Below are positions 1-64,000 of a stretch of 64,000 nt of DNA, in pieces. Source of the stretch: Paludisphaera rhizosphaerae (GTDB lineage: Bacteria > Planctomycetota > Planctomycetia > Isosphaerales > Isosphaeraceae); assembly GCF_011065895.1 (NCBI RefSeq), contig NZ_JAALCR010000001.1:248001-312000 (forward strand), read 5' to 3'. Position 1 is the stretch's first letter; each line of letters begins with the position of its first letter. Below the pieces are notes generated by a model that was not told the origin of the DNA, ran no database searches, and was given only the letters and a program-made list of their open reading frames with translations. Both the position numbers and the translations under genes were made by a program.

Positions 1-339
1 GAACCAACGGCACGTTGCCGCCGCAGATCCAGGCCGCGGCGCGGATCGCGTAGCCTAGCCAGAAGATCGCCAGCGCCAGCCTGGCCTCGCGGCCGAGCCT
101 CGGCGAGACGATCAAGCCGACCGCCCCCGTCAGCAGCCCGATCGTCAGGTGCCAGCGGAGCAGGACAAGCTGCGACGGCCTCCGGATCCGGGCGAGCATC
201 GGGACTTCGTAAAACTGGTGGGCGATGAAGTCGAAGGCGTAATCGAGCCAGCCGAACGACCAGTCCGCCCAGCCAGCGACGACAACCAGGGCGATCAGGC
301 CGACGCCCGCCGCGACCCTTCGCGAGGATGAACCGTCCA

Positions 340-340
<1 letters not shown>
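1..340 (-). CDS. Hypothetical membrane protein, 3' end beyond the window
   Basis: I translated this frame by hand from the complement. It opens with ATG at 340-338 and stays open for 113 codons to the window edge, so the C-terminus is missing. The product begins MDGSSSRRVAAG, followed by a hydrophobic segment at about residues 10-22, then a Trp/Tyr/Phe-rich stretch, and further hydrophobic segments at about 64-80 and 87-105. This suggests an inner-membrane protein. The ATG shares one base with the TGA stop of the upstream M28 peptidase gene (TGATG), so translation is probably coupled. I do not recognise the family. Confidence 0.6.
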
Positions 341-2046
<1,706 letters not shown>

Positions 2047-2152
2047 CGCCATCGCTCCTCGCCCGACCATCGTCCACTCGCAGGCGCCGTCGTCGCCGCG
2101 TTGAAAAGGACCATGATACGAAGCGAACGGCCGGGAGGCGAGGAGCCGCCCG

Positions 2153-3724
2153 TCAGGTGAACAGCGTTTCGAGAGCACGCGCTAGCACCCGAGGATCGAG
2201 CCAGCCGTGGTAGAGCGCAGGGGGCTCCTTCTCCAGGCCGAGGAGGCCGTACACGGCCGTCATCGCCGCTCGAACGGAGTATTCGACCGTGAACACCGTA
2301 TCCTCGGGCAACTCGCAGAACTGTCCGATGAACGCCAGGTTGACCGAACCCTCGGGAACGACCCGGGGACGGTCGCCCGCCTCGCGCACGAGGAACTGGC
2401 TGGTGATGTACGGCATCTTGCAGGGAATGCAGGTGCAGGTCTCCAGGATCCTCGGCAGATGGTCGGCGATGCCCAGATGGGTGCAAAGTTCGGTCAAGAT
2501 GTCGGCCCCCGTGGAGTCGGACATCGTCCTGGAGACGTGATCGCCCGGTTTGTCCGTGAAGAGGCCGTATCCCCAGAAGACCTGGACGTCCTCCGGCTGG
2601 TTGCGGAAATGCGGTTGATAGGCCACGACGATCGACATCAGCCAGGACGAATCCTTGATCGTCACGAGCGCACCGGTCCCCGGCGCGTTGCCGGTGAAGT
2701 CCTCCAGCAGGCGGAACATCAGCGGGTCGCGGCAAGTGACGGTGAACGACTCCCAGAACGATTCATCGACGTGGTCGTCGAACACGGAAGGATTGCCGAA
2801 GTCGTCTCGACCGCGGGCGAGATTCTCCCACAAGGTCCAGTCGACGGGCTTGCGACGGTCAAGTTCGGGAACGGCGTGCTGCGAGCCCAGGGTGGACGCC
2901 GCGGTCATCGAACCGTTCGTCACGATGACGAGGTCGTGCTCGGAAACCGGGATCTCGCGAGTCGCTCCGGACTCGACGAGGTGGATCCGCTCGACGATCG
3001 TCCCGCCCTCCGCTTCGCGGAACCCGAGATTCGTGACCTGGGTCTGGGGGTGGAACTGAACGCCCTGCGACTTTAACCAGGCCGCGATCGGCAAGACGAC
3101 GGAGTCGTACTGGTTGTAAGGCGAGCGGTCAACGCCTGCCAGGGTGTTGATCCTCGGGAATTCGTGGACGAACCGGTAGAGGTAACGGCGGAATTCGACG
3201 GCCGAATGCCACGGCTGGAAGCCGAACATCGTCGCCCACATCAACCAGAACTCCTCCTGGAAGAACTCCGGCTCAAAGCAGTCGCTGATCCGTTGTCTCC
3301 CAAGGTCGGCCTCGCTGGCGAGAACGACCTTGATCAGGTCGAGCCGATCCTTCATGCGGAAGCCCATCGACGACACGTCGAGCACCTTGCCGCCAGCGAC
3401 CAACCGAGCGTTGGCGTGAGTCTTCACACGCTCGTTGAACTCGATGAAGTCGTCCCGGACGGTCTTCGATGGGTCGTCGATCGAGGGGATGTGAGACAGC
3501 AGGTCGTAGGTGCAGACGTACGAGAAGTTGAACATCCGCCCGCCGCGAAGGACGTAACCTCGATCTCGATCGCCGCCGCCGTCGAGACTGCCGCCAAGGA
3601 CGTCAAGCTCCTCGTAGACGTGAACGTCCCGGCCGGCGAAGCCCTCGCGGATCAGATAGACCGCAGCCGAGAGCGATGCGATTCCGCCGCCGACCAGGTG
3701 AGCCGTGGAGCTCTCACGCATCAT
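2153..3724 (-). CDS. ohyA: Oleate hydratase (MCRA family), FAD-dependent
   Basis: 523 residues. This family adds water across the cis-9 double bond of oleate to give 10-hydroxystearate (EC 4.2.1.53). The N-terminal Rossmann motif [17 protein letters not shown] (about residues 11-27) binds FAD. The family loop reads RGGRMFNF (R60-N66), that is the RGGRM variant and not RGGREM, so the acidic residue that acts in the Elizabethkingia enzyme is absent here. The conserved [13 protein letters not shown] block, carrying the active-site Tyr, is present. The length fits the shorter hydratase subfamily. The start ATG is preceded by GAGGAATT. The gene diverges from an FkbM methyltransferase across about 246 bp. 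Confidence 0.92.
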
Positions 3725-3815
3725 GGCAATTCCTCGCTCAATTCTGAATAAGCAGAATTTCTAAGCGGTTTGGACGAGCCGGCGGAGTCGGTCGCTTCAT
3801 CTGGCAATCCGTGGT

Positions 3816-3887
3816 GTGTTGTTTTGAATCAACACGTGAAGAAACTGGCGACAACAGCCGCTTTCTCGTCGTGGTTTGATGATTATA
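3816..3887 (-). promoter_or_regulatory. Candidate ohyA promoter with a dyad downstream
   Basis: On the minus strand a perfect TATAAT lies at 3887-3882, about 158 bases before the ohyA ATG; the -35 region 17-18 bases further up is weak. Between it and the gene is a perfect 6-bp inverted repeat, GTGTTG-N8-CAACAC (3816-3835). It sits roughly 40-60 bases after the expected start site, where a repressor could bind. The TetR-type reading is inference. Confidence 0.3.
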
Positions 3888-3970
3888 GTGACGGTGCCAG
3901 TGGACGTTTTCGCGGCCCGCCATTGGGGCTAGGCCGCGGCCGTTGACGCTCGCCCATCGAGAATCAAGTT

Positions 3971-4768
3971 GTGAACACTATTTACGCTCCGATCGCACGC
4001 GTCGCGGGGGGAGGGAATGTGAACCACCGGATCAAAGAGCTGATGCATCGCATGGGGCTCTATCCGGTCGCTCGAGGGATCTATCGAGCGATTTCATCCG
4101 ATCATCGACGGGATCGGAAGCTTCGAAGACTTTTCTTCGCTCAATTCTTGAAGCCCGGCGACCTGTGCTTCGACATTGGAGCGAATCTTGGCCAGTCGAT
4201 TGAAGCCTTCCGGGCGTCCGGGGCGCGAGTCGTGGCGCTGGAAGCCAATGCACTCTGCCTCCCCACGCTCGCCTATTCGTTCGGTCGCGACCCGGAGGTC
4301 CTGGTCGTGAACAAGGCGGTCGGATCGACGTCGGGGACGGCGCGACTGCATTTCCATCAGACCGCATCCACGGCCTCGATCCGCGACGATTGGAACGACA
4401 CGGACGACAACGTCGTCGAGGTGGAGATGATCACGCTCGAGCAGCTGTTCGCCCAGCACGGCGTCCCCCGGCTGCTGAAGGTGGATGTGGAGGGCTTTGA
4501 GGAGCAAGTCTTCGCCGGCCTCGCTCGACCCGTTCCGATCATCTATTTCGAGATGCACGGCCGAGAGTTCGATGCCGTGATCCGCATCCTGGCTCGACTC
4601 GAATCCGTGGGGAAAATCGAGAGCGTCAACGCGGTGAGTGAGGACCACGGCCAATGGCTCCTCGACCGTTGGGTCTCGCCGGCTGAATTCGCGACCGCTT
4701 TGAATCCCCTCCCGAAGCTGGCCAACGTCGTGGTCCGGATGGACGGATCGGCTTCCTGCCACGTTTGA
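3971..4768 (+). CDS. FkbM-family SAM-dependent methyltransferase
   Basis: 265 residues from a GTG. The SAM-binding motif FDIGANLGQS (about residues 67-76) is followed by the acidic strand VVALEAN, and the FkbM signature LLKVDVEGFEEQV lies near residues 172-184. The C-terminus carries a variable domain that probably holds the acceptor site. FkbM enzymes usually O-methylate sugars or polyketides; here the substrate is unknown. A second GTG at 4019 (residue 17) has a better purine-rich site (GGGGAGGGA) and may be the true start, giving 249 residues. The gene is transcribed away from ohyA and converges on a small membrane protein gene. Confidence 0.85.
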   Translation: MNTIYAPIARVAGGGNVNHRIKELMHRMGLYPVARGIYRAISSDHRRDRKLRRLFFAQFLKPGDLCFDIGANLGQSIEAFRASGARVVALEANALCLPTLAYSFGRDPEVLVVNKAVGSTSGTARLHFHQTASTASIRDDWNDTDDNVVEVEMITLEQLFAQHGVPRLLKVDVEGFEEQVFAGLARPVPIIYFEMHGREFDAVIRILARLESVGKIESVNAVSEDHGQWLLDRWVSPAEFATALNPLPKLANVVVRMDGSASCHV

Positions 4769-4779
4769 ACCGTCGATCG

Positions 4780-5049
4780 CTACGCGTTGGACTGCTCGAG
4801 GAACGTCAACAGATTTGCGACGACGGCCGTCGCCAGGCAGAGCGAGCCGTAGAAAATGCGGAAGGCCCATGCGCCGGGGGCGTCGACGGGGTGAACCGAT
4901 CCCAGGGCGAAGAAGAGCACGCCGAGGGCCAGGACCACCACCGCCCCGGCTCGGTAGGTCCGATACTCGTCATTTTCTGGCGGCGCCAGCAGGGCGCTGA
5001 GGGGGAGGATGGCGGCGATCAGCAGGACGTAGGCGAGCATCGTTCCCAT
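4780..5049 (-). CDS. Small three-span membrane protein
   Basis: 89 residues, nearly all hydrophobic: segments at about 5-20, 32-50 and 64-82, separated by a charged NDEYRTYR loop and a short HPVDAPG loop. The ATG has CAGGAG seven bases upstream, and codon choice matches the neighbours. No catalytic motif is visible and I do not recognise a family. It converges with the FkbM gene (11-bp gap) and diverges from the DUF6798-like gene. Confidence 0.65.
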   Translation of the reverse strand: MGTMLAYVLLIAAILPLSALLAPPENDEYRTYRAGAVVVLALGVLFFALGSVHPVDAPGAWAFRIFYGSLCLATAVVANLLTFLEQSNA

Positions 5050-5252
5050 CGTCGGACTCCTGTTCGCTTCTGATTGGAGGCTCTGTCTGCCCAGTTATGG
5101 ACGTCTGAGCCTGTCGCGTGCCACGAATTCTGAGTGAAGGGCCCGGGGCGGCCGGACTCGGACTGGCGTTGACCGTCCGCGACCTGGGATTACACTCGCG
5201 GACGACCGCGCAAACCGACTGTTTGGGTCATCACAGGGAGAGGGCGGGACTC

Positions 5253-7205
5253 ATGGAAGAGGGACCCGAGGCCGGCGACGGCCGTCCACGATGGGCGTCC
5301 TGGCGATACGTTCTCCTCATCCTGGGCTTCTACCTGACCTTCAAGGGCTACCATAGCCTCGACGGCGACCAGGCTCATCGTTTGCCCTTGCTGCTGAACA
5401 GTTTAGATCCGCGAGTCTTCGCCGACGACCCGTTCGTCAGAGCCTTCGACGAGTTCAACCCGCATCGAGGTTCGATCCAACTTCTGGGGGCGTTCGCTCG
5501 GATCGTCGGCCTGCCGACGACCCTGGCCGTCTTCTTCGCCCTGACGTTCGCGCTGACGGTTCGCGGAGTCCACCGGCTGGCCGAGGTCTTCTGGCCGGGG
5601 CGGAACGCAGGCTGGGTCGCCGTTTTCTTCTTCCTGGCGGCCAAGGCGGGCAATATCGGGACGAACCACCTGTTCGAGGCGATGCTGCTGGATCGCCTGA
5701 TGGCCCTGGCTCTGGGTTGGATCGCGACGGCGGCGATCATTGAGGACCCTCGGCGGGGGTGGTGGGTTTCGGCCCTGGCGCTGAGCGGTGCGGCATGGGT
5801 CCATCCATCGCTTGGGTTGCAGCTTGCACTCGTGTTCTCGGGGGCCTGGTTCGCCTGGGCCTTGTTGCCCCAGGAAACGGGCGTGCGATGGCCCCTGACG
5901 ATCCGTGCAATTGCGACGATGGCTCTGGCCATAGCGCCGGGGTTGGTCGACAACCTCGCCCCTTTCGGCGACCTGAGCGAGGGGCTTGCGCCCGAGACTT
6001 ACCGACTTCTGACGGCCGAGTTGCAGAGCCCTCAGCACATGCTGCCTCACCTCTGGCGAGAGCCGCAGTGGTTGGCGGCGGGGGCGTACCTGGTCCTGGC
6101 TTCTCTGGCGCTGGCCGGTAGCAGGCGAGAGGCGAAAGAACCGCCGGCCGCTTGCCAGGCCCCGCGGTGGCGACTGTCGTTGCTGCTGCTGGCGGTTCTC
6201 GTCTGGCTTGGCGCTTCATGGTTCCTGGTCGAGGTGGTTGAACACCTTGGAGCAACGGTCTTCCAGCCGTTTCGGATCGCCACTTTGGGTCGCGGCGTCT
6301 GTCTCGTCCTGGCCAGCGGTCACGTCGTCGCGCTTTGGGGTCGCGGCGGATTGATCGACCGCATGCGGGCTGCGAGCATTCTGGCCGGCTGCATGAGCGA
6401 CTGGCTCTTCGCTGTGACCGCCGCGATCGAGGTTGTCATGACCCTGGCCGATCATGCGGGCGAGCGGATTCGCACGACGGCGTTCGTCGGCCTGCTGCTC
6501 TGGGCGGGGCTTTTCCTCGCCCGACACGATACCGAGGGGGGGCATCGCACTCTGGCGGCGGCCGTCGGCGTCGGACTCGTCGCCAGCCTGACGTCCCGCG
6601 TTCCGATCGCCTGGACGTCTCGCCGCCTCCGTCTAGCGTACGCAGCCGCCTGGACTCTGCCTCTTGCGGCGATCGCTGTAGGGACGCTTCCCGAGGGGTC
6701 TTCGCTCGCGGAGTCGAAGGCGGTTCGCGAGCTGCTGGCGCGGTGTCGGTTCGCTCCGCGGCCCATCAACGACGTCGAGCGGCTGGCGGTATGGTGCCGT
6801 GAGCACACTCCGGAGTCGGGGCGCTTCGTTGGGCCGCCAGGACCGAAGGGGTTCCGCCTCTGGTCCCACCGTTCCTGGGCCTTCAGCCGCGCAGGGAGCC
6901 CCTACCACGCCAGAGGCTTACGCGACTGGTATGAACGGTTTCGGCAGCACGTTGATTTCGACGGACCGCCCGAGGCGCTCGTGCAGGCCTATCTCGACGG
7001 TCGCCACCGCCTGGAGTCGCGATACGATGCGATGACCGACGACCAGCTTGCGTCCCTGGCCGCCCGTCAAGGGGCGGAGTTCGTCGTCGCCCGCGCGGAT
7101 CGGCCCGATCAGGGGACGGGGAGCACTCTGGAACGACTCCATGAGCAGGGTGAGTACGCCGTCTACCGCGTTCGGCCCGAAGCGCTGGCCCACGTCCAGC
7201 CATAA
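5253..7205 (+). CDS. Polytopic membrane protein with DUF6798-like C-terminus
   Basis: 650 residues starting at MEEGPEAGDG, with GGGAGAGGGCGGG upstream. The frame is open from 5118, but that extension is not membrane-like. About ten or more hydrophobic segments run from residue 17 to about 500. A soluble C-terminal part contains LAVWCREHTPESGRFVGPP and AEFVVARADRP, the layout I associate with the planctomycete DUF6798 family. The fold resembles membrane glycosyltransferase-like proteins, but no catalytic motif is clear. Its last 43 bases overlap, tail to tail, the 3' end of the gene on the opposite strand. Confidence 0.75.
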   Translation: MEEGPEAGDGRPRWASWRYVLLILGFYLTFKGYHSLDGDQAHRLPLLLNSLDPRVFADDPFVRAFDEFNPHRGSIQLLGAFARIVGLPTTLAVFFALTFALTVRGVHRLAEVFWPGRNAGWVAVFFFLAAKAGNIGTNHLFEAMLLDRLMALALGWIATAAIIEDPRRGWWVSALALSGAAWVHPSLGLQLALVFSGAWFAWALLPQETGVRWPLTIRAIATMALAIAPGLVDNLAPFGDLSEGLAPETYRLLTAELQSPQHMLPHLWREPQWLAAGAYLVLASLALAGSRREAKEPPAACQAPRWRLSLLLLAVLVWLGASWFLVEVVEHLGATVFQPFRIATLGRGVCLVLASGHVVALWGRGGLIDRMRAASILAGCMSDWLFAVTAAIEVVMTLADHAGERIRTTAFVGLLLWAGLFLARHDTEGGHRTLAAAVGVGLVASLTSRVPIAWTSRRLRLAYAAAWTLPLAAIAVGTLPEGSSLAESKAVRELLARCRFAPRPINDVERLAVWCREHTPESGRFVGPPGPKGFRLWSHRSWAFSRAGSPYHARGLRDWYERFRQHVDFDGPPEALVQAYLDGRHRLESRYDAMTDDQLASLAARQGAEFVVARADRPDQGTGSTLERLHEQGEYAVYRVRPEALAHVQP

Positions 7206-7780
7206 CGCAGACGATGCGTAAAGCCTTCCGCGCTCAGAGCCGCGAGAACCTGCGCCTGGGTGGCGCGCGGCCCCTTGTCGGCCAGGAGCAGACGCGAGCC
7301 ATCGAGCACCGACAGGGCCAATTCACCAGAGGGAGACGTCCAGCGGGCCTGTTGATCCGAGGCTCCGTCGAGATCCCCGACTCCCAGGCTGACCTCATAG
7401 GTCGCCGCGAGGCTGGAGACCGTATCGCGGCAGCGATCGGCGACGTCGAACTCGATGGTCGTCGCGCCCTGGGCTTCGACCGAGACGGTCACGACGGCCG
7501 AAAAGTGGTGGCGATGGTGAAGGCCGGTCAGTAGAAGGCGGACCCGGCTCTCGTCGTCGTCGAAGTCGTGATGGTGGATTTCCTGGTAGACCGGGCTGAC
7601 GACCCGCTCGGGGTCGTCTTCGGTTCCTGACTCGATCGAGGCGAGCCAGGCGGTACCGTCGGTCGGGGCGATTTCATGGACCCAACGGTCGCCGACGAGC
7701 CTGAGGACGAACCGGACGGCAAGCGTCCGGATCGTCACCAGGTCGTCGGATTGTTGCAGGTCCCAGGCGGGACTGGACAT
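7163..7780 (-). CDS. Hypothetical protein next to prfB
   Basis: 205 residues, no signal peptide or membrane segment, rich in beta-strand-like alternation, with a His-rich patch (EIHHHDFDDDESR, GLHHRHHF) near residues 67-90. I do not recognise a family. It starts 17 bases after the prfB stop on the same strand, so it is probably cotranscribed. The 3' end overlaps the opposite-strand membrane protein gene by 43 bp, so one of the two ends may be misjudged or the overlap may be real. Confidence 0.6.
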   Translation of the reverse strand: MSSPAWDLQQSDDLVTIRTLAVRFVLRLVGDRWVHEIAPTDGTAWLASIESGTEDDPERVVSPVYQEIHHHDFDDDESRVRLLLTGLHHRHHFSAVVTVSVEAQGATTIEFDVADRCRDTVSSLAATYEVSLGVGDLDGASDQQARWTSPSGELALSVLDGSRLLLADKGPRATQAQVLAALSAEGFTHRLRYGWTWASASGRTR

Positions 7781-7797
7781 GGCCGAGAGCGTCCTGA

Positions 7798-8917
7798 CTA
7801 CTTGGCCGAATCGGCGCCCTTGGCAAGCTTCATGCGAAGGTACGACTCGATGAAGCCGTCGAGCCCGCCGTCGAGGACGGCTCGCGGATTGCCGACTTCG
7901 TAGCTGGTCCTGGCATCTTTGACCAGCTGGTAGGGCTGGAGGACGTAGGACCGAATCTGGTTGCCGAAGCTGACGTCGCCCTTCTCGTCGTACTTCTTGG
8001 CGTACTCGGCCTCGCGCTTCTCTTCTTCCATGCGGATGAGCTTGGCTTTCAGAGAAGCCAGGGCGAGGGCGTCGTTCTTGTGCTGCGAGCGTTCGCTGCG
8101 GGACTCGGCGGCGACGCCCGTCGGGAGGTGCGTGTAGCGCACGGCCGACTCGGTCTTGTTCTGGTGCTGGCCGCCAGGCCCGCCGGCGCGGAACACGTCA
8201 CGCTTCAGCTCGTCGTCCTTGAGGACGATGTCAATCGTCTCGTCGACCTCGGGGATCACGTCGACGGAGGCGAACGAGGTCTGACGCCGGGCCGCGGCGT
8301 CGTACGGGCTGATGCGCACGAGCCGATGCACGCCGGTCTCGCCGCGCAGGTTTCCGTAGGCGTACGGCCCCGTGATATGCAGGGTGGCCTCGGCGATGCC
8401 CGCCGCGCCGCCTTCTTCGCGAGCGGTGACGGCGGCCTTGAAACCGCGGCCTTCGGCCCACATCAGGTACATGCGCATGAGCATCTCAGCCCAGTCGCAG
8501 GCCTCGGTGCCGCCGGCTCCGGCGTGGATCGTGACGAAGGCGTTGCAATGGTCGTTGGGACCGCTCAGCATCGACTGCAGCTCGAACGCCGCGAAGTCCT
8601 TGTCGGCCTTCTCGGCGGCGGCCTGGACGTCGACGTCGAACTCGTCCGTCTCCAGTTCGTCGGCCAGTTCAAGCGAGGCCGTCAGGTCGTCGGCCTGCTT
8701 GATGAGTTCCTCGAACGGCTTGAGAACGCCGTTGAGCGTCTTCAACTCGGCGATGGTCGCCTTGGCCTTGTCCTGGTCGTTCCAGAAGGACGCCCCTTCC
8801 ATCTCATTCTGGAGGGCGTCGCGGCGGGATTGCTTTTCGCCCAAGTCAAAGAGAGTCTCGGAGATGGAGGATGCGGTCGATCACATTCTTGGCCGATCGC
8901 TTCAACTCGGCGTCCAC
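7798..8917 (-). CDS. prfB: Peptide chain release factor 2, expressed by +1 frameshift
   Basis: Full product about 372 residues. The first 23 codons run from GTG at 8917 (AAGGAG nine bases upstream) to CTT at 8851-8849, followed by an in-frame TGA. A +1 shift at CTTTGAC continues into the 348-codon main frame. RF2 releases peptides at UGA and UAA. Visible are the GGQ peptidyl-transferase loop (GGPGGQHQNKTES, residues about 246-258 of the full product) and the stop-codon recognition block RISPYDAAARRQTSF. The tripeptide there reads SPY instead of the usual SPF (codon for Y at 8304-8302). The hypothetical gene follows immediately; gluQRS diverges upstream. Confidence 0.95.
8845..8851 (-). promoter_or_regulatory. 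prfB: Programmed +1 frameshift site of prfB
   Basis: The minus strand reads CTT TGA C, the classic RF2 autoregulatory slip site: low RF2 leaves the ribosome paused at UGA and it slips from CUU to UUU. The upstream frame (GTG at 8917) and downstream frame join only by skipping the T at 8848. The strong internal Shine-Dalgarno of E. coli (AGGGGG three bases before CTT) is not obvious here; only GAGAC precedes it. Confidence 0.93.
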
Positions 8918-9075
8918 GGCGAAACTCTCCTTGGCGAAAGAGCGGGCGACCGCCTGGCCGACCCGCGTTACGACCCGCTAAACTCGGCTCCATTAGAACC
9001 GAACGCCCTCGACGCAACCAGACCAGTCGACGCCGACGCCGGTTCGTCCGAGGGAGGGAACGGAGAAGCCCGATC

Positions 9076-10050
9076 ATGACGCTGCGACAAGAGCGACGCC
9101 CCGGAGCGGGCCGGCTGGCGCCGTCGCCGACCGGAGGGTTGCACGTCGGCCACGCCCGGTCGTTCCTCATCGCCTGGCTGGCTTCCCGCCAGGCCGGCGG
9201 TCCGGTCGTCCTGCGAATCGAGGACCTCGACGCCTCCCGCGCCCGCCCCGAGGCCGCCGATTCGGTCCTCGTCGATCTCCGCTGGCTGGGGCTCGACTGG
9301 GACGAAGGCCCGGACGTCGACGGCCCTTTCGGACCGTACATCCAGTCCCAGCGTCGTACGATTTACGAAGAGAGCCTGAACCAACTCAAGGCGGCGGAGT
9401 TGGTCTATCCCTGCACCTGCACTCGGGCCGATATCGAACGCGCGGCGTCCGCTCCCCACGCCGAGGACGAGGGCCCGACCTATCCGGGCACCTGCGCGAA
9501 CCGTTCCGCGGCCGACGCGGCTGGACTCGGCGATCGCCCCTTCGCCTGGCGGTTCCGCGTCCCCGCCGGGCCGGTAGCCTGGGACGACCTCTTTCTGGGG
9601 ACACGCGAAATCGACCCGGCGCGCATCGGCGGCGACTTCATCGTGGGCCGCAACGGACAGGGCCCCGCCTATCAGTTAGCGGTCGTGGTCGACGACGCCT
9701 TCATGGGGATCGACCAGGTGATCCGCGGCGACGATCTCGTGCCAAGCACCCCTCGGCAACTTCTCCTGTATCGAGCGTTTGGCTGGACGCCTCCGAGATT
9801 CGGGCATGTTCCGCTGGTTGTCGGCCCCGACGGCCGTCGGCTGGCCAAGCGCGACGGCTCGATCAAGCTTTCCGCACTTCGCGATGCCGGCGTCGACCCT
9901 CGCCGGCTCGTCGGTTCCCTGGCAGCCTCGCTGGGAGCGCCCTCATCGACCCGCTCCTCCCCTGGTGATCTCATCTCCGAGTTCGACCTGGCCGAGATCC
10001 CGACGTCCGCGTGGGTCGCCTCACCTGCCGCGTGGAGCGATGGGTTGTAG
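9076..10050 (+). CDS. gluQRS: Glutamyl-Q tRNA(Asp) synthetase
   Basis: 324 residues. A class I aminoacyl-tRNA synthetase-like enzyme without the anticodon-binding domain; it attaches glutamate to queuosine in the tRNA(Asp) anticodon loop. Visible are the HIGH-type motif (APSPTGGLHVGHARS, about residues 15-29), the glutamate-recognition RIEDLD, the zinc-site cysteines YPCTCTRADIE and YPGTC, and the KMSKS-equivalent RRLAKRDGS. ATG at 9076 begins just before the catalytic domain; the frame is open far upstream across the complement of prfB, but that part is not homologous. It diverges from prfB across about 158 bp. Confidence 0.92.
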   Translation: MTLRQERRPGAGRLAPSPTGGLHVGHARSFLIAWLASRQAGGPVVLRIEDLDASRARPEAADSVLVDLRWLGLDWDEGPDVDGPFGPYIQSQRRTIYEESLNQLKAAELVYPCTCTRADIERAASAPHAEDEGPTYPGTCANRSAADAAGLGDRPFAWRFRVPAGPVAWDDLFLGTREIDPARIGGDFIVGRNGQGPAYQLAVVVDDAFMGIDQVIRGDDLVPSTPRQLLLYRAFGWTPPRFGHVPLVVGPDGRRLAKRDGSIKLSALRDAGVDPRRLVGSLAASLGAPSSTRSSPGDLISEFDLAEIPTSAWVASPAAWSDGL

Positions 10051-10125
10051 CATCGTCGTTCGGGACGGGGTATCACACAGGATAAATCCCCCCGCGATCG
10101 GGTCGAGCCAGGAGAGGACGGCGCC

Positions 10126-11985
10126 ATGAGAATGCTTCAACCGTCGATGGAGTTCTTGACGCGACTGAGCCGGCGTTGGGTTCCAGCCTGCCTCGTCGCG
10201 GTCGCCTTCGTCGGAACATCGCATGCGGAAGATGTTCTGAAGACTCTTCGCCCGGGACACCCCCGATTGATCTTGCTCGACGCCGACGTCGCCAAGCTCC
10301 GCGAGTCCGTCGAAAAGGAGCCTGTCACGCGCGAGCTGCACAAGGAGCTCAAGAAACAGGCCGACAAGATGCTGGGTGAGCCTCCGGCGGTCCACCGACT
10401 GATCGGTCCTCGACTGCTGGACCAGAGTCGGCTGGTGCTGCGTCGGGTGACGGTGCTCGCGGCTCTTCACCGGATCGACGGCGATCGCAAGTACGCCGAT
10501 CGGGCGATCCTGGAGATGAAAACGGCGGCTGGATTCCCCGACTGGAATCCCTCGCACTTCCTCGATACGGCCGAGATGAGCAACGCCCTCGGCCTGGGCT
10601 ACGACTGGCTCTACTCGGTGATGACGCCCGACGATCGCCGAGTGGTGCGCGAGGCGATCGTCGAGAAGGGGCTGAAGCCCGGGCTCAAGATCTACGAATC
10701 GAAGGGTTGGTGGTCCAAGTCGCCGAACAACTGGAACCAGGTCTGCAACGGCGGGCTGACCGTTGGGGCGCTCGCGATCGCCGACGAAGTCCCGGAAGCG
10801 GCCCGCCAGGTGGTGGACGCCGCCCGCAAGTCGATCCCGATCGCGATGAAGTCTTACGCCCCTGACGGCGGCTGGGAGGAAGGGCCGGGATACTGGAGCT
10901 ACGCGACGGCTTACAACACCTACTACCTCGACGCGCTCCAGACGGCGCTCGGGACGGACTTCGGCCTGGGAGATTCGCCGGGGTTCGCGGAAGCGGGTGA
11001 GTTTCGGATGCACACGATTGGACCGATCGGCCGGACGTTCAACTTCGCCGACGCCGGGGATCGATCAGGGCCGGCCGCCGAGATGCTGTGGCTCTCGGGC
11101 CGATTCAACCGCCCGTCCTACGCCGCCCACGAACTCGCGCTGACGGCTCCCGCTCGACGCGGCGTCTTCCACCTGATCTGGGGTTTGAGAGCGTCCCCCG
11201 GTTCGACCTTCAGCGGAGAGGCGCTGGACGCCGCCTTCCGACGGATCAACGTCGCCTGTTTCCGAAGCGCCTGGGGAGATCCGAACGCTCTCTACGTGGG
11301 GTTCAAAGGAGGCGACAACAAGGCGGGCCACAGCCATCTGGACCTGGGGAGCTTCGTCCTCGACGCTCAGGGCGAGCGCTGGGCCGTCGACCTTGGCTCG
11401 GACGATTACAACCTTCCGGGCTACTTCGGCAAAAACCGCTGGGACTACTACCGGCTGCGCACTGAGTCGCACAACACGTTGTTGATCGACGACGCGAACC
11501 AGGACCCCAAAGCGGAGGCGCCTCTGGTTAGGTTCCTCTCCACGCCTGAACGTGGCCACGCCGTGGCCGATCTCACAGCCGCATACGCGCCGACCGTATC
11601 GAAAGCCTGGCGCGGCGTTGCAAGGCTGGGGTCGGAAGGCGTGCTGATCCAGGACGAGATCGAGGCCGCCCGCCCCGTCAAACTCAAGTGGAACTTCCAC
11701 ACGGACGCGTCGAAGATCCAGACCGAGGGGGGCCAGGCAACCCTCTCGAAGGGGGATCGCAAACTGACTCTTCGGGTCGTCGAACCCGCCGGCGCGACGT
11801 TCGCCGTCGAGCCCTGCGATCCGCCGAAGCCTCAGAAACAACAGCCCAACGTCCATAACGTCTGCCTCACGTTCAAGGACGTGACGAAGACGCGGATCGT
11901 CGTCGTCGCTGAACTCCCCCACAACGGCGTGGGCCAGCCTAGCGTGGAGCCGTTGAAGTCGTGGGCGGATGCGTCCCGCAAGTAA
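10126..11985 (+). CDS. Secreted heparinase II/III-like polysaccharide lyase
   Basis: 619 residues. GGAGAGG precedes the ATG, and a signal peptide follows (WVPACLVAVAFVGTSHAED). The N-terminal half is helical and looks like the alpha/alpha toroid of alginate and heparin lyases (DWNPSHFLDTAEMSNALGLGYDWLY, PDGGWEEGPGYWSY). The C-terminal half fits the Hepar_II_III domain, with GHSHLDLGSFVLD at about residues 398-410 and many beta strands. These enzymes cleave uronic-acid polysaccharides by beta-elimination. The substrate cannot be read. It converges on a glycosyltransferase gene over a shared hairpin. Confidence 0.85.
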   Translation: MRMLQPSMEFLTRLSRRWVPACLVAVAFVGTSHAEDVLKTLRPGHPRLILLDADVAKLRESVEKEPVTRELHKELKKQADKMLGEPPAVHRLIGPRLLDQSRLVLRRVTVLAALHRIDGDRKYADRAILEMKTAAGFPDWNPSHFLDTAEMSNALGLGYDWLYSVMTPDDRRVVREAIVEKGLKPGLKIYESKGWWSKSPNNWNQVCNGGLTVGALAIADEVPEAARQVVDAARKSIPIAMKSYAPDGGWEEGPGYWSYATAYNTYYLDALQTALGTDFGLGDSPGFAEAGEFRMHTIGPIGRTFNFADAGDRSGPAAEMLWLSGRFNRPSYAAHELALTAPARRGVFHLIWGLRASPGSTFSGEALDAAFRRINVACFRSAWGDPNALYVGFKGGDNKAGHSHLDLGSFVLDAQGERWAVDLGSDDYNLPGYFGKNRWDYYRLRTESHNTLLIDDANQDPKAEAPLVRFLSTPERGHAVADLTAAYAPTVSKAWRGVARLGSEGVLIQDEIEAARPVKLKWNFHTDASKIQTEGGQATLSKGDRKLTLRVVEPAGATFAVEPCDPPKPQKQQPNVHNVCLTFKDVTKTRIVVVAELPHNGVGQPSVEPLKSWADASRK

Positions 11986-12032
11986 TGGACGGACCCGAGA
12001 TTCGTGTCGAGGAGACGGCCCTGCGGCCGAAC

Positions 12033-12066
12033 GTTGACCCCGCCGGTCTCTCGCTGGCGGGTCAAC
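12033..12066. terminator. Hairpin between convergent genes
   Basis: GTTGACCCCGCC (12033-12044) pairs with GGCGGGTCAAC (12056-12066), an 11-bp stem with one bulged C and an 11-nt loop. It lies between the lyase stop and the glycosyltransferase stop, and its right arm covers that second stop codon. There is no T-tract, so a bidirectional terminator or 3'-end protecting structure is inference. Confidence 0.5.
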
Positions 12067-13063
12067 TCCCCAACGCGATTTCGTTCTGCACCGGGCTTTC
12101 CTTCACGCCCGCGATCCTGGGGGGAGTCGGCCCGGAACGCCCCGCATCCCCTCGACTGTCGACCAACCTCGGCGAAACGGAGGTGGTCCGTGCGCTCCAC
12201 AGATCGAGGAGCTTCGTCCCCGCACGCAGGGTTCTCGCCCGAAGCGCGCAAACCACGAGGTAGCTCGCGAATCGGATGTCCACGGGGATGCGCCAGGCCA
12301 CCTTTCCCACCAGCGCCATCAGCGGATGCTGCTTCCATTGCGGGTGCGAGACGACGGAGAACGGCATCCAACCGAGTTGCCGCACCTTCCATCCCGCCGT
12401 CTCGACGGCCTTGGAGATCATGACCTCCGCACACACGGCGTCGAAATACTCGACCGGCCAGTCCAGGAAGCCATCGATTTTCGTCAGCACCTCGCGCCTC
12501 GTTCCGAGGATCAGCGACTGCAGGTGCGCGCCATCCTCCCCTGGGTCGACGCCAAGGCTCTGCGCCAGTTGGAAGAAGCGCGTTTTTCGCGTGGCTCCGC
12601 TGTCGACGGGGCGTCCAAGCAGAAATCGACAGATCGGCATGGTCTCCAATCGTCCTGCCTTCCAGCTGATCGGAGGGGTCATCGATTCCCCGACAAGGCC
12701 CACGCCCGTCTCGGACGCCGCGTCGAGGTAAGCCTTCATCCAGTCGTCCTTCAGGATGATGCACTCCTCCTGAAGGAAGAGGTAGAACGAGAACGGCTCT
12801 CCCTGGCGCCAGCCGTATTCCCAGGCGCCGATGTTGTAGCCGGTGTTGGGACGATGGAAGACCTCGACGTCGCTGTGCCGAGGCGGCAACTCCAACCGTT
12901 TATCGACCGCTTGATTTACAACGACGCGCGTCCGAAACGGAACGCCGGCGGGTATCTCTTTGGTCTGGTCCAGCAGCGCCAGGAGCTGGTCAGTGGGCCA
13001 GGCGTTGTAGTGAGAGACCACCAGGCAGGTTTCGAGGCCCCCCGACATGTCAGTCTTCGACAT
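12062..13063 (-). CDS. Putative glycosyltransferase
   Basis: 333 residues from ATG at 13063, which has GGGGAGGA six bases upstream; the frame is open to 13129 but lacks a site there. The N-terminus ETCLVVSHYNAWPTDQLLALLDQ and the central HRPNTGYNIGAWEYGWRQGEPFSFYLFLQEECIILKDDW block look like a GT-A fold acting on a nucleotide sugar, with the ECIILKDDW segment in place of a classic DxD. No membrane segment is seen. Family assignment is tentative. It stands alone, convergent with the lyase gene. Confidence 0.6.
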   Translation of the reverse strand: MSKTDMSGGLETCLVVSHYNAWPTDQLLALLDQTKEIPAGVPFRTRVVVNQAVDKRLELPPRHSDVEVFHRPNTGYNIGAWEYGWRQGEPFSFYLFLQEECIILKDDWMKAYLDAASETGVGLVGESMTPPISWKAGRLETMPICRFLLGRPVDSGATRKTRFFQLAQSLGVDPGEDGAHLQSLILGTRREVLTKIDGFLDWPVEYFDAVCAEVMISKAVETAGWKVRQLGWMPFSVVSHPQWKQHPLMALVGKVAWRIPVDIRFASYLVVCALRARTLRAGTKLLDLWSARTTSVSPRLVDSRGDAGRSGPTPPRIAGVKESPVQNEIALGS

Positions 13064-13368
13064 CCCATTCCTCCCCTCACAATTCGCGTTGCGATGAACG
13101 AGAGGTTCCCGGCTCGACGGCAGAGGCATGCCCGAGGTCGAGTCTCACGAGGACGAAATCTAGCCGGGAACGGTTGGCGAGGGACTGATGTCGAAAAGAT
13201 GCTTCTTTGGAGCGTTGATATGGCCCGACGTCGATGCGGCCGACTCCTAAAGCGCTGCGAAAAGTATACTGGGGCGCGCTTGTCGACGATTTAACGCAAC
13301 GTCCCGTTATTTGGTCGCGCAGGATGTCACGAGGGCGGTCCGGCCGTCGGGCGGGCGTTCGGATTCAG
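13064..13368. other. Intergenic region with a long-spaced inverted repeat
   Basis: No convincing gene. A perfect 10-bp inverted repeat, GTTCCCGGCT at 13105-13114 and AGCCGGGAAC at 13162-13171, frames a 47-base spacer just upstream of the glycosyltransferase gene; it may be a leader structure. The stretch at 13259-13315 is less GC-rich than the surroundings. Confidence 0.4.
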
Positions 13369-15555
13369 TCACTTCTGCTTTGGGGAGGACGCCTCGACAG
13401 GAACGAAGCTGATGAGGGCCGGCTCGACGCCGGGGAATTTCAGACGAAAGCTGGAGACGTCTCCGAGACGAGCCCCGGATCGTTCGTCGATCACGTCGCG
13501 CGCGGGAGCGCGGAGGTCGACCTGCACGTCGATTGGCTCAAGCCGCAGACCGTCGACTCCTCCACCTCCCTGGGAAGTCGATGTGACGGGGGCGTTTTGC
13601 AGAATGAAGACGAAAGTGCGGCCCTCCTTCGACCAGACCACGGTCTCGCAGTCCCGGGGGCGTTTGCCCTGAGAGGTGACCACCACGCGCGGCGGTCCGC
13701 CTTCGGGGAGAATCTCCGAGACGAACTTCCGCCGGTGGGCGTCGGTCGCGGTCCCCTCCTGGCGATACTGGAGGTATCGCTGCGGGGACAGATTCAGATA
13801 CACCGCTGCGCCGCGGCCGACCTTGCGAACGTGGTGCGTTTCACCGAGTCGCGTCTCCGCCACGGCGAATCCGTCTTCGAGCCGGCAGGAGTTCGTGGCG
13901 AAGAGCTTGCTGTAGCGGTCGTAGCTGAAGCCGGCGTCCTGGTCGGTCTCAACCCAGAGCTTGCCGCTGAAGAAATCGGCCTTCGACAAATCGCCGTCAT
14001 GTCGAACGCCGAAGAGGTCGTCAAGCGCTCCCCGAGTTCTCCCCTTGCCGTGCTGGTCGAAGAGCCCGCAGGCGAAATCGGCCACGACGAGGCCGCCGCG
14101 TTCGCAGAATTCGGCGATCCGACGCGCCTCGGCGTCGGAGAGGGCGTAGCAGGCCGGCAGGATCAACGTCCGATACTCGTCGGGAACGCCTTCGCGGATG
14201 ACGCGGTCGTAGGCCAGGAAGTCGTACTGCAGGCCGGAGTCGGCCAGCAGATACTCCCACGCCTTGCGGACGTTGTGGGAGGTTCCCAGCCGGTGATCGT
14301 TGTTGCGGTTCACCCAGGTGGCGCCGTGAGGTTCGGCGTCGAGGCACCAGGAGACCTGGATCGAGGGATGCGAGTAGTAGATCGCGACCCCGTCGTGCAA
14401 GCGTTTCGCGCCAGCGAGCTTCGGCCCCTGGACGTCGGAGATCTCCTTCAAGGTCGCGCGGAAGCCGTCGAGCCAGGGGCGAGGCGTGACGCCGTCGAAC
14501 CAGCCGTCTACCCAGCCGATCATCCCCCGGGACCCGTGCGCGAAGTAGTACCAGGCCTGCCAGACGTCGTTGGCGACGCCTCGTTTGTCGTCGTGGAAGT
14601 GCGTCGTCACCATCGGCAGCGACTTCGACGGGCTTAGTGAGCGAACGACCTCGAAGGCCGAGCCGATGTCGTAGGCCTCGATGAACTGCACCTTTCTGGC
14701 TAACTTCGCATAGTCGTACCCGCCCCAGGCGTTCGGGGCCTGGCCGCCGACGAAGCCGCAGGGGGTCGTCGGGTCGAGACTGTTCGAAAACTCCACCATT
14801 TCGCCGATCAGATTCGCCCAGACCGAGTCGTTGTACGAAAGGCGGTCCAGCAAGGGGGAAAAGTCCATCCGGCCAAGGGGACGGTCGAGCTGCTTGCGAG
14901 TGTCGTCGGGCGTCACGAAGGCGGCTCGCGGTGCCTCAACCTCGTAATAGGCGTCCAACCATTGCTGGTAATCGGCGTCGTCCTCGTTCAATCGCCATGG
15001 GAGTGGGACGATGAACGTCCCCCAGGAGATCTCGTCGTCGAGAGCGTAAGCAAGCCGCATCGGGCTCTTGCCGACCCGGGCGACGCTCTCGCGGATGCGT
15101 TCGCGGAGCCTGGCTCGGAGAGCGTCGTCGATCGGGCGGGGACCGTCCGCGCCTTGACGCACGGCGCGGCCGTCGCGCTGGATCGATTGGAGTACGTTCC
15201 GAGAGGGCGGGTTGAGGTAGAGATCCCCCTTCCCCGCAGTGTGGTCGTTGTAGAACCGAAGCCCCCAACGCTCCAGCCAGTCGAGGGGGCCGTCGCCGTG
15301 ATCGGTGAACCCGCCGCGAATGCCGAAGTCGCGGCAGAAGCGTCCTCCCTCGTCACCCGTCCCGATGCTCCAGCGATACCTCCAGGGCATGTAGACCCAA
15401 CTGTTCCAACGTCCGAGGGAGAGTTCCTGGTCCTGCCGCACAGGGCGGAATTCGGGAGCCGACCGGATGTAGCTCTCGTACGAGTCTCGGGCCTCCGGCG
15501 GGGGCTGGAGCGCCAAGGTCACGAGAAGGGCGACCGCGGGAAGCAAGCTCGTCAT
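13369..15555 (-). CDS. Secreted glycoside hydrolase-like protein with beta-galactosidase trimerisation domain
   Basis: 728 residues from ATG at 15555, chosen because MTSLLPAVALLVTLALQPPPEA is a signal peptide; the open frame to 15630 has no support. The N-terminal half looks like a TIM barrel (MRLAYALDDEISWGTF, CGFVGGQAPNAWGGYDYAKL). The segment YRTLILPACYALSDAEARRIAEFCERGG fits the GH42-type glutamine-amidotransferase-like trimerisation domain, and a beta-sandwich follows. DDEISWG may supply an acid/base Glu, but the catalytic pair is not certain. The gene diverges from an alpha/beta-hydrolase gene. Confidence 0.7.
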   Translation of the reverse strand: MTSLLPAVALLVTLALQPPPEARDSYESYIRSAPEFRPVRQDQELSLGRWNSWVYMPWRYRWSIGTGDEGGRFCRDFGIRGGFTDHGDGPLDWLERWGLRFYNDHTAGKGDLYLNPPSRNVLQSIQRDGRAVRQGADGPRPIDDALRARLRERIRESVARVGKSPMRLAYALDDEISWGTFIVPLPWRLNEDDADYQQWLDAYYEVEAPRAAFVTPDDTRKQLDRPLGRMDFSPLLDRLSYNDSVWANLIGEMVEFSNSLDPTTPCGFVGGQAPNAWGGYDYAKLARKVQFIEAYDIGSAFEVVRSLSPSKSLPMVTTHFHDDKRGVANDVWQAWYYFAHGSRGMIGWVDGWFDGVTPRPWLDGFRATLKEISDVQGPKLAGAKRLHDGVAIYYSHPSIQVSWCLDAEPHGATWVNRNNDHRLGTSHNVRKAWEYLLADSGLQYDFLAYDRVIREGVPDEYRTLILPACYALSDAEARRIAEFCERGGLVVADFACGLFDQHGKGRTRGALDDLFGVRHDGDLSKADFFSGKLWVETDQDAGFSYDRYSKLFATNSCRLEDGFAVAETRLGETHHVRKVGRGAAVYLNLSPQRYLQYRQEGTATDAHRRKFVSEILPEGGPPRVVVTSQGKRPRDCETVVWSKEGRTFVFILQNAPVTSTSQGGGGVDGLRLEPIDVQVDLRAPARDVIDERSGARLGDVSSFRLKFPGVEPALISFVPVEASSPKQK

Positions 15556-15860
15556 GGCGAGGACTCGGGGAGAGGATGAGTCGAACGGCTTCGACGCCGG
15601 CCCGGATTCTCTCCCCGCCTTGGGTCGCATTCAAGGAGCATCTCGCCGGCCCCGCAATCCTGGCGGGTTATGCGGAAGGCGTTCCGGGGAGGGGTCGAAG
15701 GAATCTCCAGGCCCACAGCGCTCGTGAGGTCCACGATCCGGAGGCCGAGCAGCTTCCGGGATCGATGGGGCGGGCCGTCGCGGCGGCGTCCTCGGCGGTT
15801 TATGATCCCGAAGAGGAATCCGTCGATCTCCGAAAGCCCGCGACATTCAGGAGCCTTGAA
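15556..15860. other. Divergent intergenic region
   Basis: About 305 bases between the start codons of the glycosidase-like gene (minus) and the alpha/beta-hydrolase gene (plus). Short open frames cross it on both strands, but none has a ribosome site or recognisable product. I see no strong promoter hexamers or repeats. Confidence 0.4.
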
Positions 15861-17816
15861 ATGGCCGTATGGTCGTGCCGCGTCGTTCTGTTCACCGTGC
15901 TGGCAGCCCTTGCCGCACCCGCCTCCGCCTGGCAGGCCGCCAAGAAGGAACAGCAGCCTTACCGCCCCACCCAGGCCGAACGCGCGGAGATCGAGGCGAA
16001 GATCGGCGACCTGACCCGCGCGATCGAGGCGGCTGCAGTCGCGAAGGATGAGGACGCGCTCGCGGACGTCGAGATCGCCCGCAAGGCCGCTGTCTGGACG
16101 CTCAAGTTCAACGAGTTCTTCGAGGCTCGCGACGTCGCGCGCACGTTGAAGGTGCTCGACAAGGGGTTGGCCCGGGCGAAGGATCTGGCCGAGGGCCGCA
16201 AGCCCTGGACCCAGGCGTCGGGCACGACCGTCCGAGGCTACCGCTCGAAGGTGGACGGGTCGATTCAGCCCTACGCGGTCGTCGTGCCGGCGAAGAGGCC
16301 GACCGGAAAGTCACGGCTTGACGTCGTGCTCCACGGCCGCAACGCGACGATCAGCGAGGTCCGCTTCTTCGACTCCCAGGACGGCAAAGCCGCCCCGAAC
16401 GATCAGGAAGGGATCATTCTGCACGTCTACGGTCGAGGCAACAACGCCTACCGCTGGGCCGGCGAATCGGACGTCTTTGAAGCCATGGACGCCGTCCGCC
16501 GCAATTACTCGATCGACGAGGACAAGATCGTGCTGAGGGGCTTCTCGATGGGAGGGGCCGGGGCCTGGCACCTGGCGCTCCACCACCCCAGCCGTTGGTC
16601 GTCGGCCGAGGCTGGCGCCGGATTCACGGAGACGATCCGTTACGCCAAGCTCGTCGATCCCTCGGAGACGACTCGCAAGCTGTTGCGGATCTATGACCCC
16701 GTCGACTACGCCCGGAACGCCTTCGACGTTCCAATCGCCGGCTACGGCGGTGAGAACGACCCCCAGGCGCAGGGGTCGCTGAACATCCTGGAAGCCCTGC
16801 AGAGCCAGGGCGTGCCAATGAAGACCGAGGGCCTGGTCACCGTCGCGGAAGGGCCCGATTTTCGCCGGATCGTCGGCAAGGGGATGGGCCACGCCGTCGA
16901 CAAGGAGAGCGCCCGGCTCCTGAAGGCGTTCCACGACGACCGCATCCCGCGCGGGGCTGTCAAACCGGCGAATCGAATCCGGTTCATCACCTACACACTG
17001 AAATTCCCCCGCGTCGACTGGCTGACGATCCACCGCCTCGGCGAGCACTACGCCCCCGCCACCCTCGACGCCGATCTGAAGGACGGCGTCGCGACCGTCC
17101 GGACCGCGAACGTCGCCGCGCTGGCCGTGGATCGTAAGGTCGCCGATCGGCTCAGCCTCGACGGCCGCGATTTCTCGTTGGCGGGAGTCTCGGACCAGGC
17201 TCTGTTCCGCAAAGCGCCAGGAGGCTGGAAAGCGCTCGACCAGGCCGAGGCGAAGGTGGTTCTTGCGAACTCGGCCCGCGAAAAAGCGCCCGGCGTTCAG
17301 GGGCCGATCGACGACGCCTTCACGACGTCCTTCCTGTGCGTCCGAGGAACCGGCAAGCCCGCCGATCCCCGCGTCCAGACCTGGGCCGACGCCCGCTTGA
17401 AGACCTTCGCCGATGAGTGGGAACGCTGGATGCGCGGGACTCTCACGATCAAGGACGACGTCGCCCTGACCGAGGAAGACGTCAAGAACAACAACCTCAT
17501 TCTGTTCGGAGACCCAGGCTCGAACTCCTGGATCAAGAAACTGGCGCCCGACCTTGGCCTGTCCTGGACGCCGACAGAGTTGAAGCTCCGAGGCAAGACG
17601 TATCCCGCCGCCGGCCACGCCCCAGCCCTGATCCAGGTCAACCCGAGGAACCCGCTTCGCTACGTGGTGGTCAACTCCGGGACGAGCTTCGGCGAGAAGG
17701 AGTACAAGGGAACGAACGCCCTGCTCTACCCGCACGCAGCGGACTACAGCGTCTATCGCGTCGGCTCTGGCGAGGAGCGCATCGTTGAAGGATTCTTCGA
17801 TGAGTCCTGGAAGTGA
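15861..17816 (+). CDS. Secreted alpha/beta-hydrolase (prolyl oligopeptidase-like esterase/peptidase)
   Basis: 651 residues. The start has AGGAG seven bases upstream and a signal peptide (MAVWSCRVVLFTVLAALAAPASAWQ). A helical region (about 35-115) is followed by an alpha/beta-hydrolase domain: RLDVVLHGR (oxyanion area), then VLRGFSMGGAGAWH, with S229 as likely nucleophile, and GMGHAV as a possible catalytic His. A C-terminal region (about 365-650) includes NNNLILFGDPGSNSWIKKL, as in planctomycete secreted hydrolases. Substrate unknown. The stop lies 24 bases from the convergent amidohydrolase gene. Confidence 0.8.
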   Translation: MAVWSCRVVLFTVLAALAAPASAWQAAKKEQQPYRPTQAERAEIEAKIGDLTRAIEAAAVAKDEDALADVEIARKAAVWTLKFNEFFEARDVARTLKVLDKGLARAKDLAEGRKPWTQASGTTVRGYRSKVDGSIQPYAVVVPAKRPTGKSRLDVVLHGRNATISEVRFFDSQDGKAAPNDQEGIILHVYGRGNNAYRWAGESDVFEAMDAVRRNYSIDEDKIVLRGFSMGGAGAWHLALHHPSRWSSAEAGAGFTETIRYAKLVDPSETTRKLLRIYDPVDYARNAFDVPIAGYGGENDPQAQGSLNILEALQSQGVPMKTEGLVTVAEGPDFRRIVGKGMGHAVDKESARLLKAFHDDRIPRGAVKPANRIRFITYTLKFPRVDWLTIHRLGEHYAPATLDADLKDGVATVRTANVAALAVDRKVADRLSLDGRDFSLAGVSDQALFRKAPGGWKALDQAEAKVVLANSAREKAPGVQGPIDDAFTTSFLCVRGTGKPADPRVQTWADARLKTFADEWERWMRGTLTIKDDVALTEEDVKNNNLILFGDPGSNSWIKKLAPDLGLSWTPTELKLRGKTYPAAGHAPALIQVNPRNPLRYVVVNSGTSFGEKEYKGTNALLYPHAADYSVYRVGSGEERIVEGFFDESWK

Positions 17817-17840
17817 GCCGATCGTTGGTCCAGGCGCGGA

Positions 17841-18614
17841 TCAGGGAGCCGGCAGGACGCGGCGTGCGTTGTCCTGCCGGATCGACCTGGCGTGCTCAGG
17901 CGGCAACGCGGACTCCCTGAACTTTAGCTCGGACGCCTCGGGGTAGAAAAACGGGGCGTGCGAGCCGTACAGGAGCCGGTCGGGCCCGATCTGGGCGACG
18001 AGGCGCTTGAGGCCTTCCATGCCTTCGAGCATCGCGATGTCGACCCAGACGTCCCCTGCCTCCAGCAGTTTGCGAAGCGGTTGACCGGTCAGGTTCTTGA
18101 GGCCGTTCAGCAGGACGATCCTGGGTCGGCTGGGACGAGCCAGCAGCGGGATCAGGGGGGCGGCGTCGGTCGTCGGGAGGTTCTTGAGCAACGGGTGCAA
18201 GTGCCGATCGTCGTCCATTTTCATGGCAATCTGGACGATCAGGCCCCGATGGCCGGCCTCGTCGAGCAATTCGGCGAAGGCCGGGTTATCAAGCCCATAG
18301 CCGTGGTAGTTGGGATGCAGCCGGACGCCGGGCATCCTGTGGACTTCCTGGCAGCGCCGAAGATCCTCACGCCAATCGGGGAGCGTCGGGTCGATCGCGC
18401 CGATCGGACGGAGGAGCCCGTCGCCGTGAGCCCGGCAAATCTCGGCCGTGCGTGCGTTGACGGCGGCGAAGTCGCGATGGAGCATCGCGTCGAAATTGCC
18501 GGCCCAGGCCTCGGTCACTCTGAGGCTCCGCAGCCGGGCGACGAGGGCCTCAGGCTGATCGCAGGGGAGGCGTCGAAAAGGCCACTGGGAGAGCGAGACG
18601 TTGACGTCGATCAT
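17841..18614 (-). CDS. Amidohydrolase-fold protein with lost metal ligands
   Basis: 257 residues, same TIM-barrel family as the gene immediately upstream, which it overlaps by 4 bp. The expected HxH after the first strand is replaced (MIDVNVSLSQWPF), the first-strand and mid-barrel histidines are missing (LIVQIAMKMDD, RIVLLNGLKN), and the terminal metal-activating Asp is His (LYGSHAPFF, compare SDAP in the neighbour). Only GVRLHPNYHGYG keeps family character. It may be a pseudoenzyme or use a different chemistry. The reading as amidohydrolase-derived is from the overall pattern and neighbour resemblance. Confidence 0.75.
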   Translation of the reverse strand: MIDVNVSLSQWPFRRLPCDQPEALVARLRSLRVTEAWAGNFDAMLHRDFAAVNARTAEICRAHGDGLLRPIGAIDPTLPDWREDLRRCQEVHRMPGVRLHPNYHGYGLDNPAFAELLDEAGHRGLIVQIAMKMDDDRHLHPLLKNLPTTDAAPLIPLLARPSRPRIVLLNGLKNLTGQPLRKLLEAGDVWVDIAMLEGMEGLKRLVAQIGPDRLLYGSHAPFFYPEASELKFRESALPPEHARSIRQDNARRVLPAP

Positions 18615-19393
18615 TTCTCGATGCCCTTGGCCCGGAGGATCGGCAGCAGCAGCCGGCGCAGGTTCTCGCCGAGGATGAGCTTGCGGTCGGCCTCGGTCAC
18701 GTCGGCGCCCATGACCTTACCAAGCTGAGACGCGAAGCTCCTCCCGGGGGCGTCGCTGCCGTAGAGAACCCGCTCAGCGCCCAGTTCGCGGACGGCCGTC
18801 TCGACCATCCCGGCCGTCGGGTCGCCGCCGCCGAGGTCGACGGCCACGTTCGGGTAGGGACGAACGGCGCGGACGCCGATCTCCCATTGGCCCCCGGTGT
18901 GGCCGCAGATGATGGTCGCGTCGGGGTGCCTCGCCGCCAGGGCGGCCAGGTCCATCGGCGTCGACTCGCCGGGAAGGTTTCCCTGAGCCTTGACCCAGGT
19001 GTGCTGGAAGATCACCGCCTTGAGCGCCTGAGCGCGACGGACCAACTCGTCGGCCGCCGCAGAATCGCAGCGCTCGGCGACCCACAATTTCAGGCCGACC
19101 ATCGGCCCGTCGCGGACGCAACGGTCGATCTCGCGGAGGCTGGCCTCCACGTGCTTCGGGCTCACGTAGACGAATCCGAAAGCGCGGTGATGCCAGTGGT
19201 CGAGGGCCCGGAGCACCTGGTCGTTCTGTCGCGTCAGGTCGGCCGGCGAGGGGTCGTACGACCAGGGATCGCCCATGAAGACGACCAGGCGGTCGATCCC
19301 CATCCGATCGGCGGCCACGATCAGCCGGGCCATCGACTCCTCGGGCGTCTTCTCGCCCGTGCCGGCGAGGTGCGTGTGAAGGTCCCAGATCAA
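18611..19393 (-). CDS. Amidohydrolase (Amidohydro_2-type metal-dependent hydrolase)
   Basis: 260 residues, no signal peptide, cytoplasmic. The binuclear-type metal site can be followed: DLHTH on strand 1, IFQHTW, IICGHTGGQ and LYGSDAPG. Such enzymes hydrolyse amides or esters or decarboxylate aromatic acids; the substrate is not readable. It starts 15 bases after the stop of the large cytochrome-tailed dehydrogenase gene and overlaps the degenerate paralogue downstream, so the three genes form a likely operon. Confidence 0.85.
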   Translation of the reverse strand: MIWDLHTHLAGTGEKTPEESMARLIVAADRMGIDRLVVFMGDPWSYDPSPADLTRQNDQVLRALDHWHHRAFGFVYVSPKHVEASLREIDRCVRDGPMVGLKLWVAERCDSAAADELVRRAQALKAVIFQHTWVKAQGNLPGESTPMDLAALAARHPDATIICGHTGGQWEIGVRAVRPYPNVAVDLGGGDPTAGMVETAVRELGAERVLYGSDAPGRSFASQLGKVMGADVTEADRKLILGENLRRLLLPILRAKGIEK

Positions 19394-19408
19394 GGCGACG
19401 CCCCCTAT

Positions 19409-22375
19409 TCAATCCTGGATCCGCAGCAGGAAGGCGATCAGATCGGCCATCTCCGCCGGTGCGACGGTCTTCTCCAGCCCTTCCGGCATCAGGGATTTCC
19501 CCGTGCTGGAGAGCTCGGCCACGTTGCGCCGGAGGATGGTCTGCTCGGCGGCTTCACGACCGCGGAGCGTGACGCCTGTCGGCGACTCCGATGCCACCAG
19601 CCCCGTCGCGACGCGGCCGTCGTCGATCGCCACGACGTACTCGAGGAACTCCGGCGAGACTTCGCGGTTGGGGTCCAGGATGTTCACCAGGATCTCCTCG
19701 GCCGTCCGGCGGCGGACACCGGCGAGGTTCGGCCCAACCGCATAGCCGCGCGTTCCCAGCTTGTGGCAGGCCAGGCACTCGCGTTCGAAGACGACCCGGC
19801 CGCGATCGGCATTCCCGGGCGTCGCCAGGGCCGGCTTGTAAGCGGCGATCGCCGTCGCGCGAGGGCCGACCGTCTCGCCGGCGAACAGCGTCGCGGCTCG
19901 TGAGCGGATCGTCGACTCGCGGTCGTTGACCAATGCGGTTCGACGCGTCGGCGGGATCTGACCCGGGGCGACGGTCCCCGCCTGGACGGCATCGAGCAGC
20001 GGCCCGATCCAGGACCGGCGACCGAGCAGCAACCCCACGACGTCGTTCCGCAGCCCCGGCGTGTAGCCCTTCCACGGACCCAGCAACAACCCGGCGACTT
20101 CGGGTCGATCAAATCCACCCAGGGCCTTCGCCGCGGCCGATTGCAGCGCCGAAGGCTGATTCGGGCCCAGCAGGGGTGCCAGAGCCCGGGAAGCTCGGTC
20201 ATAGTCCGCCTGGCCCAGCACGGCCGCGGCCTGCGTTCGCCGAACCGCCTCGGACGAGTCGTCCGGCGCGATGGTCGCCGCCGAGTTGAACAGGCCTGAG
20301 AGCCACTCGGCTGAAGCCGGGGGCAGGCCCTTGAGGTCGGAGAGCTTCCGACGATTGCGCGACAGCCCGTCGCCCAGCCCTAGCGCGACATCAACCGCTG
20401 CGTCGTTTCGCTCTCTCCTGGAGAGCGCCGCGAGGACTCGGCCGATCTCGTCCTCATGTCCCCTCGCACCGACCACCAGGGCGAGCGAGCGGAGCAACGA
20501 GGCCCCTTCGACGCTCGCTGAGAAGGCTTGCTCGTCATGCAGCCGATCGAACAAACCGGCCGGATCAGCCGTCGCCGAGCTGAGGACGGCCGTTCGGATC
20601 CAGACGTCGCCCGCATCCCTCCGAGCGATTGTCGCCAGGGCCTGCGCGACGCCGTCGCCCTGAATCTCCCCTAGCGTAAAGGCGACCTGGAACCGAACGC
20701 GCGGCGCTGGATCGTCGGCCAGGCGCAGGACCGCATCGCGAAGACTCTTTGATCCGGCGAGCCGGGGTTCAGCCAGCAGAACGGCGTGCTCCCGGACGTG
20801 CGGCGACTCGTCGCCGAGCGCCGTTTGGAGGTCTCCGTTTTCCAACTCCGTCAGGCCGTCGAGCGAGTAGAGGGCGTGCAGCCGGCCGCGAGCGTCTTTC
20901 GATTCCCGCAGGAGTCGTTTCAAGGGGGCGACGGCGACGTGGTCCTGGCGTTCGTAGATCAGCCGGTGGGCCGTCTCACGATGCCAGCCGTTGGGATGCT
21001 CAAGCAGGCGGACCAACTCGTCGATGGACGCACCGCTCAGCCGAGGCGTTTCGCGGCGCTGGAAGCTGGGAGGAGTCAGGCGGTAGATCCGGCCCCGATC
21101 CTCGCCGCTGCGAAGGTCGAGCCTCGACAGAATGTCCTCGGGGATCGACCAGGGATGTTCGATCGTCTCGCGGTACATGTCGAGGACGTGGAGCGTACCG
21201 TCGGGGGCGTTGACGAAGTTGACGGGGCGGAACCAGGTGTCGGTCGAGGCGATGAACTCGGCCTTTTCGTCGGCGCGACGTGCGCGGAATGTCACGCCGT
21301 CCGGTTCGACCGCCATCCGGTGCACGAGATTGTTGGCGACCTCGCCCAGGAAGAGGTTCCCGCGATAGGCGTCCGGATAGGCGTCGCCCCGGTAGAAGGT
21401 CAGACCGCTCGACGACGTCAGGCTGCCGCCGGCGACGAGCTCGCTGCGAGGCATGGCCTTGCCGACCTCCGTCCAGCGCCGGGCGCGCAGCTCGCGCCAG
21501 GGTTCGGGCGGGCTGACTCGGAACAGCGAGATTGCGTCGCCGGCCTCGGCCGCATCGTTCAGGACCTTCGGCGTCGGCAGGAATGGGTTGCGGGCGAGAT
21601 AGCGAGCCGGCAGGACCACGTGTTCGGCCGGGTTGCGAATGTCGCAGAGGAAGCGGTCGCCCCAGTCGTCGAAGGTGTTGCCGAACCGCGCCCCGCCGGA
21701 GACGACCTCGAACTGCTTGGACGCGGGATCATATCGGAAGTCGTGGCGGCCGAGCGTGACGCCGGCCTCCTTGGGGGATTCCGGGATGCGAATATCCCCC
21801 CCGTTGCTCGACCCCGCCCCGTAGATCCGATGATCGAGGCCCCACTGGAGGTTGTTCATCACGGCCTGGACGTTGAACTTCCGGAAGCCCGTCAGAACCT
21901 TGCGACGCTCCTCGGCCTTCAGGTCGCCGTCGTGGTCCTTGAGATACCAGACGTCGGGCGTCGCGGCGACGAACACGCCCCCCTTCCAGACGGCGAGGCC
22001 CGTCGGCCAGGAGAGCTTGTCGGCGAAGATCTCGCTGCGGTCGAAATCGCCGTCGCCGTCGTCGTCGATGAGGATGCGCACGCGGCCGATCGGCGGGTCC
22101 TGGTTATCGGCGAACGGCTTGTCCTTGGCGGCGTCGACGTGGGGGTAGTCGGTCATCTCCACGACGTAGAGCCGTCCGTCCTCGTCGTAGGCCGCGGCGA
22201 CGGGATCCATCACCAGCGGCTCGGCGGCCAGCAAGTCGAGCCGAAAGCCGCCGAGCGCCTGGAACGATTTCAGCGCCTCGGCGGGAGGCTTCGCTTCGAA
22301 ACGCGGCAGCGGGTCGTCGGCTCCGAGCGTCAAGAGCGCCAGCAGCGCGAGGCCCACGGGGAGCGTTCGGTTCAT
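19409..22375 (-). CDS. PVC-type heme-binding dehydrogenase with HEAT repeats and cytochrome c domain
   Basis: 988 residues from ATG at 22375, chosen for its signal peptide (MNRTLPVGLALLALLTLGADD); the open frame extends to 22546 without a site. Order: N-terminal membrane-bound dehydrogenase beta-propeller (DEDGRLYVVEMTDYPHV, DDDGDGDFDRSEIFADKLSWPTG), HEAT-like repeats at about 480-840, then a single cytochrome c motif CLACH (C867-H871) with GPNLAGVRRR and a late Met ligand candidate (SLMPEGL). It probably oxidises a sugar or alcohol in the periplasm and passes electrons to the heme. It heads the operon with two amidohydrolases. Confidence 0.88.
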   Translation of the reverse strand: MNRTLPVGLALLALLTLGADDPLPRFEAKPPAEALKSFQALGGFRLDLLAAEPLVMDPVAAAYDEDGRLYVVEMTDYPHVDAAKDKPFADNQDPPIGRVRILIDDDGDGDFDRSEIFADKLSWPTGLAVWKGGVFVAATPDVWYLKDHDGDLKAEERRKVLTGFRKFNVQAVMNNLQWGLDHRIYGAGSSNGGDIRIPESPKEAGVTLGRHDFRYDPASKQFEVVSGGARFGNTFDDWGDRFLCDIRNPAEHVVLPARYLARNPFLPTPKVLNDAAEAGDAISLFRVSPPEPWRELRARRWTEVGKAMPRSELVAGGSLTSSSGLTFYRGDAYPDAYRGNLFLGEVANNLVHRMAVEPDGVTFRARRADEKAEFIASTDTWFRPVNFVNAPDGTLHVLDMYRETIEHPWSIPEDILSRLDLRSGEDRGRIYRLTPPSFQRRETPRLSGASIDELVRLLEHPNGWHRETAHRLIYERQDHVAVAPLKRLLRESKDARGRLHALYSLDGLTELENGDLQTALGDESPHVREHAVLLAEPRLAGSKSLRDAVLRLADDPAPRVRFQVAFTLGEIQGDGVAQALATIARRDAGDVWIRTAVLSSATADPAGLFDRLHDEQAFSASVEGASLLRSLALVVGARGHEDEIGRVLAALSRRERNDAAVDVALGLGDGLSRNRRKLSDLKGLPPASAEWLSGLFNSAATIAPDDSSEAVRRTQAAAVLGQADYDRASRALAPLLGPNQPSALQSAAAKALGGFDRPEVAGLLLGPWKGYTPGLRNDVVGLLLGRRSWIGPLLDAVQAGTVAPGQIPPTRRTALVNDRESTIRSRAATLFAGETVGPRATAIAAYKPALATPGNADRGRVVFERECLACHKLGTRGYAVGPNLAGVRRRTAEEILVNILDPNREVSPEFLEYVVAIDDGRVATGLVASESPTGVTLRGREAAEQTILRRNVAELSSTGKSLMPEGLEKTVAPAEMADLIAFLLRIQD

Positions 22376-22601
22376 CTCGTAGGTTTTCCTGGATGGAATT
22401 CGGGGGGCGTCGACTCTCGAAGGTAGCCCGGTCCGGCGGGACAATCCAGTAGGCTTTATCCCAGGATCGGCCGCCCCTGTACTTGACCCGAACCCGCCGC
22501 TATCGTGAGGCGACCGACCCGAGGTCCCACCACGTCGGCCGATCACATGCGCCAGGCGAGCAGCGCAACGGCCGCGTCACGACGATTCGGAGCCTCTCCC
22601 G

Positions 22602-25574
22602 ATGTCGCATCCCCAATCGCGTCGAGCGTTCGGTTTTCGTCTGGCGGGGCTCGGCCTGGCCGGCTCGGCCCTCTCCTCGCGAGCCTTCGCCGAAGCCGCG
22701 CAGACGCCTCCTCCCGATCCGGTCGTCGCCGTCACTTCCGAAATGCGACCGAAGCCGGGGCTGATCCTCGTCTCCGACCAGCAGCTTCTGGACCTTCGCG
22801 ATCCCGACAAGCCCGTCGACATCAGCCTGGGTTCCCAGCCTCACGTCGTCACGTTGCGGCAGCTCTGCGAGCAGGCGAAGGCCGGCCGGGGCGAGAAGGT
22901 CACGCTGGCTTTCGACGAGTTCTTCTCGCAGTACCGCCCTGGCCAGCAAGGGAAGCCGCGCACGCTCACGCCCGATTCCGACGGCTACCTCGAATGCCTC
23001 TCCAAGATCGGCGAGACGCTCCGATCCTACGGCCTCGGTCTGGAGTTGAGCCTACTGACACCCCTGGAAATCGGCGCGGCCTACGCGAAGACGACCGGCG
23101 AGTCGGGAGAGTGGGTCCAGTATCGCGAGGGATGGCGGGATCCCCGTACCGGCCGGTTCAGCGTCTCGCTCTGGCAGCAACTCCGGTGGACGAACAACAA
23201 GGGGACGATCGAGCTGAACCGGATCGACGTGAAGGCCTACGCCTTCCGTGAGCGTCGCCTGGGCCAGAGCCGCTTCTTCCACGTCGATCCGTCGCGGATC
23301 GTCCGACTGGAGCATTCGCTCGTCATCGAGGAGGACGAGTCCGCCCCAGACGCGCGCCGTCGGCGAATCACGGTGAGCGGCCGGGGGGATGCGCCGGGGA
23401 GGGATCTCGATCGCGTGCTCGTCGTCGTCCGGTACAGGACGCCGGAGATGGATTACTTCAGCGATCGCGCACTCCCCTTCCTTCGGGAGCTGATCGACAG
23501 GTATCACGCCGCCGGGATTCCGCTCGCGGGCCTCTACTCGGACGAGGTCCACATCCAGCAGGACTGGGGATACGACTCCCATCACGACGAGGGCCAGTTC
23601 AACCTGCGCTACCTCACGCCGAACCTCGCGCGCCGATTCGCTGAGAAGTACGGCCAGGAGTTCGCCGATTTCGAGAAGTTCCTCGTCTACTTCGCCTACT
23701 CCCAGCACGCCTTCGATCCGACTCTCGCCGCCAGGCTGCCGGCCCTGCACACGCTTGGTCCAGACGCCGAGGGGGTGGCTCGCACCGCCCTGCTCCGTCG
23801 CCGCTACTTCGACCTTCTGGACCGTACGGTCGTCGACCTGTTCGTCGCCGCCAAGCGGCACGCGGAGAAGTCCTTTGGGCGCGAGCTGGAGGCCACGGCC
23901 CACGCGACCTGGGCCCAGAGCCCGACGATCGACTACTGGAGCCCCGGCGACTCCCGGCCGATGAACCCGATGAAGTACGAGTACACGCCGAACTTCGTCT
24001 GGTCGAACACGGTCCACCAGGCGTCGGCCGCCTGCGACGACTACTTCCGCTGGGGGGAATTCCTCACTGGCGGCGGCACCGACCATGCCGAGGGAGGATG
24101 GTCCGACCGCGACTATTACGGCCTGGCGCTGGGGTCTTCGTTGGGTGCGGTGAACCCGAATCGTCCCTACGCCTACGCGGCCGGCTGGGGATGGCCCGCC
24201 GAGGTCGGTGAACGCTACTCGGCGCTTCAGGCTGCCTACGGCGTGGGAGGACGGCCAGCCTTCCAGGCGATCACGGAGCGTCGCGGTCGTGAAGTGCCGG
24301 TCCTGATGCTCTACCCGCTCTCACTCGTCGCCTGGGAGGAGCGGTTCGGTTCCTGGATGATCCAGTACGGCTACGCGAACTACGCGACGCCCGAGGTCCT
24401 CCTGAAGCAGGGTGAAATCGCCGACGGTGCTCTCGTTTTGGCCGGGCGACGCTACACCACGATCGCCGTCCTCTTCGAACCCTCGCCGCCGCCCGGCTTG
24501 CTGCCGATGCTGGAGAAGTTCGTGGCGGCCGGCGGTCGACTCGTCTGGGCTGGCCCTCCACCGCGGCTCGACATGGACGGGTCGCACGTGCTGGAACGCT
24601 GGCGGCAGTTGGTCGGCGTGAAGTCGCTCCAATTCGACCGCGAGGGGCATCCCGCGGCGGGGGGCGTGGTCGAATTCGCCGAGATCCTGAAGCCAGCCCC
24701 CTCGCAGACGATCCTGACCGATTTCCTCGTCGATCTCGTCTACCCCGTGGAGGCCGCCGATGGCGCTGAGACGACCGTCGTCGCGCGAGTTGCCGGCCAG
24801 GCGATCGGCCTGCACCGGCGAGCCGGCCGTGGGAGCGTGACGTTCCTGGGATTCCGTCCCCGCGACGACCAGGCGGCCTCGCTGGGCGTCGAGGCCCGCA
24901 CCTGGTTCGAGATCCTCAAAGCGCTCGGGGCTTACCCGAAAAGTCGTTCCGACGTCCCCGTCGAGGATGATCCCTCGATCGTCTCGCGGACGTCTCCGTA
25001 CCTGGCGACGCGCTTCCCCAACGGCACGATCATGCTGGCCGCCCACTATCGGTCGCACGTGGAAAGCTGGCCCGGAGGCTTTCAACGCGACGCGGCGCAG
25101 GATCGCTCCATCCTGGAACGAAACCCATTGCCGTCGGATGCGATCGAGGTCGACGAACTGTGGGTCTCGGGCCATCGTGTGACCTACCGGGGCCGCCTGG
25201 CCGTCGCCCTCCGGCTCGACGACGCGGGGAATCTGATCGCCTTTGGCGGGCATGGGACCTCCGGCATCCGGATCGACGGCCGCGAGCATCGATTCGCCGA
25301 CGCTCCCCTCGACTTCATCGCCTTCTCGCCGGTCCCCGAGGACCGCCGCGTGTCAGGAGGGGCCGTGATGATGGTCTGGCTTCAGGGCCATGGGAACGCC
25401 GAGGTCCGCATCCCGTGTCCCGTCGGGCTGAAATCCCCAAGAGTCTTCGTGCAGGGACCCCACCACGGGTCGCCGGGAGCGCAAGTCCCCGCGACGATCC
25501 TCGACGGCCTGCTCGTGATCCCCGGCCTTCCCGGAGGCGGCGGCGAACAGTTGCTCTACGTACTGCCCGGATGA
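22602..25574 (+). CDS. Large secreted putative glycoside hydrolase with Tat-like signal
   Basis: 990 residues. The leader has twin arginines followed by a hydrophobic stretch (SRRAFGFRLAGLGLAGSALSSRAFA), typical of Tat export. The middle resembles a TIM barrel (LAGLYSDEVHIQQDWGYDSHHDEG, WAQSPTIDYWSPGD). A Rossmann-like part follows (YTTIAVLFEPSPPPGLLPMLEKFVAAGG) that resembles the beta-galactosidase trimerisation domain, then a C-terminal beta domain. That order parallels the 728-residue protein at 13.4-15.6 kb. I cannot name a GH family or catalytic residues. It diverges from the dehydrogenase operon. Confidence 0.65.
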   Translation: MSHPQSRRAFGFRLAGLGLAGSALSSRAFAEAAQTPPPDPVVAVTSEMRPKPGLILVSDQQLLDLRDPDKPVDISLGSQPHVVTLRQLCEQAKAGRGEKVTLAFDEFFSQYRPGQQGKPRTLTPDSDGYLECLSKIGETLRSYGLGLELSLLTPLEIGAAYAKTTGESGEWVQYREGWRDPRTGRFSVSLWQQLRWTNNKGTIELNRIDVKAYAFRERRLGQSRFFHVDPSRIVRLEHSLVIEEDESAPDARRRRITVSGRGDAPGRDLDRVLVVVRYRTPEMDYFSDRALPFLRELIDRYHAAGIPLAGLYSDEVHIQQDWGYDSHHDEGQFNLRYLTPNLARRFAEKYGQEFADFEKFLVYFAYSQHAFDPTLAARLPALHTLGPDAEGVARTALLRRRYFDLLDRTVVDLFVAAKRHAEKSFGRELEATAHATWAQSPTIDYWSPGDSRPMNPMKYEYTPNFVWSNTVHQASAACDDYFRWGEFLTGGGTDHAEGGWSDRDYYGLALGSSLGAVNPNRPYAYAAGWGWPAEVGERYSALQAAYGVGGRPAFQAITERRGREVPVLMLYPLSLVAWEERFGSWMIQYGYANYATPEVLLKQGEIADGALVLAGRRYTTIAVLFEPSPPPGLLPMLEKFVAAGGRLVWAGPPPRLDMDGSHVLERWRQLVGVKSLQFDREGHPAAGGVVEFAEILKPAPSQTILTDFLVDLVYPVEAADGAETTVVARVAGQAIGLHRRAGRGSVTFLGFRPRDDQAASLGVEARTWFEILKALGAYPKSRSDVPVEDDPSIVSRTSPYLATRFPNGTIMLAAHYRSHVESWPGGFQRDAAQDRSILERNPLPSDAIEVDELWVSGHRVTYRGRLAVALRLDDAGNLIAFGGHGTSGIRIDGREHRFADAPLDFIAFSPVPEDRRVSGGAVMMVWLQGHGNAEVRIPCPVGLKSPRVFVQGPHHGSPGAQVPATILDGLLVIPGLPGGGGEQLLYVLPG

Positions 25575-25631
25575 GAATGACTTCGCCGGATCGAGAAGTC
25601 GATTCCGTCACCACTCGAAGGACCTCGTAGC

Positions 25632-26366
25632 GTGCAATTCCCTGGGACGGGCGGAATCCTGTTTCTGGCGTTCCTGCTCCTTCTTCTGCCCCTGGCGGCC
25701 TGGCGGACCAGCCGCAGGCTGCGCGGTGGGAGTGCAGGCTCAGGGCCGCCGGTCAGCCGCGTGCTCTACTGGCGAAGCGCCGTTGTCACGCAGCTCTTCC
25801 TGTTCGTCCTGGCTTTCATGGTTGGGTCGACGTTCCACTTCTCCATTTTCAAGGCGCCCCCGTCCGGCCCTACCCCCTGGCTTTGGGGGATTGTTGCGCT
25901 GGCCGTTTGCCTGGGCATTCGACAGGTCGGACGGTGGTCCCGGACGGAGGAAGAGCGGAAAAAGCTGGCCGTCTACCAACGAAGCCCGCGGACGAGGGTG
26001 GAAGCGGCCTGGTTCATCGCCGCGGTCGTTTGCGCGAGCGTCGCGGAAGAGGCGGCCTATCGAGGCGTCGGCTGGCAGTTGCTCTCCTATTCGACCGGCA
26101 GCGTCTGGGCTTCGGCGGGCATCCTCTCCGCGGCGTTCGCACTCGCTCACTGGAATCAGGGCTGGAAGAGCGGGGTTACCATCGCGGCGCTGGCGGCGAC
26201 CTTCCACGGTCTCGTCGCCCTGACCGGCACGCTCGTCATCGCCATGATCGCCCACGCGGCCTATGACTTCGTGGCAGGCTACCTGATCAATCGACAGGCG
26301 AGAGCCTACGACCGAGAGGCTGAGACCGAACCTCAACAGGGCGAGGAGCGCGGGGACGAACGATAA
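25632..26366 (+). CDS. CPBP-family intramembrane metalloprotease
   Basis: 244 residues from a GTG. Hydrophobic segments lie at about 6-22, 45-64, 75-95, 127-145 and 155-220. The family motifs are visible: EEAAYRG (EExxxR, near residues 139-145), a histidine in FALAHWNQG, and HAAYDFVAGYLINRQ near the C-terminus. These are the zinc-binding motifs of the CAAX protease/bacteriocin-processing family (Rce1-like). The true substrate is usually unknown in bacteria. It follows the large Tat-exported protein by 57 bases on the same strand. Confidence 0.85.
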   Translation: MQFPGTGGILFLAFLLLLLPLAAWRTSRRLRGGSAGSGPPVSRVLYWRSAVVTQLFLFVLAFMVGSTFHFSIFKAPPSGPTPWLWGIVALAVCLGIRQVGRWSRTEEERKKLAVYQRSPRTRVEAAWFIAAVVCASVAEEAAYRGVGWQLLSYSTGSVWASAGILSAAFALAHWNQGWKSGVTIAALAATFHGLVALTGTLVIAMIAHAAYDFVAGYLINRQARAYDREAETEPQQGEERGDER

Positions 26367-26644
26367 GCCGTCGGCCCTCGATCATCGGAAGGCCGCGGAG
26401 ATCGTGGAGGCCTGTGTCAGCAATCGGTTTTTGGTCGTAAGGTATTACTCGGAAGGGCACCCTGAAATCGCGGCCTCTGCATTCGGATGATGCGACGCGA
26501 TCGGCCTTGAGAATTGTCCGAACCAAGCCAATTGATGAAGCCCACAGAGTTTTATTAAGTCGTTGACGATGAATAGGTTGCGAAGCACTGGCTGGGCCTG
26601 CTGATCCAATAATCGAACCCGATCGAAGCCACGGGAGGATGCCA

Positions 26645-27958
26645 ATGACGACTTCGATGCGCGACGGCGCGAGGGCAGCCATGGTCACCGGGGGGAAGCT
26701 GATCGTCGGCCTGATGACGCTCCTGGCGTTCACGCCCCACGCCAAGGCTCAGGTGGGGGCCGAGGCGGCTGAACTCCGCTTCCAGTCGAAGTCGCCCGAA
26801 GAGATTCGGAGCTATGAACGAGAGGTGGCCCGGTCGGTCGCCGACCTGGCGCTGGTGCCCCCGGTCCTGAACGTCTCACCGCTGCCGAAGTACGACTACG
26901 ACAAGCTCGACTATGGCATGACGATCGGGATCACCCGGACGCCGAAGGGTCGGTTGTGGGCCTGCTGGGTGGCGGGGGGCGACAGCCCCAAGGCCTTCTT
27001 CGTGCTGGCAACGAGCGACGACGACGGCTCGACCTGGTCGAAGCCGCGCCTCGTGGTGGACGCCCATTCGCCCGAAGTGCCGACGGATCGGAGCGTGCTG
27101 GTTGGAAACGTCTGGACCGACCCGTCGGGGAAGCTCTGGCTCTTCTTCGACCAGGCGATGGGGATGTTCGACGGTCGCGCGGGCGTCTGGGCGACGACCT
27201 GCGCCAATCCGGACGCCGAGTCGCCCGAGTGGTCGAAACCCCGGCGCATCTGGCACGGGGTCATGCTCAACAAGCCGACCGTTCTGAAGTCGGGCGAGTG
27301 GCTGCTGCCGATCTCGCTGGACCAGCGCGACGGCTTCAAGCCGTTCCACGGGCTCTTCCATGAGCTGGACCCGCTGCGAGGCGTGAACGTCTTCGCGACC
27401 TCGGACGGCGGCCAGACCTTTGATCGCCGGGGAGCCGTCCGATTTCCCAACCCGGACTGGCACGAGGCGATGATCGTCGAACGCAAGGACGGGTCGCTCT
27501 GGATGCTCGCCCGGACGGCGAAGGGGATCATGCAGACGACCTCGACCGACGGCGGCCGATCCTGGGCCGAGCCGACCGAGCCCCCGGGGATCCGCCAGCC
27601 CAACGCACGGTTCCACATTCGCCGATTGGCCTCGGGGCGGCTTCTCCTGGTCAAGCACGGCGATCGGGCCGACGCCCACGAAGGCCGCGTGAAGCTGAGC
27701 GCCTGGCTCTCCGAAGACGACGGCGCGACCTGGAAGGGAGGCCTGATCCTCGACGACCGCAAGGGGGTCTCCTACCCCGACGGCTTCCAGGCCCCGGACG
27801 GGACGATCTACATCTCGTACGACCGCAACCGATCCACCGACGGCGAGGTGCTCCTCGCCCGCTTCACCGAGGAGGACGTGCTGGCGAACCGACTCGTCGG
27901 CCCCACGTCCGCGCTCAAGCTGCTGATCAGCCGACCGCAGGCGCCGAAGAAGAAGTGA
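26645..27958 (+). CDS. Secreted sialidase/BNR-repeat protein
   Basis: 437 residues. I chose the ATG at 26645 because GGGAGG lies six bases before it; the ATG at 26639 directly abuts that site. The signal peptide region is GKLIVGLMTLLAFTPHAKAQ. A six-bladed propeller is indicated by four Asp-box motifs: SDDDGSTW, SDGGQTF, TDGGRSW and EDDGATW. Catalytic Arg and Tyr residues of sialidases cannot be assigned by eye. Family members act on sialic-acid or other glycosides outside the cytoplasm. About 278 bases without a gene precede it. Confidence 0.83.
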   Translation: MTTSMRDGARAAMVTGGKLIVGLMTLLAFTPHAKAQVGAEAAELRFQSKSPEEIRSYEREVARSVADLALVPPVLNVSPLPKYDYDKLDYGMTIGITRTPKGRLWACWVAGGDSPKAFFVLATSDDDGSTWSKPRLVVDAHSPEVPTDRSVLVGNVWTDPSGKLWLFFDQAMGMFDGRAGVWATTCANPDAESPEWSKPRRIWHGVMLNKPTVLKSGEWLLPISLDQRDGFKPFHGLFHELDPLRGVNVFATSDGGQTFDRRGAVRFPNPDWHEAMIVERKDGSLWMLARTAKGIMQTTSTDGGRSWAEPTEPPGIRQPNARFHIRRLASGRLLLVKHGDRADAHEGRVKLSAWLSEDDGATWKGGLILDDRKGVSYPDGFQAPDGTIYISYDRNRSTDGEVLLARFTEEDVLANRLVGPTSALKLLISRPQAPKKK

Positions 27959-27995
27959 TCGAGAGGAAACGGCTCGTCGATTCGATGGTCGGCGG

Positions 27996-29615
27996 TTAGA
28001 ACTCCGGCGGGCCGTTCAGCTTCTCGCACTTCTCCGGACGTCCCGGGATGAAGTCGAGGACTTGCCCCTGAGAGCGCAGGCGGGCCTGAAACCGCTCGAC
28101 GTCGAGCTTCTGGGTTGGAGTTGCGTTCCTGGCCGCGATCGCCGCCGCGACGCCTGCGGCGTGGCCGACGATCATCCAGACGCTCTCCAGCCGGAGCGTG
28201 CAGAAGGCGACGTGCGAGTAGCTCGCCGCGCAGGGGACCAGCAGATTCGTACACTCTTCGGGCTTCGGGGTGATCGCGCGATAGGGGATCTGATAGGCGT
28301 AGCCCATCCGCCAAATGCGGCCCTCGTTGACGAACTCGGCCGGGGAGAGCGCCAGACGCTGGACGTGATGGGAGTCGATGAAGTGGCTGCTCATGCCGAT
28401 GGCGTCTGCTTTTCGACGGTCCTCCTGGACGTCCCGCTGGGTGACGACGTGGCTCCCTCTGATGCGTCGGGCCTCGCGAACGTAGAGCTGGTAGGGGAGA
28501 TTCCCGTTATCGACGAACTCATCTTTGTGGAGGCCGATCGACTGCATCTCAGCGCGCATCGCGGCCGGTACAGCCTCGTCGTCCGCGAGGAACTGGAGGA
28601 GGCCGAGGGTGTAGTCGAGATGGTCCTGATAGATCTCCGCCCGACGTTTGGCACCGGCCTCGGCCCAGTCGATCTGCCCGCCGAGGTGAGACAGCGAGAT
28701 GATCGCCGCTTGCTTGTTGTTCAGCTCGATCTTGCCGTTGCGTCGGGGGTAGAGGTCGAGCACCTGCGACAGTTCGGCAGGCTTGCCGATGCGGGATTGC
28801 TCGCGAAGCCAGTCGGCCAGAAGCGCGTATCGGGCGGGATCGTATCGCGGCGATCGAGGGATCGGGACCCGGTACCTGGGGTCGCGAGCGACGGTGAGCC
28901 GGAAGTTGTAGCTCATCGGAGCGCGGTGGGCGTCGCCTTCCTTCAGATCCTTCGCCCAGCCCGAGATTCCGGGGCGCAGCCGCCCGTCGTCGTCGACGGT
29001 CCGGGCGCGTCTGGGGGCCTGGTCGAAGCGGATTCCGGCTGCTTCCTCGTCGTACTGCGATCGGGATTCACGACCGACGGTGTACGAGACCCCCGCGTCG
29101 GCCGCGAGATCGCCCTCGTAGGAGGCGTCGATAAAGCTTCCGGCGTTGACCTGCGAGCCGTCGCTCAGCCTCGCGGCGGCGAGGACTGTCCCGTCTCGCT
29201 TCAACGAGTCGAGCGAGACGCCGGTCCGAAGGAGGACGCCCGCTTCGCGGAGCATTTCGAGGTAAGTCGATTCGGCGACGCTCGACTCGAAGTAGTACTC
29301 CGGCTTGCCCGTACCGTAGCGGGCCCCGAGCCGTCGATAAAACTCATCGGCGATGCCGCCGATGGTCCAGGGGAGCATGTGCTCGGTCTCGGCCGTGTTG
29401 ATCCCGCTCGTGCTGAGCCCGCCGACGTGCCCAGTGGGCTCGACCAGGATCGTCCGGGCTCCCTCGCGCGCGGCCGCGATCGCCGCGGCGATGCCGCACG
29501 GAGTACCGCCGTAGACGAGGACGTCGCAATCAGCGTCGCGATAGGTCGACGCCCGCGCCGAACTCGACGCGGCGAGCGCTCCCAGCGACCCGTGCAGGAA
29601 TGCTCGACGGTTCAT
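27996..29615 (-). CDS. Exported FAD-dependent oxidoreductase (FAD_oxidored type)
   Basis: 539 residues. The leader NRRAFLHGSLGALAASSSARAS looks like a Tat signal, which suits export of a folded flavoprotein. FAD binding: CDVLVYGGTPCGIAAAIAAAREG, then ILVEPTGHVGGLSTSGI, then FIDASYEGDLAADAGV. A C-terminal block ends PCAASYSHVAFCTLRLESVWMIVGHAAGVAAAIAA, typical of this family in planctomycetes. The substrate is unknown, possibly a sugar acid or polyol. The gene converges with the sialidase-like gene (37-bp gap) and lies downstream of the PspA operon on the same strand with an 81-bp gap. Confidence 0.82.
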   Translation of the reverse strand: MNRRAFLHGSLGALAASSSARASTYRDADCDVLVYGGTPCGIAAAIAAAREGARTILVEPTGHVGGLSTSGINTAETEHMLPWTIGGIADEFYRRLGARYGTGKPEYYFESSVAESTYLEMLREAGVLLRTGVSLDSLKRDGTVLAAARLSDGSQVNAGSFIDASYEGDLAADAGVSYTVGRESRSQYDEEAAGIRFDQAPRRARTVDDDGRLRPGISGWAKDLKEGDAHRAPMSYNFRLTVARDPRYRVPIPRSPRYDPARYALLADWLREQSRIGKPAELSQVLDLYPRRNGKIELNNKQAAIISLSHLGGQIDWAEAGAKRRAEIYQDHLDYTLGLLQFLADDEAVPAAMRAEMQSIGLHKDEFVDNGNLPYQLYVREARRIRGSHVVTQRDVQEDRRKADAIGMSSHFIDSHHVQRLALSPAEFVNEGRIWRMGYAYQIPYRAITPKPEECTNLLVPCAASYSHVAFCTLRLESVWMIVGHAAGVAAAIAARNATPTQKLDVERFQARLRSQGQVLDFIPGRPEKCEKLNGPPEF

Positions 29616-29696
29616 GGTCGAGGCTCCGGAACCGGACCGTCGATGAGGGGTCGAGGCGGTCCGGCGAGGGTGTCCGGAAATCGATCGCCGCAGCCG

Positions 29697-30002
29697 TCAG
29701 CCCCGGAACTTGGTCTTGGGGGCGGCTTCGAGGATGCCGTGAATGGTGTGCATGATGTTGTAGGCGGTCAACTCGCAGAGGAGCTTGGTGACTTCCTCGT
29801 GCAGGTCCGGGTCGAGTTGAGGCTCGATCTTCTTCATCAGCTCGACGACGCGATCTTCCTGTTCGGACAGCTCATGCTTCTCGATCTTGCCATCGGCCAT
29901 CGCGGCGATGAAGCCGGTGAGCTTCTGGGCGTACTCGTGGACCAGCGGCTCGTCGCCCTTGTCGTCGAGCCAGGGGGTCCGGTGCTTCTTCGCGTGCGAC
30001 AT
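29697..30002 (-). CDS. Small helical protein, last gene of the PspA/AAA+ operon
   Basis: 101 residues from ATG at 30002 (GGGAGA upstream); the frame runs further upstream inside the AAA+ gene but has no support. The product is acidic and predicted helical. The block FIAAMADGKIEKHELSEQE resembles the ADG-x-E turn of TerB-like or EF-hand-like helical proteins. There is no membrane segment. It starts 32 bases after the AAA+ stop, so it is probably an adaptor or regulator of that ATPase. That role is inference; I do not recognise the family. Confidence 0.7.
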   Translation of the reverse strand: MSHAKKHRTPWLDDKGDEPLVHEYAQKLTGFIAAMADGKIEKHELSEQEDRVVELMKKIEPQLDPDLHEEVTKLLCELTAYNIMHTIHGILEAAPKTKFRG

Positions 30003-30034
30003 CAGGGGTCTCCCGTCGATCGTTGCGGTTCGGA

Positions 30035-31840
30035 TCACTCTTCGATGACGCGCTTGATCGCCGCCATCCGTTCCTGCAGTTTGGCGCGGGCGTCGGGGTG
30101 CTCGAGCCGCTCCTTCCAGTCGTTGGGAAGGAACGACTTCGACGTGCACTCCAAGACCGCGGCCAGCTCTTGCTTTTCCTTCTCCAGCCCCTGGGCCGAG
30201 GGGACGAAGTCTTCCAGGGCGCTCTTCACGTCCTCGGCGGTCGCCTGCTCGCGGTTCTGGGTGAGCGCCAGCCGCTTCGCCGAAAGGACGATGCTCTCGA
30301 TGTCGGCGCCGCTGAACCCGCGATCCGCGAGTCCGTCGGGAAGCAGCGAGGGGTCGAGGCGGAACTTGTTCTTCCGCGCCATGGCCAGGAACATCTCCCT
30401 GACCTCGGCGTCGTTCGGAGGGTTGAACAGCGGGAGGTGGACCTCTGCACGCCCCTGGCGTTTCAGGTCGATGGGGAGAAGGTCGGGGCGGCTCGTCAGC
30501 AGCATCCAGATCAGCTTGCCGCGATACCGAGTGTCCCCCATCTGGCTGGCGATCATCGAGAAGACCCGGCTCGACGTGCCCGAATCCCCGGAGCCTTCCC
30601 GAGTCCCCAGCGCCGCGTCGGCCTCATCGATGACGACCACGACCGGGCCCATCGCTCGGAGCACGTTCAGAAGCTGTTCCAGGTTCCCCTCGGTCTCGCC
30701 GACGTACTTCGACCGGAAGTTGCGGAGCTTCACGCAGGGGACGCCCACCGAGCCGGCGAAGCACTCGGCCAGATACGTCTTGCCGGTGCCGACGGGGCCG
30801 CAGATCAGATACCCCATCGGCGCGGCGTCGAGCCGCCCCTTGGCCAGAAGCTTGGCGTCCTCGATGAGACGCTTCTTGACCCCTTCGTTGCCGACGAAGT
30901 CGTCCATTGTGGTCGGCGGCTCGACGAACTCCACAAGTCCGCGGGCCTGGCGTTCAATGAGGCCCTTCTTCAGCTTCTTCAGGCTGTTCGCCTCGAGCTT
31001 GACCTGCGTCTGCTGGGCGATGTCGAGCAGGCGGCCCAGGCTCACGAGGTTCAGCCCGCTGGTCAGGTCGGCGAGCTGCTTCGAGCTGAAATCGGTCAGG
31101 TTGCCGACCACGGAATCGCGGTCGTCAATCCATTCGATGTACTTCCGCCGCTGCTCGGAATCGGGCATCGGGACGGCGACGGCGGTCACGTGGGCGTTGC
31201 CGACGAGCCGCTCGTTGACCTCGCTGAGCTGGTCCGAGAAGAGGCAGAACACCGTGCTGCTCTGCTTGATGAGCGGGTCCTGGGCCCATGCGAGAAAGCG
31301 TACCAACCGAGAACCGATGGGCCCCGAGAGTTGGGACAGATCGCTGGATGGGACCAGGAACTGGGCGAAGTCGAAGAAGACGGCGATGCTCAGCCGCTTG
31401 GGCGATCGCGCGTCCTCCATCAGGTTGAACTGGATCAGGCGATCGAGCGTGGCCAGAACCGCGTCCGCGTCACGCGGCCAGGCCTTGAACTCGCCGATCC
31501 GCCCGGAGAGGGTCGTCAACATCTTGAGTCGACGCGCGCCGTCGCTGCCGGTGAACACGTCGAGGCCCCGGCTAACGTCGTAGGTCAGCACGACGTCCCA
31601 GCGGCCGAAAAGCTGGTCGGCCAGCAACTCCGGGACGCTGCCGTATCGGGTCGGCTCGTCGTTCTGGCGGACGATGTCGTGGACGTTGCCGTGGAGGACG
31701 AAGAGGCAGCTGGCGCGGGCCGAGAACAGCTCGGCGATCTCCGCGGCCCACGCGGGGAGACCGTCGGAGGCGGCGGCGTCGCCCCCGACAGTCGGCACCG
31801 CCGGCGGCGCGGCCGGCTCAGCCTTGGGATCGATGCTCAC
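30035..31840 (-). CDS. Ycf46-like AAA+ ATPase
   Basis: 601 residues from GTG. Residues 30-300 form an AAA-like domain without a Walker A motif, as in Ycf46-type proteins. The junction RQARGLVEFVEPPTTMDDFVG (about 298-317) matches that family's linker. The active C-terminal domain has Walker A GPVGTGKT (348-355), the pore-loop-like FRSKYVGETEGN, Walker B VVVVIDEAD (400-408), sensor-1 TSRPD, a candidate Arg finger KRQGRAEV, and a sensor-2/lid region up to about 550. It is probably a hexameric remodelling ATPase. It sits 54 bases after pspA and 32 bases before the small protein gene, so its client may be the PspA oligomer. Confidence 0.85.
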   Translation of the reverse strand: MSIDPKAEPAAPPAVPTVGGDAAASDGLPAWAAEIAELFSARASCLFVLHGNVHDIVRQNDEPTRYGSVPELLADQLFGRWDVVLTYDVSRGLDVFTGSDGARRLKMLTTLSGRIGEFKAWPRDADAVLATLDRLIQFNLMEDARSPKRLSIAVFFDFAQFLVPSSDLSQLSGPIGSRLVRFLAWAQDPLIKQSSTVFCLFSDQLSEVNERLVGNAHVTAVAVPMPDSEQRRKYIEWIDDRDSVVGNLTDFSSKQLADLTSGLNLVSLGRLLDIAQQTQVKLEANSLKKLKKGLIERQARGLVEFVEPPTTMDDFVGNEGVKKRLIEDAKLLAKGRLDAAPMGYLICGPVGTGKTYLAECFAGSVGVPCVKLRNFRSKYVGETEGNLEQLLNVLRAMGPVVVVIDEADAALGTREGSGDSGTSSRVFSMIASQMGDTRYRGKLIWMLLTSRPDLLPIDLKRQGRAEVHLPLFNPPNDAEVREMFLAMARKNKFRLDPSLLPDGLADRGFSGADIESIVLSAKRLALTQNREQATAEDVKSALEDFVPSAQGLEKEKQELAAVLECTSKSFLPNDWKERLEHPDARAKLQERMAAIKRVIEE

Positions 31841-31894
31841 GGGATCAAACCCCGATGGAAGATGAGGTGGCTCGCCAGGTCCCGGCCGCCCAGA

Positions 31895-32659
31895 TCAGGG
31901 GAGTTCGGGAAGGGGTTCGAGCTGCTTGGTCTTCGCGGGGCCGAGCTGCTTCTCAGCCGGCGCGGAGCCCACGGTGGCGGGAGTCGCCAGGCCGTTCTCC
32001 TTCTCGAATTCCTTGAGCGCGTCCTCGGCCAGGTTCTTCTCGATGGCCATCTCGCGCTTGATGTCCTCGACGCCTTCGCCCGAGAGGTCGGCCGCCACGC
32101 GGACGCGGCCTCGGTTGCGGTCGATCTGGTCCTGGATGACCTGCTCAGCCTGGCCGAAATCGGTCGTCACGTTGAAATTGAACTGGGTGGCGATCTGCGA
32201 CAGCTCAGCCTCAGCGCGGCTCATCTTGAGGTCGGCGTCGTACTTGGTGATCTTGTGCTTGACCGCCTCAAGCTTCTCGACGGCGTGCTTGATCTTCAGC
32301 AAGTTGTTCTGATACGCCTGCTCGTGGATGGCAAGCTGCTTCTGGTTCTCGGCCAGATCCTCCTTGGCGCGGCGGAGGTCGAGCGCGAACTTGGCGGCGC
32401 CCTCACGGTCGCCCGCGTTAAGGAACGCCTTGACCTTGGCTTCCAGCGTGGCCACGACCTTCGCCTGGTTGTCGACCTGACGCTGCACGCGTTCCACCAG
32501 CGCCCGATACTGGGCCAGGCCTTCGCGACCTTCCTTGAGCTGCTCGACCGATCGGTCGTATTCAAGCTGCATCTCGGCGATCGGGTCGTAGCCTCGGATC
32601 GCGTTGGCGAGCTTGTTGAACTGCGCGGCGATGGCGTTCCAGAGTTTGCCGAGGATCAT
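31895..32659 (-). CDS. pspA: PspA/IM30-family membrane-remodelling protein
   Basis: 254 residues. The start MILGKLWNAIAAQFNKLANAI is the amphipathic helix used for membrane binding, followed by YDPIAEMQLEYDRSVEQLKEG and a long helical hairpin to about residue 200. PspA/Vipp1 proteins share the ESCRT-III fold and polymerise on damaged or stored-curvature membranes. The C-terminal tail (about 205-254) is Pro/Ala-rich and longer than in E. coli PspA. There is no PspF, PspB or PspC in the window, so the regulatory arrangement differs from the enterobacterial system. It lies 102 bases after the TPM gene. Confidence 0.9.
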   Translation of the reverse strand: MILGKLWNAIAAQFNKLANAIRGYDPIAEMQLEYDRSVEQLKEGREGLAQYRALVERVQRQVDNQAKVVATLEAKVKAFLNAGDREGAAKFALDLRRAKEDLAENQKQLAIHEQAYQNNLLKIKHAVEKLEAVKHKITKYDADLKMSRAEAELSQIATQFNFNVTTDFGQAEQVIQDQIDRNRGRVRVAADLSGEGVEDIKREMAIEKNLAEDALKEFEKENGLATPATVGSAPAEKQLGPAKTKQLEPLPELP

Positions 32660-32761
32660 GGCGTCACCCGTGCTGAGACAGAAAGCTGGATCATTTCGCG
32701 ACGTAACATCATCTTAGACCGGCCGACTCGCATTATCTACGAGCCGGGAGAGGCGCCGGGC

Positions 32762-35611
32762 TTACCACGACGATTCACTGGCCTCGCTCGACCACGAGCT
32801 GGACGAAGCGTTCGCTGCCGGCCCCGCCGACTGAGGCGGAGGCGGAGCCGAGCGCTCGGTCCTTGGCGTCAAACCGCCGATCATCGCACCACCGGCAGTT
32901 CCCATGCCGAAGTTATGAAGCACGACCGCGCCCCGACGCTGCTGGGCCAGCACCTGCATCTGCCGGAGGTAGGCCTGCTGGACGGCCGCGTTGTGGGCCC
33001 GTCGGAGTTGCTGGATCGCCGACCCCGCCGTGCGGATCGATTGCTCGTATTCCTGGGACCGGTAGAGCGACTCGGCCTGGTTCAACTGCGACTCCGCGGG
33101 GCGAGTGTCCAGGCCGATTCCCATGGAGATGAACGTGCGGCCTTCGCGGATGACGCGGGCGGCCTCGGACATCTCAGCCTCAGCCTGCCGGGCCAGGCGT
33201 ATGTCCTCGCGAGCGAGCTTCTCCGAGTAGGCGAGATCCTGTCGAGCGCCGCGGACCTGATCGAGAAGCCGAGGCCATTCGTTGCCGACCCGAGTGCTGT
33301 CGTCGCCGACGAGGTTGAGAACCTCGGCCGCGTGCCGGTAATGCTGGTTCGCGGCGACACGGTCCTCGCTGTGGCCGGCTAAAAACGCCTCGACCCGCTG
33401 CGCCTGGCTGCGGGCCTGGTCGTATTCCTTGGTCAGAAGCTGGTAGATGTCGTAGTCGGATTGAGCCTGGGATTGAGCGATGCCGAACTCCTCGCGGGCC
33501 TGGATCAGGGCTCGGCGGGCCGAAGGCCAGTCTGGGGGATTGGCCGAGGCCAGGCGGCGGGCGTCCTCGCGGGCGGCGGCCGCCGATTCGAGGCTCTTGC
33601 GAGCCTGGGCCCCAACGACGTGGTCGTACTGGGAGAAGAATCGACGGACCTCGCGATCGCGGGCCGTCAGTTCCTCGGCGATCCGATCGGCCTCTTCACG
33701 AACCGCCTTGAGCCCCGCAAGCTGATCGCCCACGGCGTTCATGAGTTGAAAGACGGCCTGCTGCTCCAGATTCAGCCGACCGAGAAGCCGCGCGGCCAGA
33801 AGGTACTTCTGCTCCTTCGGGTCCGCGTCCTTCTCGACCTCGTCGGCCTTGCGATCGAAGGTCTCCAGCAGAGCGCGGGCCTGGCCCAGGTTGCCGGCGA
33901 CGTTTCGCCATGACGAGGGAGCAAAGTCCCGCTTCAACTCTTGCTCGAACATCTGATACTGGCTCATCGCCTCGCTGAGCCGGCGGGTTTCGCGGCGGGT
34001 TTCGGGCAGCCCCTTTTCGATTCCCGCCCGAGCCTTCAGGACGGAGTCGAGGACCCCCTTCCCCTGGTCGAGCCAGGTCTGGGCCGCGGCGAGTTGTTCG
34101 GCGGCCTTGACCGGATCGCCGAGCTCGAGGGCCGTCTGAAGTGCGGCCAGCGCTTCGTCGCCGCGGGCGGCCGATCCGTCGGGGTTGCCGCCGTCCTCGA
34201 CAAGCTCCAGACCCTTGCGGCGATGTTCGGCGACTTCCTCTCGAAGCTTCTGAAGTCCCTCTTGCACCTTCTTGCCGTCGCCGAGCCGGGCGACGACATC
34301 CGACGCGCGACGGACCAACGCGTCGGCGTCGGTCTTGGTCTTGTCGATGATCGTCTTGGCGCCGAGAGGATCGGGGGGGAGGATCTCATCGGCGCGGGCG
34401 GCCTCGGCGGCGATCCGGTCCACCTCGGGCTGGTAGGGGATCACGGGGAGACCGGCGGTATTCACGGACTCGACCTTGCCGTCGGCCTCTTTACGGGTTT
34501 CCGCAAGCACCTTCGCGGCCTCGCGGGCTTCCTCGTGCGCCGCGTTGAGTCGGTCCATCGTCCGGGAGCATTCCTGAGCCCCCTTCTCGACCTCGTCGAA
34601 CACCTTGGAATTGGAGAGCAGCGCGTCGGCCTCGGCCATCGCTTTCGCCCCCTGCGCGCCCCCCTTCTCCGCCTTGTCGACGACGTCCATCACCTCCAGC
34701 CAGCGATCCCAGAGCTTGCGAAGGTCGTCTTGCCCCTTCTCATAAAGAGAAAGGGTCTCGCCGGTGATGGGGACGGTGAAGTCGGGATCCTCGACCGTGA
34801 GCGACTTGAGCCGGGACTTCAGCGCGTCGAGCCGGTCCATCATGGCGACGGCCTTGCCCTTGTAATCCTTGAGCTTGGCGTTGAACTCGCCTCGCGCCCG
34901 CCGACGGCCGAGCCAAATCAGAGCGCCGATCATCAGCGCGATCGCGGCCAACGAGCCGCCGATCGACCACGCCAGCTCGGTCGAGGAAGGGCCGTGGAAT
35001 CGGACAGGAGCGGCCGACGGAGGCGTCGACGTGGTCGCGACGGTGTTCGCAGAAGCCGTCGAGGCCTTCTCCCTGGCCGCGATGAAGCCATCGACCCCAT
35101 TGAGGAGGGCGATGAGGGCCTGGGGATACTCGTGCTCCTTGGCCAGCGGGATGAATTGGGGGGCGACGATCTCGCGATCGATCGTCTCTCCTCTGAGGCC
35201 GAGCTTCGTCGCCAGGGCGTCGCCGGGCATCACGACGACCTGGTGGTTGTCGATGGCCGCCACGACGATCACCGAGCGATCCGGGTCGAGTCTGAGTTTG
35301 CGGGCCTTCGCCTGGTCGCGCCAGGCGTCCAGAAGCCCCTGGGCGTAGGTTCGAGTCGCGGCGTCCGCCGCCGGGCCCGATGACTTGACCACCACGACGT
35401 AGTAGGTCTGGGGCGATTTCGCCTCTAAGTCGCGGATCGTCCTGGCCACCGACTCGTACACACTCGGCACTCCGGCGACGTAGAGCCGCTCGCCGGTGAA
35501 CTCCGGGATCGGCGTGGCGTCTTCGGCGACGGCGTAACAGGCCGAGAGCGAGATCAAGGCCGAAGCGAGAACGATCAGGTTGATCTGTTGAGCGGCGGAC
35601 GTCGAGCGCAT
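32762..35611 (-). CDS. TPM-domain membrane protein with very long coiled coil
   Basis: 949 residues. The leader carries a possible lipobox (ISLSAC, C25), or Sec cleavage after AVA. A TPM domain spans about 45-180 (YYVVVVKSSGPAADAATRTYAQGLLDAWR, DRSVIVVAAIDNHQVVVMPG). One membrane helix follows (213-234, then GRRRARGEF), so the TPM domain faces the periplasm and the remaining ~650 residues face the cytoplasm. These are predicted mainly coiled coil, and the tail is Ser/Trp-rich (SSSSWSSEASESSW), echoing the Gly/Ser tail of TPM proteins. As first gene of the operon it could be the sensor or membrane anchor for PspA. Confidence 0.82.
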   Translation of the reverse strand: MRSTSAAQQINLIVLASALISLSACYAVAEDATPIPEFTGERLYVAGVPSVYESVARTIRDLEAKSPQTYYVVVVKSSGPAADAATRTYAQGLLDAWRDQAKARKLRLDPDRSVIVVAAIDNHQVVVMPGDALATKLGLRGETIDREIVAPQFIPLAKEHEYPQALIALLNGVDGFIAAREKASTASANTVATTSTPPSAAPVRFHGPSSTELAWSIGGSLAAIALMIGALIWLGRRRARGEFNAKLKDYKGKAVAMMDRLDALKSRLKSLTVEDPDFTVPITGETLSLYEKGQDDLRKLWDRWLEVMDVVDKAEKGGAQGAKAMAEADALLSNSKVFDEVEKGAQECSRTMDRLNAAHEEAREAAKVLAETRKEADGKVESVNTAGLPVIPYQPEVDRIAAEAARADEILPPDPLGAKTIIDKTKTDADALVRRASDVVARLGDGKKVQEGLQKLREEVAEHRRKGLELVEDGGNPDGSAARGDEALAALQTALELGDPVKAAEQLAAAQTWLDQGKGVLDSVLKARAGIEKGLPETRRETRRLSEAMSQYQMFEQELKRDFAPSSWRNVAGNLGQARALLETFDRKADEVEKDADPKEQKYLLAARLLGRLNLEQQAVFQLMNAVGDQLAGLKAVREEADRIAEELTARDREVRRFFSQYDHVVGAQARKSLESAAAAREDARRLASANPPDWPSARRALIQAREEFGIAQSQAQSDYDIYQLLTKEYDQARSQAQRVEAFLAGHSEDRVAANQHYRHAAEVLNLVGDDSTRVGNEWPRLLDQVRGARQDLAYSEKLAREDIRLARQAEAEMSEAARVIREGRTFISMGIGLDTRPAESQLNQAESLYRSQEYEQSIRTAGSAIQQLRRAHNAAVQQAYLRQMQVLAQQRRGAVVLHNFGMGTAGGAMIGGLTPRTERSAPPPPQSAGPAANASSSSWSSEASESSW

Positions 35612-35690
35612 GGTCTCGGCCTACCCGTGATGGCGAGACGACGCGCGGCCGAACGGCCGAAAGGCGTCGCCCAGAGTTGAAAGCCTACAC

Positions 35691-35725
35691 CTCGCAAGAG
35701 TATCCCCATTGCGAGCGAGGTTCAA
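35691..35725 (-). promoter_or_regulatory. Candidate promoter and overlapping dyad of the PspA operon
   Basis: On the minus strand TTGAAC (35725-35720) and TACTCT (35702-35697) are 17 bases apart, a plausible housekeeping promoter about 85 bases before the TPM-protein ATG. A perfect 7-bp dyad, CTCGCAA-N11-TTGCGAG (35691-35715), covers the -10 hexamer and part of the spacer, a typical repressor position. No candidate repressor gene is adjacent. Confidence 0.35.
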
Positions 35726-35764
35726 CATCCTGGGACGACGCCTCAGGGAATCGTCGGGGGACGA

Positions 35765-36718
35765 TCAGACCCGACTACGGACCCGTCGGCGAGCGAAACC
35801 AAGCGCGGCCGCCAGAGCCGTCGCGGACATCACCATCGACGACGGCTCGGGGACCGCACCGCTGGTTGGGACGAATCCCGTATAGAGCGGCCCGTGGATC
35901 TCGCCGTTGAAATTCAGCGACTTGGCGAAGACGTTCGAGTCGATCGAGACGCTCCCCTGGGTCACGTCCGCCTTCATGGCGAGGATCGTCCCGTAGAAGT
36001 TGTTGTTAAGCGTCAGTGAGGTCGCGTTCTCGAAGTTCCAGAGGACCTTCGAGCGATCGACGTTCGACCAGGCGCCGATGAAGTTGTAATTGCTCGAAAC
36101 CGACGTGCCGCCCGTGACGTTGATGATGATACTGCCGACGCTCGCGTAGTCACCGGCGATCTGGAAGCCGTTCTGATACTGCGAGTTGCTCAGGACCGAG
36201 CCGTCGATCGAGAAAACCGCGACGCCGTTCACGGCCGTCGCCGCGTTGACGGTGAAAACCCCACCCGCCGAGAGCGCGGCCTGGTTCGTGGCGAGGGCGG
36301 CAAAGGCGGCCGAATTATTGACCAGCTCCGTGGTCATGGCGGTCGTCTGAGCAGCGAGGCCGGCCGTAGGCACAACCTGACCGCCGCCGCCGTTCAGGAG
36401 GAAAGTCCCAGCAGGAGGAGCGCTCGTGATGGCGACGCTCTTCCCGTTGTTCACCTGGATGTTGGTCCCTGACACTGTGCCCGCAACGGTCAGGCCGTAA
36501 GTTCCCGTGAACGCGTTCATCGCGAACACCGAGTTGGCGCTTCCTGTGAGATTGCCGCCCACCCAGGTGTTGTAGTTGACGTGCGAATTCGCCGTCAGGT
36601 CGCCAGAGGTGAACACACTGTACTGTTGCAAGACCGAGTCGGCCGAGGCCAGAGCCGGGGAAAACATCACAGCCATCACGCCGGCGGCTCGTCCGAGGAT
36701 ACCGAAAGCCGATTTCAT
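35765..36718 (-). CDS. PEP-CTERM protein, choice-of-anchor A family
   Basis: 317 residues from ATG at 36718 (AAGGG six bases upstream). The signal peptide is MKSAFGILGRAAGVMAVMFSPALASA. The body has the choice-of-anchor A pattern: SVFTSGDLTANSHVNYNTWVGGNL early, then repeated Asn/Ser/Thr-rich beta strands, and LWNFENATSLTLNNNFYGTILA near residues 235-260. It ends VPEPSSMVMSATALAAALGFARRRVRSRV-like: a PEP motif, hydrophobic helix and basic tail for exosortase processing. It is thought to be a surface or matrix protein. A paralogue is divergently transcribed 487 bp away. No exosortase gene is in the window. Confidence 0.9.
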   Translation of the reverse strand: MKSAFGILGRAAGVMAVMFSPALASADSVLQQYSVFTSGDLTANSHVNYNTWVGGNLTGSANSVFAMNAFTGTYGLTVAGTVSGTNIQVNNGKSVAITSAPPAGTFLLNGGGGQVVPTAGLAAQTTAMTTELVNNSAAFAALATNQAALSAGGVFTVNAATAVNGVAVFSIDGSVLSNSQYQNGFQIAGDYASVGSIIINVTGGTSVSSNYNFIGAWSNVDRSKVLWNFENATSLTLNNNFYGTILAMKADVTQGSVSIDSNVFAKSLNFNGEIHGPLYTGFVPTSGAVPEPSSMVMSATALAAALGFARRRVRSRV

Positions 36719-37205
36719 TTTAGCCCTTGGGTTCAACATCGAGACCGTGGTCGAGCGCGTACAGTCTCCCTCGATCCGAAACAGGCCTCTGGGCCGATTT
36801 CGGACGTCTTCGGTCGACCGATCTCAAAAGGCGGCTGTCGCCCTAGAGCACGTGACGACTACGAGTCGTCGTGCACGTCGCTGCAATGTAGTTACGCCGA
36901 AAGAACTCGGTCGGCCTTCTCGTTGCCGAGAATCATCATGCCGTTGCCTCGCCTCACCTCCGCTTCTTGTCGAAATCAGGCGACGAATGCGACCGGCGTC
37001 GCGGCGAGGCGGGCCCGTTCTCGCCGACCGGATAAGCCGTCGGATGGAGAGAATCACTTCGGCGGTTGGCGAAACCTGCGACGGCGAGCGGGATCGGGCC
37101 TATGTGTTTATTAAGGATGCGAGGCGAGAGGGACGGCGTTGGTCCCACCTGAGTTACGAGGCAGTCGCGCCGCGCACGATCGTCGACGAATGATCGAGAG
37201 ACATC
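36719..37205. other. Divergent regulatory region between two PEP-CTERM genes
   Basis: 487 bases with no convincing gene; open frames here lack sites and recognisable products. A perfect 7-bp hairpin with a 3-nt loop, GACGACT-ACG-AGTCGTC, lies at 36854-36870, roughly one third of the way across. The stretch at 37100-37117 (tatgtgtttattaag) is unusually AT-rich and may contain promoter elements for the plus-strand gene. Confidence 0.4.
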
Positions 37206-38210
37206 ATGATGAAATCCGCGATGCGTGCGTTGGGATTGTGCGCCCTCGGTCTTGCCGTCCCGCAATCGGCGCAGGCCGATCTGCTGACGAACTGGAACGT
37301 GGTGACGACGGGCGACCTCTACGCCGGCAACGGCGTTCAGGGGGCCGTCCGCGTTGGCGGGAGCTTATATGTCCAGAACAACTTCACAGCCGCCTCGTCC
37401 AAGGGATCGCCGACTTCGGCTTACTCGTCGCTGATCGTGGGAAAGAACGTCAGCACGAGTTACAACAATCGCGAGACAGTCAAGGTCGCGCAGGGGAACG
37501 CCACCATCGGAGGTACGATCAACGGGGCGTCGAACAACAACGCCGGAATCGTCTCGGCCAACAATGGGACGGTCAAGATGGACTCGTCCATCTCCGGCAT
37601 CGGTGCGACCGACCTGGATGAACTGAAGTCCGATTCGGCGGCGTTTTCGGCGATGACCGGCTCAGAGTCGGTGTACCTTCCGACGAAACAGGTCGACACG
37701 GCGAAGCTGACCGTCACCTCGGTCGACTCGTTGGGCAACGCCGTCTTCAACATCGACGGCGCGACTCTCTTCCAGAATTCGCTGGTTCGCGGCGTCTCGC
37801 TGGATCTCAATGGTTTCAAGTTCGGGACCGGGCAGTCGGTCGTTATCAACGTGACGGGCGACGCCCTGAAGTTCCAGAGCGGGTACAACTTCAGCGGCGA
37901 CTTTCAAAGTGCGGCCTCGAACATCATCTGGAATTTCAGTACCGCGACTTCGATCAACCTCAACAGCAACAACCTTTACGGCGCCCTGCTCGCGCCGCTC
38001 GCCCTGCTCCAGAACTCGAACGGCGTCACCGGCTCAATCTTCGTCTCCAGCTTGAGCAGCGTGAGCAACGTCAGCCTGCCGTACTATCAGGGATACGACC
38101 CTTCCGCGATCCGTCCCGGAGCCACCCCTGAGCCTTCAAGCATCGTGTTGGCTGGAATTGCGCTGGCCTCGACCCTGATCGTTCACGCGAGGCGACGGCG
38201 CAACGATTGA
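37206..38210 (+). CDS. PEP-CTERM protein, choice-of-anchor A family
   Basis: 334 residues. The signal peptide is MMKSAMRALGLCALGLAVPQSAQA. It shares the layout of the divergent protein: NWNVVTTGDLYAGNGVQGAVRVGGSL early, many Asn/Ser/Thr-rich strands, and IIWNFSTATSINLNSNNLYGALLAP near residues 238-262, the conserved end of the choice-of-anchor A domain. The C-terminus TPEPSSIVLAGIALASTL followed by HARRRRND is a PEP-CTERM sorting signal. Function unknown; probably exported and anchored or released by an exosortase encoded elsewhere. Confidence 0.9.
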   Translation: MMKSAMRALGLCALGLAVPQSAQADLLTNWNVVTTGDLYAGNGVQGAVRVGGSLYVQNNFTAASSKGSPTSAYSSLIVGKNVSTSYNNRETVKVAQGNATIGGTINGASNNNAGIVSANNGTVKMDSSISGIGATDLDELKSDSAAFSAMTGSESVYLPTKQVDTAKLTVTSVDSLGNAVFNIDGATLFQNSLVRGVSLDLNGFKFGTGQSVVINVTGDALKFQSGYNFSGDFQSAASNIIWNFSTATSINLNSNNLYGALLAPLALLQNSNGVTGSIFVSSLSSVSNVSLPYYQGYDPSAIRPGATPEPSSIVLAGIALASTLIVHARRRRND

Positions 38211-38239
38211 GCCATAGCGGTCACGAGAGACGCACGCCG

Positions 38240-39163
38240 TCAGGCCGTCGAGGATGGATCACCAATCTCGACGGCCGTTTCGTCGTTTCCCGCTTCCGTC
38301 GACCGGGAGGACGGCTCGATGTGCTTGGGGCCGCGGACGGCCGTCGGCGGAGGCCCCTCGAAGGGATAGAAGAACTGCCCCATCAGGTCGTCGGGTATCC
38401 GCGACCTCACGCCGTAGTCGGACGGCCACTCTCCTCGCGGAAGGTGGAAGGAGCCGAAAAGCCAGTCGAGCCAGGGGAGCGTCGAGGCGTAGTTGCGATT
38501 GAGGGGGCCGGTCTTCGTATGGTGCCAATGATGGAACCCAGGCGTCGCGATCAGCCATTCGAGCGGACCAAAGCGCCATCGGACGTTGGCGTGGACGAAA
38601 AAGCCCCACATCGTCGTGATCAGAGTGACGGCGACCGGTACGGCGCTGCCCGCCGCCCCGGTTGGGCTTCCGAGGCCGAGGATGTACAACGGCGTCATCG
38701 CGCAGAGTCGTCCCCAGACCATATCCAGGGGGTGAGCTCGCGTGTTGACGAGAAAGTCGAGTTCCTCCGCGCTGTGGTGGATTGCGTGGAACCGCCACAG
38801 GAAGGGGATCTGATGGCTCAGGCGATGAGCCCAGTAATACCCGATCTCCGAGGCCACGAGACCCAGGAGCGAACGCCCCCAGAAGGGTAGGGACGCGGTC
38901 GTGTTCAGGACCACGGCGGGCACATATTGTCGCGCGATCCAGGCGAGCAGCGCCAGAGGAGCGCCCAGCAACAGGGCGGGCAGCAGGCTGCTGATGAAGT
39001 AGTACGCCAGGTCGACGGCGATCCCCTTCCGAAACACCTTGCGGGGATGAACCGCGAAAATGCGCTCCAGCGGGACGAAGACCGCCGCCAGCAACGCCAG
39101 CCAGACCGTGAGTCGAATAATCGGTTCAAGGAACGCCAGGGAGTCGACGCCGTTGGCCTGCAT
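38240..39163 (-). CDS. Sterol desaturase / fatty acid hydroxylase family membrane protein
   Basis: 307 residues with hydrophobic segments at about 15-33, 48-75, 85-105 and 160-190. The di-iron histidine clusters of the superfamily are present: HRLSH (HxxxH), HAIHHS (HxxHH) and HHWHH, plus H in NTRAHPLD. Members hydroxylate or desaturate lipids using O2. In a planctomycete the substrate could be a hopanoid, sterol or fatty acid, but the sequence does not decide. It converges with the PEP-CTERM gene (29-bp gap). The last ~35 residues are a polar tail. Confidence 0.85.
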   Translation of the reverse strand: MQANGVDSLAFLEPIIRLTVWLALLAAVFVPLERIFAVHPRKVFRKGIAVDLAYYFISSLLPALLLGAPLALLAWIARQYVPAVVLNTTASLPFWGRSLLGLVASEIGYYWAHRLSHQIPFLWRFHAIHHSAEELDFLVNTRAHPLDMVWGRLCAMTPLYILGLGSPTGAAGSAVPVAVTLITTMWGFFVHANVRWRFGPLEWLIATPGFHHWHHTKTGPLNRNYASTLPWLDWLFGSFHLPRGEWPSDYGVRSRIPDDLMGQFFYPFEGPPPTAVRGPKHIEPSSRSTEAGNDETAVEIGDPSSTA

Positions 39164-39401
39164 CGTGGAGCTCGTTCGTTCCGGTGGGTGGACGCCAACG
39201 TCTGCAGCCAGTAAGGCCCAGACGACGAGTTGAATCTAAAACGCGGTGGGTCTGCTCGGAACTCGCCGAAGCTCGGACCTGATCGGACGAACCGGCCGCA
39301 GTCGTTCGACAGACGAAACCAGCCTTCGAGACAGGTCCAGAAAACAGGACCCGTCCGAAGGCGGCGGTCGGCGGACGGAAGACAGTGGTGGACCATCAAG
39401 G

Positions 39402-40193
39402 TCACTCGGAGCGACGGGAGCGGCGGAGACGGGCGCCGACGACGCCCACCAGACCGAGGCCCATCAGAGCGAAGGTGGACGGCTCGGGGACCGCCTGCAT
39501 CGACACCCCGTCCAGGAGCAGGAACGGCGGGAGGCTGCCGGGTCCGCCGCTCACCGCGGAACCATGCGCCAGGAAGGACAGCGTCTGTGTCGCGGAGGTC
39601 GCCACGAAGGTGTAGTGCTCAAGCATCCAGCCGGAGAACCCATGGCTGGGGAGCGTCACGGTGCTCGTATCGTAAGATTGCGAGCCGAACGACACGGTCA
39701 AGGACTGATATGTCGCGCCGTCTCGGTTGGATTGCTGGGACGCCGCCCAGTAGAAGCTGAGTTGATAGGCCTGCCCGATCTGGAGGCCGGAGAGCGTCTG
39801 TGAAAGCGCACCCACGTGATAGTCGCCGTCCAGGGCGACGAAGGCGCCGCCGTTCGGGCTCACGGTCAGGTTGTTGTTGTTGCCAGTCCCCGGTCCCCAA
39901 AGCTTGATGGCGGAGCTGTCCGAATCGCCAAACGATCCGCTGTTGTCGGCGCTCGTTCCGCTGGTCGTGGGGGACTGGGCGTTGAAAACGAAGTTGTACC
40001 CGAGAGTCCCCGGCGAAGCGTTCGCGCTGGTCCAGCCCGAAAGGAAGTGGCCGGTGTAGCCGATCTGATAGTTTCCGCTGTTGGTTTCGAACCCGCCGTT
40101 CGTGATCAATTCCGCGGCATTCGCCTGGGCGCCGCCCAGGGCCAGGGCAATCACGGGCGCAATGACATGAGACGCTCGCTTGATCCCGATCAT
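39402..40193 (-). CDS. PEP-CTERM sorting domain protein
   Basis: 263 residues from ATG at 40193, with GAGGAGG five bases upstream; the frame is open to 40424 but the region before the ATG has no supporting signal. The signal peptide is MIGIKRASHVIAPVIALALGGAQANA. The mature part begins ELITNGGFETNSGNYQIGYTGHFLSGW, a carbohydrate-binding-like jelly-roll opening, with QTLSGLQIGQAYQLSFYW typical of DUF642-type or similar modules. It ends VPEPSTFALMGLGLVGVVGARLRRSRRSE. It is the third PEP-CTERM protein in 5 kb and is not related in its body to the other two. Confidence 0.88.
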   Translation of the reverse strand: MIGIKRASHVIAPVIALALGGAQANAAELITNGGFETNSGNYQIGYTGHFLSGWTSANASPGTLGYNFVFNAQSPTTSGTSADNSGSFGDSDSSAIKLWGPGTGNNNNLTVSPNGGAFVALDGDYHVGALSQTLSGLQIGQAYQLSFYWAASQQSNRDGATYQSLTVSFGSQSYDTSTVTLPSHGFSGWMLEHYTFVATSATQTLSFLAHGSAVSGGPGSLPPFLLLDGVSMQAVPEPSTFALMGLGLVGVVGARLRRSRRSE

Positions 40194-40637
40194 CGAAGCC
40201 TCCTCGATCCGCTGGCGGGGGGCGACGATCCCAATCGAACGTCGATTGGAGTCGCCTGCTGTAAACACTCGCTCGTCCATTCGTCGGACGCTTTTCAGAA
40301 CCATGCGAGTCGGAGTTCTCAGGAGGCTTCCGTCAGCCCCTCGCCACCGATCAATAGGTGTCGCATCGACGTGGGGGACATGCGTCCTGCGTTTGCAACG
40401 CCTGGCGTTCCTCAATCCCACCACCGTGTTTCGCGGACTCCCCGCCGTAGGCTTGCTCGGCCCTGTCGTCGATGTAGACTGGAAGGACTGAAATCAGAGG
40501 CTTCCGCCCTCAGAGGGGGCGACGGCGAACCGAGAGCGATGCGATCACCGCTGGCCGACGTTTCGGACAGCTGGAAGCTCGCCACGGAGGCGGCAGACCG
40601 CCTCACATTCGCGGATATCATTGACGGGGAGGCGATC
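40194..40637. other. Divergent region upstream of the octaheme gene
   Basis: 444 bases between a PEP-CTERM gene (minus) and the octaheme cytochrome gene (plus). A weak promoter-like pair, TTGCTC (40453-40458) and TAGACT (40475-40480) with 16-base spacing, points toward the cytochrome gene. No convincing gene; frames on both strands lack sites. Confidence 0.35.
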
Positions 40638-41954
40638 ATGTCGTTCCGCGGCCTTTTCATCGCGGTCATGCTCAGCACGGCCATGATCGTCTCGGCCTTC
40701 GTCCTGCAGTCGAAACGGCCCCGAATCGAGACGGATCGGCCCTCGGCGGATCTGGTGAAGGCCACGGGAAAGTGCGCGGATTGCCACCGGCACGAGACGT
40801 CGGCCGTGGTTCATGAGTTCGAGATGAGCCTGCACAGCCGGAAAGGCGTCACCTGCCTGGACTGCCATCAGCCGACGAAGGGGCAAGAACCCTACGACCA
40901 CAAGGGCTTCACGATCACTCGCAAACTGACGTCCTCCAACTGCCGATCCTGTCACGAGAAGCAGGTCGACGAATACATGCGCAGTCGACACGCCGCACCG
41001 GCCTGGGCGGCGGTCACCGGCAAGGCGGACTTCACCCCCGAGCAGATCGCCTTCAGCGAAGCCATCCACAAGGGGGCCGTCGACCGTCCGCCCCACCCGT
41101 TGACGGCCGTTGAGGGGCTGGCGGCCGTCAACAAGGGGTGCCGCCAGTGCCACGACGTCGGCAAACCCAACCCGGACGGCTCGATTGGTTCATGCACCGC
41201 ATGTCACGCCCGTCACGTGGCGTCGGTAGAGCTGGCGCGTCTCCCGGAAACCTGCGGTCAGTGCCACATGGGGCCGGACCACTCGCAACTGGAGATCTAC
41301 CACGAGTCGAAGCACGGCGTGCTGTTCAACGCTCAACGGTCGGGGATGAACCTCTCGGCCCGGCCCGAAAAGCTGAGCACCGAGGACATGCCCGTTCCCA
41401 CGTGCGCCACCTGCCACATGAGCGGCCTTGAGGGGGAGAAGTTCACTCACGACGTGACGGAGCGACTGTCGTACTTCCTCTTCGCCAGCGTCTCGGACCG
41501 TCGTCCCACCTATGAGGCCGGGCGGCGGAACATGAAGGCGATCTGCCTGAAGTGCCACACGAATCCGAAGATCCAGGAGTTCTACGGCTCGGCCGAGGGA
41601 GTCGTTCGCTCGACCAACAAGCTCGTCAAGGAGGCCGACGAGATCATCGCCGGGCTGCGCAAGGACAACCTGCTGACCCCCGAGCCGTTCGACGAGCCGA
41701 TCGAGTATATCCACTTCGACCTCTGGCACTACGGGGGCCGAACCGCCAAGCACGGCGCCTACATGGGAGGGGCCGACTTCGTCCAGTGGCACGGTTACTA
41801 TGAGATCGTCAACAAGATGGCCGAGTTGAAGAAGTCGGCCGAGGAGATCCGGGCTCGCGCCTCGAAGGGTGAAGCCGCCCCGAAGGCGGCTGCGTCTTCG
41901 GACCCCTCAGCCCGGCCGGGAGGCGCTGCCGATGCATCCGGCGCTTCCAAGTAA
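40638..41954 (+). CDS. Octaheme cytochrome c, hydroxylamine oxidoreductase-like
   Basis: 438 residues from ATG at 40638 (GGGGAGG upstream). An N-terminal hydrophobic segment (about 5-23) is a signal or anchor. There are exactly eight CxxCH motifs (first Cys at 46, 73, 102, 168, 186, 206, 256 and 303). The C-terminal block HFDLWHYGGRTAKHGAYMGGADFVQWHGYYE is the kind seen in HAO and reductive HAO-like (epsilon-Hao) proteins. Those interconvert hydroxylamine, nitrite or ammonia in the periplasm. Whether the Tyr that cross-links heme P460 is present cannot be settled by eye. It overlaps the following membrane protein gene by 23 bp. Confidence 0.85.
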   Translation: MSFRGLFIAVMLSTAMIVSAFVLQSKRPRIETDRPSADLVKATGKCADCHRHETSAVVHEFEMSLHSRKGVTCLDCHQPTKGQEPYDHKGFTITRKLTSSNCRSCHEKQVDEYMRSRHAAPAWAAVTGKADFTPEQIAFSEAIHKGAVDRPPHPLTAVEGLAAVNKGCRQCHDVGKPNPDGSIGSCTACHARHVASVELARLPETCGQCHMGPDHSQLEIYHESKHGVLFNAQRSGMNLSARPEKLSTEDMPVPTCATCHMSGLEGEKFTHDVTERLSYFLFASVSDRRPTYEAGRRNMKAICLKCHTNPKIQEFYGSAEGVVRSTNKLVKEADEIIAGLRKDNLLTPEPFDEPIEYIHFDLWHYGGRTAKHGAYMGGADFVQWHGYYEIVNKMAELKKSAEEIRARASKGEAAPKAAASSDPSARPGGAADASGASK

Positions 41955-42825
41955 GGGCTGGCTCGGCCGCCCGCAATTCTGGGTCGAGCTGTTCGCGATC
42001 GGCAACATCGGCTTTCTGGCCGTCGACGTCGGCGTCGCTCATGCCATCAACGATTTCGAGGACCCGGCGGAATACATTCCCGTCGTGTTCTCTCTGGCCT
42101 GCGCCCCGGCGCTCGTTCTGGCGATGCTGCTCGGCGGTCTCGAGCCCGCCCCTCGCGGACGGTTCCCATTCGACCGTCCCCGATGGCGGTCGGGCGTGGC
42201 CTGGGCGGTCGGCATGCTCGTCGGTTGGGGCTCGCTGTCGGTGGGAGTAGCCGGGCTCGTCTTTCATCTTAAGGGCGACTTCTTCGAACAGATGACGCTC
42301 AAGAACCTCGTCTACACGGCTCCATTCGCGGCTCCACTCGCCTACGCCGGTCTGGGCCTTCTGGTGATCCTCAATCGGATGGTGAACGCCCGCTCGCGCG
42401 AGTGGGCCCTGTGGATTGTCGTGTTGGCGGCGGGAGGCTGGGCGGGGAACTTCGTCCTGAGCACGGCCGACCACGCGCAGAATGGCTTCTATTACTCCAG
42501 CGAGTGGGCCAGCGTCGTCGCCTCGGCGATCGGTTTCGGCTTTCTCTGCGGAGTGCTGGTCGCTCCCGACGACCGCCGCTTGCGGACGCTCGTTGTCGCG
42601 ATCATGCTGACGGAGATTCTGGTGGGCGTCCTCGGTTTCGGCCTGCACGTCTACGCGAACATTGTCAGGCCGACCTCGACCCTCTGGAGCTCGTTCCTTT
42701 ACGGGGCCCCGGCGTTCGCCCCCCTGCTCTTCGCCGACCTTGGGATTCTGGGGCTGCTGGGGCTGTGGGCTCTGACGGTGAACCGGCCGGAATCGCCGAC
42801 CGCCATTCCTCGATCGGGAGAATAA
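41932..42825 (+). CDS. Multi-span membrane protein coupled to the octaheme cytochrome
   Basis: 297 residues from ATG at 41932, which has GGGAGG eight bases upstream and lies inside the cytochrome gene; the longer frame to 41869 has no site. About eight hydrophobic segments are visible (near 18-38, 47-67, 85-108, 125-145, 156-175, 190-205, 218-238 and 250-275). A short loop STADHAQNGFYYSSEW lies mid-protein. There is no CxxCH and no obvious heme-b histidine pair, so it is not an NrfH/CycX-type tetraheme quinol oxidase. The overlap suggests a tight partnership, perhaps as membrane anchor or quinone-linked partner. Confidence 0.7.
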   Translation: MHPALPSKGWLGRPQFWVELFAIGNIGFLAVDVGVAHAINDFEDPAEYIPVVFSLACAPALVLAMLLGGLEPAPRGRFPFDRPRWRSGVAWAVGMLVGWGSLSVGVAGLVFHLKGDFFEQMTLKNLVYTAPFAAPLAYAGLGLLVILNRMVNARSREWALWIVVLAAGGWAGNFVLSTADHAQNGFYYSSEWASVVASAIGFGFLCGVLVAPDDRRLRTLVVAIMLTEILVGVLGFGLHVYANIVRPTSTLWSSFLYGAPAFAPLLFADLGILGLLGLWALTVNRPESPTAIPRSGE

Positions 42826-42826
42826 G

Positions 42827-43378
42827 ATGGACCTAGCCGACTACCTGAAGGAACCGGTCTCGACCGATCGCCCCCGTTCGAGCGGCTGGCTGGTCTTTGG
42901 TCGGCTGGAGGTGCCAAGCGGCGCGGTGCTGGTCGCCGATCCCGTCTTCATGCTCCAGTCCGCCCCCATCGAGGTCGGCGCTGGTTCCTTCCTGGTCGAG
43001 ATCGCTCTGTCCGACTTCGGCGGCCGCCGCCTGGTCTCTCGGTTGCGAGCCAGCCGGGAGCCGGGAGGGTTGCTTGGGGACAACGTTCAGCGATTCATCG
43101 TCGACTCTCAGCGCGTCGGCCTGGCGGACGTCGACCTCTTCGTAGCGGAGACGGAACCTCTCGACGACGCTGGTTACGATGCGTTTCTGGCGACGCCGCC
43201 GGCCGAAGACGTCTTGGCAGGGCAGCTTCACGCCGAGGGGCCGGCGCCCGTCGTCTTCGCCGCGACCGGGTTCGGCTCCGGCGCTTACCTGATCCGGGAG
43301 CTGGTCCTCAACGGCGAGCGCGTGGGAATTCAGGTCGACTTCGCGAACCTCGACCTGGACGACCCATCCGAAGGGTGA
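42827..43378 (+). CDS. DUF4241-like protein
   Basis: 183 residues, soluble. GRLEVPSGAVLVADP, then QRFIVDSQRVGLADVDLF, then VVFAATGFGSGAYLIRELVLNGERVGIQVDF follow the order of conserved blocks I associate with DUF4241. Function unknown. ATG begins one base after the preceding stop (TAA-G-ATG), with GGGAG in the end of that gene, so it is translationally coupled to the membrane protein of the octaheme operon. Family assignment is from memory of the pattern and is moderately sure. Confidence 0.65.
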   Translation: MDLADYLKEPVSTDRPRSSGWLVFGRLEVPSGAVLVADPVFMLQSAPIEVGAGSFLVEIALSDFGGRRLVSRLRASREPGGLLGDNVQRFIVDSQRVGLADVDLFVAETEPLDDAGYDAFLATPPAEDVLAGQLHAEGPAPVVFAATGFGSGAYLIRELVLNGERVGIQVDFANLDLDDPSEG

Positions 43379-43408
43379 CGCCCCGGTCTCCCTTTCGCCC
43401 CGCTCCGG

Positions 43409-43436
43409 TTGCAGGATCGCGGCGATGCGCGATAAT
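43409..43436 (+). promoter_or_regulatory. Candidate promoter for hisD and following genes
   Basis: TTGCAG (43409-43414) and GATAAT (43431-43436) are separated by 16 bases; the -10 matches consensus at five of six positions. The pair lies 48 bases before the TTG start of hisD and just after the DUF4241-like gene. Confidence 0.4.
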
Positions 43437-43483
43437 GGAGGTCGCGAGAGCCTCCGCCTGTATCGAGATCGTGAGCGAGCACC

Positions 43484-44851
43484 TTGAGCCTGAAAATCCG
43501 TCGGATCGACTGCGCACGTGACGACGCCCGTGAGGCGATCGCCTCTCTCCGGCGCGAGCTGAGCCCCAAGGGGAACGTGGTCAGCCCGGAGGGCCGCGCC
43601 CGGACCGTCGCCGTCTTCGGCGAGCCGCTGACGCCGCCCCAGGTCGTCGAGCGGATCTGCGAACACGTCGCCGATCGCGGCCTGGACGCCGTGCTCGACT
43701 ACACCCGGAAGCTCGACAAGGTCGACCTCAAACCGGCCGAGGTCCGCGTTTCGGCCGAGGAACTCGACGAGGCCCACCGCAAGGCCGATCCCGAATATCT
43801 GGCGACGATCGCCCGGATTCGCGAGAACGTCCTGACCTACCAGCGGGCGATCCTCAACCGGGACGTCCACGTCGAACCGAAGCCCGGCATTCGATTGGGT
43901 TTGCGTTACACGCCCTTGCGTCGAGTGGGCGTCTGCATCCCCGGCGGCGCTGCGGCCTATCCCTCGACGCTCCTGATGACCGTCGTCCCCGCGCAGGCCG
44001 CCGGCGTGCAGGAGATCGCGGTCGTCGTCCCCCCCACGAAGTTTGGCGGCTACAACCCCGAGCTACTCGCCGCCTGCCGCGAGCTGGGCGTCGACGAGGT
44101 CTACCGCGTCGGAGGCGCCCAGGCCGTCGCCGCCCTGGCCTATGGGGTGGATGGGATTCCGCCCGTCGACAAGATCGTCGGCCCCGGGAACCTGTTCGTC
44201 GCCCTGGCCAAGAAGCACGTTTACGGCGAGGTCGACATCGACAGCATCGCCGGCCCCAGCGAGGTCGTCCTCATCGCTGACGCTTCCGCCGACCCCCGCT
44301 ACATCGCCGCCGACCTCATCAGCCAGGCGGAACACTCGCCCGGTGCGAGCATCATGCTGACCTGGACGCCCGGCCTGATCGACAAGGTCCAGGCGGCGCT
44401 GGAGGAGGCGCTCGCCACCCTGGATCGAGGCGACCTGGCTCGCGACAGCCTGGAGCGGTTCGGCGCTCTGATCGAGTGCGTCGATGAGCACCAGGCCGTG
44501 GCTCTCTCGAACATGTTCGCCCCCGAACACCTGCACGTTTCGACGGCCGATCCCGAGCGGCTGCTGCCGGGGCTGACGATCGCCGGGGCGATCTTTCTGG
44601 GGCATCTGACGCCGGTGGCGCTCGGCGATTACGCGGCGGGGCCGTCGCACGTCCTCCCGACCAGCGGCACGGCGCGTTGGGCTTCGGGCCTCTCGGCCAA
44701 CGACTTCCTCAGGCGGTCGAGCCTGATCGGCGTCGATGCGCACGGGCTGGCGGCCCTGGCTCCCGACGTCCAAAGATTGGCCGACGTCGAGGGGCTCACC
44801 GCCCATCGCTGGAGCGTCGACGTCCGTTTGAACCGAGCCGACCGTTCCTGA
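43484..44851 (+). CDS. hisD: Histidinol dehydrogenase
   Basis: 455 residues from a TTG start. It catalyses the last two oxidations of histidine synthesis, L-histidinol to L-histidine with NAD (EC 1.1.1.23). Family blocks are clear: VGVCIPGGAAAYPSTLLM, RVGGAQAVAALAYG, KIVGPGNLFVALAKKHVYG, IDSIAGPSEVVLIAD, and QAEHSPGASIML (zinc-site Gln/His). The active-site FAPEHLHVST, GDYAAGPSHVLPTSGTA and LTAHRWSVDVR follow. Length is normal. It heads a group with a GNAT gene, hisC and hisB, each separated by 33-74 bases. Confidence 0.97.
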   Translation: MSLKIRRIDCARDDAREAIASLRRELSPKGNVVSPEGRARTVAVFGEPLTPPQVVERICEHVADRGLDAVLDYTRKLDKVDLKPAEVRVSAEELDEAHRKADPEYLATIARIRENVLTYQRAILNRDVHVEPKPGIRLGLRYTPLRRVGVCIPGGAAAYPSTLLMTVVPAQAAGVQEIAVVVPPTKFGGYNPELLAACRELGVDEVYRVGGAQAVAALAYGVDGIPPVDKIVGPGNLFVALAKKHVYGEVDIDSIAGPSEVVLIADASADPRYIAADLISQAEHSPGASIMLTWTPGLIDKVQAALEEALATLDRGDLARDSLERFGALIECVDEHQAVALSNMFAPEHLHVSTADPERLLPGLTIAGAIFLGHLTPVALGDYAAGPSHVLPTSGTARWASGLSANDFLRRSSLIGVDAHGLAALAPDVQRLADVEGLTAHRWSVDVRLNRADRS

Positions 44852-44884
44852 ACCCCGGCCCCCTCTCCGCTGGAGTTGAACATC

Positions 44885-45409
44885 ATGAGCGATTCGACGC
44901 ATTCCGGCGAATCCAAGGCCGACTTCAAGATCCGTCAGGCCGTTCCCGAGGACTGTCAGGCGATCGCGAACCTGATCCGCGAGCTGGCGATCTACGAGAA
45001 GCTCGACCAGTTCGCCAAGGCGACCGCCGAGGACTTCCGCCAGCACCTGTTCGGCTCCCGGCCCTACGCCGAGGTCCTTCTCGCGGAGATCGCCGGCGAG
45101 CCGGTCGGGCTCGCCCTCTTCTTCCACACCTTTTCCACGTTCCGCGGCCAGCCCGGTATCTACCTGGAAGACCTGTTCGTCCAGCCGGAGCACCGAGGCC
45201 GGGGAATCGGCAAGGCGCTGCTCGGGACGTTGGCGAAGCTCACGCTGGAGCGCAAATGCGGCCGGTTGGAGTGGGCGGTCCTCGACTGGAACGAGCCGGC
45301 GATCGGCTTTTACAAGTCCCTCGGCGCTGGGCCGTTGGACGAGTGGATCACCTACCGGATCGCCGACGAACCGCTCGCCGAACTGGCGAGGGAAGCCCCC
45401 AAATCCTGA
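44885..45409 (+). CDS. GNAT-family N-acetyltransferase
   Basis: 174 residues from ATG at 44885 (GGAG nine bases upstream); a TTG at 44876 is in frame but closer to the site. The fold is clear: FKIRQAVPEDCQAIANLIRELA (beta1-alpha1), IYLEDLFVQPEHRGRGIGKALLGTL (acetyl-CoA pyrophosphate loop RGRGIG), and LEWAVLDWNEPAIGFYKSLGA. It most resembles the spermidine/diamine N-acetyltransferase type. Its position between hisD and hisC is unusual; a role in histidine synthesis is not expected, so it may be a passenger or act on a related amine. Confidence 0.88.
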   Translation: MSDSTHSGESKADFKIRQAVPEDCQAIANLIRELAIYEKLDQFAKATAEDFRQHLFGSRPYAEVLLAEIAGEPVGLALFFHTFSTFRGQPGIYLEDLFVQPEHRGRGIGKALLGTLAKLTLERKCGRLEWAVLDWNEPAIGFYKSLGAGPLDEWITYRIADEPLAELAREAPKS

Positions 45410-45441
45410 TTGCGACGAGACAAGCCAAGGAGTTCTGGAAG

Positions 45442-46503
45442 GTGGCAAGCACCGCCGACACGCGCCGATTCGTCCTCCCCTACATCGCCGCGATGGAGGG
45501 CTACGTCCCCGGGGAACAGCCTCAGGGGGGCTCGTTCATCAAGCTGAACACGAACGAGAACCCCTATCCTCCTTCGCCTCGAGTGAAAGAGGCCCTGGTC
45601 GGGGCCGTCTCCGACCGGCTACGCCTTTACCCCGACCCGACCGGCCTGGCCTTTCGCCAGACGGCCGCGGCGCTTCACGGGGTCGAGCCCGACATGATCC
45701 TGGCCGGCAACGGCTCGGACGACGTGCTGACGATCCTCACCCGCACGTTCGTCGGCAAGGGGGATCTCGCCGCCTACCCCACGCCCAGCTATCTGCTCTA
45801 CTCGACGCTCATCAGCCTGCAGGATGGCCGCGCCCATATCGTCCCGTTCACCGACGACTGGCGGCTCGACTTCGACGCCCTCGCCGCGCCGGGCGTGAAG
45901 CTCGTCTACCTGGCGAACCCCAACAGCCCCTCCGGGACGGCCCTTCCCGCCGCCGAGGTCGCAAAGTTGGCTGCGCGGCTCGACTGCCCGCTGGTCGTCG
46001 ACGAGGCCTACGGAGACTTCGCTCGCGAGAACTGCATCAAGCTGGTGAAGGATCACCCCAACGTCATCGTCACGCGCTCGTTCAGCAAGGGCTACAGCCT
46101 CGCCGGCCTCCGGCTGGGCTACCTGATCGCCGACGCCTCGATCGTCGCCGAGTTGAACAAGGTGAAGGACTCGTACAACTGCGATGCGATCAGCCTGGCC
46201 GGCGGAAAGGCCGCGCTCGAGGATCAAGGGTATTTGAACGAGACCCGATCGAAGATCATCGCCACCCGCGACCGCCTGGCCGCCGGCCTCTGCAAGCTGG
46301 GATGGGATGTGACCGACAGTCAGGCGAACTTCGTCTGGGCGACCGGCGGCCCTCCGGCCGAGCCGACGTTCCAGGAGCTGAAGCGGCGCTCCATCTTCGT
46401 CCGCCTCATGCGGTATCCTGGTTATGAGCCGGGTCTTCGGGTCAGCGTCGGCACCGACGCCGAGATCGACCGGCTGCTGGAAGTCCTCCGCGAAATCGTC
46501 TGA
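45442..46503 (+). CDS. hisC: Histidinol-phosphate aminotransferase
   Basis: 353 residues from GTG at 45442, with AAGGAG about ten bases upstream. The frame is open far upstream through hisD, which is only overlap. A class I/II PLP aminotransferase that makes L-histidinol phosphate from imidazole acetol phosphate (EC 2.6.1.9). Visible: [55 protein letters not shown], and [16 protein letters not shown] with the PLP lysine, and [17 protein letters not shown] at the end. Length is typical. Confidence 0.95.
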
Positions 46504-46576
46504 ACAAGCGTCGGAGGATCGGATACAATCGCCCGCGATCGCCCCTGAACCGTCACCCCCGTCTGGGAACAGCGCC

Positions 46577-47173
46577 TTGAACGAGCCCCCGCGCGTCGCT
46601 GAGATCGTCCGCAAGACCCGCGAGACCGACATCCGCCTCTCCCTGGCGCTCGACGGACAGGGCCGCGCCGACCTGGCGACGGGGATCGGGTTCCTCGATC
46701 ACATGCTGGAGTTGTTCGCTCGGCATTCGCTGATCGACCTTGCCGTGACCTGCCAGGGCGACCTCCACGTCGACGACCACCACTCGACCGAGGACATCGG
46801 AATCTGCCTGGGTATGGCGATCGACCAGGCTCTCGGCAAGAAGGCCGGGATCCGCCGCTACGGCCATTGCATCCTGCCGATGGACGAGACCCTCGTCACC
46901 TGCGCCGTGGACCTCGGCGGCCGGTCTTACTGGGTCTGGAACGCGCCGATGCCTGCCCCCAAGATCGGCGGGTTCGACAGCGAGTTGATCGCCGATTTCT
47001 GGCACGCCGTGTCCACTCACGGCCGGATGAACCTGCACGTCCTGCTGCATTACGGCCGCAACACGCACCACGTCTCCGAGGCGATCTTCAAGGGGCTCGC
47101 CCGCGCCATCCGCGACGCCGCCGAGCGCGACCCCCGAAGCAACGAGGTGCCCTCCACCAAGGGCACGATCTGA
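46577..47173 (+). CDS. hisB: Imidazoleglycerol-phosphate dehydratase
   Basis: 198 residues, monofunctional (no HAD phosphatase part). A manganese enzyme that dehydrates imidazole glycerol phosphate (EC 4.2.1.19). Metal-binding repeats are visible: [45 protein letters not shown] and [18 protein letters not shown]. The start I give is TTG at 46577 ([14 protein letters not shown]); it has only a weak site, but the homologous region begins there. It follows hisC by 73 bases. Confidence 0.95.
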
Positions 47174-47205
47174 CCGCAACGCAATGACGCGAAACGGAGG
47201 GAGCC

Positions 47206-48291
47206 GTGAGCACGAGCGACGCGACGACCGCGCCCGAGAAGCCCAGGAAGTCCCTCGTCGGGACGCTCGTGAATCTGGGGCTGATCGCCCTGGCCTTCGC
47301 CCTGCTTGCGGTCGTGATCTACCAGAACCGCGAGAAGCTCCGCGACGTCTTCTCGCGCAAGCTGGACCTCCGGCTGCTGGTCGCTGGGATCGCGATCTTC
47401 CATTGCAGCGTGATGCTGACCTTCGTCCGATGGTATGCCCTGGTTCGGGTCATCGAGCCTCGGTTCACGCTTCGGTCCACGTTCCTCCTCGGCTTCATCG
47501 GCTACGTCTTCAACCTGGTGATCCCCGGCGCGGTCGGCGGCGACCTGATCAAGGCGGCGTACCTGGTTCGGATGCACATCCGGAAGACCCAGGCCGTGGC
47601 CTCGATGGTCATCGACCGGATCCTCGGCCTGATGGGGCTGTTCCTGCTGGCCTCCATCGCCGGCGTCTTCGCCTGGAGCATGACGACGCCCGCCGTTCAG
47701 CGGTTGATCCTCGCGGCCTGGATCGCCACCGGAGCCGGGTTTGCGCTGCTGGCGGCCGTTTTCGGCCAGGTGTTCTCACGCTTCATGCCGGCCTCGATGA
47801 AGTCGGAGCATTCCAAGCTGGGGACGATCACGACCGAGTTGAACACGATGTCGTCGACGTATCGCTCGCGGCTCGACGTGGTTTTGCTGGCGCTGGGGCT
47901 CTCGGTCGTCGGCCATACGCTGAACGTCTTTGCGCTCTACCTGATGGGTCGGATGCTCTTTCCGGACATGTCGACGACGCTTGGCCAGCACTACTTGATG
48001 GGCCCGCTGACGCTCTTCACGATGGCCGTGCCGCTGCCGTTCGGGGCGCTCGGATTCACCGAGGGGGCTGCGGACCAACTCTTCAATCTCGTCGGCCACC
48101 CGAGCGGGGCGCTCGCGATGATGGGTTTCCGGATCCTGATGTATTCCCTGGGCCTGACAGGCGCTGTCGTCTACCTGCTCAATCTCAAGGAAGTCCGAGG
48201 CCTCACCACCGCCGCCCACGAGATCGAACACGAGTTGATCGACGGCGATCTCGTCGACGAGGAACCGGCGGGCGCAAGCCCTCTGGTCTGA
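47206..48291 (+). CDS. Lysylphosphatidylglycerol synthase-TM/UPF0104 family membrane protein
   Basis: 361 residues from GTG (GGAGGGAGCC upstream). About eight membrane helices. Family block LLGFIGYVFNLVIPGAVGGDLIKAAYLVR (about 95-125) is typical of the flippase-like UPF0104 domain, followed by SMVIDRILGLMGLF, and GALGFTEGAADQLFNLVG near residue 280. There is no soluble aminoacyl-transfer domain, so it is a stand-alone transporter or flippase-like protein. It follows hisB by 32 bases and is the last gene in the group. Confidence 0.85.
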   Translation: MSTSDATTAPEKPRKSLVGTLVNLGLIALAFALLAVVIYQNREKLRDVFSRKLDLRLLVAGIAIFHCSVMLTFVRWYALVRVIEPRFTLRSTFLLGFIGYVFNLVIPGAVGGDLIKAAYLVRMHIRKTQAVASMVIDRILGLMGLFLLASIAGVFAWSMTTPAVQRLILAAWIATGAGFALLAAVFGQVFSRFMPASMKSEHSKLGTITTELNTMSSTYRSRLDVVLLALGLSVVGHTLNVFALYLMGRMLFPDMSTTLGQHYLMGPLTLFTMAVPLPFGALGFTEGAADQLFNLVGHPSGALAMMGFRILMYSLGLTGAVVYLLNLKEVRGLTTAAHEIEHELIDGDLVDEEPAGASPLV

Positions 48292-48489
48292 TTCCGCGCC
48301 CGTCTCCGAAACCCAGGCCGAGTTGTGGGTATAGTCCCAGTAGAGGCAGCGTGAAGGCGCGCGCTCTTTGACAACTCGGCAGGATCGAGAGGACGGCTGC
48401 GCGCGTCTTCAATTTCGTCCGCAAGGGATATCGGAGTCGCTCTGGAGGATCCGGAGGTGGTTCACAGCCCCCGACTCCAGCCGGGAATC

Positions 48490-48600
48490 GGCCACTGATG
48501 GACACGGATGAACGCAGATAAAGAAATCGAGGCGATCGTCGTGGATGCTCGCCCTCGCTCCGTATTTCTCATCTGCGTTCATCCGTGTCTATCAGTGGCC
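48490..48600. repeat. Large near-perfect inverted repeat
   Basis: The left arm (48490-48527) and right arm (48564-48600) are 37-38 bases each and match as inverted copies apart from one substitution near the tip end, and a short A/G difference with one inserted base in the A-rich inner part. A 36-base spacer lies between. The core reads CACTGATGGACACGGATG on the left. Each arm contains GACACGGATGAACGCAGAT, a repeat I recall as scattered in genomes of this phylum and its relatives. The pair could fold as a long hairpin. Confidence 0.85.
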
Positions 48601-48821
48601 TGTCTCTGCCATTCCACTCACGCATCGAGTCCAAGGAACGGACCTGATGCCGCGTGAGACGAGCGTGGCCCTGGCGGGAGAATTCAAGCCTCGATTCGGA
48701 ATCAGCCTGCGGCGGCTTGGTCGTGTCGAGCGAGGAGAGTCTGAAATCCCGTCAATCGAAGCCGCTGAGATTGTCGGACGCAACCAATGTTATTCCAATT
48801 GGTTACGCCCGAAATTCGCGG

Positions 48822-49016
48822 ATGTTGGGGGCGCGATCGAACCCAAAATCAAAGCCGTCGACGGTCGATGGAGCAGCCCGGTTCGACTGGGCCTGGTTCG
48901 TCGACGTGCGGGAGACGTCGCCCGGATTCGTGATCCGATTCGACGCCCCAGGTCTCAGCGATGCAAACGAAGCCGTGTTGGCCTCGCTCCGGCGGGCTTT
49001 ACCCACGACCGGCTGA
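48822..49016 (+). pseudogene. Possible remnant of a small gene
   Basis: A 64-codon frame whose second half looks coding (FDWAWFVDVRETSPGFVIRF, then NEAVLASLRRALPTTG). There is no ribosome site, and the upstream part loses coding character. A second plus-strand frame just upstream (FADVGGAIEPKIKAVDGRW) could be its former N-terminal half, joined by a frameshift near 48880. Identity unknown. Confidence 0.3.
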
Positions 49017-49097
49017 TCCCTTACCCTGGTCACCATTCGATAGACCCGCCCGCTGGCCAGGGGGGCGGCGACGCGAGTTGGAAGGCAGGCCCGACGC

Positions 49098-50606
49098 ATG
49101 CGACTGTTCTCAAGCCCCCTGTTTCGCCGCAAGTCCGCCTCCCTCATGCTGGGTGAGATGGAAGCCGACGGCGACCGCCTCCATCGCCGCCTGGGGCCGT
49201 TGGCTCTTGTGGCGCTGGGGGTCGGCGCGACGATTGGATCGGGGCTCTACGTTTCGACTGGAATCGTCGCCCGCAACATCGCCGGGCCGTCGCTCATGCT
49301 CTCCTTCGTGATCGCGGCGATCGGCTGCGGCTTCGCGGCGCTCTGCTACGCGGAGATGGCCAGCATGGTCCCCGTCGCGGGCAGCGCGTACACGTACGCG
49401 TACGCCACCATGGGAGAGCTGCTCGCCTGGATCATCGGCTGGGACCTGATCCTGGAATACGCCGTCGGGTCGTGCTTCGTCGCCAACGGCTGGTCGGGTT
49501 ACTTCGATTCCATGCTGCGTAATCTGATGGGGATCCACATGGACCCGCGATTGCTCAGTCCGCCCTGGGATTTCGGCGAGAATGGGTTCTTCCTGAACCG
49601 GGTCAAGCTCCTCGACGGCTCCGAAGCCTTGGCCTGGTTCAACCTGCCGGCCGTGCTGGTCACGCTGGCGGTGACGGTCGTTCTGGTCGTCGGCATCCGG
49701 GAAAGCGCGGGGTTCAACGCCGCGATGGTCCTGATGAACATTGCCGTCATCCTGACGCTCATCGGCGCGGGGGCGGCGTACATCGACCCCAAGAACTGGA
49801 CGCCGTTCCTCCACGAGAAGCACGGCTGGCGCGGCGTGGCCGAGGGAGCGGCCAAGATCTTCATCGCCTACATCGGGTTCGACTCGATCTCGACCCACGC
49901 GGAGGAAGCCCGTGACCCGAAGAAGGACATGCCCATCGGCATCCTCGGGGCTCTCGTCGTCGTCACCGTGCTCTACGTTTCGACGGCCGCCGTCCTGACC
50001 GGAATGATCCCCTACGCCCAACTCGACGTCACCGCCCCGCTCGCCGCCGCGATGCAGGCGAAGGGGCTCACCTTCGCCGGCACGCTCATCACCCTGGGCA
50101 TCCTGGCGGGAATGACCAGCTCGCTGCTGGTCGGCAACCTCAGCCAACCCCGCGTTTTGCTCGCGATGGCTCGCGACGGCCTGTTGCCGATCAAGTTCTT
50201 CGGGGCGGTTCATCCCCGGTTCAAGACACCCTGGAAGTCGACGATCCTCGTCGGCCTGGTCGTCGCGCTGGGCGGGGCGCTCGCTCCGCTGGGGTTCCTG
50301 GCGGACCTCGTGAGCATTGGCACGCTCTTCGCGTTCGTCGTGGTCTCGGCCGCGGTATGGATTCTGCGGATCACCGATCCGGACCTGCCGCGTTCGTTTC
50401 GGACGCCGTTCGTCCCCTTCGTCTCGACGATGGGGGTCCTCGTCAACGGCGGCCTGATGTTCTGGCTGGGGACCGACAACTGGATCCGGCTGCTCGCGTG
50501 GCTGATCGTCGGACTCTTCGTCTACTTCGGATACAGCCGCCGGCACTCGCTGCTGAATAGGACCCCAGAGGCCGTCGGGGCGGTTTCGGCTGACCTCGAC
50601 GTCTGA
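49098..50606 (+). CDS. APC-superfamily amino acid permease
   Basis: 502 residues with about 12-13 membrane helices. The TM1 motif LGVGATIGSGLYVSTG is the substrate-backbone binding unwound segment of the cationic amino acid transporter group. FIAYIGFDSISTHAEEARDPKKDMPIG (near 260-285) is the conserved TM6/loop block. GNLSQPRVLLAMARDGLLP follows, as in CAT-type carriers. Likely an inner-membrane amino acid importer; specificity not readable. It is followed 10 bases later by a hairpin, so it is probably transcribed alone. Confidence 0.9.
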   Translation: MRLFSSPLFRRKSASLMLGEMEADGDRLHRRLGPLALVALGVGATIGSGLYVSTGIVARNIAGPSLMLSFVIAAIGCGFAALCYAEMASMVPVAGSAYTYAYATMGELLAWIIGWDLILEYAVGSCFVANGWSGYFDSMLRNLMGIHMDPRLLSPPWDFGENGFFLNRVKLLDGSEALAWFNLPAVLVTLAVTVVLVVGIRESAGFNAAMVLMNIAVILTLIGAGAAYIDPKNWTPFLHEKHGWRGVAEGAAKIFIAYIGFDSISTHAEEARDPKKDMPIGILGALVVVTVLYVSTAAVLTGMIPYAQLDVTAPLAAAMQAKGLTFAGTLITLGILAGMTSSLLVGNLSQPRVLLAMARDGLLPIKFFGAVHPRFKTPWKSTILVGLVVALGGALAPLGFLADLVSIGTLFAFVVVSAAVWILRITDPDLPRSFRTPFVPFVSTMGVLVNGGLMFWLGTDNWIRLLAWLIVGLFVYFGYSRRHSLLNRTPEAVGAVSADLDV

Positions 50607-50616
50607 CGTCTGTACA

Positions 50617-50640
50617 ATGGACGGGAGAGTCCCCGTCCAT
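50617..50640 (+). terminator. Hairpin after the APC permease gene
   Basis: A perfect 9-bp stem, ATGGACGGG and CCCGTCCAT, with a 6-nt loop AGAGTC, starts 11 bases after the stop. No T-tract follows, as is common at high GC. It also precedes the next gene by 26 bases, so it could instead be part of that gene's leader. Confidence 0.5.
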
Positions 50641-50665
50641 CAGGACGCGTCGAGGGCGACCATCC

Positions 50666-53600
50666 ATGTTTCGCCGCCACGTCCTCAGTGCCATCCAGAT
50701 CGCCGTGACACTCGCGCTTGGGCCGATCGTCGTTCGAGGCGAGACGCCCATACGCGAAGCCCCGGCCATCGCCGTGGGCGAGTCGTGGACGCGGTCGCTC
50801 GGCGACGTTCAGGCGGGCCGGCGTTACGAGATGACCGTCTCGATCGCAGCGCCGGCCGACGGTGATCGGCTCCGCGTTGAACTGATCGGACCAGCCGGTG
50901 TGACCTTTCGCAAGGACCTTCACGCCGGCGATCCCGACGTCTATCTCCCCTTCCGCCCCACGAGGGATGGTTCGGCAAGTCTCCGCCTGACGCGTGCGGA
51001 CGGCCCGTCGAAGACTCCCCTGCCTGTCGAAGTCTCCTGGCGATCGGACGAGGTCGACGACGCAGCCTTCGAGGCCGAGCCGAACGACGATTGGCGGTCG
51101 GCGAATCCCCTCGTCCTCGGCCGGTCGGTGTATGGCTCGGCCGACGACGTCGACTTCCTGGAGAACTCCCAGGAAGGGAAGGCCGGGCTCGACTGGTTCC
51201 GGTTCGAAGTCTCGACAGAGAAGCCGATTCTGACCACGTTCACGCTCGACCTCGTCGATCGCGACGTCTCCGCCGACCTGGCCGTCTTCACTTTGGAGGA
51301 CAGTCGGCTGACGCCCTACACGTCGGGCAAGGACCCGATGGAGATCATCCACGACCGGGAGCGGGTGCGGTACTCGAAGAACCTCGTCCGGAGGTTCACG
51401 AAGGGGGTTTATTACCTTCGCGTGAACGCCAACCATCCGGCCTACGTGCTGCGGTCGAAGACCTCGGACCTCCCACCGTTCGACGACCCCGGAAAGGCCG
51501 TGGAAGCCGGGCTGCGTTACATCCTGAACGCTGGCGACGCATGGCTTTCCCAGGTGCCGCGCGAGGGGAATCGCTTCGTCCGATCGGCCAACCTGCACGA
51601 GACGAGCCTGCGTTGCACCGGCTGCCACGCCACCAGCTTTCCCGCCGAGGCGGCGCTGGCGGCTCTCCGATCGGGCTATGAGATCGAGGATCGCGCCGCC
51701 CTTCAGGCCATGATCGATCGAATCGCCGACGGTCCCGCTCCGCTCTACGGCGATGCCGAGCTCTGCTGGCAGCGGTACATCGCGACTCCGCTGGAAGCCC
51801 AGGGGGCGCAGGGGACCGTCCTGCTCGACTTTGATCGAGAGGTCGCCGGAACGGAAACCAGGGCCCTGGAACGCTTCGGTCCGTTCCTTCGCGAAGCCTG
51901 GGGCTCGCGGACGGCGCTTCCCGAGGACGAGCACAACGTGGTGCCGACCGAGAGCAAGTTCGGCCTGGCGTGGAAGGGCTGGTGGGTTCTCTCGGAACTC
52001 GCCCGAAGGACGGGACGAGACGAGTATGCGAAAGCCGCTCAGAACATCGCAGCCGTTCTGAATTCTCGCGCGGCCGACCGAAAGGTCGAATCGCTCCAGG
52101 ATCGCATCCACCGCCTCGTCGCCTGGAGCCTGATCGACGGCGCGGCGAACGCCAACAAGATCCGCCGAGAGACCGGTGCCCTCCTGGCCCTGCAAAACGC
52201 CGACGGCGGCTGGCATGAGTCCGACGCACGCCCCGGCCCGAGCGCCGTCTACATCACAGGCCAGATGGTCGACGCCCTCCTGGAAGCCGGCCTCAGACCC
52301 GATCATCCGAGCGTCGCTCGCGCCTTGAAGTATCTCCTAGCAGAGCAGAAGGACTTCGGCGGATGGTTCCAGGACGGCACGAACGAGAACTTCCGCACGC
52401 CCATGCGCGAGACCCGTTACGCCGTCATGGCCCTCGCCCGGGCCTTTCCCAGAGCCCGAGAGGCGAGGCCGTCGATCCGGCTGCGAACGGATTCCCGCTC
52501 TCACACCCTCGACGATCTGGAGTCGACCTGGGACACGCCCGCCGACGAGCGAAAGGGATTGGCTGACGCGGTCATTCCCCTGCTCCGACACGATTCCCCT
52601 CTCGTCCGCGCCTCGGCGGCCTCGTGCCTCGGTCGGCTGGAGCCGAAGGAGGCCGTCGAACCGCTGGCGGCAGCTCTCGGCGACCCCTCGAAGGTCGTCC
52701 GCCGCGCGGCCGGAAGCGCACTGCGGAGGCTCGGGAACCGTGGCATCGGCGTCGCAGCGATCGGCGCGGCTCTCGACGACTCAGACCCGCGTGTGAGGAG
52801 GTCGGCGACGAGTCTGCTCACCTTTCAGACCTACGGCGTCGACGAAGCGCGGGAGCTTGCCGAGCACCTCATCCGACGCATGAGCGATTCCGATTATCTC
52901 ACTCGTTTCGACGCCGCGCGAGCGCTCCGCCGCTGGTTCTACAGGACGCCGGAGACCGCCCTTCGGAAGCAGATCGTTCAGGCGTTTCTGGCACGGATGG
53001 GGGCGGAAACCGATCCGCTGCAGCGCCGCAACCTGAGCGAAAACCTCTATATCATCCTCGATGAGAACCTGGGCGGAGGCGTGAGCCTCCAGCGGAATCT
53101 TGAGGCTCTCCCCGAGTCGCTCCGCGCGACGGCTCTCGAAGCTCGCAAGCTCGTTGAACGCGACGCCCTCCTCGGCCCGATCCTGGCGGTTCTTCGCGAC
53201 GGCGACGCCCTTCAACGCGACGGAGTCTTGCAGGCATTCGACGGGTCGTTCTTCCAGGGGCGAACCTACGCTCGCCAACCGGAGAACGCCGTCGATGTGG
53301 GGAACGACCGCGAGTTCGGTTTCCTCTATCAGGTTCCAGCCAGTGACATTGAAACCGCCTTCGACCCCCTCCTAACCTCGCCGCTCACCCCGCCGAATCG
53401 CCTTCGGGCTCTGCAACTCGCCAGCTTCTTCAAGCTTCCAGCGATGACCCGAGTCCCCACAATCCAGGCGACCTTCCTGCGTGCCCTCGACGACGCCGAT
53501 TCCGACGTACGTGCCATCGCCCGGAGGATCGTTCGCGAGGAGCTGAGTCTCGACGGCGTCGAACTCGACGCCGAGCGCGTGAGGGAGATCGCCGATCTGG

Positions 53601-54739
53601 TCGATCGATCGACCCACGCTCGTTCTCCGCTCATCGCCGCGATCGGCCGCAACCCAGGGCTCGCGGGACGTCCCGAGATCACCTCGGCCCTCGCTCAGGT
53701 CGTGAAGAACGCCGAGGGATCGCCCGACCTGCTTCCAGTCCTTGACCACCTTGGACTCACCCCTCCGGAGATCTTCACCGCGATCGAGCGCGGCTGGCCG
53801 CGCTTCTCGCCGACGAACAAGTCTGACGCCCTCCGAACGGCTCTGCGCGTCAGCACATCTCCAACTGGGGATGCCACGAAGGCCCTGCTCGCTTTGCTTC
53901 GCAAGGCGTCCGCCGATCCATCGGAGGCCGTCCGCGAACTCGCCTACGACGCCCTCATCGACGAGGTCTCTCGAACCACGTCCGAAGCGGCTCCGGCCAT
54001 ACTCACCGCGCTTGCGGACGAGTCCCCGAGACTTCGGCGGTTAGGGTTGGCGGCGACGGCGCGCCGGGCGTCATTCTGGGATCGAGCCGACGCAATGGAA
54101 CGGCTGGCTCGGCTCCTCATGGACCCCGACTCGGCTGTCCGGTTGGACGCGCTTGACGTCGTCAAGCACAACCGATTGCTCGTCCGATTCCCGGTCCTCT
54201 CCCACCGCGTCAAGGCCCTGGCCGATGATCCCGCTCTGGCCGGGAGGGTCGACGCCATGCTCCGCGCTTCGGACTTCGACCCCGAGACAATCTCCGCCGA
54301 CGCGCAGCTCGATCGACCGGTCTTTCTCGATCTCGACATCTTTCGAAAAAACATCAATCCCCTCTTCTCCAAGCCGGGGCCCGATGGCCACTCCTGCGTC
54401 GACTGCCACGTCAGCCACACGATCCTCCGACTCGCAGAGCCCCGCGATGGCGGCCCGAGCGACGCCGACGTCCTCCTCAACTTCACCTCCGCCTCGAAGG
54501 TCGTCGACCTCGTCCACCCCGAGTCGAGTCTCCTGCTTCGCAAGCCTCTGAGTCCCCACTCAAAAGACGAGACCGCCCGGCCCGACGCCAACCATGTCGG
54601 CGGTCGACGCTGGGAGGGCGTCGACGATCCTGCCTATCGCGCGGTGCTCTCCTGGATCCGACGGTCCGCCGCCAGCACCGTCCCCGCCCCCCGCCCCGAA
54701 CCCGAGGAGGTCATCGATCTCGCTCCCATCGTCCCCTGA
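50666..54739 (+). CDS. Chimeric secreted di-heme protein with toroid and HEAT repeats
   Basis: 1357 residues with a signal peptide (LSAIQIAVTLALGPIVVRG). Order: beta-sandwich domains to about 265 (two pre-peptidase-like modules); an isolated heme motif CTGCH (C317-H321); an alpha/alpha-toroid region with QW-like motifs QNADGGWHE (about 510-518) and QKDFGGWFQD (about 561-570), as in squalene-cyclase-like folds; HEAT repeats from about 600 to 1220 (SPLVRASAASCLGRLEPKEAVEPLA); and a terminal cytochrome domain CVDCH (C1244-H1248) ending in a planctomycete-type SLLLRKPL block. No cyclase DxDD motif is seen. Likely a periplasmic electron-transfer or scaffold protein. Confidence 0.78.
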   Translation: MFRRHVLSAIQIAVTLALGPIVVRGETPIREAPAIAVGESWTRSLGDVQAGRRYEMTVSIAAPADGDRLRVELIGPAGVTFRKDLHAGDPDVYLPFRPTRDGSASLRLTRADGPSKTPLPVEVSWRSDEVDDAAFEAEPNDDWRSANPLVLGRSVYGSADDVDFLENSQEGKAGLDWFRFEVSTEKPILTTFTLDLVDRDVSADLAVFTLEDSRLTPYTSGKDPMEIIHDRERVRYSKNLVRRFTKGVYYLRVNANHPAYVLRSKTSDLPPFDDPGKAVEAGLRYILNAGDAWLSQVPREGNRFVRSANLHETSLRCTGCHATSFPAEAALAALRSGYEIEDRAALQAMIDRIADGPAPLYGDAELCWQRYIATPLEAQGAQGTVLLDFDREVAGTETRALERFGPFLREAWGSRTALPEDEHNVVPTESKFGLAWKGWWVLSELARRTGRDEYAKAAQNIAAVLNSRAADRKVESLQDRIHRLVAWSLIDGAANANKIRRETGALLALQNADGGWHESDARPGPSAVYITGQMVDALLEAGLRPDHPSVARALKYLLAEQKDFGGWFQDGTNENFRTPMRETRYAVMALARAFPRAREARPSIRLRTDSRSHTLDDLESTWDTPADERKGLADAVIPLLRHDSPLVRASAASCLGRLEPKEAVEPLAAALGDPSKVVRRAAGSALRRLGNRGIGVAAIGAALDDSDPRVRRSATSLLTFQTYGVDEARELAEHLIRRMSDSDYLTRFDAARALRRWFYRTPETALRKQIVQAFLARMGAETDPLQRRNLSENLYIILDENLGGGVSLQRNLEALPESLRATALEARKLVERDALLGPILAVLRDGDALQRDGVLQAFDGSFFQGRTYARQPENAVDVGNDREFGFLYQVPASDIETAFDPLLTSPLTPPNRLRALQLASFFKLPAMTRVPTIQATFLRALDDADSDVRAIARRIVREELSLDGVELDAERVREIADLVDRSTHARSPLIAAIGRNPGLAGRPEITSALAQVVKNAEGSPDLLPVLDHLGLTPPEIFTAIERGWPRFSPTNKSDALRTALRVSTSPTGDATKALLALLRKASADPSEAVRELAYDALIDEVSRTTSEAAPAILTALADESPRLRRLGLAATARRASFWDRADAMERLARLLMDPDSAVRLDALDVVKHNRLLVRFPVLSHRVKALADDPALAGRVDAMLRASDFDPETISADAQLDRPVFLDLDIFRKNINPLFSKPGPDGHSCVDCHVSHTILRLAEPRDGGPSDADVLLNFTSASKVVDLVHPESSLLLRKPLSPHSKDETARPDANHVGGRRWEGVDDPAYRAVLSWIRRSAASTVPAPRPEPEEVIDLAPIVP

Positions 54740-54804
54740 TTCCTGACTATTGGATCCTAAGCTCAGAACAGGCGTGAATTCGTGAGATAGCTTGACGGCA
54801 CAAT

Positions 54805-54843
54805 CTTTGTCTGGCAAAGTGATGGCCGCTTTGCATAACAAAG
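54805..54843 (+). promoter_or_regulatory. Two-part hairpin upstream of the membrane-protein pair
   Basis: CTTTGTCTGGCAAAG (54805-54819) and CTTTGCATAACAAAG (54829-54843) pair as an outer 6-bp stem, a 3x3 internal loop, an inner 6-bp stem and a 9-nt loop. A TTGACG (54792-54797) lies just upstream. The element is 35 bases before the ATG of the first paralogue gene, so it could be a leader hairpin or operator. Confidence 0.4.
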
Positions 54844-54877
54844 ACACCTTGCGAGTCGTGTTTCCAGGAGGAGACTT

Positions 54878-55681
54878 ATGGCGACGGTCGACGCGGGGAG
54901 CGGCAAGAGCGAGAACTGGGGGCAGGGGTTCCGTGAACTCGACCGGATCCTGCGGGGCGAGTCGACGCGGCTCTCCGAGTTGCGCCGGGGTGAGGTTCCG
55001 GTCGACTCCTGGATGCTGACCCGGGTGATCGTCGTGCTGGCGATGCTGCACGGCGTCTGCATGGGGACGTTTGCGGTCCTGTCGAGCAAGGGGCCGGGAT
55101 TGTCCCAGGTCGTCGCGTCAATGGTGAAGGTGCCGCTGCTCTTCTATCTGACGCTGCTTGTGACGTTGCCGTCGCTCTACGTCTTCAACGCGTTGGTGGG
55201 CTCGCGGCTCACGTTCGCATCGATGTTCCGATTGCTGTCGGCGACGCTCGGGGTGAACGTGGCGGTGCTGGCCTCGATGGGGCCGATCGTGGCGTTCTTC
55301 TCAGTCTGCACGACGAGTTACCCGTTCATGGTGCTGTTCAATGTCGCCGTGTTCGCGGCGTCCGGGTTTCTGGCGCTGGCGTTCTTGCTGCAGACGCTCC
55401 AGCGATTGAACCTCGCCCAGAGCCTTGAGCAGACGCCCGAGTTGGGCTCGCCCGAAGAGTCGGTCGGGGCGATCGAGGCGACCTCGGATCAGTTACTGGC
55501 GAAGCACGTGCGGACGATCTTTCGGCTCTGGGTGGTCCTCTTCGGCCTGGTCGGCGCTCAGATGGCCTGGGTGCTGCGGCCTTTCATCGGCAACCCGGAC
55601 GTCCCATTCACCTGGTTCCGGGCCCGCCAGTCGAACTTCTTCGAGGCCGTGCTCCACGCCTTCCAGGCCCTCTTCTCGTGA
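54878..55681 (+). CDS. Five- to six-span membrane protein, first of a paralogous pair
   Basis: 267 residues; AGGAGGAG lies five bases before the ATG. A soluble N-terminus of about 45 residues is followed by hydrophobic segments near 48-66, 80-102, 113-135, 145-168 and 215-235. The C-terminal motif VGAQMAWVLRPFIGNPDVPF is shared with the next gene (VGVQMGWILRPFIGDPYQPT). KVPLLFYLTLLVTLPSLYVFNALVG likewise matches KVPLMLTASFALSLPTFFVVNTLLG. I do not recognise a characterised family. It is 138 bases after the chimeric di-heme protein gene and 15 bases before its paralogue. Confidence 0.8.
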   Translation: MATVDAGSGKSENWGQGFRELDRILRGESTRLSELRRGEVPVDSWMLTRVIVVLAMLHGVCMGTFAVLSSKGPGLSQVVASMVKVPLLFYLTLLVTLPSLYVFNALVGSRLTFASMFRLLSATLGVNVAVLASMGPIVAFFSVCTTSYPFMVLFNVAVFAASGFLALAFLLQTLQRLNLAQSLEQTPELGSPEESVGAIEATSDQLLAKHVRTIFRLWVVLFGLVGAQMAWVLRPFIGNPDVPFTWFRARQSNFFEAVLHAFQALFS

Positions 55682-55696
55682 AGCCGGAGGCCCGTC

Positions 55697-56362
55697 ATGC
55701 CTTCCACGCTTCTTGTTGAGGCCGATTCTCTGCTCCGCGCCGGGCCTACGCGTGAGGCCCCATGGCGATGGCGGTTGGCTGTGCTGTTGGCCTTCGGGGC
55801 GTTCTACGGTGCGGTGATGGGGTCGTACAGCCAGAGCGGCGGCGTCCGGCCGCTCCAGATGGTCTACTCGGGGCTGAAGGTCCCGCTGATGCTGACAGCG
55901 TCGTTCGCCCTGAGCCTGCCGACTTTCTTCGTCGTGAACACCCTGCTTGGGCTTCGCGGAGACTTCCCCAAGGTCGTCGCCGCGTTGACGACGACCCAGG
56001 CCGGCTTGACCGTGATCCTGGCGTCGCTTGCGCCGATCACCGGATTCATCTATGTGTCGGGCGTCGACTATCGCAAGGCCGTCCTCCTGAACGGCCTGAT
56101 GTTCGCCGCGGCGAGCTTCGGCGCGCAGGCAATCCTTCGACGCTCCTACCGCGACCTCATCGCCGCCCGACCGATCCACCGCCAGGCGCTTCGGGCCTGG
56201 CTGATCGTCTACGTCTTCGTCGGCGTCCAGATGGGCTGGATCCTCCGCCCGTTCATCGGCGACCCGTACCAACCCACGCAGTTTTTCCGACAGGAGGGCT
56301 TCAGCAACGCCTATGTCGCCGTCGCGCAGATGGTCTGGAGCGTGATCTCGCGGGGACGTTGA
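55697..56362 (+). CDS. Membrane protein, second of the paralogous pair
   Basis: 221 residues, shorter N-terminus than its neighbour but the same order of hydrophobic segments (about 27-45, 55-78, 90-113, 120-140 and 168-188) and the same RPFIG motif near residue 190. The two genes are tandem, 15 bases apart, and probably form one heteromeric membrane complex. Function unknown. Confidence 0.8.
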   Translation: MPSTLLVEADSLLRAGPTREAPWRWRLAVLLAFGAFYGAVMGSYSQSGGVRPLQMVYSGLKVPLMLTASFALSLPTFFVVNTLLGLRGDFPKVVAALTTTQAGLTVILASLAPITGFIYVSGVDYRKAVLLNGLMFAAASFGAQAILRRSYRDLIAARPIHRQALRAWLIVYVFVGVQMGWILRPFIGDPYQPTQFFRQEGFSNAYVAVAQMVWSVISRGR

Positions 56363-56423
56363 GGGCCGATCTCGATGTCAACAGGGCTGCGTAAAGGCGG
56401 TTTACACCCCGCGTTCGGTTGAT

Positions 56424-57071
56424 TCAACGAGGTCGCGTCCCCTCAAAGAAGGACCGTGGTCCGAGAACCACGTTCTTTTGTTCAATCGAGGCGACCGTCC
56501 TTCGCCGTCGGCTTTCATCCAGCGAAGATGCGAGGGTGAGCGCCGTGCCGGGATCATCCCGAGCGATCACGAGCGCCGCCTCTTCGATCTGACGTTGACG
56601 TTTCCGGTTCGCCGGGTCGCGACATTCCTTCATGAGCAAGTCGATGATCCCTTTCCGAAGCTCCGGACAGGAAGGCGACAGTGCGTGAACATGGATGAGC
56701 AGAGCGTCGGCCCGGGAAATGGGGGAAAGGTCTTCGGCGACCACCTTCCTGACCTGGTCGAGAGCAGCACGAAACATGCTGCGGGTTCGCTCCCTCGCAC
56801 CGGGGCCAGAGAGCGAGTGACCGGCAAGTGCGGCAACAGGCCACGCGACCACTGTAGCCGCTCGATTCGGAATCTTGATGGACCAGCCGCTTTCCAGCGA
56901 CTCGTCAATAATCCCAAAGAACGGCTTCTCGGCATCCACTCGCCAGGCTACCGAGGCCAGGGCCTGGCAACGGAACCACGGGTCGCTGATGTTCCGGGCG
57001 ATTCGTGATGCAGCCGCGACATCCGCAGTTGCGATCCGCGCCACCCGATCTCGATCCTGGGTCGCTGACAT
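56424..57071 (-). CDS. Hypothetical helical-repeat protein
   Basis: 215 residues, no membrane segment or signal peptide. It is Ala/Arg-rich and predicted all-helical (TADVAAASRIARNISDPWFRCQALASVAWRV, then PGTALTLASSLDESRRR), suggesting TPR- or HEAT-like units of about 35-40 residues. I do not recognise a family. Codon use is slightly less GC-biased than the neighbours. It converges with the membrane-protein pair and lies 78 bases after the S9 peptidase stop on the same strand. Confidence 0.55.
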   Translation of the reverse strand: MSATQDRDRVARIATADVAAASRIARNISDPWFRCQALASVAWRVDAEKPFFGIIDESLESGWSIKIPNRAATVVAWPVAALAGHSLSGPGARERTRSMFRAALDQVRKVVAEDLSPISRADALLIHVHALSPSCPELRKGIIDLLMKECRDPANRKRQRQIEEAALVIARDDPGTALTLASSLDESRRRRTVASIEQKNVVLGPRSFFEGTRPR

Positions 57072-57149
57072 GGATACCAGCCCTCAGGATTCTCAAGCTT
57101 CGATGTTGCCGAGAGAGCCGCTTTTAGCGATTCGTTGATTGATTCGACC

Positions 57150-59429
57150 TTACCGTGAACGCGGCTCAACGCCCAGCAGGTGCCGGACGAAGAAATCGCG
57201 GCGGCGACGGTCGCCGTAGGGGCCGCCGCCGGCGCCGTGGTCGGCTCCGGGGAAGACGATGAGGTCGAAGTCCTTGTCGGCCTTGATGAGGGCGTTGACG
57301 ACCTGCATGGTCGAGGCGGGGTCGACGTTGCGGTCGAGTTCACCGACGGTCAGCATCAGCTTGCCGGTCAGCTTGGGGGCGAGCGTGACGTTGGACTGCT
57401 CGGCGTAGTGGGGACCGACCGGCCATCCCATCCACTGCTCGTTCCACCAGATCTTGTCCATGCGATTGTCGTGGCAGCCGCAGTCGGCGACGCCCACCTT
57501 GTAGAAGTCGCCGTGCGTCAGCAGGCCCGCCAGGGCGCTTTGGCCGCCGGCCGACCCGCCGTAGACGCCCACGCGCGAGATGTCCATCGCCGGGTCCTTC
57601 TCGGCAGCGGCTTTCATCCAGAGGACGCGGTCGGGGAACCCGGAATCCAGCAGGTTCTTCCAGCAGACGTCGTGAAAGGCCTTCGACCGCTCGTTCGTCC
57701 CCATTCCGTCGATCTGGACGACGATGAAGCCCAACTCAGCCAGCCCTTGATGGGCGTGATAGGGGGCGAACCGCTTGGGCACGAACGACCCCTGCGGGCC
57801 GGCGTAGATCTGCTCGATCACCGGGTATTTCGCCGACGCGTCGAACTTCCGAGGGCGGCAGATGATCCCGTAGATGTCGGTCTTGCCGTCGCGCCCCTTG
57901 GCGACGAACCGCTGCGGAGGCTTCCACCCCGACGATTCCAGCCGCGAGACGTCGGCCTTTTCCAGTTCGCAGACGAGACCGCCGTCCTTCACCCGCCGGA
58001 GTTCGGTCACGGGCGGCAGGTCCACGCGGGAGTAGGTGTCGACGATGAACTCGCGGTCGGGCGAATAGTCGATCTCGTGGGTGCCGTCGCCCGCCGTGAG
58101 GACCACCAGATCCGAGCCGTCGAAGTTCACCCGGGCGAAATGGACGTGGTACGGGTCCTGATCCGCGTGGATCCCGCCCGCGCGGAACCAGATCTGCCGC
58201 TTCTCCTCGTCGACGCGATCCACCCCTCGGACCACCCACGGCCCGCGCGTGATCTGGTTCTTCACCTTCCCGTCATTCAGGTCGATCAGATAGAGGTGAT
58301 TCCAGCCGTCGCGCTCGGACATCCAGATCAGCTCATGGGTGGCGTCCATCCGCCGCTCGAACAGCTTGGATGAGTAGCAGAAGAACGTCTCCGGCTGCTC
58401 GTCCACAGTCGCCGAGGCTTTCCCGGTCGCCGCGTCGACGGCGATCACCCGCATCACCTGGTGCCCGCGCTGGTTGTACAGAAAGGAGAACCGGCTGGAA
58501 TCGGGCGACCAGTGGAAGTCGTCGATACTCCACGGGTTCGGAGCCAGCTCGGGAGTAATGGGGATTTCTTTGCGGGTTTCGACATCGAACAGATGCGGCC
58601 GGGAGACGGCGATCTGGTCGCCGGGCTTGAGGTAGTCGTGGGTGAAGACCTTCGGCTGAAGCTGGTCCTTCGGCGAAGAATCGATCATCGAGACCTTGTG
58701 TTCCGACCCCTTTCGAGTGCGGAGGGCGATGAACCGCTTCGAGTCGGGCGACCAGAAGACCCGCGGTTCGTAGGCGTCGACGTCGGCGCCGTCGAAGGTG
58801 AGGATGGTATCGTTCCCCGAGACCCGCTCGTGCAGGATCAGGTTGTGGTCGCGGAGTCGAATCGAGAGCTTGCCGTCCGGAGAGTCCTCGCCCCTGGGGG
58901 CTCGTCGCGTCCCTTCATTCGCGAACCGCCGCCGCTCGGGACCCCCGCGTTCGGGTTCGGCGGGCGGGGCTGGCGCCCCTTCGGGGATGGGCGCTTCCTT
59001 CAAGTCGCCGGCCGGGTCGAAGCGATAGGTCTTGCCGTCGAAGGCGAAGTGGACTGCGCCGTCCTCGGCGATCGTGAATCGGTCGAGGCTCAGGTGGTCG
59101 GCCTTCAGCGGCTTACCGGACGTCTTGCCGAGGGCTTCGGCCAGCTTCTCGTGGTCGAAGGCCGGTCGACGTTCGCTTTTCTCGGCGTCGACGTAGATGT
59201 ACTCGCGCGCTCCCTCCGCAAGGCTGTTCGCGTACCAGAACCGATGCCCCTTCGGCAGCCACGCAGGCCGGACGCGGGCCTTGAAGACCTTGTCCCGCGT
59301 GGATTCGGCCAGGCCCTCGGCCCTTGCGTAGGCGGCTTTCGACCCCTCGTCTCCCGCCGCAGCGATCCCCGGAGTGACGGCTGAAATGAGAGTGAACGCG
59401 ACGAGACGGCGGGCATCCGCAAGCTTCAT
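57150..59429 (-). CDS. Secreted prolyl oligopeptidase/dipeptidyl peptidase IV-type peptidase (S9)
   Basis: 759 residues from ATG at 59429 (signal: [25 protein letters not shown]). The frame continues upstream to 59567, but that would overlap the next gene's start and adds no domain. A DPP-IV-like beta-propeller spans about 60-480 ([32 protein letters not shown]). The alpha/beta-hydrolase end has [16 protein letters not shown] (S626 nucleophile), [10 protein letters not shown] (Asp) and [10 protein letters not shown] (His). It probably trims dipeptides in the periplasm. It diverges from the hydroxyproline operon, separated by 136 bases. Confidence 0.9.
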
Positions 59430-59565
59430 GGTCAAGGCCGGGCTCCGGTGTCTGGGGCAGGCGACGGGAGGGGCGTCGAACAGAATTCGTAGATTGGTTA
59501 GTATGATAGAGCCAGGGTCATTAAGAAAGGCCCATCTGTGGGCCGGAATCCCCGAAGGAGAAGGC

Positions 59566-60474
59566 ATGTCGAGCGCATGGCGCGGCGTTTTCGCGGCGGT
59601 GACGACTCAGTTCCACAGCGACCAGTCGCTGAACCTCAAGTCCACGTTGGCTCACATCGACGCCATGCTCGACGCCGGCCTCCACGGGCTGATCATGCTC
59701 GGGACCGTCGGTGAGAATTACTCGCTGGAGTATCCTGAAAAGCTGGAAGTCCTCCGCGCGACGGTCGACCACATCGGTGGTCGCGTCCCAGTTCTGACGG
59801 GCGTCGCTGAGTACACCACCAAGCTCGCCTCACGATATGCGGTCGACGCCAAGGAGATCGGCGTGGACGGGCTGATGGTCCTGCCGACCATGGTCTACAA
59901 GACCGCGCCCGAGGAGACGATGGTCCACTATCGGACGGTCGCCAGGGCCACCGACCTGCCGATCATGGTCTACAACAACCCGGTGTCCTACGGCGTGGAC
60001 ATCACCCCCGCGATGTTCCAGGAACTGGCCGACGAGCCGACGCTGGTCGCCATCAAGGAATCGTCCGAGAACGTGCGCCGGATCACCGACCTCAAGAACG
60101 CCTGCGGCGACCGCTACACGCTTCTCGCCGGCGTGGACGATCTGGTGCTGGAAAGCCTGATGCTCGGCGCGGAGGGCTGGGTCTCCGGCCTGGTGAACGC
60201 CTTCCCGGCCGAAAACCGGCTGCTCTGGGATCTGGCCGAGGCCGGCCGCTGGGAAGAGGCCCGCGAGGTCTACCGCTGGTACATGCCGCTGCTGCATCTG
60301 GACACGTATCCGAAGCTCGTCCAGTACATCAAGCTGGCCGTTCAGGAGTGCGGCTACGGGTCGGAGACGGTCCGCGCCCCCCGGCTGGCCATCGAGGGCG
60401 AGGAACGCGAGCGTATCCTGGCGATCATCCGGAAGGGGATCGCCGAACGTCCCCAAACGACCGCGTCGGCCTGA
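59566..60474 (+). CDS. Dihydrodipicolinate synthase-family lyase, probable pyrroline-4-hydroxy-2-carboxylate deaminase
   Basis: 302 residues from ATG at 59566 (GAAGGAGAAGGC upstream). The (beta/alpha)8 class I aldolase family is identified by [28 protein letters not shown] (Y136) and [11 protein letters not shown] (K164, Schiff base). The next two genes encode a proline racemase-type epimerase and a FAD amino-acid oxidase, which together with a DapA-like deaminase form the known trans-4-hydroxy-L-proline route to alpha-ketoglutarate semialdehyde. That role is inferred from context. A TATGAT at 59502-59507 is a candidate -10. Confidence 0.85.
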
Positions 60475-60497
60475 CTGGATCGAGAGGAGCCGCCCTC

Positions 60498-61451
60498 GTG
60501 CCGAGTCCATCGCTCCGTCGGATCGAAGTCATCGATTCCCACACCGGCGGCGAGCCGACCCGCGTGGTCGTCGCCGGCGGTCCCGACCTGGGTCGGGGGA
60601 CGATGGCCGAACGCCTCGACGTCTTCCGCGACCGCTTCGACGACTTCCGATCCTGCGTGACCAATGAGCCGCGCGGGTCGGACGTCCTCGTCGGCGCCCT
60701 GCTCTGCGAGCCGGTGAATTCCGACTCGGCGGCCGGGGTGATTTACTTCAACAACGTGGGCTACCTCGGCATGTGCGGCCACGGGACGATCGGCCTGGGG
60801 GCGACGCTCGCCCACATGGGCCGGATCGTCCCGGGAAGCCATCGCCTCGAGACGCCCGTCGGCGACGTGACGATGGAACTGGAAGCCGACGGCTCGGTCG
60901 TCGTCGAGAACGTCGTCAGCCGACGCGCGGCCAAGGACGTGGCGGTCGATGTCCCCGGTCTCGGCCGGTTCGTCGGCGACGTCGCCTGGGGAGGGAACTG
61001 GTTCTTCCTGGTCCATCACCATGACGAACGGATCGACGCGGCGAACGTCGAACGGCTGACGGACGTCGCCTGGCGGATCCGACAGGCTCTCACGGCCCAG
61101 GGGATCAAGGGCGACGACGGCCGTGAGATCGACCACGTCGAGCTGTTCGGCCCCCCCTCATCATCGGCCGCCGACGGCCGCAATTTCGTCCTCTGCCCTG
61201 GCAAGGCCTACGATCGTTCGCCGTGCGGGACCGGCACGAGCGCGAATCTGGCCTGTCTGGTGGCCGACGGCAAGCTCGCCGAGGGCCGCGTCTGGCGGCA
61301 GGAGAGCGTGGTGGGCAGCGTCTTCGAGGGCGTCGCGAAGATCGTCGACGGGGGCGTCCGCCCCCGGATCCGCGGCAGGGCCTTCATCACAGCCGAGGCG
61401 ACGCTCCTCGTCGACCCCGGCGACCCCTTCGGTGCGGGCATCCGGATATGA
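60498..61451 (+). CDS. Proline racemase-family protein, probable 4-hydroxyproline 2-epimerase
   Basis: 317 residues from a GTG (GAGAGGAG eight bases upstream). The opening [15 protein letters not shown], the first catalytic cysteine in [11 protein letters not shown] (C93) and the second in [12 protein letters not shown] (C243) are present. Two cysteines indicate racemase/epimerase chemistry; the related dehydratases have Thr at the second site. Cytoplasmic, cofactor-free. It would convert trans-4-hydroxy-L-proline to cis-4-hydroxy-D-proline. The FAD oxidase begins inside its stop (ATGA). Confidence 0.9.
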
Positions 61452-62692
61452 GCCAGAGCGTAATCGTGATCGGCGGCGGGGTCGTGGGGACCTCGTGCGC
61501 GTACTACCTGACAAGGGCCGGCTGGAACGTCACGGTCATCGACCGAGGCGCGATCGGCGGCGGCAGTTCGGCGGGGAACTGCGGCTTCGTCTGCCCCAGC
61601 CACGTCCTGCCGCTCACCGAGCCCGGCATGGTGGGCAAAGGGCTGGCGTCGCTCTTCCAGAAAAACTCGGCCCTCAAGGTCAAGTTTCGCCTCGACCCAG
61701 CGCTCTGGTCGTGGATGTACCACTTCGCCCGCCGCTGCAACGAGCGTGACATGCTTGAAGCCGCGAGGGGAATCCAGCCCATCCTGGAGAGTTCACTCCA
61801 CCTCTACCAGCAGCTCATGAAGGACGAGGCCCTCGACTGCGAGTGGCACGAGCGCGGGCTCTTCTTCGTCTACCGCGACCGCAAGGAGTTCGATGCCTAC
61901 GCTCCGACTGACAGGCTGCTCGACGAGAAATTCCATTGCCCGGCCGAGCGCATCGAAGGCGACGCCGTCCTCGAACGCGAGCCCGCGCTGAAGCCGGGCC
62001 TCGCGGGCGGCTGGTACTACCACGAGGACGCTCACTTGCGGCCGGACCGGCTCATGAAGGCCTGGCGGGCGAACGTCGAGGCGTCCGGTGGGACCTTCCG
62101 CGAGAACTGCGGCTTCCAGGGCTTCATCCGCAAGAACGGCTCGGCCTCTGCCGTGAAGACGACCCAGGGCGAGCTGACGGCCGACGCCTTCGTCATGGCC
62201 GCCGGCGCGTGGACGCCGATGCTTGCGGAAGGCCTCGGCTGCAAGGTCCCCATCCAGCCCGGGAAGGGCTACAGCATCACGATGCCCCGGCCGAAGATCT
62301 GCCCGAACGTCCCGATGATCTTCCCCGAAACCCGCGTCGCGGTGACCCCGTTCGACTCAGGCTATCGCCTCGGCTCGACGATGGAGTTCGCCGGCTACGA
62401 CGAAACGATCGACCCGTCGCGCCTCAAGATCCTCCGCGACGGGGCCGCCCCGTACCTCCAGGAACCCGAGGCCGAGCCCGTTCAGCAAACCTGGTTCGGC
62501 TGGCGACCGATGACCTACGACGGCCTGCCGATTATCGACCGCGCCCCGGCGATCAATAACGTCATGATCGCCGCCGGCCACAACATGCTGGGACTCTCGA
62601 TGGCCACCGGCACCGGCAAGCTTGTCGCCGAGATGCTCAACGGCGACGAGCCTTTGATCGACCCGAAGCCCTATCGATCGACACGGTTCTAG
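61448..62692 (+). CDS. FAD-dependent D-amino acid (hydroxyproline) oxidase/dehydrogenase
   Basis: 414 residues, DAO family. [17 protein letters not shown] (dinucleotide-binding) and [21 protein letters not shown] begin the fold; [18 protein letters not shown] and [19 protein letters not shown] complete it, ending [21 protein letters not shown]. Pairing with the epimerase predicts oxidation of cis-4-hydroxy-D-proline to pyrroline-4-hydroxy-2-carboxylate. The electron acceptor (O2 or quinone) is not readable. The final dehydrogenase of the pathway (alpha-ketoglutarate semialdehyde) is not in the window. The ATG overlaps the epimerase stop by 4 bp. Confidence 0.9.
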
Positions 62693-62697
62693 CATCA

Positions 62698-63159
62698 TCA
62701 GGTTGATCGCATTTCATCGGTCAGTTCGAGGTATTCCCGACATTCCGCCAGAATGTCGTCCGCATACTCCTTTTGATGTCTCCGATCGTCCTCGTATTCA
62801 TAAGCCAGTCCGGCGAAGCCTCGGAGTTCGTCGAGGCTGAGAACCCACCAGTAGACATCGCGGGTGATCCGGCTTGCCCCTTCATACGGTTCGATCTCGC
62901 CGACCACGACGGCTCGAGCGATCCGACGGGCCGTTCGACGCCCGGCTTCCTCCGGCGTTGGAATGACGATCCCGAGCTCCTTCACGGCGGCAAGAAACAG
63001 CTTGCGTTGGGTCTCGGCCTCGCACCCGTCCGAACCGGCAAGCCGTCTCAGCATCGGCGAATCGAGGCCCTCCAGAAGGGCCTCGATTCCGATCTTCCAT
63101 AGGTCGTTGTCATCCAGGAGGCAGAGTGCATGGGAGTCCAAATCCTGGTTCAAAGCCAT
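62698..63159 (-). CDS. Hypothetical protein
   Basis: 153 residues from ATG at 63159, which has GGAGG five bases upstream; a TTG four codons earlier is in frame but overlaps that site. Soluble, mostly helical, acidic C-terminus (ADDILAECREYLELTDEM) and an arginine-rich middle (GRRTARRIARAVV). I do not recognise a family. It starts 19 bases after the methyltransferase stop on the same strand, so the two may be cotranscribed. It converges with the oxidase gene (5-bp gap). Confidence 0.6.
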   Translation of the reverse strand: MALNQDLDSHALCLLDDNDLWKIGIEALLEGLDSPMLRRLAGSDGCEAETQRKLFLAAVKELGIVIPTPEEAGRRTARRIARAVVVGEIEPYEGASRITRDVYWWVLSLDELRGFAGLAYEYEDDRRHQKEYADDILAECREYLELTDEMRST

Positions 63160-63178
63160 CACCACCTCCAACTCACTC

Positions 63179-63952
63179 TCACGGCCTGCGCCCCACCATC
63201 ACCACGATCGGGAACGTGAACCAGATCTCCCCATCGATTACACGGGCGTTCACGCCGAGGCGGTCGACGCCCAGGTCCGCGCGGAAGATGCGGCGGACCT
63301 CGTCGTCAGCGCCCGGCTCGGGGTCGGAGGCTTGCAGCAGGTCGTCGAGCTTGACGTCGAGGCCGTAGAACTTCGGGGCCTCCATCGCTAATCCAGCCGA
63401 TTCGTAAAGGGCGGCGAAGTCGTCGAGGCTCAGCGCCTTCGTGTGCGAAGGGTCGCGCAGCTTCTCGACGGCGTCGTAGGCGGCCCCCTGCTTGGGGTCC
63501 TGCGAATAGACGTCGACGACGACGACTCGACCGCCAGGGCGACAGACCCGAGCCATCTCTCGCAGTACGTCCGAGGGCTCCAACAGGTGGTGGAAGGCGT
63601 ATCGCGAGAAGACGACCGTGAACGCGGCGTCCTCGAAAGGGAGCCTGGAGACGTCCGAGACCCTCCAGTCGACGTTCGCCAGCCCCCTCGAAGCCTGGAG
63701 CTTGCGGGCCTGGTCGATCATGCCGGGGGTGATGTCGACGCCCGTGACGCGCTTCGCGTACCTGGCGAAATCGCAGGCGACGAGCCCGGGGCCGCAGGCG
63801 ACATCGAGGACCACGTCCTCCGGGCCAATCCCGGCGGCCTCGCGGACGAGTCGCATGGCGTCCTCGTCGGAGTGGGGCGCGTAGGCCGCGAACGGCTCGG
63901 CCTGGGCGGTGAACTGCTCCACGATCAACTGATTCTGGCGGTCGTGATCCAT
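63179..63952 (-). CDS. Class I SAM-dependent methyltransferase
   Basis: 257 residues; AAGGA lies six bases before the ATG. Methyltransf_11/25 features: VVLDVACGPGLVACDFARYA (motif I), VTGVDITPGMIDQAR, FTVVFSRYAFHHLLEPSDVLREMARVCRPGGRVVVVD (motifs II-III). The UbiE-like look suggests a small-molecule acceptor. Cytoplasmic. A perfect hairpin lies 26 bases upstream of the ATG. Confidence 0.88.
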   Translation of the reverse strand: MDHDRQNQLIVEQFTAQAEPFAAYAPHSDEDAMRLVREAAGIGPEDVVLDVACGPGLVACDFARYAKRVTGVDITPGMIDQARKLQASRGLANVDWRVSDVSRLPFEDAAFTVVFSRYAFHHLLEPSDVLREMARVCRPGGRVVVVDVYSQDPKQGAAYDAVEKLRDPSHTKALSLDDFAALYESAGLAMEAPKFYGLDVKLDDLLQASDPEPGADDEVRRIFRADLGVDRLGVNARVIDGEIWFTFPIVVMVGRRP

Positions 63953-63977
63953 CGTCGGTCCTTGGCGGTGGGAGAGT

Positions 63978-63997
63978 CCGGGGATTCAATTCCCCGG
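63978..63997. terminator. Perfect hairpin near the window end
   Basis: CCGGGGA-TTCAAT-TCCCCGG, a 7-bp stem with a 6-nt loop. It sits 26 bases upstream of the methyltransferase start. It may terminate a gene outside the window, or be an operator. The absence of a T-tract leaves this open. Confidence 0.4.
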
Positions 63998-64000
63998 TGG

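Follow-up and report, generated by a model that had tools for sequence, protein, structure and literature searches.

A minus-strand operon of four genes, read from the open reading frames of the window (the whole 64,000-nt stretch of DNA analyzed), encodes a TPM/transmembrane/coiled-coil protein, a PspA, a double-AAA+ ATPase, and a 101-aa helical protein (Table 1), and locus comparison revealed that this unit is conserved far beyond chance. Based on gene order, co-occurrence, the conservation and loss pattern of a PspA tail motif, and a double-AAA fold as a predicted model, we infer binding and disassembly, i.e., that the PspA tail would recruit the AAA+ ATPase and that the latter would extract PspA subunits at the TPM anchor, a reading to which we assign even chances.

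Table 1. Features of the four-gene operon, with positions in the window.
Feature	Position	Strand	Basis
TPM protein, 949 aa	32762..35611	-	Open reading frame; six aligned rows have a common layout and tail
TPM-like domain, ~residues 35-185	35057..35509	-	Orthologue Pfam matches carried over through alignment; limits approximate
Predicted transmembrane helix, ~residues 210-234	34910..34984	-	Hydrophobic stretch followed by RRRARG; predicted
PspA (ESCRT-III superfamily), 254 aa	31895..32659	-	PF04012, 36.5 bits (cut-off 33.9)
PspA C-terminal motif KQLGP, residues 237-241	31937..31951	-	Alignment of 34 PspAs
Double-AAA+ ATPase, 601 aa, GTG start	30035..31840	-	PF00004, 83.9 bits, second half only; model on p97 D1-D2
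Degenerate first AAA domain, residues ~26-300	30941..31765	-	AAA-like fold in predicted model
Catalytic AAA domain, residues ~301-546: Walker A GPVGTGKT, pore-loop KYVGE, Walker B IDEAD, KRQGR	30203..30940	-	48-row alignment
ATPase C-terminal extension, PSAQGLEKEKQELAAVLECT ... LQER	30038..30202	-	Conserved; loci compared include some that lack the small protein
Small helical protein, 101 aa	29697..30002	-	50-row alignment; model pLDDT 83
C-terminal TKFRG tail of the small protein	29700..29714	-	T/S-x-F-R/Q-G-like end in most Planctomycetota rows

Organization and Conservation of the Operon

The four genes are separated by gaps of 102, 54, and 32 bp, as described in the first-pass annotation, and their order, whose absence from relatives that annotation had named as a refutation of its idea, is conserved in 5/5 other genomes of the same genus examined. 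The four-part composition holds within the genus, but the TPM gene lies outside the widely conserved core: it was found in only 6 of 54 loci, a PBP-OmpA gene, mostly accompanied by transporter genes, in 32 of 54, and both together in none. Outside the genus, this PBP-OmpA/transporter block stands in place of the TPM gene. The small protein is encoded 3' of the AAA+ gene in 50 of 51 loci. In case of loci L086, L101, L102, and L103, PspA and AAA+ were the only genes of the module detected, and thus the PspA-AAA+ dyad is taken as the core of the module. At the window locus, none of the ABC ATPase, permease, PBPB-OmpA, and TM/Snf7-like protein genes present in relatives was found. TM305, a transmembrane and coiled-coil protein of the long operon, was considered as a homologue of PspA or of the TPM protein, which profile comparison did not support. 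Promoter scanning gave 0 predictions, and terminator scanning 5 as compared to 3.9 expected.

Among 255 Planctomycetota genomes, PspA was detected in 31, this AAA+ ATPase in 42, and both in 28 (Fisher p 1e-23, a statistic that ignores kinship). PspA and AAA+ are encoded in one fetched stretch in 19 of these 28 genomes and on different contigs in the remaining 9. Three planctomycete genomes contain PspA with no AAA+ match, of which G131 and G187 (completeness of 82% and 81%, respectively) keep the PspA tail motif described below and G102 lacks it. In G287 and G288, two genomes of the window's family, the AAA+ gene is missing from the operon and the small protein gene still adjoins the PspA gene; the ATPase is encoded elsewhere in the genome of G287, and no AAA+ match was obtained in the genome of G288 at E 1e-40.

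Properties of the Encoded Proteins

The assignment of the second gene to PspA/IM30 was confirmed by a score above the curated Pfam cut-off, this being the only PspA_IM30 match in the genome. Searched against PDB sequences, the PspA profile had no match at E 0.01.

An inactive first AAA domain had been proposed for the ATPase, which agrees with our data: Walker A is absent from the first half of the window protein; nevertheless, p97/Cdc48 is matched over both of its AAA domains by the predicted model (pLDDT 84). The model was used in place of a profile comparison of the first with the second domain, which gave no significant match. Of the 48 aligned rows, only L017 contains a Walker-A-like pattern in the first domain, and due to its location off the P-loop place it probably arose by chance. 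The pore loop, Walker A and B motifs, and arginine segment of the catalytic domain are kept throughout the 48 rows with a few conservative changes. Superposition of the second domain on Vps4 (3eih) gave a Z of 20.8 and an rmsd of 3.2 for 262 aligned residues with 25% identity, and thereby ties with p97 D2 and others. No MIT family is among the Pfam matches of the ATPase, and the approximately 25 low-confidence residues preceding the degenerate domain leave no room for a Cdc48 N domain.

The TPM protein comprises a signal peptide, an extracytoplasmic TPM-like domain, one transmembrane helix, a helical/coiled-coil region of about 650 residues, and a C-terminal tail ending in W, of which signal peptide, transmembrane helix, and coiled coil were assigned by eye from the sequence. 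For the window protein itself, no Pfam TPM_phosphatase match was listed up to an E of 1. Four orthologous TPM frames carry the domain (L120, L121, L122, and L124), and since close orthologues exceed the Pfam cut-off (26.3 and 24.9 versus 22.1 bits), the TPM domain named in the first-pass annotation holds by orthology.

None of the libraries searched offers a name for the family of the small protein. The ADG turn noted earlier (A36-D37-G38) is invariant in 50 rows, but a relationship to TerB is at most putative and was set aside as unproven: the protein has no Pfam match (TerB PF05099 included) and no PDB fold match, and when it was compared with 4 aligned TerB segments, 16 residues around ADG were matched with a probability of 9%. 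The T/S-x-F-R/Q-G-like end is absent in the Myxococcota rows and was lost in G287 and G288. A strict partnership with the C-terminal extension of the ATPase was rejected as well, as L022 has the full extension without the small protein, and in G287 and G288 the small protein persists although no AAA+ gene is linked to it. Due to its position next to PspA in these two genomes after the AAA+ gene had left the operon, the small protein is not a pure ATPase cofactor; the adaptor role put forward in the first-pass annotation would fit but is putative.

A Conserved Motif in the PspA C-Terminal Tail

Of the motif in the 34 aligned PspAs, L239 and G240 are invariant and K237 is kept in at least 90%. 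The motif K-x-L/M/I-G-P or a near variant is kept even where PspA is very divergent, provided that the genome bears the AAA+; it is not present in E. coli PspA. A strict pattern, K-x-[LMIV]-G-[PERHD] within the last 90 residues, was matched by 35 of 38 close PspAs, 5 of 6 of the rows L056-L061 (all but L059 and L061 being members of other sets too), 19 of 24 divergent planctomycete PspAs, and 12 of 14 of L086-L105 (9 of these genomes being also among the 24). Myxococcota paralogues served as control, excluding L144 (no PspA frame recovered) and L148 (gene of 164 residues only), and none of the 13 canonical and 9 second PspAs matched at any length tried. A looser pattern, [KR]-x-[LMI]-G provided that the next residue is none of L/M/I/F, was found within the last 45 residues of 38/38, 5/6, 22/24, and 12/14 members of the same four sets, respectively, and in 0/13 canonical and 0/9 second paralogues. 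Extension to the last 70 residues gave 7/13 canonical (KQLGAG/KQLGSG) and 1/9 second paralogues, so that this control depends on the length inspected, and the strict pattern serves as the main count; moreover, the paralogues come from AAA+-bearing genomes and might themselves be clients. An earlier, loosest pattern was dropped, as it also counted residues of the core end (KKMG, RELG). L161-L168, fetched for their module PspAs, lie outside this analysis.

The motif was lost in both genomes of the window's family in which the AAA+ gene is gone from the operon (G287 and G288), and it is present in L086, L101, L102, and L103, loci with AAA+ but with no small protein, TPM protein, or transporter block. 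An exception is given by the AAA+-bearing subclade of L082, L099, and L100, which has a different tail without the motif. On the tree, the motif shows mainly one deep gain and few losses and thus represents few independent events. In this tree, L200 (DRLGPA) and L059 (KQLGL) were scored as motif-negative and L199 as positive through KQLEPLPE, several rows duplicate a genome already included, and long branches prompted a program warning. The idea of a dedicated ATPase recycling PspA, put forward in the first-pass annotation, is thus supported by the linkage, the genome-wide co-occurrence, and a tail motif whose distribution mostly follows that of the ATPase; the motif-free AAA+-linked subclade speaks against it.

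Proposed Mechanism and Alternative Explanations

As with YdjH in B. subtilis, a PspA polymer would form on the inner membrane at the TPM/coiled-coil anchor. K-x-L-G-P, situated terminally in the flexible tail of PspA, would recruit the double-AAA+ ATPase, presumably as a hexamer, and PspA would be gripped by the aromatic pore loop in the active second domain of the ATPase. By threading, the ATPase may then pull subunits from the polymer, so that the coat would be remodelled and reused, and the small helical protein would most likely bridge or tune the engagement of PspA and ATPase. If the five-residue tail motif indeed recruits a dedicated ATPase, the question of how PspA polymers are taken apart comes down to a simple assay of binding and disassembly; the lineages with the ATPase lost from the operon represent natural controls.

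Alternatively, the ATPase could be a chaperone for other membrane complexes, with PspA and the TPM protein as a mere membrane platform, in line with the assembly-platform reading presented in PMC11237479, where chaperone-like roles are proposed for TPM, band-7, and AAA+ partners. A non-PspA client is conceivable in view of the PBP-OmpA gene and the transporter genes that mostly accompany it. However, the permease of the long operons, the sole transporter gene looked for in the window genome, had no match there (a search run without positive control) and the minimal PspA-AAA+ loci show no transporter block, so that no common client besides PspA is evident; the tail motif is left unexplained as well, and we regard this alternative as unlikely. 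Still less probable is that the partner of the tail motif is the small protein or the membrane anchor and not the ATPase, in which case the loss of the motif along with the ATPase would reflect decay of the whole system. General decay would indeed look the same in G287 and G288, where the PspA motif and the small protein's FRG end are both lost and the pair is still adjacent, but the motif is kept in the four minimal loci, where AAA+ is the only other module gene detected.

It seems quite improbable that the operon encodes an envelope-stress sensor in which ATP use keeps PspA inactive or reports the membrane state, disassembly not being the main task. In E. coli, PspA represses the AAA protein PspF, and an outward orientation is predicted for the TPM domain, both of which would suit a sensor. 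No DNA-binding family is among the Pfam matches of the ATPase, however, and its conserved aromatic pore loop is typical of threading AAA+ proteins.

Relation to Known Systems

The association is less new than assumed in the first-pass annotation, as it is largely in print: PspA beside a double-AAA+ ATPase with a dead first domain, together with a proposed Vps4-like remodelling role, was published in PMC11237479, and PspA together with the TPM protein YdjH in PMC8581546, the TPM domain being given in PMC11237479. In PMC11237479, the module may extend to a longer, optional operon that adds ABC ATPase, permease, and PBPB-OmpA; in the passages compared here, that paper names no 101-aa protein, PspA tail motif, or TPM-ATPase operon. 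New are the four-gene order in the genus, the small protein after the AAA+ gene, the co-occurrence in 255 genomes, and the PspA tail motif. According to PMC11237479, it is unknown by what means assembly is regulated for PspAs that have no AAA ATPase, and chaperones or PspF were suggested for PspA polymer disassembly (PMC11746142).

Similar to the window operon, pspA-ydjGHI of B. subtilis encodes a TPM-type membrane protein, YdjH, with PspA; YdjH interacts with PspA in two-hybrid assays and is required for PspA membrane foci (PMC8581546), and the anchor role suggested for the TPM protein agrees with these interaction and localisation data. In contrast, the B. subtilis operon as described there contains the SPFH protein YdjI and YdjG and no AAA+ gene, whereas the window operon has the AAA+ and the small protein. 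No SPFH partner is among the Pfam matches of the four operon proteins.

With p97/Cdc48, the best structural match over both domains, the ATPase would share two stacked AAA domains according to its predicted model, except that its first AAA domain lacks Walker A. ESCRT-III/Vps4 and archaeal CdvB-CdvC likewise combine a polymer of the ESCRT-III superfamily with a dedicated AAA+ ATPase, and in eukaryotes a C-terminal ESCRT-III motif recruits Vps4. Unlike these, the window ATPase is without MIT and has a Cdc48-like double-AAA layout, and the tail motif is a different one. Tentatively, and at slightly less than even chances, the module may be viewed as a bacterial ESCRT-III/disassemblase pair, composed of a Cdc48-like ATPase, a MIM-like PspA tail motif, an interchangeable TPM anchor or transporter block, and a small adaptor. 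If true, this bears on whether polymer tails recruited AAA+ proteins before ESCRT-III/Vps4 existed or whether the two arrangements are convergent.

Gene content and protein features

The first-pass annotation had described four minus-strand genes in the order TPM protein, PspA, AAA+ ATPase, and small protein, which gene reading bears out in the 8.05 Mb genome of Paludisphaera rhizosphaerae. The PspA and AAA assignments are backed by Pfam, and the TPM domain is supported via close orthologues of the TPM protein. Six aligned TPM-protein rows have in common a TM helix, a long helical stretch, and a C-terminal tail with W as its last residue; several other TPM proteins of the Isosphaeraceae end in GGSW or similar.

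The predicted structure of the AAA+ ATPase has a pLDDT of 84 and matches p97 across both AAA domains, in Foldseek with E 3.2e-19, 593 columns and a TM of about 0.4, and in the VIA comparison with Z 21.7 and an rmsd of 10.7 over 475 residues. This rmsd means that the two domains of the model stand at a different angle from those of p97. For the active half of the model, p97 D2 and Vps4 tie as matches. Across 48 aligned AAA+ rows there are few changes in Walker A, Walker B, the arginine segment, or the KYVGE pore loop.

An FAD-oxidoreductase-like gene begins about 80 bases past the small protein on the same strand; in comparison locus L054, no conserved gene is marked at this place. Two similar-looking secreted proteins lie beside the operon, and sequence resembling them occurs near the TPM gene in stretches L120, L121, and L122.

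Coordinates of the genes in the window and in two comparison loci
Feature	Stretch	Position	Strand	Remark
TPM protein	window	32762-35611	-	
PspA	window	31895-32659	-	
AAA+ ATPase	window	30035-31840	-	
Small protein	window	29697-30002	-	
FAD-oxidoreductase-like gene	window	27996-29615	-	named by eye
Secreted protein	window	35765-36739	-	PEP-CTERM-like end, named by eye
Secreted protein	window	37206-38210	+	PEP-CTERM-like end, named by eye
Full AAA+ orthologue	L022	5767-7785		Blastopirellula MAG; PspA and small protein not detected nearby
TPM protein, small protein, PspA	L198	3125-8300		G288

Conservation of the operon

The gene order on which the ESCRT-like reading of the first-pass annotation hung is conserved in relatives: all five other genomes of the genus that were examined (G255-G259) carry the four genes in order. 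PspA occurs in 6 and the small protein in 5 of 13 further family genomes, and neither was found in 11 genomes from other families of the same class. Among 255 Planctomycetota genomes (thresholds E 1e-60 for AAA+, E 1e-5 for PspA), AAA+ occurs in 42, PspA in 31, and both in 28, with the two genes in one fetched stretch in 19 and on separate contigs in 9. PspA lacks an AAA+ match in three genomes (G102, G131, and G187), and AAA+ lacks a PspA match in 14, five of which (G003, G056, G108, G171, and G214) show a weaker PspA in the vicinity. Strong small-protein matches are confined to exactly the 7 genomes whose AAA+ orthologue exceeds 860 bits; in 5 further genomes the matches are weak, at most 27 bits.

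Scanning genome contigs with the AAA+, a search that detects close relatives only, yielded 54 loci, mainly from Planctomycetota and Myxococcota. Except for L022, the small protein lies directly downstream of AAA+ in all loci with at least 330 bases beyond it (50 of 51). PspA was found in 36 of 42 loci with more than 1.5 kb upstream. It was missed in the other six: L040, L049, and L050 follow the Myxococcota order and stop short of the expected PspA place, in L035 this place is occupied by TM305, a TM/coiled-coil protein, and neither protein was seen in L021 and L022. In 32 of the 54 loci, the operon includes a PBP-OmpA gene, mostly accompanied by a permease (27), an ABC ATPase (31), and TM305 (32), and the TPM protein is present in 6; the two never occur together (0/54), counts to be read with many loci being cut by contig ends. 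A single permease query, run without positive control, found no match in the window genome. Based on these presence counts, the core of the module is PspA plus AAA+, the small protein accompanies one AAA+ subfamily, and the membrane module seems to be either the TPM protein or the transporter block.

The PspA tail motif

After a variable linker, PspA carries a C-terminal K-x-L-G-P, with L239 and G240 invariant in 34 aligned sequences. Most of the divergent PspAs (41-102 bits against the window subfamily, whose members score 307-450) end in KDLGP, KSMGP, KTIGP, or KTIGE. Beyond the strict form K-x-[LMIV]-G-[PERHD], the looser form [KR]-x-[LMI]-G, not before L/M/I/F, also takes KQLGS, KHLGQ, RQLGP, RTMGP, RTIGP, and, at the extreme end, KTMG.

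Occurrence of the tail motif in PspA sets (residues searched in brackets)
Set	Strict	Looser	Remark
Close	35/38 (last 90)	38/38 (last 45)	
L056-L061	5/6 (last 90)	5/6 (last 45)	three rows repeat earlier records, one is the window's own
Divergent	19/24 (last 90)	22/24 (last 45)	
L086-L105	12/14 (last 90)	12/14 (last 45)	9 rows from genomes counted among the 24 divergent
Myxococcota, canonical	0/13 (every length tried)	7/13 (last 70)	KQLGAG or KQLGSG
Myxococcota, second	0/9 (every length tried)	1/9 (last 70)	KILG

AAA+ is present in 21 of the 24 divergent genomes, 20 of which have the motif, as do 2 of the 3 without AAA+. The looser form misses L059 (KQLGL), L080 (from G102, without AAA+ match), L082, L099, and L100. 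The last three form one PspA subclade with AAA+ present and a different tail. This shared tail ends in DRQ(K/R)I(A/S)E and is perhaps another recruiting motif.

The motif is absent from E. coli PspA. The Myxococcota controls are paralogous PspAs, none with an AAA+ inside its 2-3.7 kb locus, and the looser matches among them count against the specificity of the motif. Since the genomes of these paralogues hold AAA+, the proteins could be clients as well; alternatively, KQLGAG/KQLGSG could be an old common feature. In the canonical paralogues (L131-L143) it stands farther in than their distinctive conserved end, (T/S)AEDLKEL(E/Q)DLDL, which 12 of 13 have. Mapped onto a tree built from PspA cores with the tails removed, the motif label requires 6 changes, against a mean of 27.2 for shuffled labels, mainly one deep gain with later losses.

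Loss of the motif where the AAA+ is not in the operon

The G288 genome, 93% complete, is a single contig on which TPM protein, small protein, and PspA lie side by side and no AAA+ was matched at E 1e-40. Its PspA ends in GLAGPQTTAALPG, the tail motif being lost, as is the FRG end (C-terminal TKFRG) of the small protein. Both are likewise lost in G287 (stretches L197 and L203), where PspA adjoins the small protein and the AAA+ lies alone on another contig, away from any other detected module gene. Another 10 family genomes carry PspA, that of the window among them; all have AAA+ after PspA and retain the tail, G281 only in the form KQLEPLPEV. Due to weak branch support, the losses in G287 and G288 may be a single event. 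The FRG end is also absent from Myxococcota small proteins whose loci have AAA+, which weakens its link to the ATPase.

Both operon types occur in G282 (L200, L202), namely TPM-PspA-AAA-small protein and PspA-PBPOmpA-permease-ABC-TM305, the latter with no AAA+ in the stretch read. A second PspA of G282, with no AAA+ in the stretch read, retains DRLGPA, and one AAA+ lies elsewhere in the genome.

Proposed function and comparison with known systems

Most likely, the module serves to disassemble a PspA coat at a TPM anchor: the AAA+ would be recruited to PspA, thread it, and take the coat apart. None of the titles listed in literature searches evidently concerns a characterised system of these four parts, and term counts in the main text of PMC9239133 gave no mention of planctomycetes or TPM. 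PMC11746142 suggests that the role of Vps4 is taken by chaperones or PspF. In B. subtilis, two-hybrid tests show an interaction of the TPM-type protein YdjH with PspA, whose membrane foci depend on YdjH (PMC8581546). PMC11237479 describes PspA together with an ATPase of two AAA domains, the N-terminal one inactive, as well as TPM beside PspA and the longer ABC/PBPB-OmpA operon, and already proposes Vps4-like remodelling.
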